From Candidatus Micrarchaeota archaeon CG1_02_47_40 (GTDB taxonomy: Archaea; Micrarchaeota; Micrarchaeia; Anstonellales; CG1-02-47-40), in assembly GCA_001871475.1 (NCBI GenBank), contig MNVE01000003.1:1-64000 (forward strand): a stretch of 64,000 nt of DNA, in the 5' to 3' direction. The notes below the pieces were generated by a model. It had not been told where the DNA came from. It worked only from the letters and a program-made list of their open reading frames with translations, and did no database searches. Each line of letters opens with the position of its first letter. Position 1 is the first letter of the stretch. This document shows positions 1-64,000 of this stretch, piece by piece. The position numbers and the translations under genes are program-made.

Positions 1-1
1 C

Positions 2-2653
2 TCAAGCATAAGGTGCGTAAACCAGCCCTCATCAATTTCCGTCGCATACTCGGGCTCTCCGGTTTCGGGTGCGGAATATACACTGCGATACACGGACACG
101 CCAAGCGCAACTGTGGCAAGCGGCTCCACTCCTGCAAACGGGGAAATCCCATTCACCCCGCAGGCAAAGGGAGAGTATTCCCTTGTAATTTCAAAATCCG
201 GCTTCACCACATACTCTTCCTATTACAGCATAAACTGCGATGCCTTCCCCTCATTTGAAGGCTGCTCCTCAAATCTGCAGTGCCCGCAGGGGTATGGCTG
301 CTACCAGGGGGAGTGCATAAACATAAGCGTGCTGAATGTCACTGTCCCGCCCGTGCTCTGCTCCTCTGACGGGGAGTGCATGCCGGAAGAGATGTGCCGC
401 TTCGGAGTGTGCCTGCCAAAGCCGGACTGCGCCATTGATTCAGACTGCGAAACGGACATGTACTGCTCTGAAGAAAAATGCACCCCCTTAAGCGGCGCCT
501 GCGGCTATGGGGCAAACCACACATGGATAAGTTATGAGTGCTGTGCTGATTCGGAGTGTGAGCAGGGGCTTGAATGCACCTCAAACCAGTGCACGATGCC
601 TCCGGAACTCCTGCTTGCGCAGGCAGAGGCGGCAATAGAAGAGGCAAAGGCGGCAATCTCCCTTGCGAAGGGAAGGAACACAGATACTGCATACGAGGAG
701 CTGAACAACGCCCTCATATCATTCTCGCAGGGAAAGTACGAGCGCGCAAGAATGTTTGCAAGAAAAGCAGTCGTTTCTGCCAAAAACGCACCCTCAAAAA
801 CAATACTGGTTCTTCCATCAGGCGCGCAGGGAGAGCAGTTCCAGCTCTATTCAATGCTTTTCGGAGTGGGTTATGCGCTTGTGCTCTTCTCTGCAGTAGC
901 GGTAGGCGCACTGCTTGCGCTCCTGCTTGTGCTTTTCAAGCGCAAAAAGAGCCTGACGCTGACATACGTGCATCCGGAGCTTGCCTCAACTGCGATAGGC
1001 AGGCACGAGGAAGTCGTTTCGGCATTCCAACGGCACGATAAACTTTCTCTGCCGCACATAACTCTCCTGCACCTCTTGCCAAGCTCGCAGTATTCCATCT
1101 CCATAATCAGGATACTTGCGCTTGCGCTTCTTGTATCATTGATTGTTCTTTTGGCTGACATTGCAGATATGCTGCCTCTGCAAATAGGCACATACACAAT
1201 ACACCTGAATTCCATCTACACTACTGCGGGCATCTTTTCAGCCGCATTCCTGCTGATTGCGCTCCTTACCTTGCTCAAATACTTCAAGGGGAAGAAGGGA
1301 GGGAAACAAGGAGCGCTTCCTTCTTTTGCAAAGGGAATGGGGAAACTGCCAAACGCACAATTTCCAAAATTCAGGTCAATAACCATATCGCTTCCGAAAA
1401 TAGCCCTTCCGAAAATTCAGCTTCCAAGGATTTCCATGCCAAAAACAACCCTTCCAAAAATGCCTTCAATGCAAATGCCGCGGATTCCAAAAATATTCTC
1501 TTCAGCGCCGCATGCAATTCCCAAAATACGGCTGCAAAAACCCGCATCTCAAAAATTCGCGCTTCCAAAAATCCGCCTGCCAACATTTGCAATGCCCCGC
1601 TTCGGCTTGCCGAGAATATCGTTTCCAAAATTCGCCCTTCCGAAAATAACCCTTCCAAGGATTTCCATGCCGAAAATTTCAATGCCAAAATTCTCCATGC
1701 CAAAAATTTCAGTGGAGAAAAAGGAAAAATCCCTTCTTCCAAAAATACAAACGCACGCAATCCACCTCCAGCCCCTGCTTGAGGGGGCGTATTTTGTAGT
1801 GGCATTATTCCTTTTCATCTGCTCTGCCGCGCTTCTTGGGATATCATTCACCATCAACCTTGATTCGGTGGCGGTGTTTGAAACCGCTTCTTATGTGATT
1901 GAGATGCCCACCATCACCGCAGTGTATTTCGTGGCGGCTTTCGGGCTTTTTGCCTCCGTGGCGATGGTGTTGATAGAGCGCTTCTTTGTAGCTCCGCAGG
2001 CGCGCCAGCCGAAATACCCAAACTCAAAATTGCTTGCAATCGCCTTTGCAGGGCTTTCATTGGCTGCAATTGCCGCCGTGCTTTACGCAGGCATTTCAGG
2101 CATGCCCCTCTCCCCCCTGGCGGCAGCCATGAATCCTGTAGATGGAGAAGCAGGCGCAGCAAATGGAGGAGCAGGCGCAGCACTTGCGAATGAAGGGGCA
2201 GAAGCTGCACTTGCAGATGGAGGAATATCAACATTTTTCACAGTGCGCCCCAACAACGGGCAGGCAGGCAAAATTCCGCTTTACTCGGTGAATGATGGGG
2301 GCAGGATAATCCCCTCAAACAGGCATGCGCTCGCGCCCTTCAAATACGTTTATTATATTTCAAAAAAGACGGCTGCGGGCAGCCTCTTTCTTCTTTCAGA
2401 TGGAAAATTCGCATCCGAATTTCTGAACTTTGAGCTTGTGGAGGAGCCGCTTTTCTTTTACTCCGGCAGCTGCAAAAATGCGAACGAAGGGAAATTCAGC
2501 CAGGGCTCAATCGGCATCTCCGGGGAGAAGGGCGATTCCTTCAGCGTTTGCGCAAAAGACGCACAAGGGGCAAAATACGGGCTGAAGCTGGAATTTTCAG
2601 GAGAGCCGCGCTATATTTACCTAATTTCAGAAGAGCAACTCTCCCCTTTATAA
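2..2653 (+). CDS. Membrane protein with Cys-rich extracellular region, TM segments and a long LPKI/MPKI repeat (5' partial; frame open to window start)
   Basis: Frame 2 is open from base 2; ORF track shows Cys-rich segments, hydrophobic TM stretches and (L/M)PK(I/F) repeats. Confidence 0.75.
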   Translation, partial: SSIRCVNQPSSISVAYSGSPVSGAEYTLRYTDTPSATVASGSTPANGEIPFTPQAKGEYSLVISKSGFTTYSSYYSINCDAFPSFEGCSSNLQCPQGYGCYQGECINISVLNVTVPPVLCSSDGECMPEEMCRFGVCLPKPDCAIDSDCETDMYCSEEKCTPLSGACGYGANHTWISYECCADSECEQGLECTSNQCTMPPELLLAQAEAAIEEAKAAISLAKGRNTDTAYEELNNALISFSQGKYERARMFARKAVVSAKNAPSKTILVLPSGAQGEQFQLYSMLFGVGYALVLFSAVAVGALLALLLVLFKRKKSLTLTYVHPELASTAIGRHEEVVSAFQRHDKLSLPHITLLHLLPSSQYSISIIRILALALLVSLIVLLADIADMLPLQIGTYTIHLNSIYTTAGIFSAAFLLIALLTLLKYFKGKKGGKQGALPSFAKGMGKLPNAQFPKFRSITISLPKIALPKIQLPRISMPKTTLPKMPSMQMPRIPKIFSSAPHAIPKIRLQKPASQKFALPKIRLPTFAMPRFGLPRISFPKFALPKITLPRISMPKISMPKFSMPKISVEKKEKSLLPKIQTHAIHLQPLLEGAYFVVALFLFICSAALLGISFTINLDSVAVFETASYVIEMPTITAVYFVAAFGLFASVAMVLIERFFVAPQARQPKYPNSKLLAIAFAGLSLAAIAAVLYAGISGMPLSPLAAAMNPVDGEAGAANGGAGAALANEGAEAALADGGISTFFTVRPNNGQAGKIPLYSVNDGGRIIPSNRHALAPFKYVYYISKKTAAGSLFLLSDGKFASEFLNFELVEEPLFFYSGSCKNANEGKFSQGSIGISGEKGDSFSVCAKDAQGAKYGLKLEFSGEPRYIYLISEEQLSPL
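1370..1735 (+). repeat. In-frame degenerate repeat coding for (L/M)P-K/R-(I/F)-x-(L/M)P units
   Basis: Translation SLPKIALPKIQLPRISMPKTTLPKM...LPKITLPRISMPKISMPKFSMPKIS. Confidence 0.8.
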
Positions 2654-2699
2654 AAAGCGCACCATAAGCCTTTTAATTGCTTTTTCCCTTTCTATTCGC

Positions 2700-3482
2700 A
2701 TGGCGAACCAGTCAGTTTTCCCAGAGCCTAAATTGCCCTCCTTTGGCGCCTCAAAAGAGGAACTGCCCGGGCGGATTGAGGTTAATCTTGAGGACATGAT
2801 AGCATACCCCACGTGGAAGGAAATGCTCTTTGAGCTCGTGTATTCCGAATCCCTTGACCCGTGGAACATTGACATCTCGCGCCTGTGCGAGGCATACCTT
2901 GCAAAAATAAAAAATCTAAAAAGGGTGGAGCTTCACATTCCCGCAAACGTAATTCTTGCCGCCTCAATACTCCTCCGCATGAAATCCGACATGTTTCACA
3001 TAGAGGAGGAAGCGCCCATAAGCGAGGCGGAAGTCGGCGAGGATTTTTCCTCTTTTGAAATCCCCTCCCTTGCACTCTCGGGAAGAATTCCCCCAAAGAG
3101 GATGGTCACGCTTGAGGAGCTGACAAGCGCCCTTGAAACGGTGTTTGCAAAGCAAAAGCAAAAAGAGGAAAAGACAGCGCAGAAAATGGGGGAAATGCTG
3201 CCGGATTTCAAGCTCAACGTGTCCGAATTTGACATAGATAAGGAGATGGAGAAGCTTTATGAGCGCGCACTCAAATGCGCGGACTCGGAAAACCTTGCGC
3301 TTTTTTCCCGCATTATTGAAGAGTGCAAGTCAGAATCAATAATTTTCAGCTTTTTGGCATTGCTGCACCTTGCGCAGGGGGGAAAACTGCACGTTTTCCA
3401 GGAGAAATTCTTCGGGGAAATATTCGTACGCATCCCGCAGGAAATGAAAAGCGCAATAAAGGTAACTGCTCATGGAAGTTAA
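2700..3482 (+). CDS. scpA: Segregation and condensation protein A (ScpA/kleisin)
   Basis: Kleisin-type N-terminus (LVYSESLDPWNIDISRLCEAYL...) and immediately followed by ScpB. Confidence 0.85.
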   Translation: MANQSVFPEPKLPSFGASKEELPGRIEVNLEDMIAYPTWKEMLFELVYSESLDPWNIDISRLCEAYLAKIKNLKRVELHIPANVILAASILLRMKSDMFHIEEEAPISEAEVGEDFSSFEIPSLALSGRIPPKRMVTLEELTSALETVFAKQKQKEEKTAQKMGEMLPDFKLNVSEFDIDKEMEKLYERALKCADSENLALFSRIIEECKSESIIFSFLALLHLAQGGKLHVFQEKFFGEIFVRIPQEMKSAIKVTAHGS

Positions 3483-3510
3483 ATCCAGGGGCAAGCGAGT
3501 CTGATTCAGA

Positions 3511-3960
3511 ATGGAAGCTAAAGGAATTATAGAATCCGCCCTATTCATTTCAGGCAGGGCGCTCTCGCTTGAGGAACTCGCAAAAGTAATAGGCACACCT
3601 GCAAAAGGATATGTGAAATCCCTGCTTGAGGAGCTTAAGCAGGATTATGAGAAGGCGCAAAGCGCGCTCTGCATATCAGAGGAAGGGGAAAAATACACAA
3701 TGCGCGTGCGCGTCGAATACTCCCCGCGCGTGAAGGATTTTGCGCAGGAAGGGGAAGTTTCAAAGCACGCACTCAAGACTCTGGCAGTGGTTGGGAAAAA
3801 CAGCGGAATAACAAAAAGGAAATTATTCTCCATTTTGGGCGGGCAGATTTACGAGGATTGCCAGGAGCTTACGGAAAAAGGATTCGTTTCACAGAGGAAG
3901 GCTGGAAGGAATACTGCACTCTACACTACGGCTAAGTTTAGAGAATATTTTTCTCAATAA
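3511..3960 (+). CDS. scpB: Segregation and condensation protein B (ScpB)
   Basis: ScpB-like winged helices (IIESALFISGRALSLEELAKVIG...); adjacent to scpA. Confidence 0.85.
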   Translation: MEAKGIIESALFISGRALSLEELAKVIGTPAKGYVKSLLEELKQDYEKAQSALCISEEGEKYTMRVRVEYSPRVKDFAQEGEVSKHALKTLAVVGKNSGITKRKLFSILGGQIYEDCQELTEKGFVSQRKAGRNTALYTTAKFREYFSQ

Positions 3961-4028
3961 TTTTTGCGGCATGGATCGGACTTCTCCCCTGCAAAGACTT
4001 AAATATCGCTCCTTCACCTACTTATCCC

Positions 4029-4508
4029 ATGGAAGACGAAGAAATTGTAAAGGCAAGATTTTTCATAGAGCCGGAGGACGAAAAAAGCAGTGCGCAGCAT
4101 ATCGGCTGCAGGCTTGTTCTAACCGAAAAGATGATTCATGCGGGATTCAAGAAGGGAATGGTTTTCAACCTGCTTGACGGGACGGTGGAAGTTGCTTTGG
4201 AAGGGCCAAAGAAAGAAATAGAATCATTTCATGCCGAGGTAAAAAAACACCTGGTAGAATGGCTGCTGGAAAAATCAAACGACAGGGAGAAGCTGAAAAA
4301 ACTAATCGGAAATCCCGGAATTTCCATAACTGAACTGGAATTAAAGCCAAAAATAACTGTTTTGGATATAGGGCTCTATTCCCATTCTTTGGAAATGAAC
4401 CAGCTTGGGAAAGGGGTTGACGTTTATTATGAACTGGTTGATGCCATAAGGGATTTGAAAAGCACAAACAGAGATATTCGGGATGAGATTGCAAAAGGGA
4501 GGCAATGA
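4029..4508 (+). CDS. Hypothetical protein, possibly with an acylphosphatase-like domain
   Basis: Intact 159-aa ORF; GTVEVALEGPKKEIESFHAEVKK resembles acylphosphatase. Confidence 0.5.
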   Translation: MEDEEIVKARFFIEPEDEKSSAQHIGCRLVLTEKMIHAGFKKGMVFNLLDGTVEVALEGPKKEIESFHAEVKKHLVEWLLEKSNDREKLKKLIGNPGISITELELKPKITVLDIGLYSHSLEMNQLGKGVDVYYELVDAIRDLKSTNRDIRDEIAKGRQ

Positions 4509-4518
4509 AAAAGGGCAA

Positions 4519-4711
4519 GATATAGCAAACCCGAAAAGTAATTTGACAGGTTCTGCCGTCTTCTGCGGCGTTCGGGTTTGCTAGTTGTGCCGCACGATTG
4601 AGCAATTCGAAAGATGTGGAAATTCCTATTTCCACCGACTTGCCCGAAGGGCAAGCGGAATTGCGAAATAAGTGCGCGAAGCGCACTGTATTTTTCGTGC
4701 GGTGCTATAGT
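4519..4711. repeat. Nested inverted repeats / possible multi-branched structured RNA
   Basis: tagcaaacccgaa/ttcgggtttgcta, gccgcacga/tcgtgcggt, gcaattc/gaattgc, gtggaaattcctatttccac, cttgcccgaagggcaag, gtgcgcgaagcgcac. Confidence 0.65.
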
Positions 4712-4961
4712 TGAGAACGGATACAATAAGATAGCCGAAAAGTACACTGCCCAACGCGCAAGATTTGGCAATGGCAAGGGGTCTGCACGATTCATGGGGG
4801 TGCTCCCTAAAAATGCAAGCGTGCCAGATGCTGGCTGCGGGGCAGGGGTTCCGATTGCAAAAACGCTGATGCGCGGAGGCGAAACGCACTTTTGGGTGCC
4901 TGCGAGAAATTTGACAGCAAAAACCCACAGTGGAAAATCCAGAAGTAAAACACAAACTTAA
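4711..4961 (+). pseudogene. Truncated SAM-dependent methyltransferase remnant
   Basis: YNKIAEKYTAQRARF...LPKNASVPDAGCGAGVPIAKTL matches MTase N-terminus and motif I, then loses similarity. Confidence 0.6.
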
Positions 4962-6229
4962 TCTTTCCCAATAATCTCTTCCGCCTCTTCCACGCTTACC
5001 ATTTTCTCCTTTCCGCTTTTCAAATCCCGCAAAGTAATTTTCCCTTCCTTCTTTTCCTTTTCCCCTACTACTGCCGCAAACGCAATACCCGCGGAATTCG
5101 CATACTCCATCTGCCTTCCAAGATTTCTTCCCATCAGGTCAATTTCAGTGCAGATTCCCCTGCTTCGCAATTCCCCTGCAGCCTTCCTTGCGTAATCGCG
5201 CGCCTTTTCATTTACGCATGCCACGAAAACCTTCGTATATGGCGCGCCTTTACTCTCTTTCCTCTTCTCCCTCAAGAGCGCAATCAATCTTTCAATCCCA
5301 AGGGAAATTCCAACTGCCGGCAGGCGTTTCCCAAAAAGCGAAATCAGGCTGTCATACCTCCCCCCGCCGGCAACCGAACCCATATCTTCCGAGAGTTTTA
5401 TTTCAAAAACCGTTCCGGTATAATATGCAAGCCCGCGCACGAGGGAAAGGTCAATTTGCGGCGTTATTCCGTAATCTTTGCATGCACAAAGGACGGCAGA
5501 GAGTTCGCTCTCCGCCTCAAGCGCTTTTTTTGTTCCGATTTCCCTTATTTTCGCAAGCGCTTTTTCGTTGCCCTTCGCGCCTTCAATAAATCCAAAAACC
5601 CCATCAATCTCCTGTTTGCCTATGCCTTTTCTTTCCATCTCCTTTCTTATCTCTTCCCCATCCAATTTTCCAATCTTATCAAGGGAACGCATAAGCGCCC
5701 CTTTCTTCTCTTCCCCAACCCCTATTTTTTCGCATAACGCATCCAGCACCTTCCTTGAATTTATTTTTATGGCAGCATTTGCAAATCCAAGTCTCTCCAA
5801 GCACTCATTTGCGCAAGCAAGAAGTTCCGCCTCGCATTCAGCAGAAGCCGAACCCACAACATCTATATCTGCCTGATAAAACTCCCTAAACCTTCCTTTC
5901 TGCGGCTCCTCCCTCCTCCACACCGGAGCGATTGCATATCTCTTGAATGGAAGGGAAAACTGCTTTCCGCCGCACACCCTCGCAAGAGGCACAGTAAGGT
6001 CAAAGCGCAAGCCCAAGCCCCCTTCTATTTTGAATATCTGCCCCTCTATTTCCTCCCCGCCTTTCCTTTGCAGGGTTTCCATTTTTTCAACTGCCGGAGT
6101 ATCAAATGGCGCATATCCATAGAGGCGGAAAGTGCTGCGTATCGAATCAATCACTTCCTCCCTTTCCCTCATCTCCTGCGGGAGAAAATCCCTCATGCCC
6201 TTCGGAACCGAAAAATCCATAAAAATCAC
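4958..6229 (-). CDS. hisS: Histidyl-tRNA synthetase
   Basis: Class II motifs; PKGMRDFLPQE, LRFDLTVPLAR, RREEPQKGRFREFYQADIDVVG. Confidence 0.95.
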   Translation of the reverse strand: MIFMDFSVPKGMRDFLPQEMREREEVIDSIRSTFRLYGYAPFDTPAVEKMETLQRKGGEEIEGQIFKIEGGLGLRFDLTVPLARVCGGKQFSLPFKRYAIAPVWRREEPQKGRFREFYQADIDVVGSASAECEAELLACANECLERLGFANAAIKINSRKVLDALCEKIGVGEEKKGALMRSLDKIGKLDGEEIRKEMERKGIGKQEIDGVFGFIEGAKGNEKALAKIREIGTKKALEAESELSAVLCACKDYGITPQIDLSLVRGLAYYTGTVFEIKLSEDMGSVAGGGRYDSLISLFGKRLPAVGISLGIERLIALLREKRKESKGAPYTKVFVACVNEKARDYARKAAGELRSRGICTEIDLMGRNLGRQMEYANSAGIAFAAVVGEKEKKEGKITLRDLKSGKEKMVSVEEAEEIIGKD

Positions 6230-6240
6230 GCGCTTTTCTT

Positions 6241-6558
6241 TTATTCCAAACTATCCTCTATCCAAGCCTGCAGTCCTTCCTCTGAAAGTGCGCTGGACAT
6301 CCTTGCCTTTTCCTTTCCCTTCTCAAACAATACCATTGTGGGAATGCCCATCACATTAAACTTGCCTGCCAGCTCTTGGTTTTCATCCACATTTGCCTTT
6401 GCGAATTTCACCTTTCCCGCAAAGCCCGCTCCGACTTTCTCAAACACCGGCGCCAGCATTCTGCAGGGGCCGCACCAGCTTGCCCAAAAATCAAGCAGGA
6501 CAGGCGTCTTGCACTCCAGCACTTCTTTTTTGAAATTCTCCCCATTTATTTCAAGCAT
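6241..6558 (-). CDS. trxA: Thioredoxin
   Basis: [17 protein letters not shown] motif; 105 aa. Confidence 0.95.
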
Positions 6559-6620
6559 AAATTCACCAACACTCCTTATGTAAAACTGCTTTTATAAATC
6601 TGTTTGCTCAAAAGAAATTC

Positions 6621-8015
6621 ATGGCGGCAATACTAATTCAAGTGCCCGATATAGGAAGCTTTTATCCTCCGGAGCAGGCAAAACGGCAGATAGGATGGGT
6701 TTTTTTTGCCGCAATATTCGGCCTGGCCGTGCTTCTTTTCTTTTCGGTCATCCGTGCAAGCATGTTCTCCGAAGTTGAAGCTGGAAGCAGAATCTGGTTT
6801 GACATAGTGTTCCTGCTTTTTGCCGCAATTTTAGCCGAATTCCTCGTCCTCTACCTTCGCCAGCCGACCGTTATGGTGCTGATGATAGTCGGCATACTGA
6901 TTTCCCCAAGCGCGATTTCAGCCGCCTGGCCTTACCTTTCCGGCTCCCTAAACTTTCTGCTCGGGCTGGTTTCCCTTGCGAGTTTTTTCCCGGACAACAT
7001 GCCCCATCTCGTTTCTCCGGAGGGCGCTGTTGAAACGTTCGCACAGCTTGGCGCGCTGGTGCTTCTCTTCAAGATAGGGCTGCACTCAAAAATATCCCAG
7101 ATTTTCAACAGGCAGAACTTCCTTGTCGCATTTTTGGGCATTATCTTTCCGTTTGCGGCAGGCTTCCTTTACGCTTCTTTGGGGGGGCATTCCTTCGCGT
7201 ATTCCATGTTCCTCGGGGCAGCCCTTACCGCCACATCAGTCGGAGTGACGGTGGCGATACTTGACGAGTTTCACGTCCTGGATAAGCAGTTTGCAAAAAT
7301 ACTCATCGGCGCCGCTGTGATAGACGACATACTCGCCCTGCTCGTGCTCTCCGTCGTGGTGAATTTTCCGTCTGACTTTTCGGTTTCGGCGCTCTCGCCC
7401 CTTGCCGGAGTGCTCTTCAGCGCGGCGATTTTCATCTCCGGCGGCATTCTTCTTGGAAAGTACATAGTCGACAGGTTCATAGACCTGCAGGCTGAAGGAG
7501 AGGTGCTTCCAAAGAAAACCTTCCTCTCAGTGATGGTTTTTTTCCTGCTTTACGCGTATACGGCCGAATTCATCGGCTTGTCAGGGATAGTCGGGGCGTT
7601 TTTGGCAGGGCTTGTGCTCAGCCGCTCAAAAATATGCAAAAGGATAGAAGAATTCATCCTTCCGCTTGAGCTTCTCTTCACCCCCATATTCTTCATCTCT
7701 CTTGGGATGTTTGTTGACGTGAACGCGCTCTCGCAGTTTTTCATTCCCATACTCGCAATAAGCGCAATCGCAGTAATTACAAAAGTTATGGGGTGCGGGC
7801 TGTCCGCACTTGCCCTCGGATTAAAGCGCACCGAAGCCGCCTTAGTCGGTTTTGGAATGTCCCCAAGAGGGGAAATAGCCCTTATAATAGGCCTGTTTGG
7901 CCTTTCTTCCGGGGTCTTGAGCAACGCGGAATACTCCATAATCGCTTCAATGGCATTCCTCACTACGATAATCACTCCGCCGATACTAAAGCGGCTCATG
8001 AAAAGAAAAAATTAG
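6621..8015 (+). CDS. Cation:proton antiporter, CPA2/KefB-type
   Basis: Polytopic 464-aa protein; GAALTATSVGVTVAILDEF and GAAVIDDILALLVL motifs. Confidence 0.85.
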   Translation: MAAILIQVPDIGSFYPPEQAKRQIGWVFFAAIFGLAVLLFFSVIRASMFSEVEAGSRIWFDIVFLLFAAILAEFLVLYLRQPTVMVLMIVGILISPSAISAAWPYLSGSLNFLLGLVSLASFFPDNMPHLVSPEGAVETFAQLGALVLLFKIGLHSKISQIFNRQNFLVAFLGIIFPFAAGFLYASLGGHSFAYSMFLGAALTATSVGVTVAILDEFHVLDKQFAKILIGAAVIDDILALLVLSVVVNFPSDFSVSALSPLAGVLFSAAIFISGGILLGKYIVDRFIDLQAEGEVLPKKTFLSVMVFFLLYAYTAEFIGLSGIVGAFLAGLVLSRSKICKRIEEFILPLELLFTPIFFISLGMFVDVNALSQFFIPILAISAIAVITKVMGCGLSALALGLKRTEAALVGFGMSPRGEIALIIGLFGLSSGVLSNAEYSIIASMAFLTTIITPPILKRLMKRKN

Positions 8016-8134
8016 CCCCAGACGGTTTTTTCCTTCTTTTTCCCATTGCAAAGGCAGGCAATTAAGCTTATAAGAATATTTCGCAATAACTACAAACTAC
8101 AAATCAATAATATTAGTGCGGGGTGTTTTAGGAA

Positions 8135-8611
8135 ATGGGAAAGGCAACGATTGACGCGATAGTGGAAGGGGGAAAGGCATCGGCAGGCCCGCCCCTCGGA
8201 CCTGCGCTTGGCCCCATGGGCGTGAACATAGCGCAGGTGATTGCAAAAATAAACGAACAAACAAAAAATTTTGCAGGCTTGAAAGTGCCTGTAAAGGTAA
8301 TAATTGACACCGCCGCCAAAACCTATGAGGTGGAAGTCGGCTCGCCCCCAACAGGGGAGCTGATAAAGGGAGAGCTGAAAATAGAAAAGGGAAGAAAGGA
8401 AAAGGGGCAGATTGCAGGCAACCTCTCCATTGAGCAGGCAATAAAGATTGCAAAGATGAAGGATACCCTCTCAAAAAGCCTGAAAGGCAAGGTGAAAGAG
8501 GTGCTTGGCACCTGCGTATCGCTCGGAGTGACATGCGAGGGCAGGGACGCAAAAAAAATAATCGGCGAGGTAAACGCCGGGAATTATGACAGCAAATTGG
8601 CCGGTGGGTAA
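8135..8611 (+). CDS. rpl11: 50S ribosomal protein L11
   Basis: EGGKASAGPPLGPALGPMGVNIAQVIAKINEQT signature. Confidence 0.95.
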   Translation: MGKATIDAIVEGGKASAGPPLGPALGPMGVNIAQVIAKINEQTKNFAGLKVPVKVIIDTAAKTYEVEVGSPPTGELIKGELKIEKGRKEKGQIAGNLSIEQAIKIAKMKDTLSKSLKGKVKEVLGTCVSLGVTCEGRDAKKIIGEVNAGNYDSKLAGG

Positions 8612-10313
8612 TTTGAGGGGCAGGGCATTTCTTCTCTTTTTTTTCCTCTTTCTTACCTCCCTCCCCATCTTCTCTCTTTCCACATGGGTTTACGACATAA
8701 AAAGCCAGCCAACCGGAATTTTCTACTATGAGAACGCGGTTTTTGTGCAAAGCTCCGCAAATAAGCTGTTTGCGCTGTCCTCAAATGAAGGAGAGCTGAA
8801 ATTTGCCCATCCCTTCCAAAATTCCATTTCCAAGCCGGTTTTTGCAGGCGGAAAAATTTATATTTGGGAGAAAGATGCAGGCATAGCTGTGCTGGATGAA
8901 CAAAGCGGGAAAATCCTAAACCGCTTCAACCAGAGCCAGGGGTTCGGCTCGCTTTTTTTCCATAACGGAATGCTGGTTGCAAAATCCGGCGCGCGCCTTT
9001 CATTTTACAACCCCCTTAACGGGGATTTTCTTTTTTCCCTCGGGGATGAGCGGGAGACAAACGCGCGGGCGGGATTTTTCGGGGATTTTGCCGCAGTTGC
9101 TGACGAGGGGTCGCTTTCCCTATACGATATAGTGAACAAATCCACGCTCTGGAGGGTTCCGATTGCCGGAGTGTGGGAAACCTCCCCGCTGGTAACAAAA
9201 TACGGGGTAATACTCGGAACGATAGACTCAAGGGTGCAGTTCTTCTCAATAGAAGATGGAAGGATGATGTGGGAGCGGAATATAGGCGGCTGGCCCGGCG
9301 CGGAGATGGCTGTTGCACAAGAGCGCATTTTCCTTGGCACTAACGAGAATCGGGTGCTCTGCCTTAATATGAGCGACGGGAGCATCATCTGGGAATTTTC
9401 AGCGCTCTCGGCTGTGCAGTCCACCCCTTCACCCGCAGGCGGCATAGTTATTGCGGGTACTAATGATGACGGGCTTTATTTTCTCAATGCGACAAGCGGA
9501 AGGGATATGGCTGTGCTTGATTTGGGGGGAAGGATAAATTACCTTTCTGATGACGGGGGCAGGAGGCAGTCGGTTTTTGCTGCGACATCAAAAGGGAGCG
9601 TGCATGCCATTTCCCTCTCCTCCCTCTGCACCATTGAACAGCCGAAAAAGAACGCAAAAATAGGCGTTGCGCGCGAGAGAATATCCGGAAGGGCATTTTC
9701 AAAAAACCCACTTCCAGCAGTTTATATAAGCGTGAATGGCGGCGCATGGAAGCGGACGGAAGGGGAGCGGAACTGGTCTTTTTACATTGACCCGCAAGAT
9801 ATATTGGAAGGGCCGTTTGAAGCCTCCTGCAAAGTGGAAGGGGAAAACGGGATATTCACCTCGGTATTTTTTGAGCGCGCGGACGATGCCCCGAAAAAAA
9901 GAATTTTCATTTCCGCCCCCCCAAAGGTTGAGCAGGGCGCGAAGTTTGGCATAAGCGTGGAGGACGAATACTCCCTTCCCCTTGGGGAATTCACTGTTGA
10001 ATGGGAGGGGCAGAGGATAAGCGCGAAAGAGGGAAATGTACAGCTTTTAGCAGGCATTTCGGGAAACTCGCAGATTTTTGTTTCGGCTGACGGCTACCTA
10101 ACAACCCAAAAAAACGTTGAGGTTGAAAAGAAGGAGAATTACGCTCCTTATCTCTTCGTGCTAATCGGCGGATTTGTGATTCTTGCCTGCCTGAAGCTCT
10201 TCTGGAGGAAGGGAAAGAAAAAAGGGGAAGATGAAAAAGGGAGTGGAGAAGGGGAAAAAGAAAAAATCACTGAAGAGAAGGAAGTAAAAAAAGAAAGCGA
10301 ACCAAAGCAATGA
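8586..10313 (+). CDS. Membrane-anchored PQQ-like beta-propeller protein
   Basis: Repeated W/Y-rich propeller blades, N-terminal hydrophobic segment, C-terminal TM and charged tail; start codon uncertain. Confidence 0.75.
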   Translation: MTANWPVGNLRGRAFLLFFFLFLTSLPIFSLSTWVYDIKSQPTGIFYYENAVFVQSSANKLFALSSNEGELKFAHPFQNSISKPVFAGGKIYIWEKDAGIAVLDEQSGKILNRFNQSQGFGSLFFHNGMLVAKSGARLSFYNPLNGDFLFSLGDERETNARAGFFGDFAAVADEGSLSLYDIVNKSTLWRVPIAGVWETSPLVTKYGVILGTIDSRVQFFSIEDGRMMWERNIGGWPGAEMAVAQERIFLGTNENRVLCLNMSDGSIIWEFSALSAVQSTPSPAGGIVIAGTNDDGLYFLNATSGRDMAVLDLGGRINYLSDDGGRRQSVFAATSKGSVHAISLSSLCTIEQPKKNAKIGVARERISGRAFSKNPLPAVYISVNGGAWKRTEGERNWSFYIDPQDILEGPFEASCKVEGENGIFTSVFFERADDAPKKRIFISAPPKVEQGAKFGISVEDEYSLPLGEFTVEWEGQRISAKEGNVQLLAGISGNSQIFVSADGYLTTQKNVEVEKKENYAPYLFVLIGGFVILACLKLFWRKGKKKGEDEKGSGEGEKEKITEEKEVKKESEPKQ

Positions 10314-10428
10314 AAAAGAAAGGAAAAAAAGAACCGCCTCTTCCAACTCAAACGTAGAATCGGTTGGTCATGCAGTTGAATTACATGACATCAATAGCCT
10401 TTTATATCTTGTCATATAAACTAACTAC

Positions 10429-11040
10429 ATGACAAATTTAAAATTCGGAAAGGAAGTAGATAAGATACTAACTAGATTATCCGTCGAAATGCCCGCTGCC
10501 AGCATCACAGCTTGGGACTTAACTCCATTTATGCCTTACCTGCATAACTGGAGAAAGAATATCATCTTCATAGAGTGCGATAGGGTGGCAATAGAAACAA
10601 TTGTAGAAACTCTATCTAAAGATTATCCAAAACACGAGATTTACGCCGGGATTAAGAAGCCTATGCTGAAAATCCGGATAAACAACAAAGAAGCCGCAGT
10701 CGTTATTATAGCCGGAGAAGGCAAAAATAAGAGAGAGATTGAGGGCAAATACCCTAAGTTAGAAAAATGCCTCGTCGACTTGCTATTCTATGCTAAAAAC
10801 GAGTTATTGCCCATATCTCTAACAGACATTCTGGACTTATGGAGACATTACTTAACTACAAAAGGACTGCTGCATTTCAATGAGCTCTATCGCTATTCAC
10901 AAAGGCGTTATTTGGGTTGGTTTGTAAGCATATTTGCTTATGAACTATCAAAAAAAACCAAGTCTAATGCGGACACCAGACACTGCAAAACCGGTTTAAA
11001 AAATATGGAACTCATAAAAACGGTGGTTCAATTTGAATGA
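10429..11040 (+). CDS. Putative antitoxin partner of AbiEii-like toxin (AbiEi/DUF6577-like)
   Basis: 203-aa ORF overlapping and directly upstream of the AbiEii-like ORF. Confidence 0.5.
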   Translation: MTNLKFGKEVDKILTRLSVEMPAASITAWDLTPFMPYLHNWRKNIIFIECDRVAIETIVETLSKDYPKHEIYAGIKKPMLKIRINNKEAAVVIIAGEGKNKREIEGKYPKLEKCLVDLLFYAKNELLPISLTDILDLWRHYLTTKGLLHFNELYRYSQRRYLGWFVSIFAYELSKKTKSNADTRHCKTGLKNMELIKTVVQFE

Positions 11041-12274
11041 AGAGTTTGAACGAAGAAGCAAAGCCGTATTTGAAAAATTGCGAATTCTGTCAAGGATAAC
11101 CCCGGATATCGTATTTCTTGGTGGAAGCGCAATCCAAGCTTTGCTTAAAACACCAAAAAGACTAAGCATAGACCTCGATATTGCTTATTCTGGAGATGTT
11201 CAAAAACTAATCAAAGAACTAGAAAAAGAAGGCTGCGAAGTGAAACAACGAAAAAGCCGCGCACCGGATTTCACGTTTTACAATATTTCTAAAAACGGCA
11301 TATTGGTAAAACTCGATATAATCAAAATCTCCATTCCAGAAACCGAAAAACATACGATACGAGACTTTCAAGTTTTCACCCCCAACCCAAGCTATTTTCT
11401 TGCATCCAAACTATCTGCATTGGCTTTGGATACAATTGGCAGGCTTGAAGAAGAACCACAACAGATACTAAAGGATATTTTTGACATAAACTGCATTTTG
11501 GATTTACAGCCCGATCTTGGACAATTCCAAAAAAATTGGCGGCAAATAATATCGGATCAAAATAAATTAAGAAAAACAAGGTTCACGGAACATGAATGTT
11601 TATTCAGTGCACAAAAAACACTGTTGAAATGCATAGATGCCGCACCACTTCCCGAATTTTTCATATCGCCACATGCACTCGGAAGCTTTCAAGACATGCT
11701 GATTGACGGCAAAATATCCCGCAAGGTTATCGCAGTCATGGCCGCACGGGCTTTGGCTCTATCCACCAATACGACTAGACAATTCTATGAAATCGAAAAA
11801 AGCGTTTTAGAAGAAGCAAAAAGCGCCTCAAAACTTGAAGAAGCATCAAAAGCATTAATAAAAAGAAACTACGCCAGTGCCAAACAAATAACCGCAATAA
11901 AAACGGTAGCGCCTGTCGCATTAATGTTCTTGATTCACCATGCCCAGAGGATTTCCTCTATGGAAGGAGCTTGGATTAAGGCCGCTGTTGAGCACACAGT
12001 TCTAGAAATAGAATATTACAGCGCGAAAACAAAACATGAACTAACAAAAAGAAAGGTCAATCCTGATTTTATCGGTCCAGATCGTCGCGGAAGAAATAAC
12101 GGATTTTGGACTACATTTGACCATTTACGAAATGAAGGACCTCGTTGTTTCAAACCAGAAACGATATTAAGATGGTCTGCAACCGCCGAGCGTTTTGAGC
12201 CATCCAAAGATGGTAGATGGAAAGAACTTTTGATAAAATACGCGCAATTAGGGTTAGAATTTAAATCTTTTTAG
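11033..12274 (+). CDS. Nucleotidyltransferase, AbiEii/AbiGii toxin family-like
   Basis: FLGGSAIQALLKTPKRLSIDLDIAY: GGSA...D-x-D nucleotidyltransferase core. Confidence 0.75.
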   Translation: MNEEFERRSKAVFEKLRILSRITPDIVFLGGSAIQALLKTPKRLSIDLDIAYSGDVQKLIKELEKEGCEVKQRKSRAPDFTFYNISKNGILVKLDIIKISIPETEKHTIRDFQVFTPNPSYFLASKLSALALDTIGRLEEEPQQILKDIFDINCILDLQPDLGQFQKNWRQIISDQNKLRKTRFTEHECLFSAQKTLLKCIDAAPLPEFFISPHALGSFQDMLIDGKISRKVIAVMAARALALSTNTTRQFYEIEKSVLEEAKSASKLEEASKALIKRNYASAKQITAIKTVAPVALMFLIHHAQRISSMEGAWIKAAVEHTVLEIEYYSAKTKHELTKRKVNPDFIGPDRRGRNNGFWTTFDHLRNEGPRCFKPETILRWSATAERFEPSKDGRWKELLIKYAQLGLEFKSF

Positions 12275-12720
12275 CGGTCCTCCACTTTTTGGTAAACCCT
12301 AATCGTGTTTGCTTTCACGGTAACGGGAATGGGAACGGCAACCTCCGTAAGCTCAACGGTCACTTCCTCCTTTCCCTCGTCAATCCTGACCACCTTTGCT
12401 TTTTCTCCCTTGAACGGGCCGGACACGAGCTCCACAATATCCCCGATGGTTATCAGAAGCACCGCCGGCTTTGCCGATTCAATAAGCGTTTCAATTTCCG
12501 GCATCGCCATGGTTTTTGCGAGCACTCCCTTTATGTAGGGTATTTTCATGCCTGCCTGCCTTATCGCAACTTCATCAAGCGCCTCGGCAATCATGTATCC
12601 CTTCAAATCCTCAAAAACGGCAATTGAGAAAATCGCCAATTTATCCTTCTTTATTTTCCTTGAGAGCATTTCCGCGACTACCTTTTCCTGCCCTGCCGTT
12701 ACACGGTAAACAAAAAGCAT
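12271..12720 (-). CDS. spt5: Transcription elongation factor Spt5 (NusG + KOW)
   Basis: NGN and KOW domains (IGDIVELVSGPFKGEKAKVVRID); ATG at 12720 preceded by an AAGGAGGAG SD, so shorter than the ORF-track start. Confidence 0.9.
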   Translation of the reverse strand: MLFVYRVTAGQEKVVAEMLSRKIKKDKLAIFSIAVFEDLKGYMIAEALDEVAIRQAGMKIPYIKGVLAKTMAMPEIETLIESAKPAVLLITIGDIVELVSGPFKGEKAKVVRIDEGKEEVTVELTEVAVPIPVTVKANTIRVYQKVEDR

Positions 12721-12737
12721 TTTTTTCTCCTCCTTTT

Positions 12738-12902
12738 TCAAATGAAATTGAATATCATCGAAACTGCCAGCCCCAAAATCCCAACAACCACAATTCCCAG
12801 TGCGGTGATGCGCGCCATGCGCACAAATTCCTCGCGCTTCGGCCGATTGAACACATTCATCACTCTTATCGCGCGGTCAATGAAATCAGCCAGGTTAAAC
12901 AT
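12738..12902 (-). CDS. secE: Preprotein translocase SecE / Sec61-gamma
   Basis: Manual translation MFNLADFIDRAIRVMNVFNRPKREEFVRMARITALGIVVVGILGLAVSMIFNFI*; between ftsZ and spt5; absent from ORF track. Confidence 0.9.
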   Translation of the reverse strand: MFNLADFIDRAIRVMNVFNRPKREEFVRMARITALGIVVVGILGLAVSMIFNFI

Positions 12903-12917
12903 ATCATATCACCAGTT

Positions 12918-14075
12918 TTAATTTATCAGGTCAAGGTCAAGCTCCTCAATGTTGGGCGCACCCCTTTCCCCTCCAACTCCCCCTGCAATGTTCTTCCTGC
13001 CGTAATCCGGGAATTTCGCCCCGGCAATTACTGCCAACACCTTTATTGCCGACCTCTTGTTCGTCTTCTCAATGCGCGCGCCCCAGATTATGTGCGAGCT
13101 CGGGCTTATCCTGCGCGAGACTTCCGCAACCATAAGCTCCGCCTCCTTAAGCGTCATGTCTTCCCCGCCAATCACGTTGATGAGCGCCCTGTCCGCTTCC
13201 GAGATGTCAACATCAAGCAGGGGCGAGTTTAGCGCAGTTTCAACCGCAATCATCGCCCTGCTCTCCGGCTTTGCCTCAACGGACGCCTCCCCTATTCCGA
13301 CAACCGCGCAGCCGGCATTTGAGAGTATGGTGCGCAAATCAGCCATATCAAGATTCACCAACCCTGCTTTTGTGATGAGTTCGGCAATCCCCTTCACGGA
13401 GCCTGCCAAAACCTCATCTGATATTTTAAATGCGGTATTTAAGGGCAAATCAGGCGCAATTGAGAGCAGTTTGTCATTCGGAATCACTATTGTGGTATCG
13501 CTGTTTTTTCGCAGTCTCTCAAGCCCTTCAAGCGCATTGTCCATCCTGTGCCTTCCTTCCGAAGTGAATGGAAGCGTCACCACTGAAACCACGAGCGCGC
13601 CGTTATCCTTTGCTTTCCTTGCAATCACTGCCGCGCTTCCGGTTCCCGTCCCTCCGCCAAGCCCGCATGTTACAAACACTAGTGTGCCTTCGGAGAGGGC
13701 GTTTGCAATCTCCCCCTCGCTTTCCTTTGCAGCCTCTTCCCCGACTTTGGGGCAGCTGCCTGCGCCCATTCCCTTCGTCACTTTTTTTCCAAGCAATATT
13801 TTCTTGTCCGCCTTTATTTTCACGAGGTGGCGCACATCCGTGTTCATCCCTATAAAACTCACTCCCTCTATGCCTATCTGGTACATCCTTGTAAGCGTGT
13901 TGCAGCCGCTCCCCCCGGTTCCGACAACGTATATTTTGGGGCGGGTTGTCTCTATGAATTTCAGAAGCTCCTCATCTTCCTTTGAAACAATTATGTCCTG
14001 CGGAAGGTCGTTTACGCTCATTCCGTTCATTTCTTTCATTCCCCTCTTACGCTCCGCTAAGGAGCAAACAAGCAC
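12918..14075 (-). CDS. ftsZ: Cell division protein FtsZ
   Basis: Tubulin signature GLGGGTGTGSA; VVGTGGSGCNTLTRM. Confidence 0.95.
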   Translation of the reverse strand: MLVCSLAERKRGMKEMNGMSVNDLPQDIIVSKEDEELLKFIETTRPKIYVVGTGGSGCNTLTRMYQIGIEGVSFIGMNTDVRHLVKIKADKKILLGKKVTKGMGAGSCPKVGEEAAKESEGEIANALSEGTLVFVTCGLGGGTGTGSAAVIARKAKDNGALVVSVVTLPFTSEGRHRMDNALEGLERLRKNSDTTIVIPNDKLLSIAPDLPLNTAFKISDEVLAGSVKGIAELITKAGLVNLDMADLRTILSNAGCAVVGIGEASVEAKPESRAMIAVETALNSPLLDVDISEADRALINVIGGEDMTLKEAELMVAEVSRRISPSSHIIWGARIEKTNKRSAIKVLAVIAGAKFPDYGRKNIAGGVGGERGAPNIEELDLDLIN

Positions 14076-14126
14076 TATTTGCGCGCAGTATATTTATATT
14101 AGTTATCCCTTCCCAATAATCTCCGT

Positions 14127-15185
14127 ATGGACATAGAAAGCAAAATTTCCGTAGTTACGCGCAAGCCTGCCTGCGAGGTGCTGACAGAAGACGAGCTGCG
14201 CGAAGTTTTCCAAAATTATTCGCAGCCAAAGCACTACATCGGGTTTGAAATCTCGGGCTTGGTGCACATAGGCAGCGGCCTTGTAACGGCGGTAAAAGTG
14301 CGCGACTTTCTTGAGGCGGGCATAAAGCCCACAATATTCCTTGCCGATTACCACGCGTGGATAAACGGAAAATTGGGAGGGGATTTGGAAAAGATACAGT
14401 ATGTTGCAAAAGGGTATTTCAAAAGCGCCTTCGTTTCGCTCGGGCTTGACGAAGAGCGCGTAAACTACATTCTTGCAAGCGAAATTTACAACGGAGATTA
14501 TTGGAAGGATGTTCTGAATGTATGCAGCAATACTACAATTGCGCGCATGTTAAGATGCACAACGATAATGGGCAGGACGCAGAAAGAAGCAGTTTCCTCC
14601 TCTTCCATAATATACCCTGCAATGCAGGCGGCGGACATATTCCTTCTTGATGTGCAGATTGCGCACGCAGGAATAGACCAGAGAAAGGTGCACATACTAA
14701 CGAGGGAAATCTGCGAGAAGATGAAAAGGAAAAAGCCAGTGGCGCTTCATCACAAGCTGCTTTCAGGATTGCAGGGACCGCAGAAAATGGGATTAGATGA
14801 GAATGAACAGCTTGATTTGGAAATCTCCTCAAAAATGAGTAAATCAAAACCCGCAAGCTGCATATACATACATGATTCCGAAGAGGAAATAAAGAAGAAA
14901 ATAGGCGGAGCATACTGCCCGCCGAAAATTGCAGAGGCAAATCCGATTTTAGATATTTGCGAGAATTTGATTTTGAGAACTGAAAAGGACAAGCTGAACA
15001 TACTCCGCCCAGCCAAGTTTGGCGGAGATGCAGAATACGCGGATTTCGCTTCTCTTGCAAATGATTATTCGGAAGGAAAACTCCACCCTGCTGATTTGAA
15101 GGGGGCGGTTGCGGAATACCTTATTGGCGTCTTCGCCCCATCAAGGGAATATTTTGAAAAGAATAAAGAGATGCTGAGAATATAA
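14127..15185 (+). CDS. tyrS: Tyrosyl-tRNA synthetase
   Basis: Class I signatures: GLVHIGSG, KMSKSKP. Confidence 0.9.
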   Translation: MDIESKISVVTRKPACEVLTEDELREVFQNYSQPKHYIGFEISGLVHIGSGLVTAVKVRDFLEAGIKPTIFLADYHAWINGKLGGDLEKIQYVAKGYFKSAFVSLGLDEERVNYILASEIYNGDYWKDVLNVCSNTTIARMLRCTTIMGRTQKEAVSSSSIIYPAMQAADIFLLDVQIAHAGIDQRKVHILTREICEKMKRKKPVALHHKLLSGLQGPQKMGLDENEQLDLEISSKMSKSKPASCIYIHDSEEEIKKKIGGAYCPPKIAEANPILDICENLILRTEKDKLNILRPAKFGGDAEYADFASLANDYSEGKLHPADLKGAVAEYLIGVFAPSREYFEKNKEMLRI

Positions 15186-15198
15186 GACGGGCGAAAAA

Positions 15199-15867
15199 AT
15201 GTCAGAAGATTATTTTAAAAAAACAAAAGAAAAGTTTGAAGCCAAAATACCGAATTACGGCACCGACTCATTCAGAAAAATGCGGGATGCGATCAGAAAG
15301 GGGCTTTCAAGACAAGAAAACGAACACATGCTTCGAATAAGGCGCCTAAAAACACTGTTGCTTGGCGATTGGACCGATGAAGAAAAAAAGGCACTCTTGC
15401 ATAAAATAAAAAACACTCTTTTGGAAAATGGTTATTATGCTCAAACCATAGATAATTATCACGACCCAAAGCGAGTAGGTCACTATAACCTAACGCAAAT
15501 CCTAGAGTATTGCTGCGTTAATCATCAGCTTATCGTTTTTATTGATGGCGAGGGCCAAGGAACCCTAACAGAACAGAATTATCTAGCTGAAAATTATATC
15601 TTCCACGGTAAAATGCTGTTTTTCATTGAGGAATCAAAGTTCAATAAATTTAAGCAAAATCCAAATGAATATTTCATGAGTTTTCCCGCGATAATCAGAT
15701 ATAAAAAAACCGAGTTAATAGACGACGTTCTGATTTATGTTGCTTTAAGGATACATAGATTGGCGAATATAATCCAAACCCAGACCAAACACGGCAGAGG
15801 CATCAGCAATAGTAAATATGTTCCGTGGAAAGAACGCCTTTCAAAACCGAAAAGTCTTAAAGTATAG
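15199..15867 (+). CDS. Hypothetical protein
   Basis: Intact 222-aa ORF; ELIVFIDGEGQG-like central segment (QLIVFIDGEGQGTLTEQNYLAENYIFHGKMLFFIEE). Confidence 0.6.
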   Translation: MSEDYFKKTKEKFEAKIPNYGTDSFRKMRDAIRKGLSRQENEHMLRIRRLKTLLLGDWTDEEKKALLHKIKNTLLENGYYAQTIDNYHDPKRVGHYNLTQILEYCCVNHQLIVFIDGEGQGTLTEQNYLAENYIFHGKMLFFIEESKFNKFKQNPNEYFMSFPAIIRYKKTELIDDVLIYVALRIHRLANIIQTQTKHGRGISNSKYVPWKERLSKPKSLKV

Positions 15868-15911
15868 CAATCTATAACATTGTAAGGTTATTTAAAGAAT
15901 AAGTCCCTTAG

Positions 15912-16193
15912 GTGGTGCGTATGGGCAACGAAGATTTGAAAAAAGAGTTTCTTGAGGCAAGTCGCTTAAAAGACATCGTTTTGGAAGATAAAAACATTGA
16001 CATCCTGCTTTATCTTGCCAAATATAATCCTAACGTGCAGAGAGAGAACATAATAGAAAACTTCGGTGCCGATTCAATAAAAGGGCTTGAAGATTTAAAA
16101 GGGGCAAAATTAGTCCGCGAATTAAGCGACGGTATTTCTCTGACTGAAGAGGGCATCTTTCATGTAGACGGGCTTCTATCAATTGTTTTATGA
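15912..16193 (+). CDS. Small winged-helix-like protein
   Basis: 93-aa ORF; wHTH-like pattern ENIIENFGADSIKGLEDLKGAKLVRELSDGISLTEEG. Confidence 0.55.
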   Translation: MVRMGNEDLKKEFLEASRLKDIVLEDKNIDILLYLAKYNPNVQRENIIENFGADSIKGLEDLKGAKLVRELSDGISLTEEGIFHVDGLLSIVL

Positions 16194-16307
16194 AATAAGG
16201 AAATTCTCTCAGAAGAACAACGAGGTGAGGTTTTGTGTAAAAACCCCTCAAAATGAGCGACTTCTTACACAAGACAAAACCTTTTTACACTAAAACAAGT
16301 CTGAAAA

Positions 16308-16475
16308 TTAATAATTGACCTTCTTTATCAGAATTCTTCCGTCCTCATAAACCTCAACACCGACATAATCCTTGTCCGTCCAGTGCAGGAGCTTGACTTC
16401 CTTTGTCAAAATAAGCCCCACACCTCCACCCACACGCGCCAATTTCCGAATCTTCTTTTCCAGTAGTGCAGTCAT
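16308..16475 (-). CDS. Small AbrB/SpoVT-like protein (not in ORF track)
   Basis: Manual translation MTALLEKKIRKLARVGGGVGLILTKEVKLLHWTDKDYVGVEVYEDGRILIKKVNY*. Confidence 0.55.
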   Translation of the reverse strand: MTALLEKKIRKLARVGGGVGLILTKEVKLLHWTDKDYVGVEVYEDGRILIKKVNY

Positions 16476-16578
16476 ATACTGGACTTCTTAGTTTCTGCAT
16501 TTTAAACAGCCGCTAAAGAAACTATACTAACTGTAGTATTTATAAGAGTTGAGACTGCCAATTTAAACAGGTGATGGG

Positions 16579-17328
16579 ATGTTTAGCAACGGTAAGATCA
16601 GGCTTGTTTTTCTTTCCTTGATAATTGGAACATTACTTTTTGGATGCACTGGAGTATCTTCTAAAAATGACTATTTGCCGGTAGACGAGGAAAAACTCAA
16701 CATGACCCTTAAGATTGGGGATTTGGAAAATCGGAGTATTGTGCTTAATCGTGAGATTGCCTTGCTTCAGGGAAACATCAGTGTACTTGAAAACGCAAAG
16801 GAGACTGATGCCAAACTTAATATTGAATTTACGAGAAAGTATGTATTGGCCTTGACAGACCTCGGCGCTGGGGAGGAATATTTTTCTCAAACTCTTAGCA
16901 CTTATGAAACAGTGGATACGTATATCTCAGATAATCCAAACCAATATGACTACAGCAGTGCTTACGATGCATTTACTACAATTAAAGACTGGTCAAACAA
17001 AGCAAGAAAAAATTATTTATCTGCACAAGAACGTCTGACCGGCATTCAAAATCAAACCCAAGACAAGCAGCTTAGACAGGACATTCAGGATAGACTTGAA
17101 CTAATCAGAATTTTGCTTGAACAAAATACCCATACCTATAATCAAGCCAATTATCGCCAGTTGGAACTTATGGAAATCAATGAAGGAGGTTCAACTACAA
17201 ATTCTGAGGAGTATAACAAAAAGCTTAATGAGGATATTGTCCAATACAACCTCAATGTGCCTGCATATATTAATGCACGGGAAAAGATAGATGTCAATTG
17301 GGGACAAGATTGGCATACAACCCAATAA
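16579..17328 (+). CDS. Putative lipoprotein, coiled-coil
   Basis: Signal peptide with lipobox LLFGC; 249 aa. Confidence 0.65.
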   Translation: MFSNGKIRLVFLSLIIGTLLFGCTGVSSKNDYLPVDEEKLNMTLKIGDLENRSIVLNREIALLQGNISVLENAKETDAKLNIEFTRKYVLALTDLGAGEEYFSQTLSTYETVDTYISDNPNQYDYSSAYDAFTTIKDWSNKARKNYLSAQERLTGIQNQTQDKQLRQDIQDRLELIRILLEQNTHTYNQANYRQLELMEINEGGSTTNSEEYNKKLNEDIVQYNLNVPAYINAREKIDVNWGQDWHTTQ

Positions 17329-17478
17329 GGCCAATCTCTTGGCGAGATTGGGTTTTTTTTATTTATTCAACGGGCTATAACCATTTAAATCATCCTCCAA
17401 AATTCCGAATTTTTACACAACCGCTTTGCTTTTTACACAAAGAGAATTTTCTACACAAAGCCACGAGGTGCTAAAGAT

Positions 17479-19530
17479 TTAAGAACCCTCTTCTGAAATG
17501 CCATTAAATTCGTTTATCTTTCCAATTAAACTGTTGTATTCATAGACATAATTGTTATACGCGTAAGTGTCATATGTTTGTGCCATCTTTTCCTTAAGTT
17601 CATCTGTCCTCAAAACCCAATAATCATACTGTTTAATCTCATCGATGTCTTTTTCAATGCTTTCAAGTGTTTTTCCATCCGAAACCGGAATTATTAGGGG
17701 TTTGCTGTGCAATATAATTCCACCATAATATTCATCAGGTATTTTTGTTATGTGGACAGGACCTCGCGATACTTCAACAAAACAGTAATCTGAACCATAT
17801 AACGCATATTGAGCGGGGCATTTTATTCCAACTGCCATATGGTCTTCCTCTTCATACTCAAATAACGCAACACCGTAACCAAGTTCTTTAAGAAGAGCCG
17901 TACCAAGCAAAGATTTATCCATGCAAACTCCTCTATTCAAAAAGAGAGTTTCATACGGATAGTTGGCTTGTGCTGTCAGGTCGTTCATCTTTGTATAATC
18001 GTACGGCATTGATGCAACAAACGATAGTAATGCCCTTGCTTGCTCATCTTCGTCACCTATGTTTGATTTTACATAATCAACTATTGAAATAAGTGTTTCA
18101 TCTTGTATCGGTTCGCTGATAAACATATTCCAATATTCGGTTTCCCAATTGGACGCAAGTTGTCCGTAATACGAATAACTTTTAGGCTGTTCCGCATAGT
18201 AATCATAAATTCCCGTGTATAATATAATCGACAATGGTGAAGTCGGATTGGCACCCCAAGTAAAAGTCCTGTTTATAGGTCCATATTCAAACTTCGAGAT
18301 GCATCTCTCGCCACTGTTTATCAAATCACTCGGACAACCGCACTCAGAAGCTTTCTCTATCAAAGTTCCGCTCAAACAATAGAATGGTTTTTCTAGAGTG
18401 CATTCTCCGTAAATAGTGCCATCTTCGCATCTCTGAATCTTTTTGCAGTCGTTATCGTCTTGCATATAATCATTGGAGCAACCGCACCTTTCCGAATTAG
18501 GCAATAACTGTCCTCCATTATTGCAATAGTAAGGTTTATTCTTTGAGCATTCTCCTGAAAAAGTTCCATCCGTGCAGGTTATGTTCCATATGCAGTCTGT
18601 TCCATTACTACGATAACCCCCTCCACAGCCGCAGACGTTTGGTTTTTTTATCAAATTTCCATCATTGCAGTACCAAGGCTTGTTTGTTGAGCACTCATTA
18701 TGATTAATAATAATATCTTGAATGTCGCCATTTAGTTCATTGATTCGGATATTACAGTTTTTGTAAGAATAAAACGAAGTCCAGAAACCTCCGACGGAAT
18801 CGGCTAATTTCGGTAAAATATCAGAACTATAAAGATAAGTCAAGACACCATACGCAACAGCCAAGAAAATCAGTATCTTAAAAAGCGCCCATAAAGCATT
18901 GGTCGCATGTTCGATCCCTTTTGCTAAATGGTAACAGAAACTGTTAATCTCTTCATAAATCCATCTTGCTGGTTTCATTATCAAAAAATCCAACAATACT
19001 ACCAATGTCCCTCCCAGCCAAAAAAATGGAAAGAGAATCAGTTCCATCACTTTTCTAAACCAATGCTTAATTGTGCCAGTCAGATTGCTTTTCGGTTCTT
19101 CATACTTTTGTTCGTATGGTTTGTATTGAGAGTCTGCATGTTTCTGATGATCATCACGATAATCATCTCTCTTAAAATCCTCTCGCGCAAATTCTTCATA
19201 CGGCTCTCTCTTTCGAGGACGTTCAGCCAGTTTCAGCATATCCAATGCAAGTTTTGCCTGTTCTCTCTCTTCCTCTTTTCTTCGTTCATATTCCTCAACA
19301 TAAGCATAACATGGATGGGTATCCTCCCTCCGCCAATTTTGAAGCTGCTCGTAGCTTGCATGACTTATATTAATCACGCTTGGGGGTGTCGGAGCTAGGT
19401 GCTCTTGACAAAAATAGCCTCTGCAATACGGGCATTGTGTAGTTTGACCTTTATACTTACAGAGATGGTATCCGCACTCTTGGTCTTCGGAAAAGTCACA
19501 TTTCGTTTTCCTGCTTCGACGTCTACCCAC
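17479..19530 (-). CDS. AN1-like zinc finger / TM / Cys-rich / transglutaminase-like protein
   Basis: N-terminal CDFSEDQECGYHLCKYKGQTTQCPYCRGYFCQEHL; TM segments; Cys-rich repeats; C-terminal NRGVCMDKSLLGTALLKELGYGVALFEYEEEDHMAVG. Confidence 0.7.
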   Translation of the reverse strand: MGRRRSRKTKCDFSEDQECGYHLCKYKGQTTQCPYCRGYFCQEHLAPTPPSVINISHASYEQLQNWRREDTHPCYAYVEEYERRKEEEREQAKLALDMLKLAERPRKREPYEEFAREDFKRDDYRDDHQKHADSQYKPYEQKYEEPKSNLTGTIKHWFRKVMELILFPFFWLGGTLVVLLDFLIMKPARWIYEEINSFCYHLAKGIEHATNALWALFKILIFLAVAYGVLTYLYSSDILPKLADSVGGFWTSFYSYKNCNIRINELNGDIQDIIINHNECSTNKPWYCNDGNLIKKPNVCGCGGGYRSNGTDCIWNITCTDGTFSGECSKNKPYYCNNGGQLLPNSERCGCSNDYMQDDNDCKKIQRCEDGTIYGECTLEKPFYCLSGTLIEKASECGCPSDLINSGERCISKFEYGPINRTFTWGANPTSPLSIILYTGIYDYYAEQPKSYSYYGQLASNWETEYWNMFISEPIQDETLISIVDYVKSNIGDEDEQARALLSFVASMPYDYTKMNDLTAQANYPYETLFLNRGVCMDKSLLGTALLKELGYGVALFEYEEEDHMAVGIKCPAQYALYGSDYCFVEVSRGPVHITKIPDEYYGGIILHSKPLIIPVSDGKTLESIEKDIDEIKQYDYWVLRTDELKEKMAQTYDTYAYNNYVYEYNSLIGKINEFNGISEEGS

Positions 19531-19642
19531 AAGATACCTCTATGGACGCAATTCTTTTAAATCGTATTTTGGTCATTATCTTTATCAAAAAAGATAACAC
19601 TACTAAGATTAGTTATCTTTTCGTATAATTTAGAATTACAAC

Positions 19643-20509
19643 CTAAAGCAGGAACTTCCAGCCAATCATCTTATAGCATAATTTTGCCGCCAGGAAAGCG
19701 CTTGCAGTATCCCCAATTACCGGGCACAATTCCACCACATCCGCTCCAATCACATTCTTCCTCTCAAACACCTTCCTCAAAAGACTTGTTGCCTGCTTCC
19801 AGGAAATCCCCCCAGGCTCCGGAGTGCCCACAGCCGGCATTATTGAGGGGTCAAACCCGTCCAAATCAAAAGTAACATACACATTCTCATTTTCAATCCT
19901 CTCAAGCACCTCACTTTCTTCAAATTCGCTCCCAAAAATATATTTTTCAATCCTCTCCTTTTTTATCCATTCCGCCTCCTCGCCGGACATGCTGCGCACT
20001 CCTGCCTGCACAATATTGCCGCATGCTTCACGCGCCCTTCTCATCGCGCACGCATGGCTGTATTTCGTCCCTTCATAAGCATCCCTCAAATCACCATGCG
20101 CATCTATCTGCAAAACAGAAAAATTCTTTTTGAATTTTTTTGCGCAGGCAGAAACCGCCCCTGCGCTGACACTATGCTCCCCTCCGAGCACAAGCGGGAA
20201 TTTTCTTTCCTTCAGCACCTCATCAACAACCTCCCCCACCCGCTCAACCGCTTTTTTGGGGCTTTCCTTTGAGAGCACCAGCTCATCCATGGTATAAACA
20301 GGCGCGGATTCGCAAACATCACATCCAAACTCGGCATCATAAAGCTCCATGTGCCGTGAAGCGTCAATTATCTCCCTGGGACCATGCCTCTGGCCGTCTT
20401 TGTAAAATACCGTTCCGTCATAGGGCGCCTGCACAATGACCGTTTTAGCATTCTTAAGATTATTTTTCATTCCAAGGAAAGTGAAAGGAATGCATTCAAA
20501 TTCTTTCAT
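19643..20509 (-). CDS. speB: Agmatinase/arginase family protein
   Basis: GGEHSVSAG, QIDAHGDLRD, TFDLDGFDPSIMPAVGTPEPGG metal-binding motifs. Confidence 0.9.
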   Translation of the reverse strand: MKEFECIPFTFLGMKNNLKNAKTVIVQAPYDGTVFYKDGQRHGPREIIDASRHMELYDAEFGCDVCESAPVYTMDELVLSKESPKKAVERVGEVVDEVLKERKFPLVLGGEHSVSAGAVSACAKKFKKNFSVLQIDAHGDLRDAYEGTKYSHACAMRRAREACGNIVQAGVRSMSGEEAEWIKKERIEKYIFGSEFEESEVLERIENENVYVTFDLDGFDPSIMPAVGTPEPGGISWKQATSLLRKVFERKNVIGADVVELCPVIGDTASAFLAAKLCYKMIGWKFLL

Positions 20510-20559
20510 TTAAACCCCCCATAATATATATAAATGAACGAGGTTTTATAGTTTATGGT

Positions 20560-20910
20560 ATGGGGCAAGACAATTCCAAGCTCAACAAGGACAGCCGGAT
20601 GCTCTCGGCAGTTTCCTACGCTTCGGCTGCTTTTTTCTTTTTCCTCTTCCCGCTTCTGGCGCCGCTTCTTATTTATCTTTTTATAAAAGAGGATAAGTTC
20701 GTGCGCTTCAACGCACTGCAGGCGCTCCTGCTTGCGGTTTCCTTTGCGGTTTTTTTCACCCTGCTTGTAATAACCATATTCGGAATCATCATCGCGGTTC
20801 CGGCGCTGATATTATACTGGATTTACTGCGTGTGGGCTGCCGCGGATGCATATAGGGGAAGGCTTCCAAACACTCCTTTCATTTCGGATTTTGTAAAACT
20901 ATATATTTAA
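20560..20910 (+). CDS. DUF4870-like membrane protein
   Basis: FNALQALLLAV / YLFIKEDKFVRF membrane pattern. Confidence 0.6.
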   Translation: MGQDNSKLNKDSRMLSAVSYASAAFFFFLFPLLAPLLIYLFIKEDKFVRFNALQALLLAVSFAVFFTLLVITIFGIIIAVPALILYWIYCVWAAADAYRGRLPNTPFISDFVKLYI

Positions 20911-21321
20911 TCAGCAATTTTCAACAGCATACTCTCCTATAAACGGAAATCTCTCCCATTCCCCTCTTTCGGCATGGTAGGCAAGATATGCAAGCACAGC
21001 AAGGAAAAGGACGGCTGCGGGCGGCACGAGCGAAACAGTCACTATCCCAAGCACCAAAACCAAGATTGCCAGAATACCGCCCAGCCAGCATATTACGGAC
21101 TGTATCGCGTGAAAGCGCAAAAAGCGGTCCTCGGGCTTCAGGAGGTAAAAGGAAAGCGCCGCAGCAGGGCCCAGCATATAAGCGAGCGCGGCAAGCAGTC
21201 TCTCCTCCTCATCAACTTCCCTTCTTTCAACTCTGCTCGTATTTTCTCCATAGCGCAAAGCTCCCGCTTCCTTCATTTCCTTGTCTGCTTCCAATTCCTC
21301 AACTACTTTCCCAACTCCCAT
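20911..21321 (-). CDS. DUF4870-like membrane protein
   Basis: LLKPEDRFLRFHAIQSVICW parallels the adjacent protein. Confidence 0.6.
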   Translation of the reverse strand: MGVGKVVEELEADKEMKEAGALRYGENTSRVERREVDEEERLLAALAYMLGPAAALSFYLLKPEDRFLRFHAIQSVICWLGGILAILVLVLGIVTVSLVPPAAVLFLAVLAYLAYHAERGEWERFPFIGEYAVENC

Positions 21322-21388
21322 ACAAGGAAAAACTTCGCATAAGATATATAAATAATGTTTGGTTTGTTTGAAGCATTGGGAGGCGCAT

Positions 21389-22579
21389 ATGAAAGTAGCT
21401 ATGCTTGGCTGGGAGTTTCCTCCATTCGTATCAGGGGGATTGGGAGTGCATTGCTTTCACCTAACCCGTTCCCTCTGCAAATTGGGGGTAAAAATAGATT
21501 TTTTCATGCCCGCATCGGGAAAGCACATTCTTCCTTCGCACCCATCCTTAAGAATATTTGAGGTTTCAAAAGTTTCACAAGGACCATACCTCTCCTTTTC
21601 ACAGCAGGCAAAAAACCTCTCGCGCACCTACGGGGAGAACATACTCCCTTCAATAGAAAAATACAATCTCCAATGTCACGAGTTTGCAAAAAATCTGCAT
21701 GCAAAGGAAAAGTACGATTTAATACATGCGCATGACTGGCTGACCGCATCAGCGGCGCGCTCCCTAAAGCAGGAGCTTTCCATTCCGACTGTGCATACAA
21801 TGCATTCAACCGAGTTTGACCGAAACGCAGTGCCCTGGCGTTTCATAGCGGACATTGAGCGGGGGGCAATAGGGAATGCGGACAGGGTCATTACCGTTTC
21901 AAACCGCATGAAGCGCCAGCTTGTGGAGAAATTCAACGCAGAGGAAAAAAAAATACGTGTAATATTTAATGGGGTGGAAAGCGAAGAGTTTGAAAACAAA
22001 GACACTCTCTCAAGAATTTCCCTTCCCCTTCTTCAGAATAAAAAGAAGGTGCTTTTTCTGGGAAGGCTGACCGGGCAGAAGGCGCCTGCGGAATTCCTGC
22101 GGGCTGCAAAGGAAGTGCTCTGCCTGGAGCCAAACACCGCTTTCCTTATAGCCGGCACCGGGGACATGCTCCCCCATCTTCTCAATCTCTCAATAACGCT
22201 GGGGATACAAAAAAGCGTAATCTTCCTCGGCTACCTCTCTGATGAGGATAGGAAAAAAATATACTGCCAATGCGACGTGTATGTGATGCCTTCTGTTTCC
22301 GAGCCTTTCGGCATAACCGCGCTTGAGGCGATGGCAAGCGGCACCCCCACAATCATCTCAACAAATTCCGGAGTCGGGGAGGCGGTGAAAACCGTCCTGC
22401 GCGTGGACTTCTGGGACACGCGCGCAATGGCTGAAAAAATAATCGCGCTCCTTCGCTATCCCCCCCTCTCAAGCACAATGTCCGGCATGTCATATTCCGA
22501 GGCAAGGCAGTTCACGTGGGCAGCGGCTGCGCGGGAAACGTTAAAAGTTTATGATGAGCTTTTAGCTCTTAAGAAGTGA
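21389..22579 (+). CDS. GT4/GT5-like glycosyltransferase (glycogen synthase-like)
   Basis: LGWEFPPFVSGGLGVHC N-terminus; SVSEPFGITALEAMASGTPTI; ATG at 21389 chosen. Confidence 0.8.
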   Translation: MKVAMLGWEFPPFVSGGLGVHCFHLTRSLCKLGVKIDFFMPASGKHILPSHPSLRIFEVSKVSQGPYLSFSQQAKNLSRTYGENILPSIEKYNLQCHEFAKNLHAKEKYDLIHAHDWLTASAARSLKQELSIPTVHTMHSTEFDRNAVPWRFIADIERGAIGNADRVITVSNRMKRQLVEKFNAEEKKIRVIFNGVESEEFENKDTLSRISLPLLQNKKKVLFLGRLTGQKAPAEFLRAAKEVLCLEPNTAFLIAGTGDMLPHLLNLSITLGIQKSVIFLGYLSDEDRKKIYCQCDVYVMPSVSEPFGITALEAMASGTPTIISTNSGVGEAVKTVLRVDFWDTRAMAEKIIALLRYPPLSSTMSGMSYSEARQFTWAAAARETLKVYDELLALKK

Positions 22580-22585
22580 TTTACT

Positions 22586-23785
22586 TTGCAACTCTGCCTT
22601 TATTTCCAGGTGCACCAGCCGATGAGGCTGAAAAAATTCTCCCTTTTCGAGGAGAGCGCGTCCTCTTCCGTTTCAGCATACTTCCACCACGAGCTAAACA
22701 AAAAAATAATGGACAAGGTGGCGGGAAAATGCTACTTGCCGGCAAACAGGATAATGCTTGAACTTCTTGAGAAATACCCTGAATTTCGCGTCAGCTTTTC
22801 CATAACCGGGGTTTTCCTTGAGCAGTGCAAGCGCTTCGCGCCGGAGGTGCTTGAATCCTTCAGGGCGCTTGCAAAAACCGGGAGAGTGGAATTCCTCTCC
22901 GAAACCTATTACCATTCCCTCTCCTCCCTTTTTGCAAACAAGCAGGAATTCATAGAGCAGGTGCAAATGCACACAAGGGCGCTTTCCGAAATCTCCCCCC
23001 CTGCAAAGGTTTTTCGCAACACGGAGGCGCTTTTTTCAAACCAGATAGGCAATTTGCTGGAATCCCTTGGCTATATCGGGGTGATGACAGAGGGAATTGA
23101 GCACGTGCTCGGATGGCGCTCCCCAAACTACGTCTACCGCCCGCGGGGCGCGTCAACGCTTAAAATACTCTTTCGCAATTACAAGCTGTCCGATGACATA
23201 GGATACCGCTTCTCCTCAAAGAGCTGGAATGAATATCCTCTGACTGCCTCCAAGTACGCGCAATGGCTTTCAAGCGCCGAGGGGGAGTGCTGCAACATCT
23301 TCATGGACTATGAAACATTCGGGGAGCACCACTGGGAGGATACGGGCATATTTGAATTCTTGAAAGCGCTGCCGGGCGAAATACTTTCGCACAAGCGCCT
23401 TTCCTTTTCCACTCCAAGCGAGATTGCAAAAACTCTTCCCCCAAGGGATGAGATTGACATACACTCCGAAATCTCCTGGGCAGACAAGGAGAGGGACACT
23501 TCAGCCTGGCTTGGCAATGAGATGCAGAGAAGCTGTTTTTCAATTTTACAGGAGCTTGAAACGCAGGTGAAGCAAACAAAAAATGAGGAACTGCTTCATT
23601 CCTGGAGATTGCTGCAAAATTCCGACCACCTATATTATCTCTCCACAAAATCCCTCTCCGACCAGGACGTGCACAGCTATTTCTCCCCGTATGAAAGCCC
23701 GTTTGAGGCATACATAAATTTCATGAATATTCTGCAGGATTTTCGGGAAAGAGTGAAGCAGGAAAACGAGGTGGGCGCAGAGTGA
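22586..23785 (+). CDS. Glycoside hydrolase family 57 protein
   Basis: YFQVHQPMR, FRNTEALFSNQIGNLLESLGYIGVMTEG, FMDYETFGEHHW; TTG start. Confidence 0.85.
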   Translation: MQLCLYFQVHQPMRLKKFSLFEESASSSVSAYFHHELNKKIMDKVAGKCYLPANRIMLELLEKYPEFRVSFSITGVFLEQCKRFAPEVLESFRALAKTGRVEFLSETYYHSLSSLFANKQEFIEQVQMHTRALSEISPPAKVFRNTEALFSNQIGNLLESLGYIGVMTEGIEHVLGWRSPNYVYRPRGASTLKILFRNYKLSDDIGYRFSSKSWNEYPLTASKYAQWLSSAEGECCNIFMDYETFGEHHWEDTGIFEFLKALPGEILSHKRLSFSTPSEIAKTLPPRDEIDIHSEISWADKERDTSAWLGNEMQRSCFSILQELETQVKQTKNEELLHSWRLLQNSDHLYYLSTKSLSDQDVHSYFSPYESPFEAYINFMNILQDFRERVKQENEVGAE

Positions 23786-23856
23786 ATGTTTATAAATATT
23801 ACTAAAGTAGCAATAGGCAAGTTGGGTGAGGTTTTCATACTCTTGAGGTGGTTTGA

Positions 23857-26800
23857 ATGAATTGGAAGGGAAAAATTGTTCTGTCTTCTGTTTTTGCGCT
23901 TGTTCTGATGTGCGTTTCATTCGCGCTTCTCTACCCGGTCGCAAACTACACCATGCTCGGAGGGAATTATTACCGCACCTCAAACACCACCGAGATTGGA
24001 CCGTATAATACAATTAATGTAAGCTGGTCAAGGCAGATTTACGATTACTCGAACATATTTGATTTGGAATACAATGTTTCCTCCATGTCATCGCCGATAG
24101 TGGTGAATGGCAGAGTTTATGTTGCGGCACGCAACGGCTCGGTATACTGCATGAATGTAAGCAACGGCTCAATAAACTGGGGCATATCACTAAACAACAA
24201 CATCACCTTCTCAACGCTTGCCTACTCTCCAAACGGGCAGAGTTTCCTTTATCTTGGGACTCGGGATGCAACGAATCCGAGCCTGCTCTACATAAACCCG
24301 GTTAACGGCTCAATCAACTGGTCGGTTTCACTTGCAGGGCAGGTTGATACTTCTCCAATAGTGGTTGATGATTATGTATACATTGCTGCGGGCACTTATG
24401 TATATGCATATAACGCAACGAACGGAAGCCAGCAGTTTTGGGCGACTAATGTAAGCGTAAGCGCTTCCGGAGTTGGCGGTTCTCCAACCGGCGACATGGT
24501 CTACAATGGAACATATCTCTTCGTTCCTCTGTCATCCAGCCACTACTCGCAGGTGGATGCCTTAACCGGTTCAATACGCGGAACAATAGGCACCACCGGA
24601 TTAGTATCAAACAAATCAATGGTCTATGATCCGGATACGCCTGGCAGATTTTATTACGTATCAACCGTTTCATCATCCGCAACCCTATACTCAAAGGCAT
24701 CCGATATTGACGGAACCGTGATTTTCTCAGCTTCAATCGGAACGTCTTCTTCCTCCCCTGCAATCGGATATGTTAACTCCACAAAAGCGATATTCGTAGG
24801 CAACGGAACTGGAATTGGGGCATACAGCGCCTCTTCCGGCACCTTGCTGTGGTTTACAAACGTACTCAACAGCACAACATACACGCCAATAATTGCAAAC
24901 GACCTCCTCTACGTCACTTCCGCAGGAGCGGCAAATGCAGTTGAGTTTGAGAACAGCACAACCGTGAACGGGACACTGCGCCTCTTCAACGCCTCAACCG
25001 GAGTGCTTCTGTGGAATTACCCACTGTTCAACAACCCCGGGATCACAAGACCGGTAGTTGCAAACAGAACACTTCTGCAAATCTCAAACGGAATACTGTA
25101 CGCATTCAGGGACATGATTTACATAGAAAGCCCGCTGGACGGGAACTGGACGAACTCTGCAGACGGGAACGTTACCTTTGTCGTGCGGACAAACATACCG
25201 TACGCAATATGCAACTGCACCATGAAGGCAAATGTTTCAGGAACATGGCAGTTTGTGTCCAGCAACGAGAGCACATTAACAAACAACACTGCATTCCAGA
25301 TAAAGGCAAACTTCTCAAGAGGTGTTGCAGCAAACTTCTCAGGCCCGCTGATAGTTTCAGCTGAATGCTATTATGGTGACGTGCAGGTAAATTCGCTTAA
25401 CCAGACATTCTACTACGTTTCAAGTGCAGGAACCCCCCTGAATGTTTCAATCAACAACGTCGGCGCATTCACCGCCTTCCCTGGCACTTCCAACAACTCC
25501 TGGACAAGCAATCCGAACATCAGCCTCACCTTCAATACAACAACATCCGTCAACCAGACACTTAACTGCTCAATATATATTGACGGGAACATCGCAAACA
25601 CAACTACTCTTGTAACAAGCGCCTATCACACGAACAAGACAGGCACCTTCTCCAACATGAACATACCCGACGGCTATCACAACGTCAGCTACTCGTGCAG
25701 GGACAATGCAGGGCTTGCGACGAAGACGGAGAACCTCTCCTTGATGGTTGATTCCGTTGCGCCTACATTGACGGTAAATTTCGGGCTGGTTGCGTTTAAC
25801 ATGACTCTTCCAAACGGAACGGTGATGCAGAACAATTCCTTCATGGTGAATATGACCGTGAATGACTCTTTGGTGAATACCAACAACCGGCCAGGGCTCC
25901 AGTGCGGGCTTATCTTCAACGGAAGCCTTTGGAACATGACAAGGACCAACGACTCAACAACGCAATACGTGTGCTACTTCAATGTGACTGCCGGCCTTTC
26001 AGAGGCGCCTGCCGTATCGGTCGCGTACAACTGGTCCGTGCGCGTGAACGACACCGCAAACAACACCGCGACTGCGGGCACTTACCAGACAATCGTTGAC
26101 AACACCGTGCCGTCCATAAGCAACGTTTCCCTCTCGCTTATCGGCAATCTTACGGACACCACTGCCGTGAACGGAAGCGGCACGCTCGGCTACCTTGGGC
26201 AGAGGTTCTACGTATACGCAAACGTTTCAGAGCCGAATGCCAACCTCTCTTACTTCAACGTGTCAATAAACAACGGGACGGGAATAACCGCAACCGATAT
26301 CTCAGTAATAACTCTTACGACTCCGACAGTGGTGGTGAATCGCTCTAATATATACAGTCTTTACAGATGGGCATTTACGCCAACTGCCTCCTACATGGGT
26401 GCAATGGCGCAGTCCAACTTCTCAGTGAATCTGACTTTATACGACAAGGCGGGCAACGCAGTATGGACGAACAACTCCGTGAATTTCTCGCTCTCATCCA
26501 CCCCGATAGTCGCCTCAATAATCTCCAACGAAACCTCAAACGGCTCAATCTGCTCCGGCTACCGCGTGACGATTTCTGGAGTAGTGCAGCTTTCAGACGG
26601 AACGGCGCTTGCAAACAGAGTGGCTGAATTGACCGGATTGGTGTATGCAAACATAACAACCAACTCAACCGGAGGATACTCAACCGAGCTCTCATCCGCC
26701 TCAACAGGCACCATAGCTCTTTCCGTGCGCGACACTTCAGTCACAAACTCCACCTCAATTACGGTAACCACCTGCACCTCAACATCAAGCGGCACCACGA

Positions 26801-27723
26801 CTACCGGTTCAACTACATCCGGAGGCACTCCATACTCGGGAGCAGGAACTACCCCAACCACCGCATCACAGCCAAACGTGGAAACTGCAAGCGCAACCGT
26901 TGAGGGGCAGGCTGTGGAAATAACGCGCAGCCTTGACGTGTATGCAGCGGCATCATCAGGCGGCTCCGCCTCTTCGCAGATTACGGTTTCAGTAAGAAAC
27001 AGCGGACAGCAGAACGTCAATAACATAGAGGTGCGCGAGCATATACCTGACTCAATCGCTACGGACGTATCTCAATTGCAGTTCTCGGTACAGCCCGACA
27101 GCTTTGAGCAGGGAAGCATAATTGCAGTGTGGAAGGTTGCGGAACTGGCGGCGGGCGAGACCTTCTCCGTATGGTATTCCGTGAATAAAGTAGTTACAAG
27201 CACGCAGTTCAAGGAGGGAGAGGCATCGGCAATGACTGCCGCGCAGGCGGCGCAGGAAGCAGCCGAGAAGGAAGCTGCAAAGGCAGTGAAGGTTTCCCTT
27301 ATGGCTGCGGCATCCGCAACCGTCGGCGACACAATAAGCATAACTGCAAAGGATGAGGCAGGCGCGCCGATTAGCGGGCTTGAAATAACGGTAACAAGCC
27401 CAAGCGAAAGGCTGCTTACACTAACCACTGACGCAAGCGGAAAAGCAACATTCACCGCAGGGGAGGCAGGCGCATACAAGTACTCTGTCGGCACGGGCTA
27501 CCTGCTCCTGGTTGCAAAATCAACCGCTGTAAGCGCGGCGCCAGAAGCGCCAAGCGCGCCTGAAGAGAAAGCGCCAACAACAACTCCTCTGCAGCAGGCA
27601 GGCGGGGCAGGGCTGATTGCGGGCATAGGTGTGCTGGGAATTGTGGTGCTTGCGCTTGTAGTGCTTGCAATCGCAGTGGCAGCTTACTTCATGCTTGGCA
27701 AGAAGGGAAAGAAGAGCAAGTAG
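23857..27723 (+). CDS. Large surface protein with PQQ-like beta-propeller and Ig-like regions, C-terminal TM anchor
   Basis: Signal peptide, propeller blades (NGSINWSVSLAGQVDTSPIVVDDYVYIAAG), many N-x-S/T sequons, C-terminal TM. Confidence 0.8.
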   Translation: MNWKGKIVLSSVFALVLMCVSFALLYPVANYTMLGGNYYRTSNTTEIGPYNTINVSWSRQIYDYSNIFDLEYNVSSMSSPIVVNGRVYVAARNGSVYCMNVSNGSINWGISLNNNITFSTLAYSPNGQSFLYLGTRDATNPSLLYINPVNGSINWSVSLAGQVDTSPIVVDDYVYIAAGTYVYAYNATNGSQQFWATNVSVSASGVGGSPTGDMVYNGTYLFVPLSSSHYSQVDALTGSIRGTIGTTGLVSNKSMVYDPDTPGRFYYVSTVSSSATLYSKASDIDGTVIFSASIGTSSSSPAIGYVNSTKAIFVGNGTGIGAYSASSGTLLWFTNVLNSTTYTPIIANDLLYVTSAGAANAVEFENSTTVNGTLRLFNASTGVLLWNYPLFNNPGITRPVVANRTLLQISNGILYAFRDMIYIESPLDGNWTNSADGNVTFVVRTNIPYAICNCTMKANVSGTWQFVSSNESTLTNNTAFQIKANFSRGVAANFSGPLIVSAECYYGDVQVNSLNQTFYYVSSAGTPLNVSINNVGAFTAFPGTSNNSWTSNPNISLTFNTTTSVNQTLNCSIYIDGNIANTTTLVTSAYHTNKTGTFSNMNIPDGYHNVSYSCRDNAGLATKTENLSLMVDSVAPTLTVNFGLVAFNMTLPNGTVMQNNSFMVNMTVNDSLVNTNNRPGLQCGLIFNGSLWNMTRTNDSTTQYVCYFNVTAGLSEAPAVSVAYNWSVRVNDTANNTATAGTYQTIVDNTVPSISNVSLSLIGNLTDTTAVNGSGTLGYLGQRFYVYANVSEPNANLSYFNVSINNGTGITATDISVITLTTPTVVVNRSNIYSLYRWAFTPTASYMGAMAQSNFSVNLTLYDKAGNAVWTNNSVNFSLSSTPIVASIISNETSNGSICSGYRVTISGVVQLSDGTALANRVAELTGLVYANITTNSTGGYSTELSSASTGTIALSVRDTSVTNSTSITVTTCTSTSSGTTTTGSTTSGGTPYSGAGTTPTTASQPNVETASATVEGQAVEITRSLDVYAAASSGGSASSQITVSVRNSGQQNVNNIEVREHIPDSIATDVSQLQFSVQPDSFEQGSIIAVWKVAELAAGETFSVWYSVNKVVTSTQFKEGEASAMTAAQAAQEAAEKEAAKAVKVSLMAAASATVGDTISITAKDEAGAPISGLEITVTSPSERLLTLTTDASGKATFTAGEAGAYKYSVGTGYLLLVAKSTAVSAAPEAPSAPEEKAPTTTPLQQAGGAGLIAGIGVLGIVVLALVVLAIAVAAYFMLGKKGKKSK

Positions 27724-27727
27724 ACCT

Positions 27728-27836
27728 TCTTTTTCCTTTTTTTCTTTTTATTTTCCCTTAGCTTGGCTTTTTTCTTCTTTGCTTTTTTCTTACTCCTTTT
27801 TTTCTTTTCTTAGCATAGCTTTTCTTCTTCTTTTTA
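27728..27836 (+). repeat. Polypyrimidine tract with repeated T-runs (probable terminator cluster)
   Basis: Multiple T(5-8) runs directly after the stop codon. Confidence 0.5.
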
Positions 27837-28045
27837 CAATATAATAAATCCGAAAATAAAAAATCAGGGAAAAGAAGAATTATTATAGCGGACCCAAGGC
27901 AGGCTTCTTAAGCGCACCATCCGGTACACGCCAAGCCTTGGACTTACCCACTGCATAAGATTTGAAAAACAAAGCTTATAACGTTTTTGGAACTTTCTTG
28001 AGCTTCTGCATTTAATTTATATATTATACTCCTGTTTATTTTCCC

Positions 28046-30847
28046 ATGCAGCAACTGGCAGGAAAAGAAGGGGAGAAAGAGTCCATGCGCTCAAAGATGG
28101 AGCAGGATTTGCGCTACCAGAGTGTGCTTGCTACCCTGCTTGACATTGAGCACAATTTCAATTTATGGGGCGCCCTTCTCGTTGCGCTGGGTGCGCTCTT
28201 TCTTTTATTGGCATTCCCCTTCTACCCAATCCTTCTCATTCCCGTGCTCGCCCTTTTCTGCGGGGCATTGTCCTACAAATATCCACCAGCAGGAGTAATA
28301 GCTGGAATGTTTTTCACATTTCCCGCAATCGCATACCAGTCCCCTGGCTTGGCATGGCTTTTTGCAATCCCTCTAACGGTAGCGTTATTTGAAGTATTCA
28401 ACGAGTGGGCAATCATAGCATTTTTGGAAATTGTTATACTCGCGCCCTTTGCTCCCTTTCCCTTCTCCTTAATCTCCCCTCTCATATATGCTGCAATGGC
28501 GCTTGCCTCCCTTTATGTTGGCTCAAGAAGAAGCGTTGAAATCTCCCTCCCGGCAGTATTTCTCATTCTCCTTCTTTCCTCTTTCTGGATGGTGCAGAAT
28601 TCGGCGTTCCTTCCGGTTTCCCTTGAGAAATATTCAGGCGAGTCCCTTCTGCAGCACGCAAACCTCCCGGCTGTGGAGGCGATGAGCGTGGTTTCAGGCG
28701 CATTAAGCGCAATACAGTCCCTTTTCGCAGTTGAGAACGTGCAGTTTGCCTCCTTTGGGGTTTCAAAACTATTGGAGAACACCTTTGTGCTCTTTGCGCA
28801 CGACACTGCCTTCTTTCAGCTTGCAATCTGGGGCATTATACTCTATATTATAGGGTGGCTGCCTGCAAGGCTGAAAATGAAGAAGCAGAAGCAGCTTACG
28901 CAGGCAGTTTCCGCTCTTCCCCTTCTTTTGGCTCCGCTTGCCTATTTTGCGCTTTCCTCCTTTTTTGGCATGAGCTTTGACTTTCTAATGCCCATCTACG
29001 CGCTTCTCTCTATTATTATTATAGTGGCATTCTCGCGCCTGAACATAAAAGTGGCGCACGAGTCGCAGGTAATACGCAGGGAAAAAACAAAGAAATTCGG
29101 CAAATTCGGATTACAGGATTTGGGAGAGGGAGAAGGCGTTTCTTCTCTTGATGATATAGGCGGGTATGAGGATGTGAAGGCGGAATTGCGCAGCGCAATC
29201 ATAATGCCCCTTGAGAAAAAGGAGCTATCTCTGAAATACGGCATAAAACCCCCGAGCGGAATACTCCTTTTCGGTCCCCCGGGAACGGGAAAGACGCTTC
29301 TGATGCGCGCCCTCTCAAAGGAGCTTGATTACGGTTTTTATGCGGTGCAGTGCTCCGAGCTTCTCTCAAAATGGTATGGAGAGACGGAAAAAAATATCTC
29401 CGAACTCTTTGACACTGCAAGGAAAAACGCCCCCTGCATACTCTTCTTTGACGAGATTGATTCCATAGGAAAAAAAAGAAGCGAGTACTCTTCTGATGAA
29501 GTCAGTAAGAGAGTACTTTCCATGTTTTTAGAAGAGCTTGACGGTTCAAAATCAAAAAAAGGAGTCATTATTATAGGCGCGACCAACATCCCAAATCAGC
29601 TTGATTCGGCGCTTATCCGCCCAGGAAGGCTGGACAAAATAATTTACATGCCGCTTCCGGACATTTCAGCAAGAAAGGCAATATTCAAAGTGCACACGAA
29701 AAAGCTCCCCCTTTCTTCAGATATTGATTATGAGAGGCTTACAGAAATAACCGAGCGTTATTCCGGTGCGGATATTGCAAACATTTGTTCGGAGGCATCG
29801 CGTCTTGCGGCAGGAGAGGCTGCGGAAAGCGGGAAGAATAAGGTAGTGCCAGTTAGTATGGCGCATTTCAGCAGAGTTATCTCAAGTGTCCGCCCCTCTG
29901 TTTCTTTGGAGCAATTGGCGGAGCACGAAAAATTCCGCCTTGATTTTGAGCGGAGGGTGGCAGGCAAGGGAGAGGAAGAGAAAGAAAAAGAAAAGAAAAA
30001 AAAGGATGCCGTCAGCTGGAGCGATGTTGCCGGCTTAAAGGACGTGAAGCAGGCTCTGCGCGAGGCGATAGAACTGCCCCTCCTGCACGAGGACGTGCTG
30101 AAGCAGTATAAGATAAAACCCTCAAAGGGATTGCTGATGTTCGGTCCCCCTGGGTGCGGAAAGACGCTCATACTCAAAGCCGCCTCAAGCGAGATGAAAG
30201 CCACCTTCCTGACTCTTTCAGGCGCAGAGCTTACCAAAAGGGGCTATGAATACTCTGTGCAGGCAATAAGGGAAACCTTCAACCGCGCGCGGGAGCACAC
30301 TCCGGCAATAATCTTCCTTGATGAGATAGAATCGCTTGCATCTGCGCGAAGCCAATCCTATTCCAGCCCGGTGCTGACACAGCTTCTAACCGAGCTTGAC
30401 GGAGTCAGCGAGCTCAAGAACGTAATGCTTGTGGGCGCCACAAACAAGCCCAATCTTGTGGATTCGGCAATACTGCGCCCAGGGAGGTTTGACAAGATAA
30501 TATACGTCCCTCCGCCTGATTCAGAGTCAAGGGCGCAAATCTTCAGATTGAACATGGAAGAGTTCCTGCAGAATGCCTCTGATGCTGATTTTAAGATTCT
30601 CTCAAGCCATACGGACGGCTTTAGCGGTGCGGACATTTCAGCAATCTGCCAGGAGGCAAAGATGGCTTTAGCGCGAAAGACAATTCGAGGGAAAGAAGCA
30701 AATCTTTCTTCCGATGCGCCAAAACTCTCTTTAAAATTTTCCCTTGATGACATTCTGGAGGTAATAAGAAAGAGAAGGCCCTCAATAACTTCTGCGCAGT
30801 TGAACGAATACATGCAATTCTTGAGGGATTATGGGGAGAGGAAGTAG
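28046..30847 (+). CDS. Membrane-anchored tandem AAA ATPase (Cdc48-like)
   Basis: N-terminal polytopic region then two AAA modules: GPPGTGKTLL/FFDEIDSIG and GPPGCGKTLI/FLDEIESLA. Confidence 0.85.
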   Translation: MQQLAGKEGEKESMRSKMEQDLRYQSVLATLLDIEHNFNLWGALLVALGALFLLLAFPFYPILLIPVLALFCGALSYKYPPAGVIAGMFFTFPAIAYQSPGLAWLFAIPLTVALFEVFNEWAIIAFLEIVILAPFAPFPFSLISPLIYAAMALASLYVGSRRSVEISLPAVFLILLLSSFWMVQNSAFLPVSLEKYSGESLLQHANLPAVEAMSVVSGALSAIQSLFAVENVQFASFGVSKLLENTFVLFAHDTAFFQLAIWGIILYIIGWLPARLKMKKQKQLTQAVSALPLLLAPLAYFALSSFFGMSFDFLMPIYALLSIIIIVAFSRLNIKVAHESQVIRREKTKKFGKFGLQDLGEGEGVSSLDDIGGYEDVKAELRSAIIMPLEKKELSLKYGIKPPSGILLFGPPGTGKTLLMRALSKELDYGFYAVQCSELLSKWYGETEKNISELFDTARKNAPCILFFDEIDSIGKKRSEYSSDEVSKRVLSMFLEELDGSKSKKGVIIIGATNIPNQLDSALIRPGRLDKIIYMPLPDISARKAIFKVHTKKLPLSSDIDYERLTEITERYSGADIANICSEASRLAAGEAAESGKNKVVPVSMAHFSRVISSVRPSVSLEQLAEHEKFRLDFERRVAGKGEEEKEKEKKKKDAVSWSDVAGLKDVKQALREAIELPLLHEDVLKQYKIKPSKGLLMFGPPGCGKTLILKAASSEMKATFLTLSGAELTKRGYEYSVQAIRETFNRAREHTPAIIFLDEIESLASARSQSYSSPVLTQLLTELDGVSELKNVMLVGATNKPNLVDSAILRPGRFDKIIYVPPPDSESRAQIFRLNMEEFLQNASDADFKILSSHTDGFSGADISAICQEAKMALARKTIRGKEANLSSDAPKLSLKFSLDDILEVIRKRRPSITSAQLNEYMQFLRDYGERK

Positions 30848-31054
30848 AATGGGAAGGAAAAGATAGGAAGGAAAAGATAGGTGAAAGGAGGAGAGGATAA
30901 ATGCCCGCAGGTTTTACTTTTGACGAATTTTCCTCAGTTTATTCGTCATTTTATATACAAAAGTTCGTCAATATTCTATTTTTTATCTCAAATATGTATA
31001 TTGCAGTTTATACTACTTCTAAAGGTTTATATAGTTATTGTTTGACATAATCCC

Positions 31055-31170
31055 ATTCTCCCTGTATAGGGGGCCCTAACCTAGGGTTTCCTGCCTTAAG
31101 GGAGAATTGAAAAATTTTGGGCAACAGACAGGGCTGCCTCTGTTAATTATTTATGCAGAGAATTGCCCAA
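31055..31170 (+). promoter_or_regulatory. Structured 5' leader of S-layer-like gene: two successive inverted repeats
   Basis: attctccct/agggagaat (31055-31063/31099-31107) and ttgggcaa/ttgcccaa (31117-31124/31163-31170), about 30 nt after TATA-like tttatata. Confidence 0.6.
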
Positions 31171-31220
31171 AAAAAGAGGCAGCGAAAAAAAAACACAGGA
31201 AGAACCACGAGGTGGTTTGA

Positions 31221-33956
31221 GTGAAAGGAATAAATATAAGAAAAATCGCGGCACTCGCGTCCGGAATAGCCCTTTTGGGTGCATCCGTGGCAGTAGCTGA
31301 CGTGGTTTATGGCAACACGCAACTAGTTGACCAAAACGGCCAGCCGGTAGTGAAGGTTGTCGTAGGCGCGAATGCGGCTGCAAGCGACGGTGTTGCTGCG
31401 GGAAACATAGCGGCAAGGATTGCCAACCTCGCATATAAGAGCTCAACGCTGACCGCGACAGTAAGCGGAGAGGCGGCATGCTCTGTAGGCGGAGCGAACG
31501 GCTCAACGGGCGCAGGCTCATGTGCTGTTACGAACAAGAAGGCGAACCTTGAAATCACTCTTCCGGGAGTGACAGCTGGAGCGTATCAGTTTACAACGCT
31601 CATAGCAGACTACATAGACAGGATGCCGGGAAACAGGAATACGACATCGTCTGATGACATTTGGAGTTCCTCATCCGACACTTCAACTACAATGTCAGGA
31701 CTCTATGGAGGCGCAACAGCGACTGAAATAAGAGGCACCCAGAACGTCTTCAAGATATCCGGCGCGGAGTTCGCACCGTTTGCGTCAGCCACAGTGACTG
31801 ACACATCCGGCTCGAAGACCTATTCGGAAACGCAGGCGATGTGGATATACGGTGAAACGTATTTCTCAACAAGCGCTGACGCGATTGTCGCAAAGTTCTC
31901 CGGCATCGGCTACACGGCAAAGTTTGATTCGGGCGACTATGGTATCATGGTTTGCACGGGCTCAAACTACGACTACTCCAACTACAATGCTTGCGCCATA
32001 GGCGACAACGAGCACATAAACACACACAAGGCGGAGATTCAGTTCCTCGGACAGACCTGGATTATTTCAGAGCTGACTCCACCACTAGCAGTCGCGGGTG
32101 CATACAATCTTAACTCCACCACGACTACTCTGCTTGGAGGAAGCGTGAAGCTTGCAAAGAGCTCACAGTCCGGCATCATTAACGTCGGAGACGAGCTTGA
32201 CGCAGGCACTGTGAAGATACGCCTCTCGGACATTTCAGTCGCGACCGGCTCAGGCAACGCGCACCCGGCAATCGTCGACATATTGGATGCCAACGGCGCA
32301 TTGCTCCAGCAGACGTCCATAAATGAGGGCACCACCTACTCCTACACAACGGGGGGCACTACAGTAAAAATCCATGTGTATAAGACTGCACCTGGGTTTA
32401 CACTGAATGCGAAATGGGCTGACATGGCAATCTTCACGGACGAGCTTTTGCTCAAAAACACCGAGAAGATTGATGCGAGCTCCGGCGACCCCAACTACGA
32501 CTGGAAGGCGTACATCCGCTGGAAAAACAAGGGATGGGCTTCAGGAGGCAACTACTCAAACAGCCAGGCAGACAACCTGAGGGAGATAATCATCTACGAC
32601 CCTGAGACATACTCAGGAAAGACAGCCGGTCAGTCCATAAACATAATTGGAGACCCGATAGTCTATCAGTTGCAGTACGATGGCTTGAGCCTTGCAAGCA
32701 GCGACTACGACCGCTTGAAGTTCAGCATAGTGAATGCTGACGAGCTTGGCAGCGTCGCCTTGGGGACACCTATTGCCGAGACAAACATGACGAGCAACAC
32801 CACCTGCGGCGACGACGCGGCGGCTATCACCGGGAAGGTCATTAAAGTTGAGTCCGGGATAAGCAACGCCTTTAAGATACCAAATTCTGGCGGAGACACC
32901 GTAAATAAATTCTACGTCAGGTATCTTACCAACTCAAGCGCGGCAGGCAACGTAACAGGTGCCGTAATGCTGTACTACCAGCCCTCAACTGCAGCTTGTG
33001 ATTACTGGCAGGGGGGAGCACAGGGTTTCAGTGCAGCGGGTGCGGCAGTCGCCAGCTTGAACACGACAGGCGGAAGCGAAAAGGCAGTCGCATACGAGAC
33101 CGTAGGAACCGGGACAGCGCAAGGGTACCTTTCCTTTGTGACTGGCAACGCATCTTCAGACGGAGGGAACCTTTCAATATATATTCAGGAAGATGCAGGA
33201 AAGGTTAATTCTGTAAGCGCCAACTACGACTCTTTCGTCTTCCAGGCGATAGGGTTGTCAAGTGCCTCATCCTTCGAGTTCAAGGCGCGCGACAGTGACA
33301 ACTCTGACAGGATTATGTATAACAGCGTGCAATACGTGGCAGAGCTCCTTGAGCCCAAGAGCAACCTTTACGACGCACCCCTTATTTCAGAGAGAGGCTC
33401 AAAGTTCATCGGGCTGTCTTCGGACACCGTTGAATTTGACGTCGCGAAGAAGATTGCGGACGCAAAATACGTCCTCATGAGCTCTGGAACGGAAAGCACC
33501 AGCAACGTGCTCAAGAAGTCCCTTGCAGAGGGAGAAGAGACCGAGCTTACGGGAGGCATAAAGGTAAAGGTGGATACCATTACCCAGACAGTCGGCTCAT
33601 GCGTCGCAGGCGCAGTCGCAGGCTCAACGCCTGATTGCACTGTTGACTCATCCGGCGTGTCGGCGGTAATCTCGCCCAACAATGCCGCATCCGTTGAGGT
33701 TTCCGAGCCATACCTGCTCTCAAGCGACCTTGTGGTCCTTGACAGCAATGCAGCAGGCGTGGGCAAGGTAATCTCAGTCGGAGGGCCCGCTGTGAACAGC
33801 GTAACCCGCGAAGCGCTTGCCGGCAGCGACGTTGACTTTGCAACAAAGTCAGTCGTTGTGCAGGAAGTAGGCAACACAATCGTGGTAGCAGGTTACTCTG
33901 CGGCAGACACCCTGACAGCTGCTGGCCAGTTCATAGCTGGAATACAGAAGCAGTAA
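31221..33956 (+). CDS. S-layer protein (GTG start)
   Basis: Signal peptide, MKGINIRKIAALASGIALLGASVAVADVVYG and VVGANAAASDGVAAGNIAARIA typical of archaeal S-layer proteins; SD gaggtgg. Confidence 0.8.
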   Translation: MKGINIRKIAALASGIALLGASVAVADVVYGNTQLVDQNGQPVVKVVVGANAAASDGVAAGNIAARIANLAYKSSTLTATVSGEAACSVGGANGSTGAGSCAVTNKKANLEITLPGVTAGAYQFTTLIADYIDRMPGNRNTTSSDDIWSSSSDTSTTMSGLYGGATATEIRGTQNVFKISGAEFAPFASATVTDTSGSKTYSETQAMWIYGETYFSTSADAIVAKFSGIGYTAKFDSGDYGIMVCTGSNYDYSNYNACAIGDNEHINTHKAEIQFLGQTWIISELTPPLAVAGAYNLNSTTTTLLGGSVKLAKSSQSGIINVGDELDAGTVKIRLSDISVATGSGNAHPAIVDILDANGALLQQTSINEGTTYSYTTGGTTVKIHVYKTAPGFTLNAKWADMAIFTDELLLKNTEKIDASSGDPNYDWKAYIRWKNKGWASGGNYSNSQADNLREIIIYDPETYSGKTAGQSINIIGDPIVYQLQYDGLSLASSDYDRLKFSIVNADELGSVALGTPIAETNMTSNTTCGDDAAAITGKVIKVESGISNAFKIPNSGGDTVNKFYVRYLTNSSAAGNVTGAVMLYYQPSTAACDYWQGGAQGFSAAGAAVASLNTTGGSEKAVAYETVGTGTAQGYLSFVTGNASSDGGNLSIYIQEDAGKVNSVSANYDSFVFQAIGLSSASSFEFKARDSDNSDRIMYNSVQYVAELLEPKSNLYDAPLISERGSKFIGLSSDTVEFDVAKKIADAKYVLMSSGTESTSNVLKKSLAEGEETELTGGIKVKVDTITQTVGSCVAGAVAGSTPDCTVDSSGVSAVISPNNAASVEVSEPYLLSSDLVVLDSNAAGVGKVISVGGPAVNSVTREALAGSDVDFATKSVVVQEVGNTIVVAGYSAADTLTAAGQFIAGIQKQ

Positions 33957-33984
33957 GCCAACACAACACGGGGCGAAAAACGCC

Positions 33985-34200
33985 CCGCCCTTTTTTCTTT
34001 TTCTTTCTTTTTTTCAAGCCCTTAATTTATGTCTTATCAAATTTTCTTTCTCTTTTTTCTTTTTCAATCAATCTGATTCTTTTTCATTATTCTTTTTTCC
34101 TTTCACCTAATCTGATTTTTCTTTCTTTTTTCCTTTCACTTAATTCATTTTTCTTTCTTTTTTTCCTTTCAATTAATCCGATTCAATCCGATTCTTTTTT
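33985..34200 (+). repeat. Imperfect tandem polypyrimidine repeat downstream of S-layer gene
   Basis: Recurring (c)tttcttttttcctttcac/ttaatctgatt units. Confidence 0.6.
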
Positions 34201-34257
34201 GCTGATTTTCCCCCCATTATTTTCACCTCGGCAGGATTACGCTAAGGTATTTAAATC

Positions 34258-36336
34258 ATGCATGATAATCAGAAGAGCATGAAAGCACTAACGTATTTAG
34301 CCGTATTTGCGTTTCTTTTCACCTCTGCCTGCTTTTCCTTCTCCCCATCCGATTACCTTTATTCAAGCGAGCCTGCCTCAACCATCACAAGCATAAAATT
34401 CATCCTGAACGGCACAAATTACGAGCTCGTTTCCTTTGGCGGGGTTGAAACCTTCCTGCTTGCAAACTCCACTCCCCTGAATGAAACTGCCAAGATAGAG
34501 CCGGTAATGAGCGCATATTCAATGCTTTATATCTACCCAAACCAGTCCGAAATAGATGCCGCAAGGCTTGCTTTAATAAAATTCAACGACTCGCGCAACT
34601 ACAATACCTCATTAACTGGTAAAAAAGGAGCCGAAGACTACTGCGAGCAGTCCCTGACGCTTAAAGCAATGCCCTGCAGAAACATCTCAACCTGCTACAT
34701 GACTGCCACCCTGACATGCATGCGCTACGACCCGGGCAGCTGCGACGTTGCCATGCTTGCAAACGCCACGCTGGAATTCGCGCTTGCCACAACTGCGCTT
34801 GATGATGAGGTGGAATACGCAAACTCCGCCTTCCTCTCAATGAATTTCAATAACATAGTGGGAAAGCTAAATGACATTTCAGCAGAAGTGCCCAACATGA
34901 GAAAGAATGCCGATGCAATAATAGGAAGCAAGCTGCGTTATGACCCTACTTGCGGCACATGCTATGCCTTCTGTCCAATAATCCCAATAGACCTAAATGC
35001 CCTCAACGATGCAAGCGCGAAAACAAATACGCTCAAAACGAAAGTGGCGGTGATTTCAAACATACACAAAACTTCCGAGCAGATTGCAAACTTCACGAAA
35101 AGCCGGCTTGAGCGCAAAGTGAATACAGTGCTTTCAGGCTCATACGGGAAAACATTCACGGATTTGCAGGCGCAGGTGCGCAACACGATAGACTCTGCGC
35201 TGGAAGCGCAAAAACTCGTCTACGACGCCTCATTCAACAAGGACGTTTCGGAAATCGGGGAGCTGACGCTTGACATACAGCAGAGCATCTCATCAAACCG
35301 CTTCATGGGGCTGAATGCGGACTTTGAGCAGTACCGCATAATCACAAACCGCCTTAATAACACACTCAAAAATTTCACAGAGCCATACGATTCCACAATG
35401 GCGATAAAGGAAAACGTAAGCTCAATGCTGATTATGGCAGAATGGGTGACGGACAGGACGAACCTTGAGGAGGTTACGCAATACAACCAGCTCAAGATAG
35501 ACGAATACGCAATAGGCAAGCAGTTCAAGCCGCCCATGTCCATCTCCTCCTACCGCACCCTTTATTACAATTATTCCACTCTTATGAATGAAACGCAGTC
35601 ATACATGGGCAGGCATGTATCCGCAAAGAACACCCTCTACTGGCTTGTCGGAAATATAGGAAGGGCATCAGTTGACGGAGTGCTGAAGCTGACAGACCCC
35701 TTCATGGAAGTGAATTACCAGACGAGGAAAACGTATTCATCAATAATTCCTCCAATCCTTCTCATCTTAACTGACTTCTCACTAATCTCGCTTGCACTTG
35801 TAGTGTTTGCGGGATTAATCGTGCGCATGAGAAAGTACTTCATCCGCAGGATAATACTCCTTGGGTGGGCGGCTGTGCTCTTAACATTCATAATGGTGCT
35901 TGCAATCGCCTCGCTTGGCTTTTACTCCCTCCTAAACTCCGCCTCTCACGCCGCAACCTTCTCCGAGTTTGGCAGCGAGCTTTCAAAATACAATGAGAGC
36001 GTAATCATCATTGACTCTTCAAACTCAACAGCCGGCGCAGCCGCCTCCTTAAACTCGTGCGCAGGCAAAGTGGCGCTAGCTCTTTCCAAGCTCAACATAA
36101 GCGCAGTGCAATACTCAATTGACGGCGCTGTCTGCCGCTATGGAACCGCCCCGACAGTGCAGACAACAACGGAGGAGTGCTGGAAGCTCATCGGCGACGT
36201 TCCGGTATTCACGCTTGCATATTCGCCGAAGAACACCACCCCGCAGTTCTCGGTAGTATACACAAAAGAGGTGCTGGTCGCAGGCGACGCGCGCTACATA
36301 AGCCGCTGCGATCTTGCAAACGTCCTCAAAGGCTGA
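34258..36336 (+). CDS. Hypothetical secreted/membrane protein
   Basis: 692-aa ORF with signal peptide and C-terminal-third TM segments. Confidence 0.65.
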   Translation: MHDNQKSMKALTYLAVFAFLFTSACFSFSPSDYLYSSEPASTITSIKFILNGTNYELVSFGGVETFLLANSTPLNETAKIEPVMSAYSMLYIYPNQSEIDAARLALIKFNDSRNYNTSLTGKKGAEDYCEQSLTLKAMPCRNISTCYMTATLTCMRYDPGSCDVAMLANATLEFALATTALDDEVEYANSAFLSMNFNNIVGKLNDISAEVPNMRKNADAIIGSKLRYDPTCGTCYAFCPIIPIDLNALNDASAKTNTLKTKVAVISNIHKTSEQIANFTKSRLERKVNTVLSGSYGKTFTDLQAQVRNTIDSALEAQKLVYDASFNKDVSEIGELTLDIQQSISSNRFMGLNADFEQYRIITNRLNNTLKNFTEPYDSTMAIKENVSSMLIMAEWVTDRTNLEEVTQYNQLKIDEYAIGKQFKPPMSISSYRTLYYNYSTLMNETQSYMGRHVSAKNTLYWLVGNIGRASVDGVLKLTDPFMEVNYQTRKTYSSIIPPILLILTDFSLISLALVVFAGLIVRMRKYFIRRIILLGWAAVLLTFIMVLAIASLGFYSLLNSASHAATFSEFGSELSKYNESVIIIDSSNSTAGAAASLNSCAGKVALALSKLNISAVQYSIDGAVCRYGTAPTVQTTTEECWKLIGDVPVFTLAYSPKNTTPQFSVVYTKEVLVAGDARYISRCDLANVLKG

Positions 36337-36340
36337 TTTT

Positions 36341-36814
36341 ATGGCGCTTGAAAAGAGAACCCAGAACGCGATACTCATATTCCTCCTTGCAGTCGTGCTT
36401 CTGCTTGCCGCTCTTTTTTTCCTAAAAAACCAGGACAATGAAATAACCACGGAAGAATTTCTAAAGTCAGTAGAAAGTTCAGAGAAGTTTGTGCTGGTGC
36501 AGGATTTGAGGGGCGCTGAAAATACGGAGCAGAGGCGCGCTGTAATAAACTGCGGAATTGACCTGGCAGGCTCCTTAGGCTTACTTGGAAAGGAGCCGGA
36601 AAACATAAAAATAGCCGCTTACGAGGGGGAGAACTGCATCATTGAGAACAGGACAACGTCAATTGCAGAATGCGAGCCGCTGAAATGGGGCGCGATAGCA
36701 TTCAATGTAAAGTACGGGCAGGAAGGCACCAAATTCTACCCAAACCGCGCAGAAATAGAAGTTTCTCCCATATATGGGGGAAGGTGCCTGATAAGCGCGG
36801 GGCAGGCAGAGTGA
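36341..36814 (+). CDS. Hypothetical membrane-anchored protein
   Basis: MALEKRTQNAILIFLLAVVLLLAALFFL N-terminal TM. Confidence 0.65.
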   Translation: MALEKRTQNAILIFLLAVVLLLAALFFLKNQDNEITTEEFLKSVESSEKFVLVQDLRGAENTEQRRAVINCGIDLAGSLGLLGKEPENIKIAAYEGENCIIENRTTSIAECEPLKWGAIAFNVKYGQEGTKFYPNRAEIEVSPIYGGRCLISAGQAE

Positions 36815-36818
36815 GTTT

Positions 36819-38063
36819 TTGAATATGGAAACCCTTTTGCAGAGGATAAGGCGGCTTTCAGGCGACGAATACTCACAAGTCCGCAAGGCAGTCGTCGCAT
36901 ACTCGGGGGGAGTTGATTCAACTGCGACTGCCCTTCTTCTTGGCGAGCTTGGGATTGAAGTTATAACCGTCAGCCTGGATTTGGGGCAGGGCATTTCGCA
37001 GGCAAAGAGGAATGCGCCTCTTGTTTCCAAAAAGAATTTCTTCTTTGATGCGAAAGAGCAATTGCTTGAATACGCAAAAAAGGCAGTCTGGGCAAACAGC
37101 ATGTTCAAAGGGCACCCAAACGGGGAAGGGCTCTCAAGGCCGCTCATTGCGCTCTATCTTGTCCAAGCTGCTGAAAAGGAGGGGGCGCAGGCGGTTGTGC
37201 ACGGCTCTTCCGGGGTTGGCAACGACCAGTTCAGGATGGACAATGCGATAAGGGTGCTTGCGCCGCAGCTTCACATAATCGCCCCGGTGCGCGACTGGAA
37301 TCTCTCAAGGGAGGATTCGGTTTCCTACCTGCAAAAAAGAAAGGTGAAAATCAAAATAGAAGGGAAGAAGCCCTTTTCAGTGGATGAAAACTTCTGGTGC
37401 CGCACCATACGCTACGGAGCGCTTTCCGAGGATGATTTTGGAGTTCCGCAGGAAGCATATGCCTGGACATGTGCCCCCTCGGCGTGTCCTTCTCTGCCAG
37501 TGAAGGTTTCTTTCCAGTTTGAAAACGGCTTTCCCACCAAGGCAATAATCGGGGAGGGAAAGGGAAAAAAGGAATTTTCAGGCGTTCCCATGTTTGAGGC
37601 GCTCAATAAAATAGGGGGGGAGAACGGAATAGGCAGGCAAAACTGCATAGAAGATAAAATAGTCGGGCTCAAGTCGCATGAAGTGTTTGAGTGCCCTGCT
37701 GCCAGCATAATCAGCTTTGCGCATAAAGAGCTTGAGCGCCTAACCCTAACTTCGGCAGAGCTTGACATGAAGGATTACATTGACCATTCCTGGGCAAGGC
37801 TGGTGTTTAGGGGGGGCTGGTACACAAGGTTGCGCAATTCCACGGAGGCTTTCATTTCGCAGACACAGGGGGCGGTGTGCGGCACAGTGGAGCTTTCTCT
37901 CTGCAGGGGCGGCATAACACTGCTTTCAATGAAATCCCCGCACGCGCTTTACGATTCGCGCCTCTCCTCGCGCGAGGGAACCTTCAATCAAAGAGATTCG
38001 CGCACCTTTGCGAAATTATACGGTCTGCAGGACGTAATTGCTTATAGGATGGATTTGGAGTAG
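36819..38063 (+). CDS. argG: Argininosuccinate synthase
   Basis: AYSGGVDST PP-loop, VHGSSGVGNDQFRMD, DENFWCRTIRYG. Confidence 0.85.
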   Translation: MNMETLLQRIRRLSGDEYSQVRKAVVAYSGGVDSTATALLLGELGIEVITVSLDLGQGISQAKRNAPLVSKKNFFFDAKEQLLEYAKKAVWANSMFKGHPNGEGLSRPLIALYLVQAAEKEGAQAVVHGSSGVGNDQFRMDNAIRVLAPQLHIIAPVRDWNLSREDSVSYLQKRKVKIKIEGKKPFSVDENFWCRTIRYGALSEDDFGVPQEAYAWTCAPSACPSLPVKVSFQFENGFPTKAIIGEGKGKKEFSGVPMFEALNKIGGENGIGRQNCIEDKIVGLKSHEVFECPAASIISFAHKELERLTLTSAELDMKDYIDHSWARLVFRGGWYTRLRNSTEAFISQTQGAVCGTVELSLCRGGITLLSMKSPHALYDSRLSSREGTFNQRDSRTFAKLYGLQDVIAYRMDLE

Positions 38064-38211
38064 AGGGAAGTCCTTATTTTGAAAAAATCCGATATTTTCT
38101 CATTTTTCCCCTCTTTTTTCAAAATTTTCCCTTCTTTTTCACATCCCTTTTAAAGCTTATTTTTTCATATAAAATAACCAATAAATATTTCTTTAGAGGA
38201 GAGTGGGAAGG

Positions 38212-39930
38212 ATGGCTGAACTAAAAACCGGTCAGGCGCCAAATGGTCAAAATATTGCCGCTTCAAACGGAGTCAAGACATTTTTCAACACATTCATCAG
38301 CGGCAATAATAGGACTTTTCTTGAAAACGACTGGAGAAAAACAATGGGCAAAAACGGGGAGAATTTTTTTGGAAAGCCTCCTGCGGAGCAGAACAGACTT
38401 TTTGTTTTATTTGCAGGGCAAGCCAGGGAATACGGAATCCCGCGCATGGAAAAGCTGAAATTCATACGCGAAAAGCAGTACGAGCACCGCATAAAACATC
38501 CGCAGGAGATGGGAAAAAACCAGCTCCCATGCCTTGTTTTCATAACAAACGGACCAAGTGCGCACAGGGCATTCAACAACAGGTTCAAATACACTGAAAA
38601 CGGAACACTTTTTAACGGAACTTTTGCGCTTGCATCAATCTCCGCAAACCCGCAAGAAGCAAAATCAAATCAGGATTTTCAGGCGGTTTATTATATCCTA
38701 AATCACAATGCGCATGAAAGTGTAACAAGAAATAACAATCATATGCCCCCCTACATAATCGTCTGCACCCAATGCAAAAACGGCGATGAAGCATCTTTTC
38801 TTGAAGCCGCAGAGCTTTCTCTTGCGCGCACTAAAAAACTCCGCAAAGACGCAACAAGTGCGGGGCACCTGTTTGTCGGGCGGACATGGAAATTCCAGGT
38901 AGGAAAAACAAATGCAAACGTGCATCTGCCCGCGGTAGTCCATGCCATTGGCGAGAGGCGCTTTTACGTAGTAGAAAAGAAAAAGGGCAGGGGCGGCTTA
39001 AAGAAGCTCCCCTTTGAGGATTGGTGCGCCCAAAAAGGGATTTCAGAACATCCAATAGTCGCAAAACATCTTGAAAATCTCCGCCTTCACGCACAGGATG
39101 AACATTATGTGAAGGCGCTTGAGACTGCTTCTGCATCCGTAATCTGGGAGTGCACGGATTCAAGACGGTTTCCCGAACTGACTGCAACTACATACCGGCT
39201 GATTGGCAGCATCCCAAGCGATGAGGAATTTTTGAGAATCGCAAAGGACGGCAAGGTAGAAGAGACTGAATTCGTAATACACGTGAAATGCGGCTACATA
39301 AACACCGCCGTTGCAATCCACAAAATGTTTGACGAAATTCTTAATCGCACCACCACCGGAGAAAAACACATCTCAAGAAAAAGAATTTCCGAAGCATTGA
39401 AAAGAATTCTTAAGGGAAAAACTCCGAGTATGGGCGTAGAAGCGATACTCAACGAGATAGGGGGCGTGAGCGAAACTAACGCAGCGACTTTCAAGAAGCT
39501 TTTCGGCTCATCCGACGATTCAACACGTTCTGTTTTTAGGCACATGTACGCACGCGGGCTTTTTGAAATGAGCGATGGAAAACATCCCCTGCCTTTCATG
39601 ACTGCGGCGAAAACTGTCGTGGATGCACTTGAGGGCATCTGCATAAAAAACTCAAAAGTTGTTCTGCCTAACGGTTTGGAGTCATTTCTCATACACGAGC
39701 AGATTGCAAGAGAGCTGAAAGACCGGCTTCTGCTGCTTCTACAAAACCATGCAGAAGAGATAAAATCAGCTCGCACAGACGGCAAGCTTCCGGACATATC
39801 CGTTACTATGGCGGGGTTGAGCACCGCAAGGAAATGGCTCGTGCCTGATGGAATTTCCGCAGACTTAACCCGAACAGATTCAATTTTAAAGGAAATCCTC
39901 CAAACCGAATTAATGCAAAAAGAACTTTGA
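38212..39930 (+). CDS. Hypothetical protein, no recognised domain
   Basis: Intact long ORF with upstream SD; ATG 38212 preferred. Confidence 0.6.
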   Translation: MAELKTGQAPNGQNIAASNGVKTFFNTFISGNNRTFLENDWRKTMGKNGENFFGKPPAEQNRLFVLFAGQAREYGIPRMEKLKFIREKQYEHRIKHPQEMGKNQLPCLVFITNGPSAHRAFNNRFKYTENGTLFNGTFALASISANPQEAKSNQDFQAVYYILNHNAHESVTRNNNHMPPYIIVCTQCKNGDEASFLEAAELSLARTKKLRKDATSAGHLFVGRTWKFQVGKTNANVHLPAVVHAIGERRFYVVEKKKGRGGLKKLPFEDWCAQKGISEHPIVAKHLENLRLHAQDEHYVKALETASASVIWECTDSRRFPELTATTYRLIGSIPSDEEFLRIAKDGKVEETEFVIHVKCGYINTAVAIHKMFDEILNRTTTGEKHISRKRISEALKRILKGKTPSMGVEAILNEIGGVSETNAATFKKLFGSSDDSTRSVFRHMYARGLFEMSDGKHPLPFMTAAKTVVDALEGICIKNSKVVLPNGLESFLIHEQIARELKDRLLLLLQNHAEEIKSARTDGKLPDISVTMAGLSTARKWLVPDGISADLTRTDSILKEILQTELMQKEL

Positions 39931-39943
39931 AGGTGATTCCCCC

Positions 39944-40531
39944 ATGGAAGACGCATTAGCCAAACTCTTAAAGGGAAACGAGAATTTCGCATGCAACTCC
40001 TGCCAGGTGAAAGTTTCTCCTGAAAAAAGGCAGGAGCTCTGCAAAGGGCAGTGCCCATCCGCGATAGTGCTTGCCTGCTCGGATTCCCGCGTTGCACCGG
40101 AAATAATATTTGATGCTTCATTAGGGGAAATATTCGTGGTAAGAACCGCAGGCAATGTCCTTGATAAAATCGCGCTCGGCTCAATAGAATATGCCGCCCT
40201 GCACCTTCACACCTCCCTAATAATCGTGCTAGGGCATGAAAAGTGCGGCGCAGTAACTGCCGCCTGCAAGGTGGAAAATGGCGCGCAGGCTGAAAGCCCG
40301 AACATTTCAGCAATATGCAAGAAAATCCTTCCTGCAGTAAAGGCGGCAAAGAAGAAACTTCCTTCCGCAGGCGAGGCGGAGATTATAGAGAAGGCATCGG
40401 CAATAAACGTGAAGAAGGTAATCTCCAAGATAAGGAAAAGCCATATAATCTCAAAACTTCTCTCTGAAGGCAAAATAAAAATCGTCGGGGCAAAACATTC
40501 CATAACCTGCTCAAAAGTTGAAATGCTTTAA
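39944..40531 (+). CDS. Beta-class carbonic anhydrase
   Basis: ACSDSRVAPE, VRTAGN, GHEKCGAV motifs. Confidence 0.9.
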   Translation: MEDALAKLLKGNENFACNSCQVKVSPEKRQELCKGQCPSAIVLACSDSRVAPEIIFDASLGEIFVVRTAGNVLDKIALGSIEYAALHLHTSLIIVLGHEKCGAVTAACKVENGAQAESPNISAICKKILPAVKAAKKKLPSAGEAEIIEKASAINVKKVISKIRKSHIISKLLSEGKIKIVGAKHSITCSKVEML

Positions 40532-40572
40532 TATCTTCCTCCTTTTTATATCCCTTTTTCCTAATCTAACCC

Positions 40573-43308
40573 ATGGATGACAAAAGCAAGGAAACATACA
40601 AGCTCAAGAAGCAGCTGCGCGAGCTTGCGCACCATTCAGGCGGCAGCACCGAGATGATTTCGGTTTACATCCCGCCAGGCTATCCCATATACGAGACTTC
40701 AAACAAATTAAAGACAGAGCTGGGGCAGGCATCAAACATAAAATCAAAGGGCACGAGGAAAAATGTCACCGATTCGCTTGCAAAAATAATAAATTATCTG
40801 AAAATGTTTCGAGAAACCCCAAAAAACGGCATTGCGATATTCTGCGGAAACATCTCAAGCAACCCCGCCAAAACCGACATAGAGCTTTTTTCCATGTCCC
40901 CACCCGAACCCTTAAATATACAAATTTACCGCTGCGATTCCGCATTCTTTCTGGATCCGATAAGGGATTTGGTTGAGGTGAAGGATACTTACGGAATAGT
41001 TGTGCTGGATGGGCGGGAGGCGACGATTGCAACCGTGAAGGGGAAGTCCATAATCATACTGAAAAGGCTCAACTCAATGGCGCATGCAAAAATAAGGAAA
41101 GGGGGGCAGTGCCTTGCGCCAGACACTTTAATACAGCTTGCAAGCGGCGAACTTTCCCACATTTCCGAAGCACATGCCGGCTCCCTGATAAAGGCGGCAA
41201 ACCTTCAGGATTTCACATCCACTGATTCATTGTGCTCCGACAAATTCACAACGAAGGCGAAAAATGCCTACAAAATAGTGGTTCATGCCCCGAGGATGGA
41301 AATAGAAGCGACCGCATGGCACCGCTTTTTTACTATAACTGAAAACGGAGTGAAGGAAACGTTTGCAAAAGACCTGAAAAGAGGGGACAGGATGCTTATT
41401 GCAAGAAAATTAAACCATTCCGGAGCAGAAGTGAAAACAGAATTCAAACCTTCCTATCGCATGGTTTTAGGGGAAAATGAATTCCTAAAATTGCAGGGAA
41501 GAAGAAAAGAGCTTAAATGGCCGCAGAGTTTAGTGGCAAAAAAACTCGGCATAACTCAAATGGCAGTTTGCAGGATGGAGCGGGGCGAAATTCCGCTTTC
41601 TGCAGGCAAGATACGGGAGCTGTACAAACTTTACGGGCTGTTCCTTGATGAAAAAAGTTTCAGAGTGCCTTCCGTAAGCCTGCCAGAGTGCTACACCGCG
41701 AACCTCTCCTACCTTCTTGGGGTTATTGCAGGCGACGGCACGCTTGACGGGAACAGAATCATAATTTATGAAAGCTACTCCGAGCTTGCGGAAAAATATG
41801 CCCGCATTGCCAAGGAAACGCTCGGGCTTGAGGCAGTATTGCGCAAGGTGGATAAAACAGGGCAAAAAGGCAGTTTTGCGAAAAAAGAGTATTACGAAAT
41901 CCGCCTCTACAGCAAAGACTTCGCAGAGTTTGTAAATTCAGAAATCTCCCAAACAATCTCCTCTTCGGATATAAGATGCGTTCCTTTGCAGATACAAAAG
42001 TCCCCTCTAAACGTCCAGGCATCTTTTCTTTCAGGGCTCTATGATGCCGAAGGATACATTCACGGAAAACGTGTTGAGATTGCAATGCGCTCAAGGGAAA
42101 TGATGCGCCAGCTGCAGGCAATGCTCCTTCGCTTCGGCATCTGTGCATCATATGGGGAAAAGGCGGTGAAGGGAAACCCGCAATGGTTCGTCAGCATAAG
42201 CGACCTGCAATCCCTTAAGAATTTTGAAACGAGCATAGGGTTTTCGAGGGAGGACAAGAAAAACGCGCTTCGAAGAATTGCATCCAGGCGCATGAAGATG
42301 CAATTCGTTGATCAGGTGCCTGTTGATGGCAGGGAGGTTTTCAAATTCGTAAAAACGCTTGGCTTAAAGACAAGCGATTTTCATGCCGCAAGCGATTTTT
42401 TCAGGAACAAAAAGCCACTTGGAAGGGAAGCATTCATAAAAAATATCAGGGGGGTTCTCCTTCAAAGGGCAGAGCGCCTCGGGCAGAAAAAACTGGCGGA
42501 AAAAATGCTTGCAAAGTGGCTGCCGGAACACATAGGAGTGGCAAAAGTATCAGAGAAAATTCCGATATGCACGGAGAGAAAATATTTTGACCTGACCGTT
42601 CCAAACACTTTCAATTTTGTCGCAAACGGCTTCATAGTCCACAACAGCGCCCGCAGATTTGAGCGCCTGATAGAAGAAAGCATAGAAAAATATTACAAGC
42701 GCATCGGGGAAGCGATGGATACCTATTTTCTTACGGGAATAAAGGGAGTGGTGGTGGGCGGTCCCGGGCCTGCAAAAGAGTTTTTCATGCAGGCAAAGCC
42801 CTTCAACTACCAGATAAAGGTGCTTGGGGTTGTTGACACCGGCTACACCGACGAATACGGAGTCCGGGAAACCCTGACAAAAAGCTCCGAGCTGATACAG
42901 GGGCAGGAACTGCTTGAGGAGAAGAAAATAATAGACTCCTTCCTGAAGGAAGTGGCGCACGGAGGGCTTGCAATATATGGAGAGAAAGATGTAAGGGAAG
43001 CAATGGAAAGAAAAGCAATCAAGACTCTCATGGTTTCGGAAGGGCTGCATTACGTGCGCGCAAAATTGATGAATTCAGCAGGGGAGGAAAAATGGGTGAA
43101 TGCGCGCGACGAGGAGGAACTGGCAGAGAAAGCCGAGGCGGAAAAAGGCTTCAAAATAATGGAGAAAAAAGCGCTTCTTGACGATTTGGTTGATTTGGCG
43201 GAAGACAAGGGGATTGAGGTGAAAATAATCTCAAACGAAACGGAGGAAGGGGCGCAGTTTTTGCAGTCTTTCTACGGAATAGGCGCGTTTTTGCATTATC
43301 GAAAGTAG
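40573..43308 (+). CDS. prf1: Peptide chain release factor aRF1 with in-frame intein
   Basis: aRF1 N-domain; ...AKIRKGGQ // SARRFERLIEESIEKYYKRIGEAMD...; exteins sum to 399 aa. Confidence 0.93.
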   Translation: MDDKSKETYKLKKQLRELAHHSGGSTEMISVYIPPGYPIYETSNKLKTELGQASNIKSKGTRKNVTDSLAKIINYLKMFRETPKNGIAIFCGNISSNPAKTDIELFSMSPPEPLNIQIYRCDSAFFLDPIRDLVEVKDTYGIVVLDGREATIATVKGKSIIILKRLNSMAHAKIRKGGQCLAPDTLIQLASGELSHISEAHAGSLIKAANLQDFTSTDSLCSDKFTTKAKNAYKIVVHAPRMEIEATAWHRFFTITENGVKETFAKDLKRGDRMLIARKLNHSGAEVKTEFKPSYRMVLGENEFLKLQGRRKELKWPQSLVAKKLGITQMAVCRMERGEIPLSAGKIRELYKLYGLFLDEKSFRVPSVSLPECYTANLSYLLGVIAGDGTLDGNRIIIYESYSELAEKYARIAKETLGLEAVLRKVDKTGQKGSFAKKEYYEIRLYSKDFAEFVNSEISQTISSSDIRCVPLQIQKSPLNVQASFLSGLYDAEGYIHGKRVEIAMRSREMMRQLQAMLLRFGICASYGEKAVKGNPQWFVSISDLQSLKNFETSIGFSREDKKNALRRIASRRMKMQFVDQVPVDGREVFKFVKTLGLKTSDFHAASDFFRNKKPLGREAFIKNIRGVLLQRAERLGQKKLAEKMLAKWLPEHIGVAKVSEKIPICTERKYFDLTVPNTFNFVANGFIVHNSARRFERLIEESIEKYYKRIGEAMDTYFLTGIKGVVVGGPGPAKEFFMQAKPFNYQIKVLGVVDTGYTDEYGVRETLTKSSELIQGQELLEEKKIIDSFLKEVAHGGLAIYGEKDVREAMERKAIKTLMVSEGLHYVRAKLMNSAGEEKWVNARDEEELAEKAEAEKGFKIMEKKALLDDLVDLAEDKGIEVKIISNETEEGAQFLQSFYGIGAFLHYRK
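41110..42645 (+). mobile_element. Intein with LAGLIDADG homing endonuclease (512 aa)
   Basis: Cys1 CLAPDTLIQLASGE (block A), TAWH (block B), LLGVIAGDGTLDG and FLSGLYDAEGYIHG (LAGLIDADG), FDLTVPNTFNFVANGFIVHN/S (blocks F-G). Confidence 0.95.
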
Positions 43309-43374
43309 GTTCATTTTCATTTTTGCATTACAGAACGTAAGCTCAGTTTCATTTTTGCATTACCTAAATTAAGC

Positions 43375-45108
43375 TTATTTTTTCAGCTTGAAAATTATCA
43401 CGAAAAGAAGCACTGCGATTACAAAAAGCAGAACCACTATCACTGTAATTGCGAGAAAACCGTCATAGTAAGGTGAATCAGCGGGTTTCTTTTCTTCTAC
43501 ACTTTCCCCTGCGCTTTCCTTTACAACTTCCTTTTCAATCCCTTCCTTCATTCTTCCTTCAATTTCCAGCGTGTTTTTTTCAAGCTCGCGTGCAAAAGCA
43601 AGCGCATAATACGCTCCCATGAGGTTGCCCTCCCTGTCCGCTTCGTATAAATATCTTCCATGCGCGGCGTACGCTTCACTCCACACGCCCGAATATTTCT
43701 GTGAAAGAAGGGATTTCACTTCCACTTCAATCTCTTCTCTTCCCTTCTCAAAACCCTCCTTCCCCGCTTTAGCGCTTGAATATGCATAGGCAGAATCAAA
43801 TATTGAGGCAAGATATTCCCCTTTCTCATAAAGCTCTTGCGCATTCTCAAGCCGCCATGCCGCCTCCTCGTTTTCCACTCCCTCTGTGAGTATTTTTTCC
43901 GTTTCGTCAATCTTCCCGCGCGCCATAAGTGCAAACCCGCTTTCATTAACTTTCTTCCCTTCAACTCCTGCCTCTCCCTTCATCTTCCCTGCAATCATGC
44001 ACCAGCTTTTTGCGTAAAGCGCCTCGCGCAGCAGATAATACTTCTCCTCAATCACTTCATAGCTTGAGTTTTTTACCTCTTTCACATTCTTCTCACTCCA
44101 GGAGCGCCTCAATTCTGCCCCGACACCCATCTCCCAACTCTCTTCAAAAACAGTTTCTTCTCCACTATCTTGCTTCAAGCATTCTTCTGCTTCCCTTACT
44201 GTCTCATTCAAATCCCGCCCGCCTTGCACATCCAATAAGAGTTCCAAATCCACTTTTCCAAGAAACGCCTCGTTTGCCGCGCTGTAATAATACCCGTGCT
44301 CAAAAAGTGTTTTTGCGTTTTTCTGCCTTTGGGAAAAATACTCTTCTATCTGTCCGTTCCCCTGCACTTTGTTTTCCTTTATCTTCTCCCCAAATTCCAC
44401 TAGCATTTCAGAGGCGATTCCCTTCAATTCTTCTGCATACTCCCCCCTGCTCAAGTTTTCCGGAGCCCTCACTAAATCTATCTGACTTTCATTCACAACA
44501 ATTTCCCCTTCCGAAAGCGCAAATTCGTATGCCTCTCCTAAATTTCTTGCCTCAAGCAGGCGCACGCTTGCATTCTCCCCGAAAAAAAGAAGCTTCTCAA
44601 AAAAGCTCTGCACCGGCACCACAAAATAAGTCAGGTTTTTCTCTTCAACAGCATGAAGCTTTTCCACCATCCCTCCAACCGCGCCGATGCTTCCGTCAGG
44701 CTCTATCGTTCCGGTCAGTGCCAAATCATTTCTTACTGTTCTGTTTCCCGCAGCAGCCGCTGCTAAAACAGCCATTGCCGCCCCGCCTGACGGGCCGCTA
44801 ACCTCCCCTCCCCCGCCTCCGTATATGCTAAAAGTAACATCGCACCCGCTTGCATTTGCATACTCTAAGCCAAGCACAGCCGCAATCTCCTGCGAAATTT
44901 GCGTGCTTATCCCGATTTTCGGCCTTATTTGCGTATACACTCTTCCATCTCCAGCGCTTGTGTGCGCCTCAACAGTCACAACATCTCCCTTTCCCTCCCC
45001 GAAAACCGCAGGCACAAAAACGCGCGCGAGCGCGTCAGGGCATTGCGCATGAACTGCATTAAGCAGGAGAAGAAGGGCAAAAAATAATGGGATAACTTTT
45101 CTTTCCAT
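43375..45108 (-). CDS. Exported, membrane-anchored Lon-type (S16-fold) serine protease
   Basis: Signal peptide; GPSGGAAMAVLAA (Ser) and GAVGGMVEKLHA (Lys); C-terminal TM. Confidence 0.8.
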   Translation of the reverse strand: MERKVIPLFFALLLLLNAVHAQCPDALARVFVPAVFGEGKGDVVTVEAHTSAGDGRVYTQIRPKIGISTQISQEIAAVLGLEYANASGCDVTFSIYGGGGGEVSGPSGGAAMAVLAAAAAGNRTVRNDLALTGTIEPDGSIGAVGGMVEKLHAVEEKNLTYFVVPVQSFFEKLLFFGENASVRLLEARNLGEAYEFALSEGEIVVNESQIDLVRAPENLSRGEYAEELKGIASEMLVEFGEKIKENKVQGNGQIEEYFSQRQKNAKTLFEHGYYYSAANEAFLGKVDLELLLDVQGGRDLNETVREAEECLKQDSGEETVFEESWEMGVGAELRRSWSEKNVKEVKNSSYEVIEEKYYLLREALYAKSWCMIAGKMKGEAGVEGKKVNESGFALMARGKIDETEKILTEGVENEEAAWRLENAQELYEKGEYLASIFDSAYAYSSAKAGKEGFEKGREEIEVEVKSLLSQKYSGVWSEAYAAHGRYLYEADREGNLMGAYYALAFARELEKNTLEIEGRMKEGIEKEVVKESAGESVEEKKPADSPYYDGFLAITVIVVLLFVIAVLLFVIIFKLKK

Positions 45109-45193
45109 ATAAAAACAACCCGAAAAGAATAAAAAAATTTATGCATCTCTGCTTGACGCGCTGCGTCAAGTCGATGCACTTTTTTAGTGAAAG

Positions 45194-45304
45194 TGCATCC
45201 GCCGGGATTTTTGGGCGCCAATTACAGCAAACATGCTGCCAATCAGCCGAACCCGGGTCTCAAGCTTGGGAAGCTCGGATCCTACCAGGCTGGACTACGG
45301 ATGC
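45194..45304 (-). tRNA. tRNA-Gly(CCC), interrupted in the T-loop
   Basis: Acceptor GCATCCG/CGGATGC+A, D-arm GTCC-AGCCTGGTA-GGAT, anticodon loop TTCCCAA; about 38-nt insertion (around 45211-45248) between CCGGGTTC and AAATCCCGG. Confidence 0.88.
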
Positions 45305-45337
45305 ACAGGCAATTCTTTTGCCTCGCTATTTATTTAA

Positions 45338-46339
45338 ATGCCCCCTGCGTGCTATATGGCGATGGATGCGTATCTTTGTGCAATAAAATACGCAAAACGC
45401 AGTATTCCAAAGTCTGCTCTTTTTGCCTTCAACACCTGCATAGATGCGGTTGTAAAAACCACCCCCCAAATGCTGCTCTGCCTCCCCCTGATACAGAAGG
45501 ACAGGCATGTGCGGGAAGCGGTTCTTTCTTCTTTACAGAGGGAGATAACCATAGACAAGGAAGAGCTCTCCTTTTTGCGCAAAACCTTCCCCCGCCCCCA
45601 ATACAGAATTGGAGGGCAGGCAGGGCAGGCTGCGGAAGTAGCGCGTGCATTGGGAGTTCTGCCGATAATATTCCCTGAAAGGAAGAAAAAAGAGCTTCCA
45701 ATACACTATGTTTTTGAATACTGCAATTCGCTTGGGATGTGCAATCGCATTATTGCCTCTTACGAGCCGCAGCCGATGATTCCACAGGCAGGCTTGCATC
45801 TTCCAAAGAGGCTCCTTCGCTCCCTCAGTCATGCCTTCCTTGGAGGCTTTCACCTAATGAAATCAAAGGAAGAGATTATGCAATCGGCAAAAATAATCCA
45901 TGCCTGGAAAAAGCAAAACCCGCACCTACGCATCTTCGTTGAGCTTGGCGACTTTCAGAAAAAGGAAGTTCTGGCTGCCGCCAAAAAATACGTCCTTCCT
46001 CCTGCCGACTGCGAGGGGATGAATGAGGAAGAGCTGTTTCTGCTTACTGGCAGGCACGGAATAGATGCGATAAAGAAACTTCCAAAGGGAACTGGCAAAA
46101 TACTCTTTCACTCCCCGAATTTTTCCTTCACACTGCCAAAGGATGAAGGGGACGAGCAGGCGCTCCTTTTTGCAAGATTAGTCTGCTCTTACAGGGCAAA
46201 ATACGGGAAAAATCCCTCTTTTTCCTCGCTTGCAAAATACGCAAAAACCTCCCCTTCACTGCACATAGAAAACCCGAAATTCACGGTTGGGCTGGGAGAC
46301 GCTTTCAGCTGCGCTTACTTTCTGGCGGCAAAAAGATGA
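45338..46339 (+). CDS. ADP-dependent sugar kinase (phosphofructokinase/glucokinase family)
   Basis: YRIGGQAGQAAEVAR and C-terminal FTVGLGDAFSCAYFLA. Confidence 0.75.
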   Translation: MPPACYMAMDAYLCAIKYAKRSIPKSALFAFNTCIDAVVKTTPQMLLCLPLIQKDRHVREAVLSSLQREITIDKEELSFLRKTFPRPQYRIGGQAGQAAEVARALGVLPIIFPERKKKELPIHYVFEYCNSLGMCNRIIASYEPQPMIPQAGLHLPKRLLRSLSHAFLGGFHLMKSKEEIMQSAKIIHAWKKQNPHLRIFVELGDFQKKEVLAAAKKYVLPPADCEGMNEEELFLLTGRHGIDAIKKLPKGTGKILFHSPNFSFTLPKDEGDEQALLFARLVCSYRAKYGKNPSFSSLAKYAKTSPSLHIENPKFTVGLGDAFSCAYFLAAKR

Positions 46340-46357
46340 TTGAATATACCGCGCACA

Positions 46358-46681
46358 TCATCCAAATGTCAGAATCCTATCCGACTCTTCCACCAGTTTA
46401 AGCAAATCCCTCATGGTTGAGATTGGGCAGACGCCGCTGCCCTCCTTCTGCCTTGATTTTAAGCAGGTTCCACATGCCAATATTTTTCCCTTATTCCCAA
46501 GGAAAGAGGCGACCTGTTCATCTACCTTGTATTTCTCGCTTCTGATTTCTTCTATCTCAACGCCCCTGTTCAGAAGAAAGACGCTGACCTCGTGATTTGC
46601 ATTCAGCGCAGTCGTTCCGAATCTGAAGGCATTCCAAACTTCTTCCGGCTCGTTCGTGCTTATGACAATCCCGATTTTCAT
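46358..46681 (-). CDS. DsrE/DsrF-like family protein
   Basis: MKIGIVISTNEPEEVWNAFRFGTTALNANHEVSVFLLNRGVE...CGTCLKSR. Confidence 0.75.
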   Translation of the reverse strand: MKIGIVISTNEPEEVWNAFRFGTTALNANHEVSVFLLNRGVEIEEIRSEKYKVDEQVASFLGNKGKILACGTCLKSRQKEGSGVCPISTMRDLLKLVEESDRILTFG

Positions 46682-46709
46682 TCATAACACCTCTTTATAA
46701 AAACACATA

Positions 46710-46823
46710 TGCGGCCGCCGGGATTGGCAGGCTTGCCTGACAAATTTTGCCGTCAGGCAAATCTTTTGAACCCGGATTATTAGCTTGGAAGGCTAGAATC
46801 CTACCAGGTTGAATGACGGCCGC
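46710..46823 (-). tRNA. tRNA-Gly(UCC), interrupted in the T-loop
   Basis: Acceptor GCGGCCG/CGGCCGC+A, anticodon loop CTTCCAA; about 41-nt insertion (around 46726-46766) between CCGGGTTCA and AATCCCGG. Confidence 0.87.
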
Positions 46824-46868
46824 AAATATGGACTATTTTAGGCAGGATAAGATTAAAAAGATGAAAAG

Positions 46869-46968
46869 AAAATGCGACTCTGCCTGCCCTTCGGGCAAGT
46901 CGTCGCATTTTTCGCTCTATTTGCCCTTCGGGCAAGTCTTGACAACTCCGTTGTCAATCTGCTCAAAA
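46869..46968. repeat. Hairpin array abutting tRNA-Gly(GCC) 3' end
   Basis: aaaatgcgac at 46869 and 46965 with reverse complement at 46902; hairpins ctgcccttcgggcaag, ttgcccttcgggcaa, ttgacaactccgttgtcaa. Confidence 0.75.
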
Positions 46969-47077
46969 TGCGACCGCCGGGATTTTTGGGCCTTCGTTAT
47001 CCCGCGAGGGGAGCACGAAGAGAACCCGGGCCTTAAGATTGGCAACCTCATATCCTACCAGGCTAGACGACGGTCGC
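46969..47077 (-). tRNA. tRNA-Gly(GCC), interrupted in the T-loop
   Basis: Acceptor GCGACCG/CGGTCGC+A, anticodon loop TTGCCAA; about 37-nt insertion (around 46985-47021) between CCGGGTTC and AATCCCGG. Confidence 0.88.
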
Positions 47078-47317
47078 ATCCTTGATGCAACTATTCTTAT
47101 GGATAAGCACATTTAAGAAAATTGCCCTTGCTTGGTAACAGTTTAAACATGGCCGAAAGGGTTTTATCCTTCCTTTACAAGAATAAACTGGGAGGGAGAT
47201 GGGGGTAGAACAATTGTCGGGAGATTTTGTATTGTGTCACACTCCACAACATATAAAAACACCCATACCTAAAATATAAACCTTCCATTCTTAAAACTCA
47301 AAATAGAGGAGATACCT

Positions 47318-47836
47318 GTGGCTTACTCAAAAACTGAACCATCCCTTGTAGAATTGACCCGTGAACTATTTGGAGATTTGTCTGATTTCATATGTGAACG
47401 GAAGATAGATGAAGAAAAAGTAAAAAAGTATGATCAGGTTCTTTCAGTACTCGAAGGGCGAAAAGAGTGTTGGGCGATGAACACTGCCTTGCCACCAATA
47501 GACTCTATAAAAATTTACGGGGCTTATTCTACAGTCTACGGAACTCTTTACGGGATTGCTAAAAATCTTGACCTCGGGATAAAACGAAAGGAAAATCCAA
47601 AAGCTGCAAAAGAAGTGTATTCAATCCTTCAGAATGCGGTTGACCTTATACCAAAGCTTGAGAAGGTTACTAAAGAAAAAAAGGCTCCCGCCCAAATTAT
47701 AAGTGAAATATTCGATGCCAGCCGTTCCCTAAGAAGGCAGGCAATAAACAAGCAGATTATACAGGCAGGAGAGCTTCCGGACAGAAAAAAGCTCATAATC
47801 GAACTCGGAGAGCATATTGAAAGCAATCTCAACTAG
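47318..47836 (+). CDS. Hypothetical protein (first gene of a two-gene unit)
   Basis: 172-aa helical ORF, 2 nt upstream of the PIN-like ORF. Confidence 0.55.
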   Translation: MAYSKTEPSLVELTRELFGDLSDFICERKIDEEKVKKYDQVLSVLEGRKECWAMNTALPPIDSIKIYGAYSTVYGTLYGIAKNLDLGIKRKENPKAAKEVYSILQNAVDLIPKLEKVTKEKKAPAQIISEIFDASRSLRRQAINKQIIQAGELPDRKKLIIELGEHIESNLN

Positions 47837-47838
47837 CG

Positions 47839-48627
47839 GTGTTTTCTTCTGTGGGTGTAAAAATTTACATAGAAACGTCAATAGTTGTTTCTGCATCGCT
47901 AGGTAGCATGCTTGGGGGCAAACAGTTGAAACATGAGCGCTATGACACTACATTCAATCTCCTTCAATATGCCGAACAGTATTACCAACAACAAAAAAAT
48001 GGATTTTTCACAACACACAGTGTAGTTATTGAGGCAAAAAGAGTTATTGACAAAGCCCTCAACAGCCTGCTTGAAAGCAAACTTCCGAAGTTAATCAAAA
48101 AGGGAAAGCCAGAACGTTTAGTTAACGCAGAAAAATATCATCTCCTTCTTAATGAATGTACGGACCAACTCGAAACATGGCTATCTTATCTCAAATGCGA
48201 GAACTACGACAACCGGAAAAAATCCGAGATTGTTGAACAGCTTCAGGGCGAGTTCCAGATTTTGGATATTGAGTTTCGGAAAGCTAACCCCGGCGACATT
48301 AATCATTTTCATCTATCAACGCGAAATACTGGTTTCAGAAGAGTATGCAAAGCCATTTGGACCGAGCAGAGAAAAGAAGCTCTTGAAGAATACAAGCCCA
48401 AACATGGACGGACTGATATTGAGATTATGGCAGAAATAGCCAGCATAAACCAAGAAAAAAGTGTTGAAGTATATATTGCCAGTGAAGATAGACATTTTTA
48501 TGCCAAACAAACCAGAGATCTTCTTGAACAGCTTTATGGGATAAAATGCAGGCGTTCACACGAACTGTTGGCTGATGGTATGATAAAAAAGTTATTAAAG
48601 AACGAAGAGGCTACCCCTGCTTCTTAA
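47839..48627 (+). CDS. PIN-like nuclease domain protein
   Basis: VKIYIETSIVVSASL N-terminus and TDIEIMAEIASINQEKSVEVYIASEDRHF acidic pattern. Confidence 0.55.
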   Translation: MFSSVGVKIYIETSIVVSASLGSMLGGKQLKHERYDTTFNLLQYAEQYYQQQKNGFFTTHSVVIEAKRVIDKALNSLLESKLPKLIKKGKPERLVNAEKYHLLLNECTDQLETWLSYLKCENYDNRKKSEIVEQLQGEFQILDIEFRKANPGDINHFHLSTRNTGFRRVCKAIWTEQRKEALEEYKPKHGRTDIEIMAEIASINQEKSVEVYIASEDRHFYAKQTRDLLEQLYGIKCRRSHELLADGMIKKLLKNEEATPAS

Positions 48628-48691
48628 GCAAATTAGGATGGACTTTCCCCATCTTGTTGAGGCAACTCAATAAACCTAACCCGAAATTTCA

Positions 48692-48810
48692 TGCCGCGTG
48701 CCGGATTTGAACCAGCGACACTGCGGTGCCAAAACCTCAAAAGGGAATTTTAGCAAACCCCCCTTGGAAATTCTTCAGCCGCATGCTCTCCCAGGCTGAG
48801 CTAACGCGGC
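48692..48810 (-). tRNA. tRNA-Phe(GAA) with canonical anticodon-loop intron
   Basis: Acceptor GCCGCGT/ACGCGGC+A, GCTC-AGCCTGGGA-GAGC, loop CTGAAG|A, GCTGGTTCAAATCCGGC; 45-nt intron 48728-48772. Confidence 0.92.
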
Positions 48811-48876
48811 ACACTTGTGCCAACAAAGAATCTTTTGGCACTTCATATTTTAATAAGCTTGCCTGCCCAATCCTAA

Positions 48877-50592
48877 GTGATGAAAAGGAAGCATTTTCTA
48901 CTGCTTTTCGGGGCGATTTTGCTTGCCGCTTTATTCCTAAGGCTCAATGCGATAAACACCACCGAACCCTGGTGGGACGAAAATTTATACACTGTGCGCC
49001 CTTACAATTTCCTTGAATCCGACCACCTCTCCACCATAGACCAGGCGCCCCTTTACTTTTACTTGGCAGATGTTGTGTACAAAATAATGGGGCTTTCAGT
49101 TTTCTCTGCGAGATTTCTCTCCCTTTTCTTCGGGATGCTTTCCATTCCCCTCCTCTACTTAGTTGTGCGGGAAATTGCCTCAAAAGAGCACGCCCTCATT
49201 TCTTCAGCTTTTCTCGCATTCAGCGGTTTTCATATTGCTTATACAATTGGCGATATGGGATTGGCTGCCACTTTCTTCATCCTCCTATTCCTTTACTTTT
49301 TCATCAAACTCCTCAAAACAGGTGAGAACAAATACCTTCTTCTTTGCTCCCTTACAGCCGCACTGGGGACGCTTATAAAATCATACATGCTCATTTTCGC
49401 ATTCTCCTGCGGGCTGTATTTCATCTACTCCCTTTACCGCAAAGGAGGATTGGATGCGTCATCCTTCCTTAAGAAATTTCCCCTCAAATACCTCATCGCA
49501 TCCCTCATTCTTTTCCTCTTTTTCGTTTCCCCCATTCTCATATACAACCTCCTCCTTTTCCAGGAAAAGGGGCAGATGGACATTATTTTCACAAGATTTT
49601 TCAGGCTTGATGAGAGTGCTTACGCAGGGCTTGGCATGCCTGAATTTGACGTTTCAATACTTCCTGGCAATCTGGCAAACATGGTCTCCAATTACTTTTT
49701 GCACCACGACATGGCAATATTTTCCCTTGCGGTTTTGGGAATGCTTCTTGTCGCATATAAGAGAGAAGGGGAGCACACATCGCTTCTTCTCCTCTGTTTT
49801 CTGCTTCCGCTCTTCTTCCTTCTCTGCTCAACACAGCTTCCCAAAAACTTCGTGTTTTTCGCCCCGATAATTTCATTCTTTGCGGCGGATGCAGTTATTT
49901 TTTTGAGTTCAAAGGCAGCGCCGTTTTTCAAATTCAACCATCTTCTTGCAATGCTCGTACTAATAGTCCTCGCACTTAATCTTTATGCCATCATCTCCAA
50001 TTATGAACGCTCTTTCCCGACAGTCCAACTGCGCGATGAGGTTTCAAAATATTCCCCTCAATCAACTCTTTTCATAGCGGACTCAAGAATTTACAGGGGC
50101 AAATTCACCTTTGCGCTCATGGACAGGCATTACGCTGAAACGCTGGAGTTAAGATATGTGCCATTTGCAAAGGACGAGGCAAACTCCGTGCTCACAAAAA
50201 CCGTTTTCATAGAATGCGTGCCAGGGGACTGCGGCTGGGGTGCGGGCAAGGTAGATGCAACACTTACTGCAGAAGAGATAAGCTCCCTAAAGAAAAATCT
50301 CGTTGCGGGAAAGGACATTCTCCACAATGGCAAACCATATTACCGCATCTACTCCGGTTTTCTCTCCCTTGAGCCATACTCCCTTTCAGGGTTGGATTAT
50401 GTGCATTCCTTCTACTTCTACCCTGTTGCGTGGAAGGAAAAGCGGCTCTCACAGGACAATTACAATACGGAAAATTCACTGCATTCACTTGGAAAAATTG
50501 CGATTTACCTTTCCATAATTGCAGCAATAGTGCTTTCCCTCTATTCCATTTACGTTTTTGCAAGATTTTGCAAAAAAGAACAGACAGAGTAA
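48877..50592 (+). CDS. GT39/ArnT-like membrane glycosyltransferase
   Basis: RLNAINTTEPWWDENLYT and APLYFYLADVVYKIMG motifs, polytopic. Confidence 0.75.
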   Translation: MMKRKHFLLLFGAILLAALFLRLNAINTTEPWWDENLYTVRPYNFLESDHLSTIDQAPLYFYLADVVYKIMGLSVFSARFLSLFFGMLSIPLLYLVVREIASKEHALISSAFLAFSGFHIAYTIGDMGLAATFFILLFLYFFIKLLKTGENKYLLLCSLTAALGTLIKSYMLIFAFSCGLYFIYSLYRKGGLDASSFLKKFPLKYLIASLILFLFFVSPILIYNLLLFQEKGQMDIIFTRFFRLDESAYAGLGMPEFDVSILPGNLANMVSNYFLHHDMAIFSLAVLGMLLVAYKREGEHTSLLLLCFLLPLFFLLCSTQLPKNFVFFAPIISFFAADAVIFLSSKAAPFFKFNHLLAMLVLIVLALNLYAIISNYERSFPTVQLRDEVSKYSPQSTLFIADSRIYRGKFTFALMDRHYAETLELRYVPFAKDEANSVLTKTVFIECVPGDCGWGAGKVDATLTAEEISSLKKNLVAGKDILHNGKPYYRIYSGFLSLEPYSLSGLDYVHSFYFYPVAWKEKRLSQDNYNTENSLHSLGKIAIYLSIIAAIVLSLYSIYVFARFCKKEQTE

Positions 50593-50625
50593 GTTTTATT
50601 ATCCTCCCCTCCGTTTTATTTCCAT

Positions 50626-52050
50626 ATGTGGACTACTGCCGAGGTGCCTATTCCTTCCGACCCCTTCTCCTGTGTTATCGGGCAGGATGAAGCGGTTAGG
50701 ATAGCGCGCATAATCACAAAACAAAGAAGGAATCTTCTCCTGGTGGGTCCGCCGGGCGTAGGAAAGAGCATGGTCGCATGGGCTGTTTCTTCTTCTCTTC
50801 CCCCTGCCTGCGAGGAAATTTCAATCCTTCACAATCCGGAATGCCCGGAGCGCCCGGTATGCGAGTCAAGAAGAAGGGAAAACATAGACGCGGAGGAGCA
50901 TTTTTTTCGTGTCAGCGGCAGGGCAACCGATGCGGCAGACATCCCCTTCCACGCTGCGGAGCGCCTCGGATTTCGCTGCCGCCGCTGTGCAGCAATCTCC
51001 TCATGCAATATTCAGGCATGCCCCAAATGCGGCTTTGACAAATACCGGCTTGCATCTTCCCCATTTGACGAGCTTGTCACCTCAATTGATTCGGGAAGAA
51101 GGGAAAAGCGCGTGCAGACGACGATAAAAAACACCGTTAGCGGCGCTGATGAGGTTTTCCTTTTTGAAGCCGCCTCGGATTCAAAGGCGCGCGTGTTCAA
51201 TGCAAATGAACTTGAAAAGCTGAAACTTTACGCACTGCGCCGCCCCCGCAAAATACTTGTTCCGCTTGGGCGCAAGACGTTCATACAGGCGACCGGCGCA
51301 AGCGAAACCGAACTTTTGGGTGATGTGAAGCACGACCCGTACGGGGGGCATGCGGAACTGGGCACGCAGCCTTATGCGCGCGTGGTGCCAGGCGCCATTC
51401 ACGAAGCGCACGAGGGGGTGCTTTTCATAGACGAGCTTTCCTCAATGGGGCGATTGCAGCGCTTCATACTGACTGCGATGCAGGAGAAAAAATTTCCGAT
51501 TTCCGGAAAAAACCCCTCAAGCACAGGCTCCTCCGTCCGCGTGGACGGGGTTCCGTGCAATTTCATTTTCGTTTCAGCCCTGAACATAAATGATTTGGCG
51601 GGGATTCTCCCCCCGCTGCGCTCAAGGATTGCAGGGGACGGCTACGAGGTTCTTTTAAATACGCACATGGGAGATACAAAAGAGAACAGGGACAGGCTCC
51701 TCCAATTCATGCGCCAGGAAATAGAAAAGGACGGAAGAATACCTCATGCCAATGAAGATGCGGCACACACACTAATTGAAGAAGCAAGGAAAAGGGCAGG
51801 GGAGATAGATAACGCACACGATTCGCTCACACTGCGCCTGCGCGGTTTGTCAGGTGTGATAAAGCTCGCAGGGGATCTGGCGGTGTTTGAAGGCGCACAG
51901 CTGATTGAAAAAAAGCACATAACCCTGGCAATAGAAAAAAACCGCTCGGTAGAGGAGCAGCTTCATGAAAAATACGGCTCTGCATTCAAGGCAGGGATGT
52001 CCGACCTCTCGTTCAGAGAAGGGCGGGAAAGGGCAAGCGACATCACTTAA
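50626..52050 (+). CDS. AAA+ ATPase related to archaeal LonB but lacking the protease domain; contains Zn-ribbon-like insert
   Basis: VIGQDEAVRIA, LVGPPGVGKSMVAWAV, LFIDELSSM; CRRCAAISSCNIQACPKCGF insert; no S16 domain. Confidence 0.75.
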   Translation: MWTTAEVPIPSDPFSCVIGQDEAVRIARIITKQRRNLLLVGPPGVGKSMVAWAVSSSLPPACEEISILHNPECPERPVCESRRRENIDAEEHFFRVSGRATDAADIPFHAAERLGFRCRRCAAISSCNIQACPKCGFDKYRLASSPFDELVTSIDSGRREKRVQTTIKNTVSGADEVFLFEAASDSKARVFNANELEKLKLYALRRPRKILVPLGRKTFIQATGASETELLGDVKHDPYGGHAELGTQPYARVVPGAIHEAHEGVLFIDELSSMGRLQRFILTAMQEKKFPISGKNPSSTGSSVRVDGVPCNFIFVSALNINDLAGILPPLRSRIAGDGYEVLLNTHMGDTKENRDRLLQFMRQEIEKDGRIPHANEDAAHTLIEEARKRAGEIDNAHDSLTLRLRGLSGVIKLAGDLAVFEGAQLIEKKHITLAIEKNRSVEEQLHEKYGSAFKAGMSDLSFREGRERASDIT

Positions 52051-52223
52051 CATGCCTTTTTCACATTCTTTTTTTTCCTCCTTCCCGTAAATACTCTTCC
52101 AATATTCTTCTTTTTCCCCTTCTTTTAAACATCGCATAATCCCCCCATTAGTCTTTTTTCCTTCCTCGCAATCTTTAAAAACAGTCCCTCTGTAAGTAAG
52201 TGGAAATAAAGGGGTGCTTTTGA

Positions 52224-53036
52224 ATGTCAATGATATCCACAAAGCAGATGGGCTACGGTTCTGCGGTAATAGGGCTGCTTGGGGTAGTTGGCAGTTTTGC
52301 AGGCGGAGGGGGCATTTTCTCCCTCATAGGCGGCATCGTTGCCGGTTTGGGCGCGGTGCTTGCAATCGGATTTTACAAATACGGCTACGTGCTTTTCCCC
52401 TTCCTTACAACCGGGGCAAAAATAGTGCAGGTTACGGATACCGGCTATGAAATACCCCCGGAGCAGAATGCCATACTAAAGCGAGTCGGCTCAAGCTATT
52501 ACGCCTCCATGTTTTTGGGGGTGCGCATATACGAATCCACAACGGACAAGACGCCCCAGGAGAATATCATTTACTCCGAATACTTTGAGCGGGCGATTTC
52601 CTCTGTGCGCTTCGTCACGAAGTTTGCGATGTTAGTATACGTAAAAGACATAACCGACTTTAGGGACAAGATGGAGACAAAGCACGCAGAGGCGCAGCTT
52701 CGGCTTTCCCGTGAGCGCGACAAATCCGAGCCGGACGTGCTTAAAATAGACCGCTACGAGCGCGAGGTTTCCATGTGGGAAAACCAGATTTCAAAGCTCA
52801 CAAAAGGCATCAAGCCCATGGGTTCTATTGCATACATAATGACTACTGCTACCGGCTCAACAAAAGAAGCCGCGCTGGCTGCGGCAAAATCGCAGGCAAA
52901 CGAGGTGCGCGCCACGGTGGCAAACGCGCTCAACGTGGATGTGGTGCCCTTAACAGGAGAAGAAATGAAGCTCTGCTTTGACTGGGAGCACACAATCCCC
53001 CCCACGCAAAGGGAAATCGAAAGCCAGCTTGAATAG
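52224..53036 (+). CDS. Membrane protein, possible VirB4/TraC N-domain partner
   Basis: N-terminal TM pair; soluble domain ending NVDVVPLTGEEMKLCFDW; immediately upstream of VirB4-like ATPase. Confidence 0.55.
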   Translation: MSMISTKQMGYGSAVIGLLGVVGSFAGGGGIFSLIGGIVAGLGAVLAIGFYKYGYVLFPFLTTGAKIVQVTDTGYEIPPEQNAILKRVGSSYYASMFLGVRIYESTTDKTPQENIIYSEYFERAISSVRFVTKFAMLVYVKDITDFRDKMETKHAEAQLRLSRERDKSEPDVLKIDRYEREVSMWENQISKLTKGIKPMGSIAYIMTTATGSTKEAALAAAKSQANEVRATVANALNVDVVPLTGEEMKLCFDWEHTIPPTQREIESQLE

Positions 53037-53044
53037 GTGTAAAA

Positions 53045-54619
53045 ATGGGAAGGATGAAACTATCCCACCTTTTCAACAAGGACCTCGCCAAAAGGAACAT
53101 CTTCGTGCGCCCGCCGGAGCCGCCCGAAGAATACCTGATGAACGACCCGGTAAATTCCATTTACATTGGAAGGACAAAAATATTCCACGTCCCATTTTAC
53201 TGGACATTCCAGAGGATAACAAACCCGCACATCTGCGTTGTGGGGATAACCGGCGCGGGAAAAAGCTACTTCGTGAAAACATTCCTGACGCGCGCCTCTT
53301 TCGTGTGGGGCACGAACGCATTCATAATAGACTGGGCAGGGGAGTACAAGGAATGGGTGAAGCAGACGGGCGGGCAGGTAATCTCACTTGGAAAAGGCTC
53401 TTACATAAACCTTCTTGATACCGGGGGGATGAAGCCCAACGACCGTGTGAAGCAGATAATCCGCACGCTTGAAATATTGACGGATATTGGAAGATACCCG
53501 GAGCAAAAGCGCCTCACGGAACAGGCGTGCGAGCGTGCATATGTGCAGGCAGGATTCAAGATGGACAAGAAAATACAGCGCGACCGCTCGGGCAGCCAGC
53601 TGCCCCCTCCCACACTGCGCGACGTGCAGCACTCGCTTGAGGAGCAGCTCTCGGCAGGCACCTACGAATTTCCCGCAGAGCTTGAGAACGCAATTTACCG
53701 TGTAAAGCAATTTACGCGCGAGGGGGAGGATTATTTCGCGCAGCAGTCAACCGTGAATTTGGAAAAGCTCACAAATGTAGGGCTTGTGGATTTGGATTTG
53801 TCAGGGCTTCCGGACGAGGTTTTCAGGGGATTGGCAGGGCTTTCAATGCTGCAATTCCTAAAGGAAAAAATGCGCGAGGCGGGCTGGAGCTCCACAAAGG
53901 GGCTGAAGCTGATGATAGTGCTTGATGAGGCGTGGAAGATTGCAAAGGACGACAATTCGGATGCGGTGATGATTGTCCGCGAGGGAAGGAAATACCAGTT
54001 CGGCCTCATAGTCGCATCCCAAAACCCGACAGATATTTCAGAGGCGATTTTCTCAAACGTAGGCACAACATTCATACTGCGCGTGAAGTTCGAGCGCTTC
54101 CTTGATTACCTGCAGAGCACGCTCAACTTCTCGGATTACATGAGGGGGGAGATAGGGAAGCTTGGCGTAGGGCAGTGCGCCGTGAACATGGCTTTTCAGA
54201 CAACCACGGAATTTTCGGAAACGTTCCTCATAGACAAGGTGGACGGGGAGGAGCCCCTGCAGGAGCTCTTCCTTGATTTGGAATCCGCCCTGTCGGATGA
54301 GGAAAAGAGGGATGAATTTATGGCAAAAGTAGTTTCATTTGAGAGGGGAGAGCTGAAGAAGAAGCTGTTGTCATTCGGGCTTGACAACGTGCACATAGAA
54401 GAAATAATCGGGCTTTTCGGGAAGAAAAACAACCACGTGGACGTGGTGTCATTCGTCGTGCTGCTTGAGCGCTACGGCCTGGCGCGCAACAGCATAACCT
54501 CGTTTCTCAAGGACGTGGGGATTGACGATTCAACGGTCATAAACATCTTCTCAAAGTCCGATTTCAAGAAGCTCGGGATTGAGGACCGCGACATAACGCA
54601 GGTAATATTGGAGGAATAA
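53045..54619 (+). CDS. VirB4/HerA-superfamily ATPase
   Basis: VVGITGAGKSYFVKTFLTRA, FIIDWAGEYKEW, LMIVLDEAWKIA, GLIVASQNPTDISEAIFSNVGTTFILR. Confidence 0.85.
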   Translation: MGRMKLSHLFNKDLAKRNIFVRPPEPPEEYLMNDPVNSIYIGRTKIFHVPFYWTFQRITNPHICVVGITGAGKSYFVKTFLTRASFVWGTNAFIIDWAGEYKEWVKQTGGQVISLGKGSYINLLDTGGMKPNDRVKQIIRTLEILTDIGRYPEQKRLTEQACERAYVQAGFKMDKKIQRDRSGSQLPPPTLRDVQHSLEEQLSAGTYEFPAELENAIYRVKQFTREGEDYFAQQSTVNLEKLTNVGLVDLDLSGLPDEVFRGLAGLSMLQFLKEKMREAGWSSTKGLKLMIVLDEAWKIAKDDNSDAVMIVREGRKYQFGLIVASQNPTDISEAIFSNVGTTFILRVKFERFLDYLQSTLNFSDYMRGEIGKLGVGQCAVNMAFQTTTEFSETFLIDKVDGEEPLQELFLDLESALSDEEKRDEFMAKVVSFERGELKKKLLSFGLDNVHIEEIIGLFGKKNNHVDVVSFVVLLERYGLARNSITSFLKDVGIDDSTVINIFSKSDFKKLGIEDRDITQVILEE

Positions 54620-54652
54620 CGGCTGACGGCTTCCGCCGTCAAGGGTGATTTG

Positions 54653-54700
54653 AATGCAAAGAGGAATGGTGATTTGAATGCAAAGAGGAATTTGTATAAT
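54653..54700 (+). repeat. 24-bp tandem duplication covering SD and start codon
   Basis: ggtgatttgaatgcaaagaggaat repeated twice. Confidence 0.9.
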
Positions 54701-55157
54701 TTCCGAAACAGAAACGGAAGGGTATCCCATAAAGGAGGATTTTGTGATAAGCTCCCTGCGAAAACTGAAGCGGATTTTCGGCATAGCGCGCAACAACACG
54801 CTCGTGGTGGGGAGGGACAGCCTTGAGGAGTATAAAAAAAGGCGCTCAAAATTCGAGAAAACATTCGTGCAGTATGCGGCGATTGCAATAATACTGGTGC
54901 TTGCAATCGTGGTGCTGCCATTGCTTTTGGGCGCGCCGTTTTCAATCGGCTCCGTTCTCATGTCAATGGTGATAGGCGCATTGATAATTGCGTTTTCCCT
55001 GACTTCATACTTGCCCGCTATATATGCAGAAGGAGAAAAAGAGCCAAAGAAACAACCAACCATACTGACGGCAGTTGCAGCAACTCAAAAGAAATCCTCC
55101 CTTAAAAAACAAAAAACAGGCATCAACGTGTTTAAGAAAACACGTCTGAAAAAATAG
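54678..55157 (+). CDS. Small two-TM membrane protein
   Basis: 159 aa with two adjacent TM helices and basic tail. Confidence 0.6.
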   Translation: MQRGICIISETETEGYPIKEDFVISSLRKLKRIFGIARNNTLVVGRDSLEEYKKRRSKFEKTFVQYAAIAIILVLAIVVLPLLLGAPFSIGSVLMSMVIGALIIAFSLTSYLPAIYAEGEKEPKKQPTILTAVAATQKKSSLKKQKTGINVFKKTRLKK

Positions 55158-55184
55158 GAATTTTTTCAAAAAACGGTGAATTGA

Positions 55185-55919
55185 TTGGTGCAGAAAAAAC
55201 AGGAAGAAGCGGTTCCCCCGAAAGTGAGCGGGCTTTCCCTAGAGTGCAAAAGGCTTTCCTCCACGCGTGAAATTTTTGAATCTCTTTCTTCCTTGAGCTT
55301 TCTTGAGCTTCTCCAGGAAGAAGATGCGGTGGTTGCGATAAATGTGGAGAGCCGCGACATAAGGCGCAACCCCTACTTATTTTCCATCTGCTACTTCCGC
55401 CCCCTAAAAATAGAAATAATTTACACTTACACCGCAGGCATGAGCCCGAAAAAAAGGCGGCTTGACATTTTGCGCTACCTCCTAAACCTCCTTACCCTGA
55501 CGAGCAGCCGCCATGAGATAGACATGAGGCAGGCATACCAGCTTCTTGAAGATGCAATCAGCGAGATGAACGAATACGTGACAAGCGACTACGACAAGCT
55601 CTATTCAGTTTACGACAACATGAAGAACGAGATAACCACCATGCAGAAGAAGCTCGCCGAGCTTAGGGGGGCAAACGCCCTGCTCTCAAAGGAAAATTAT
55701 GATTTGAAACTCGTGCGCGACGAGCTCCAGCTTAAGGTTTCGGCGGCGCAGGCAATGTCCGACGACGTGCTTGCAGCGAAGATACAGGAGTGGGTTTCCG
55801 AACACGACTCCGAGATAAACATCACCGAGTTCTCAAAAACTTTCAATGTTCCCGAAACAAGAGTGGAGCAGATGCTAAATCGGCTGGTTTCCGAAGGATA
55901 CCTTTCAGCAAGGCAGTAA
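55185..55919 (+). CDS. Coiled-coil protein with C-terminal winged helix
   Basis: Long coiled-coil then ITEFSKTFNVPETRVEQMLNRLVSEGYLSARQ. Confidence 0.6.
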   Translation: MVQKKQEEAVPPKVSGLSLECKRLSSTREIFESLSSLSFLELLQEEDAVVAINVESRDIRRNPYLFSICYFRPLKIEIIYTYTAGMSPKKRRLDILRYLLNLLTLTSSRHEIDMRQAYQLLEDAISEMNEYVTSDYDKLYSVYDNMKNEITTMQKKLAELRGANALLSKENYDLKLVRDELQLKVSAAQAMSDDVLAAKIQEWVSEHDSEINITEFSKTFNVPETRVEQMLNRLVSEGYLSARQ

Positions 55920-55961
55920 TAATGCCTCTAAAAATTCAGGCATTGGGGCTGGAATTGAATT

Positions 55962-58532
55962 ATGGAAGAGGATGACAAAGGGCTAAAATTCAAGATTTCA
56001 AAAAAAGCCTACGTTTTTGACATAACCCGCAGGTTCTCAAACGTGAAGCGGTTTTCAAAAGCAAAGCCGCAGGAGGGAGCGGGCTCTCCCATGCAGGCAT
56101 TATCAGGTTTCCTCGGCAAGGGAGGAAAGGAAATGAAGCGCTGGGGGGCAAGGGAGGGTGCGGTGCTGCCGCAACCGGGAAAAAAAGGGAAAATGCCCTC
56201 TCAGCCCGCAAACCAGGTAGTGCGCATGGCTCTTTTTGCAGCAATTGCCGTAATCGCCGTTCTTGCACTTGTCATACTCTGGATTGGAAGCTATGGGCCG
56301 GTGTCAGGCGCACAGGCGCAGGGGCAGGCGGAATACTCCCCCTTTCTTGAATTCGGGGTTGAAAACCAGCAGGTGCTGAATTTCGGCGATTCAAAAAACC
56401 TCTACACAATCTATTTTGAAATTCCCTTCACACAGCGCGACGTTTCAAGCGCAACAATTCGGGCAAAATATTATTCTGAAAAACTCCCATCGCAGATTTT
56501 CGTGCTCCAAACCCCGCGCCAGCAGGCTGAATCCTATCCGGAATTTAGAAAAAGCCTTGAGAAGCAGCTTTCCGGGCGCGGGCTTTCCGTAAGCGACATC
56601 TCCATTGAGCAGCTGAAATCGCTCCCCCCTAGCACACTTGTAATAATACCAAGCGGCTACTTTCCCCAATCCCTCCTTGAAGGGGATTTCACTTACGCGG
56701 AGCTTTTGCGCCGCCAGACGGTCATACTTTATATGGGCTTCCCGCTTGAGCAGATGCTTTCCGAAAACGGCTATCCTGTAGCGACTCCTGCAAACATCTC
56801 ATCAACACTGCCATTCTCATTTTCAGGGAAGGCATCTCCTTCAACCGACGGGTTTAACCTTTTTGACCCCCTCTACAGCGCAACCTCCAAAAACCAGCAA
56901 GCAGTCTTACCGGTATGGGGCTCGGTTTCAGCAGTGAAAATGGATTCAGGCTATATTCTCTTCCTGCCCCAGACGCTTGACGGGGGCTGGAGCAGAAACG
57001 GCACAGCGGCGGCAATGGACGTTTCAAGGCTCGTTTTCGAGTCCCCCTGGCAGCCGCCCTTGTCTATTTCGGAAATTTATCTTGACACGGCAAACACCAC
57101 CTCGGGGCGGATTCTGATTTTTTCAAATCCAATTTCGCGCCCCGAAGTTTTCATCCAGCTCTATGCCGAGGGCGTTTCTCCAGACTCAAAAACATATGCC
57201 CTGACAAAGCAGATTTCTGTGAAAAAGGCGCAAAACTCCGACATATACATAAAAGGAGGCAGCGTTTTCCTCCCCACATACCTGACAGGGCAGAAAATAC
57301 GCCTGACGCTTGATTTCAAGGAGCCGGCATTCTCGGAAAAAAAGCTTTTCCTCCAGACAGTGCTTGACGGACAGGCGCAAAAAAGCGAGCGCATACAGGA
57401 GGGGCTGACATCTTTACAGTCTCAGATTCCTTTTGACTATGATTCCTCACTTCCCCCGGGAAAATACATCCTGCGCGTAGTTGACTCGGCAGGAAAAATG
57501 TATTCGCAGGCGATAGGCGAAATTGCCGATTTCCAGGTAGTGTCGCAAAGCGCGGATTTTAAGAAAGGAAATTTTCAATTTGGCTTTACCTCCCCGATTG
57601 CATCGCAAATCAACTTCACCTCCCTTCATGCAAGCGTTGACGGGAAGTTCCTTCAGGAAATCCCTGCAGGCAGCACTGCCAACTACTTCGTCCCGAACCT
57701 CGCAAGCGGGCCCCATACATTTTATTTTGAGTTTGAAGGCGGGTATGGAAAGAGCATACTGCTTGATTACCGCGTGCAGAAGCAGTTCTACGACAACCCT
57801 ATTGTCGTTTTTTTGGGAATAATCACCCTGGTGTTTTTTGTTGTCGGCACATTCATGCGCAGGCCGGAGCGCGAGCTTTACTACCTTGACGTGCCTGACT
57901 TCCCCCCGATTTCCGCAATCAAAGTGCCTGTCGGGAAAGCAAGCGTGCTCTCTCTCTTTGACAAGATAAATAAGAATTACTCCTGGGAACGGATGCCCCT
58001 CTCTCTTGACGAGCTGAAAGGGGGCTTTTCCTCCCTCCGCCACAACGGAAAGCCCATCGTGGTCGGCTCCTACAACCTTGAGCGCGTTCTCTCAAAAATA
58101 CAGGGGAGCAGCGGGGAAATAAAGGAGGTTTTCGGGCTTTGGGGCATGCGAAGGTGGGAGGAGGAGTCTGGAAGAAGCCTCAAAAACCTTTCAATGTTCC
58201 GCCTCATCCGCGACGTTTTCGTGAACAGGACTGTGCCATTTCTGCGCCCAAAAGAAAAAGACGGGCCTGACGCGAAGATAAAAATATCAAAAACTGATTA
58301 CAACATCTATCTCTTTGAAGACGAGTCCTCTGCAGCCCGCGCCCTGTCCACCCTTGATGGGGCGCCCTCAATAATCGTATTTGAGAGAAAAAAAGAGATC
58401 TCCGATTTTTGCGACAGGCTCGTTTCAACTGATGAAACCGCAGTGCGCCTGAAGCTTGAAATAAGCTCCGAGAGGGTGTTTCTTGTTTCACTTGAGGAGC
58501 TTGGGGCGTTTATTGATTCGAAGAAGGTTTAG
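55962..58532 (+). CDS. Large membrane protein with extracellular beta-rich region
   Basis: 856 aa; TM near residues 85-110 and about 620, large region between. Confidence 0.65.
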   Translation: MEEDDKGLKFKISKKAYVFDITRRFSNVKRFSKAKPQEGAGSPMQALSGFLGKGGKEMKRWGAREGAVLPQPGKKGKMPSQPANQVVRMALFAAIAVIAVLALVILWIGSYGPVSGAQAQGQAEYSPFLEFGVENQQVLNFGDSKNLYTIYFEIPFTQRDVSSATIRAKYYSEKLPSQIFVLQTPRQQAESYPEFRKSLEKQLSGRGLSVSDISIEQLKSLPPSTLVIIPSGYFPQSLLEGDFTYAELLRRQTVILYMGFPLEQMLSENGYPVATPANISSTLPFSFSGKASPSTDGFNLFDPLYSATSKNQQAVLPVWGSVSAVKMDSGYILFLPQTLDGGWSRNGTAAAMDVSRLVFESPWQPPLSISEIYLDTANTTSGRILIFSNPISRPEVFIQLYAEGVSPDSKTYALTKQISVKKAQNSDIYIKGGSVFLPTYLTGQKIRLTLDFKEPAFSEKKLFLQTVLDGQAQKSERIQEGLTSLQSQIPFDYDSSLPPGKYILRVVDSAGKMYSQAIGEIADFQVVSQSADFKKGNFQFGFTSPIASQINFTSLHASVDGKFLQEIPAGSTANYFVPNLASGPHTFYFEFEGGYGKSILLDYRVQKQFYDNPIVVFLGIITLVFFVVGTFMRRPERELYYLDVPDFPPISAIKVPVGKASVLSLFDKINKNYSWERMPLSLDELKGGFSSLRHNGKPIVVGSYNLERVLSKIQGSSGEIKEVFGLWGMRRWEEESGRSLKNLSMFRLIRDVFVNRTVPFLRPKEKDGPDAKIKISKTDYNIYLFEDESSAARALSTLDGAPSIIVFERKKEISDFCDRLVSTDETAVRLKLEISSERVFLVSLEELGAFIDSKKV

Positions 58533-58535
58533 AAT

Positions 58536-59684
58536 TTATTTCAGCAATCCTTCATAAACCTTCAGCATCTTCTCTGCGCACTTCTCCTTTGAATAGGCAA
58601 GCGCGCTTTTCCTTGCAAATTTCCCCATCCTCCCCCCATCTTCAATCGCCATCAGGATTTTTTCCGCGCAATCCTCCCCATCATGAAAGCAGTATCCGCT
58701 CTTTCCCTCACTTATGAATTCTGCAGTCGCTGATTTTTTCGGCGCGCACACAGGCACTCCGCAGGAAAGCGCTTCAAGCGCAGTCATTCCCTGCGTCTCA
58801 AACAGGGAGGGAAGCACGAATACGTCAGCAGCGCAATAAAAGCTCCTCAATTCCCCTTCCGGCACGAAGCCGGTGAAAAGGAACATCCCCTCAAGATTGC
58901 TTTTTTTCACAATCCCCTCATAATACTCAAGCGCCGGCCCCCTTCCCGCAACCACGAACACGCTGTCCGGCAGCTCGCTTCTTATTATTCCTGCCGCCTC
59001 AATAAGCACATCAAGGCTTTTTTCCTTTGCAACTCTTCCAAGGTAAAGTATGACCCTTTTCCCGGAAATTCCAAGCCTCTTTTTCACCGCCTCCCCCTCT
59101 TTTTTTGAATGGGAAAACTTTTCCACATCCACGCCGCTTGGGACAATCACGCTCTCTATTCCGTGCTCTGCAAGTATCCTCCGCGTGCTCTCACTCGGGC
59201 AGGTCACCTCATCAAAACAATTGTAATACGCCTGCAGGTATTTCCAAATCAGTCTGCCTCCCACTCCCTGCGCGGTTTCCCCCCAGCCCAAATAATGCGT
59301 TGCACCGGTCACAAGCGTGTGAAACGTAGCAACCGAGGGCACACGGAGAAATTTCGAAGTCTGTACAGCCGCCAGCCCCATCGTGGCAACCGCGTGCGAG
59401 TGCACGAGCCCAATCCCAAGCTTTCTTGCCTTTAGCGGGGCAAAAAAAGGGAAAAGCGCCACCTTGTAATCAGGGTAAGGGGCGAATTTTGCAGAAGTGT
59501 AATAAAACACATTCCTGTCCCGGTTTTCAATCCTGTCGCACTCGCTTCCCGAAGAAAAAACATACACCTTATTTTTTTTTCCCTCCAGAAATTCGCACAT
59601 GGAGAGTATTGACGTGACAACTCCGTCTTTATTTGGAAGGTAAGTATCTGTAAAAAATGCAATTTTCATTTTTCTCAATTCCAA
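58536..59684 (-). CDS. GT4 glycosyltransferase
   Basis: FFTDTYLPNKDGVVTSI; SLFETQGMTALEALSCGVPV. Confidence 0.9.
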   Translation of the reverse strand: MELRKMKIAFFTDTYLPNKDGVVTSILSMCEFLEGKKNKVYVFSSGSECDRIENRDRNVFYYTSAKFAPYPDYKVALFPFFAPLKARKLGIGLVHSHAVATMGLAAVQTSKFLRVPSVATFHTLVTGATHYLGWGETAQGVGGRLIWKYLQAYYNCFDEVTCPSESTRRILAEHGIESVIVPSGVDVEKFSHSKKEGEAVKKRLGISGKRVILYLGRVAKEKSLDVLIEAAGIIRSELPDSVFVVAGRGPALEYYEGIVKKSNLEGMFLFTGFVPEGELRSFYCAADVFVLPSLFETQGMTALEALSCGVPVCAPKKSATAEFISEGKSGYCFHDGEDCAEKILMAIEDGGRMGKFARKSALAYSKEKCAEKMLKVYEGLLK

Positions 59685-59690
59685 ACGGTC

Positions 59691-61481
59691 CTACTTTATT
59701 TTAGTCAGCCCCCAAAGAATCGCAACAACAGTGCCTATCAGTATAGTGGGTGCCGCAATCCTCGCAATCGCAACCACCGAGCTTATCGTTGCGACCATTT
59801 CTATTGACTGCCTTGAGCCGAACACCTCAATCTTCATCCTTCCAAGAGCAGAGCCGGCTTTCACCTCCTCAAGATTGGCATAAGCGCTTAAGAGGCACTC
59901 CAAAACCGCATCAGCAGTCTTTGCGCCCCCCCGCTTCCCTATGGGGTTTAGCACCCCCTGCACGTTGTTTATCTCGTGCGTGTCAGTTGTGAATACCTCG
60001 CATCCTATCTTCTGTCCCTTTCCCCTGCCCCACTTCTGCACGGTTTCAATAAGCTCGCTTCTGAATTCTGGTGTCACCCCGTTTGAGTCAATCACAACAT
60101 ATGCAAACAATTTTCCAACATCAAAGAGCGCCACTTTTATCCCGTTCCCTCCGATTGCAGGCTCTCCGACTGGGTTTTTTCTTCCGATTCCAAGCCGCAT
60201 TTTTTTCATATCTGCCTTTTTTGAAAGCGCGTCAAGCAGCGCATCTTCCATCTCAAATGCAATTGGCGAGCCGGGCTCCACAGAAGCAATATCCCCTGTT
60301 TCCGAGTTGTGCTCATCCACAACGATTGCAGTTTTAGCATATCTGCCTGCAACGTTCATAAGCGAGCGCCCGATGGCAAAATTCACATCCTCCGTGGTTT
60401 TCGGCGCCCGCGTGAAAGAGGCAAACGCGCAATCATTCACCAGGAGGCAGAGCGCGCCCGAGTCTCCGCTTTTCCCTTCCAAAATCGCCCCCTTGGCAGG
60501 CGAGAATTTCATCTTCTTTCTTTCAAATTCATACGCCTGCATTATTTTTTCCGCTTCAGTGCCAGCAACCGGGTTAAAATCATGCGTGCAGGTGCCATGG
60601 AACACAAACACTTCCCCTCCTTCTTGTTTTCCTATCCTCTGCGCAAGAATTTTCGGGAATTCGCTCCCGCCCAGATTTCCAAACGGACCAAAGTGCACGT
60701 AAGGCACTATGAATGTGGTTTTCTGCCGCTTCCCCTCAAAGCAGAGCACCCCAAGCAGCGTTTCAACCTCCTCTCCCATCTCTTCAAACGTCTCTTCCAA
60801 ATCCTTTTCCCGGTTCAGCCACTGCGCGGCAAACATACTGATGGCATCAGTGCTTTTCACCCCGATGTTTCTTTTCATCGGCGCGTTTATGAGAAAGAAA
60901 AGCATGTACAGCCCGACAAGGAAGAGAAATGAGGCAAAATACATCTTCAGTATTGCAAGCAGCCAGTCCTGCTCAATTTCAATCTGCCTGCTTGCAAGGA
61001 GAAATGCTGCGTTGTAGCATAGCTGCAGCAATGAAAATAAGAAAGCGGTTTTTCCCAATCCAAACACTGTCCCCACGATGAAAAACCACGTGACGAACGC
61101 AAGCCCAAACCCAACGAACACCACCTCGTTTCCAAGGGGCATTCCCGCCCGCTCAAGCAATGCGCCTGCAATGTAAAAACTCCCATATACTGCCGCCGCG
61201 ACAAGGGAGAGGAAAATCACCCTTCGCAGCACAATCTCCCGCCTTACTATGTAAAAAGTGATTGCCGAGAGGAGAGCAGGCACGGTTATTAGGAAAATTC
61301 CGGTTGCCATGCCCTCAACCGCAGAGGAGAATCCTACCTCTCCCTTCCTTATGGAAATTATTGCTATCCCGAAAATCATACCTACAAGCGCAAGGTAAAG
61401 CCACAGCACCCTTGCCCTTGGCAGGCTCATGAAATACTTCGTGAGGTTTACGGCGCGTTCAGCAGAACCCATCAATTTCAT
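59691..61481 (-). CDS. DUF2070-family archaeal membrane protein
   Basis: Polytopic N-terminus; VPYVHFGPFGNLGGSEFPKIL, FHGTCTHDFNPV. Confidence 0.8.
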   Translation of the reverse strand: MKLMGSAERAVNLTKYFMSLPRARVLWLYLALVGMIFGIAIISIRKGEVGFSSAVEGMATGIFLITVPALLSAITFYIVRREIVLRRVIFLSLVAAAVYGSFYIAGALLERAGMPLGNEVVFVGFGLAFVTWFFIVGTVFGLGKTAFLFSLLQLCYNAAFLLASRQIEIEQDWLLAILKMYFASFLFLVGLYMLFFLINAPMKRNIGVKSTDAISMFAAQWLNREKDLEETFEEMGEEVETLLGVLCFEGKRQKTTFIVPYVHFGPFGNLGGSEFPKILAQRIGKQEGGEVFVFHGTCTHDFNPVAGTEAEKIMQAYEFERKKMKFSPAKGAILEGKSGDSGALCLLVNDCAFASFTRAPKTTEDVNFAIGRSLMNVAGRYAKTAIVVDEHNSETGDIASVEPGSPIAFEMEDALLDALSKKADMKKMRLGIGRKNPVGEPAIGGNGIKVALFDVGKLFAYVVIDSNGVTPEFRSELIETVQKWGRGKGQKIGCEVFTTDTHEINNVQGVLNPIGKRGGAKTADAVLECLLSAYANLEEVKAGSALGRMKIEVFGSRQSIEMVATISSVVAIARIAAPTILIGTVVAILWGLTKIK

Positions 61482-61541
61482 CTCCTAACCGTTATAATCT
61501 CGTATATCTTTATAAAAACCCCCCCTCCCCAATAACCTCCT

Positions 61542-62165
61542 ATGGAAAAAATCTGCCCAAGATGCGGCATTTCCTCAAAAACCGCCCCCTTCGCAGGCAA
61601 TTTCTGCGAGAACTGCTACCCGCTTAGCGTGCGCATCCCAATGGCGGTTAACGTTTTACAGTGCAAAAAGTGCCGCCATATAAAATATGCGGGCTGGTCA
61701 GCGCCAACGCCAGAAAACCTAACCCATATCATTCTCAAGCAGAGCAAGGGAAAGGTTGCATCCGCCCGCTTTGACAAGAAGAACTCCCTGCTTGCAGTTG
61801 AAATGGATTCCGCGCACGGCACTTTCATAAAATCATTTCCCGTGGAAATAATTTATTCTCCCTCCCTCTGCGACACCTGCTCAAAATCCGCAGGCAGCTA
61901 CTCGGAAGCGATAATACAGCTTAGGGGGAACAAGGAGAAGATAGAAAAATACATTGACAAGCTCCAGTCAAGGATTCGCAGGAAAACCTTCATTTCCCGC
62001 ACCGTTTCCCTTTCTGAGGGAATTGACTTTTACGTCGGGGATAAGATAGAGGCGCTGCGGGCGCTGCAGAACTTTGATTTGGAATATCTGCGCACGGAAA
62101 AGCTGGTGGGGCAGAGAAAAGACGGGAGAAGGATTTACCGCTCAACTTTTCGGGTGCGGTTCTAA
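61542..62165 (+). CDS. NMD3-like zinc-ribbon protein
   Basis: CPRCG...CENCYP...CKKCRHIKYAGW...CDTCSK. Confidence 0.8.
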   Translation: MEKICPRCGISSKTAPFAGNFCENCYPLSVRIPMAVNVLQCKKCRHIKYAGWSAPTPENLTHIILKQSKGKVASARFDKKNSLLAVEMDSAHGTFIKSFPVEIIYSPSLCDTCSKSAGSYSEAIIQLRGNKEKIEKYIDKLQSRIRRKTFISRTVSLSEGIDFYVGDKIEALRALQNFDLEYLRTEKLVGQRKDGRRIYRSTFRVRF

Positions 62166-62452
62166 ATTTTCACTAATCCTCTTTTCTTAAGCTCTTCCGC
62201 CCCCTGCGGGTTCCAAAGCCAGCTAACCGTCTTATCAGCTTCAACATGTATTTTTCCGGAATATTCCAGATAATCAAGTATGGTGACAAAAGTCGTCCAC
62301 ATGACTTTTTTCTTTAAGTTTTTCCATATTTCCGTTATGGTTTTTGAGCTCCTGCTCCTGAAAAGCTCCTTTTCCATCATGAGTATGGTGTCAAGCCTGG
62401 GATACCTGTCAAGGTTTTTCGGCTTAAATTCAGTTAGAGTTGTAGCCCCCAT
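62162..62452 (-). CDS. Winged-helix protein
   Basis: KTITEIWKNLKKKVMWTTFVTILDYLEYSGKIHVEADKTVSWLWNPQG. Confidence 0.65.
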   Translation of the reverse strand: MGATTLTEFKPKNLDRYPRLDTILMMEKELFRSRSSKTITEIWKNLKKKVMWTTFVTILDYLEYSGKIHVEADKTVSWLWNPQGAEELKKRGLVKI

Positions 62453-62457
62453 ATTTA

Positions 62458-62535
62458 TCCCTTTGCCCTTCGGGCAAATCTAAAAAACCTAAAGGTTTTT
62501 TATCAATTGATGTATTTATCAAATGATAAATTTAT
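62458..62535. repeat. Array of short hairpins
   Basis: tttgcccttcgggcaaa, aaaaacctaaaggttttt, atcaattgat, tttatcaaatgataaa in series. Confidence 0.65.
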
Positions 62536-62551
62536 AATGCTTTTCTTTTTG

Positions 62552-63532
62552 TCAAGATTGGCTTTTCCTTTTGTTCCCTCCAATCCAGCCAATCCCCTCA
62601 ACAATGCCAACCGAATCAACCAGTATCATCACAAACCTTGTCATCAGCGTGAAAGCAATCGCCTGCGGCAAGCCTATTCCAAACTGCATCAAGACAAACG
62701 CAGCCCCTGCCTCGCTAACACCTGCCCCGGCAATCGTGGGAAGGGGCATGAACTGCAAAAGGGTTATGATTGGCTGCACAAAACCCCAGAATATTATTGG
62801 GGCAAACGCAATTTCCGGCTTTACCCCCAGGCTCATGGCAATGAACCACCACTCAATCGCCTTGAAAATCCAGGTAATGAATATGAGCACGAGTATGTGC
62901 GGTGTCAGCGCCGATATAGCATGCGAGTTCTCCTGCATCTTACCTATCATTTCCAGCGCTTTTCCCCCGAATGGCAGTCTCTCCGCGAAAGAAATCATTC
63001 CTAAAAACCTCTGCGAGAAAAGCAGGAGCGCCATAAAGGCAACCATTCCAAAAAGGCCAAGCAACCCCAGCACGATTCCCGCCCCGGCATTCTCCCCTGC
63101 CCCCACAATCACAAATGAAAATAAATACCAGGCGCCTATTCCGCCTGCAACCAGCTTGTAAATGAAATCAAACATCTGCGGGCCCAATATGGAAACAAGC
63201 GCCTCCCCGCTTTTCACTTTATGATTTTTTGCCAGCACAGCCGCAGTTGCAAAATACCCGCTTCGCGCAGGCGTGAAATCCGATGCGAGCATGCCTGAAA
63301 AATGCGAGGTAAGTATCTTTTTGTACTCAAGCTTCGTTCCCAAATACTCAAGAATCATCTGTATTCTGTAAGCCATCACCGCATTAATTGCAAAATAAAA
63401 AACAAGCGCAACCGCAAAATAAGCAAGATTTGCCCCTGCAATCACTTCCGCTACCTTTCCGACATCCGCAAAGCTGACAACCGCAGCAAGCACTATCAAG
63501 GAAAAAACTATCTGCAGAATGGTTCTTTTCAT
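62552..63532 (-). CDS. Lysylphosphatidylglycerol synthase TM-region (UPF0104)-like membrane protein
   Basis: Polytopic; MKRTILQIVFSLIVLAAVVSF start at 63532 avoids overlap with tRNA-His (ORF-track start lies inside the tRNA). Confidence 0.75.
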   Translation of the reverse strand: MKRTILQIVFSLIVLAAVVSFADVGKVAEVIAGANLAYFAVALVFYFAINAVMAYRIQMILEYLGTKLEYKKILTSHFSGMLASDFTPARSGYFATAAVLAKNHKVKSGEALVSILGPQMFDFIYKLVAGGIGAWYLFSFVIVGAGENAGAGIVLGLLGLFGMVAFMALLLFSQRFLGMISFAERLPFGGKALEMIGKMQENSHAISALTPHILVLIFITWIFKAIEWWFIAMSLGVKPEIAFAPIIFWGFVQPIITLLQFMPLPTIAGAGVSEAGAAFVLMQFGIGLPQAIAFTLMTRFVMILVDSVGIVEGIGWIGGNKRKSQS

Positions 63533-63558
63533 TTTCTGTCCTCGTGGAGTATTAAAAG

Positions 63559-63701
63559 GGCCACAGCCGAGATTCTCATTTTCATACCCCATTCTTTCTC
63601 TTGGGGGGTGAAGACCTTAGGGGGGTGAAACCCCCATATGGTTTTGAACTCGGGCTAAGGGCTCCACAGGCCCCTGTGCTACCAGGCTACACCACCGTGG
63701 C
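63559..63701 (-). tRNA. tRNA-His(GTG), interrupted in the T-loop
   Basis: Acceptor GCCACGG/CTGTGGC with C73, D-arm GTGT-AGCCTGGTA-GCAC, anticodon loop CTGTGGA; about 70-nt insertion (around 63575-63644) between CCGAGTTCA and AATCTCGG. Confidence 0.85.
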
Positions 63702-63803
63702 CACTGGCATTAATTGTAAATTAGAATGCTTAAAAACACGTATCTCAAAAAGAAGAAAATAAAAGAAATAAAAAAGAAAAAAAGAGAGGGAAAATGTTCC
63801 CCC

Positions 63804-63992
63804 TTACTGCACGATTTCCCCGATTGCAAACGTGGACTTAAGCTCCTTTATCCTTACCTTTATCTTGTCCCCCTTGTTTGCACCCGTGACGAATATCACG
63901 AAACCGTCCTTTTTTGCTATGCCGTCCCCTTTTGCGGCGATTGCTTCTATTTCAACGTCAATCTCGTCGCCGACTTTTACGGGCTTTGGCAT
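63804..63992 (-). CDS. TRAM-domain small protein
   Basis: VKVGDEIDVEIEAIAAKGDGIAKKDGFVIFVTGANKGDKIKVRIKELKSTFAIGEIV. Confidence 0.85.
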   Translation of the reverse strand: MPKPVKVGDEIDVEIEAIAAKGDGIAKKDGFVIFVTGANKGDKIKVRIKELKSTFAIGEIVQ

Positions 63993-64000
63993 AAATCCCC

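Follow-up and report, generated by a model that had tools for sequence, protein, structure and literature searches.

A predicted archaeal membrane protein combining an AN1-like zinc finger, cysteine-rich repeats and a transglutaminase-like domain

The Gene and Its Domains

The window analyzed here, a 64,000 nucleotide stretch from the 1.15-Mb assembly (93% complete) of Candidatus Micrarchaeota archaeon CG1_02_47_40, contains on its minus strand an open reading frame of 683 residues with a GTG start codon, preceded 5 nt upstream by a Shine-Dalgarno-like GAGGT (Table 1). The encoded protein has an AN1-like zinc finger in its N-terminal part, then a membrane segment, three repeats with six cysteines each (CRRs), and, C-terminally, a transglutaminase-like (TG) domain. 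This anatomy, proposed in a first-pass annotation as an AN1-like finger, a membrane part, Cys-rich repeats, and a TG core with a downstream histidine, was borne out by the open reading frame, Pfam, the zinc ligands, the repeat scores, and hydropathy. Searches of NCBIfam with the 683-residue protein, and of PDB sequences with either this protein or a profile of its TG domain, gave no match, and a Pfam scan of the protein found no rhomboid domain.

Table 1. Positions in the window of the gene, its domains, and residues of predicted function
Feature	Position	Strand	Basis
Gene: AN1-like finger, membrane anchor, three CRRs, TG-like domain	17479..19530	-	ORF list, Pfam, full-length relative L090
AN1-like zinc finger with long insert, aa 19-74	19309..19476	-	Ligand conservation, hhalign
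First hydrophobic stretch, aa 160-187, topology uncertain	18970..19053	-	Hydropathy; gap in L090 alignment
Transmembrane segment, aa 208-235	18826..18909	-	Hydropathy; aligns to single TM of L090 and L007
Cys-rich repeat 1, aa 259-317, six Cys including C259	18580..18756	-	Repeat comparison; model pLDDT
Cys-rich repeat 2, aa 318-366, six Cys	18433..18579	-	Repeat comparison; model pLDDT
Cys-rich repeat 3, aa 367-414, six Cys	18289..18432	-	Repeat comparison; model pLDDT
TG-like domain, DUF553 type, with C-terminal helical pair, aa 415-683	17482..18288	-	Pfam, AlphaFold2 model, Foldseek
Cys536, predicted nucleophile, helix N-terminus	17923..17925	-	Invariant 29/29; helix begins at Cys536 in model
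His564, predicted catalytic, strand start	17839..17841	-	Invariant 29/29
Glu586, predicted third triad member, just past next strand	17773..17775	-	Invariant 29/29
Cys571, predicted disulfide partner of Cys583	17818..17820	-	Both or neither of the pair in 26 of 29 relatives
Cys583, predicted disulfide partner of Cys571	17782..17784	-	Both or neither of the pair in 26 of 29 relatives

The finger has the pattern C-x4-C-x8-C-x2-C-x4-C-x2-H-x27-H-x-C, and its eight ligands (Cys19, Cys24, Cys33, Cys36, Cys41, His44, His72, and Cys74), which follow the AN1 order, are invariant across 20 related AN1-like domains. It departs from the AN1 norm in its first spacing (x4) and in the 27-residue loop ahead of the last H-x-C; this long-insert variant, with varying loop length, occurs in about 30 Micrarchaeota proteins. 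The N-terminal AN1 zinc pattern claimed earlier is thus upheld by all eight ligands and their order, but not by the Pfam zf-AN1 cut-off: PF01428 scores 13.4 bits over residues 19-47 (cut-off 27.9), because the long insert before the last ligand pair splits the profile. For the match between the finger profile and a canonical archaeal AN1 profile, which spans the 19 central columns, hhalign gives a probability of 96%, and the canonical profile itself retrieves true AN1 structures from the PDB, e.g. CUZ1 (PDB 5ij4). AlphaFold2 models the finger at low confidence (pLDDT about 44-69) and so does not confirm the AN1 fold; on the basis of ligand conservation and the profile match, the finger is read as an AN1-like variant with a putative AN1 fold and two predicted Zn sites. 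Most of a tree of AN1 domains, built from 30 rows and about 90 columns, is unresolved; in it the finger falls closer to those of CAP/SprT-bearing proteins and of the related locus L060, with the L071 finger in the other half (86/99), a placement weakly suggestive of domain shuffling. Fusions of the long-loop finger to SprT/WLM-like metallopeptidase-like domains occur as well (L062, L063, L066, L069, L070, and L079-L081; Pfam matches mostly weak), some of these proteins having transmembrane (TM) segments and L079 also a cupredoxin.

The ubiquitin/stress connotation attached to the finger by the first-pass annotation gained no support: a search of the organism's own 93%-complete genome found no ThiS-family or SAMP-type ubiquitin-like protein. 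Eukaryotic AN1 fingers have been studied as proteasome and p97 adaptors. Proteasome subunits are encoded in the genome, so a proteasome-adaptor role for AN1 is possible.

The three Cys-rich modules align locally with scores of 95-107, compared with best scores of 44-50 in 500 shuffles, which confirms the earlier claim of a threefold repeat and shows them to be true repeats; the AlphaFold2 pLDDT over the three is mostly 80-95, and 70-90 over most of repeat 1. No Pfam family matches the repeat in the proteins scanned. Many exported proteins of the order (L006, L008, L012, L014-L017, L021, and others) contain its motif, C-DGT--G-CS--KP-YC--G-L------CGCP-------C; in them the repeats often sit behind lipoprotein signals and beside CAP and trypsin-like domains, and the repeats are also present in Archaeoglobaceae and Diapherotrites relatives.

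The GVCMDKSLL motif with a downstream histidine, read initially as a TG-like core, belongs to a domain that passes the Pfam DUF553 (PF04473) cut-off of 20.5 bits (24.4 bits for the whole protein, 26.6 bits for the isolated domain) but falls below that of Transglut_core (PF01841; 17.0 bits, cut-off 23), and by these scores it is closer to DUF553 than to the related Transglut_core, the family for which the earlier annotation had proposed a search. DUF553, the archaeal transglutaminase-like superfamily, is family 3 of Makarova et al. (1999), as cited in PMC10318531. The protein resembles members of this superfamily in its Pfam match, Cys-His-acid triad, and archaeal distribution, but differs in having Glu as the third triad residue and in adding an AN1 head and Cys-rich repeats to what in the Pfam family is the catalytic domain only.

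The AlphaFold2 model of the TG domain (pLDDT 92, pTM 0.89) has a TG/papain-like fold. Among the Foldseek matches to the model are 3ISR and 3KD4, both cysteine proteases, as well as PNGase and LapG, a protease of the periplasm; for 3ISR and LapG the probability is 1.0, yet the TM-scores to known enzymes are low (about 0.3-0.47). Cys536, His564, and Glu586 are conserved in all 29 relatives from archaea and Moranbacteria, and their context in the model is canonical for the triad, with Cys at a helix N-terminus and His and Glu at successive strands. Of the Cys-His-Asp triad anticipated earlier, the Cys and His (His564) are therefore present, but the third residue is Glu586 rather than Asp. Cys571 and Cys583 are both retained in 22 of the 29 relatives and both missing in four, with a single one in three Methanosarcina rows; such largely joint presence or absence is as expected of a disulfide.

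Relatives and Their Distribution

Related loci were not found with the protein as sole query, but were recovered with a narrower alignment as query; the viral contigs searched contained no relative. The fusion that the first-pass annotation called unusual is not a one-off, since among these loci the AN1-membrane-TG architecture recurs across archaeal phyla and is accompanied by close versions with swapped domains. In L090, from another Micrarchaeota family, an AN1-like finger, one TM segment, three repeats, and a TG domain align end to end with 36% identity to the window protein, and L149, from a euryarchaeal genome of the phylum of Methanoregula, has a canonical AN1 finger, a TM segment, one repeat, and a TG domain. 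An AN1 finger, TM segment, and TG domain are also combined in L086 (Archaeoglobaceae), L088 (Nanoarchaeota), L092 (Bathyarchaeota), L100 (Pacearchaeota), L165, and L172, and, with three AN1 fingers, in L099 (Methanoregula). The distribution across DPANN that was to be checked accordingly extends to Micrarchaeota, Nanoarchaeota, and Pacearchaeota, and it reaches beyond DPANN to Bathyarchaeota, Archaeoglobaceae, and methanogens. In L060/L089 the AN1-TM-repeat-TG architecture is interrupted by one in-frame TGA (L089:1626-1628) in an otherwise complete gene of another Micrarchaeota genome, where a nonsense mutation, a sequencing error, or readthrough is possible.

On the TG tree, the AN1 label requires seven changes; well-supported branches force at least three of these, and the AU test rejects a grouping of all AN1 proteins in one clade (p = 3.8e-5). 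The AN1-TG link has therefore been gained or lost repeatedly. The TG family is patchy in Micrarchaeota (10/301 genomes) and common in the phylum of Methanoregula (124/345), and the gene has a GC content of 39%, compared with 47% for the window. This combination of patchy distribution and low GC fits horizontal transfer better than a chance juxtaposition or artefact, and horizontal spread of the family is likely from these sequence data. The AT-rich patch itself (15000-19500, 37-39% GC compared with 47%) contains both the gene and a convergent lipoprotein-like neighbor (16579-17328, with no informative Pfam match) and may be a recent acquisition. No neighboring gene is conserved between the window and the relatives, save in the close pair L084/L085 and for scattered unrelated matches. 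Archaeal-type TG domains are also present in bacterial CPR genomes (the Moranbacteria bins containing L087 and L102), where they group with those of two further bacterial bins in a supported clade, and a transfer between domains of life is possible for them.

Predicted Topology and Activity

We propose, with a probability of about 0.62, that the protein is a cysteine hydrolase anchored in the membrane and held outside the cytoplasm on a stalk rich in disulfides, and that its AN1 head serves in the cytosol to tether or regulate it. The finger, with its two predicted Zn sites, would lie in the cytosol and be followed by a single membrane crossing, and the three repeats, which are probably disulfide-bonded, would form a stalk outside the cell bearing the TG-fold enzyme. 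Using the Cys536-His564-Glu586 triad, the enzyme would hydrolyze a surface or exported protein, as a peptidase or amidase, via a thioacyl intermediate, and the AN1 head would most likely tether or regulate the protein from inside by binding a putative cytosolic partner. The surface-modifying membrane enzyme envisaged at first pass hence stays the best reading, with a topology deduced from relatives and a catalytic activity predicted from the sequence and model.

Hydrolysis is the most likely activity in view of the structural neighbors of the model and the known archaeal TG-fold endoisopeptidases, which bear on it indirectly. A cell-surface transglutaminase of unchanged topology, which would cross-link surface proteins at their Gln and Lys side chains (or amines) rather than hydrolyze bonds, is a less probable alternative. 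Its triad would be of the same type; the periplasmic TG domain of TgpA from Pseudomonas is active as a transglutaminase in vitro (PMC3507681), and a review of papain-like enzymes words DUF553 as a transferase (PMC10318531). However, those Foldseek matches that are named for function are proteases or glycanases, and PeiW and PeiP, the archaeal TG-fold enzymes of known activity, act as endoisopeptidases (cited in PMC3507681). The sequence does not discriminate between the two activities. LapG, which is a TG-like cysteine protease of the periplasm, and TgpA, whose periplasmic TG domain is part of a membrane protein, resemble the proposed hydrolase as extracytoplasmic TG-fold enzymes at the membrane, LapG with low structural similarity scores and TgpA by description only, but they are bacterial and have neither an AN1 head nor Cys-rich repeats.

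The membrane region noted earlier consists of two hydrophobic segments of similar strength. Were both to cross the membrane, as a hairpin, the TG domain would be cytosolic and would act inside the cell, an arrangement for which the similar strength of the segments speaks but which we consider unlikely. The first segment is missing from relatives with a single TM, and the anchor of L007 consists of the second segment alone. In the single-TM relatives L088, L092, L099, and L100 there are 4-7 Lys/Arg in the 15 residues before the TM segment and 0-2 after it, and L086 has seven before its second TM segment and three after; by the positive-inside rule this bias is evidence for AN1 inside and TG outside. 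Relatives with lipobox-type signals (L084, L085, and L097, the same proteins as in the same-order genomes G013, G077, and G078) share the CRRs and the TG domain, which also supports an external C-terminal part. The 21 ectodomain cysteines (18 in the repeats, one conserved pair, and the catalytic residue) likewise fit an oxidizing outside by their parity. AlphaFold2, which renders residues 154-235 as a single long helix, does not decide the topology. The AN1-in/TG-out orientation of the window protein itself is therefore deduced from comparison with its relatives.

Alternatively, the TG-like domain and repeats might bind partners, with catalysis not the point. The same anchor and repeats bear CAP domains in L007 and L046, and the role of a CAP domain is often binding, not cleavage; strict invariance of Cys, His, and Glu over archaea and Moranbacteria would, however, be unexpected of a dead enzyme, and we regard a purely adhesive role as rather improbable. 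Chance juxtaposition or an assembly artefact uniting unrelated genes, to which the AT-richness of the gene and the patchiness of the family might point, is rejected as very improbable because L090, from another family, and the euryarchaeal L149 share the architecture.

AN1-Headed Membrane Proteins with Other Outer Domains

In other relatives the TG domain is replaced. Of three such proteins from Micrarchaeota, L046 has three AN1-like fingers, one TM segment, three CRRs like those of the window protein, and a CAP domain, whereas L064 and L082 consist of a finger, a TM segment, and a CAP domain. In L007, two repeats and a CAP domain accompany a TM segment that aligns to that of the window protein, and an AN1-like finger lies in a different frame; this offset between the finger and the TM-repeat-CAP part (L007/L045, G038:C69) suggests a frameshift or an assembly error. 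One Bathyarchaeota genome encodes a TG, a CAP, and an M50 protein, each headed by AN1 (the latter two being L135 and L143). These AN1-CAP and AN1-M50 proteins share with the window protein an AN1 head and a membrane part, and in L046 and L007 also the Cys-rich repeats, but their ectodomain is a CAP domain or their enzyme an M50 metalloprotease.

AN1 in archaea often heads membrane proteases. Hydrophobic segments were present in all of the 30 best euryarchaeal zf-AN1 proteins with loci, and AN1-rhomboids make up the top euryarchaeal zf-AN1 matches scanned (8/8). Like the window protein, the AN1-rhomboids join an AN1 finger to a membrane hydrolase, but theirs is an intramembrane serine protease and that of the window protein a predicted tethered extracytoplasmic cysteine enzyme. 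A literature search of limited coverage turned up no account of membrane proteins of the AN1-TG or AN1-CAP type, nor of the long-loop AN1 variant or the Cys-rich repeat; each part is of a known kind (AN1 finger, DUF553/TG).

That archaeal AN1 is repeatedly fused to membrane-tethered hydrolases whose outer domains vary suggests that the finger has an older or parallel use as a transmembrane adaptor. In a broader and doubtful extension, AN1 would generally serve archaeal hydrolases of the membrane and surface (rhomboid, M50, TG-like, and CAP-bearing) as their head in the cytosol, coupling events outside the cell to a shared partner, e.g. the proteasome or a Cdc48-type ATPase, with the window protein as the TG branch. 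The AN1-headed archaeal membrane proteins provide a concrete set in which to search for such partners, and the unnamed Cys-rich repeat decorates many exported proteins of Micrarchaeota, a phylum whose surface biology is almost unknown.

Elsewhere in the window, Rfam reports a 119-base tRNA at 48692-48810 that is unreported by ARAGORN and probably contains an intron, and the protein encoded at 11033-12274, within an AT-rich patch, resembles by eye an AbiEii-type nucleotidyltransferase.
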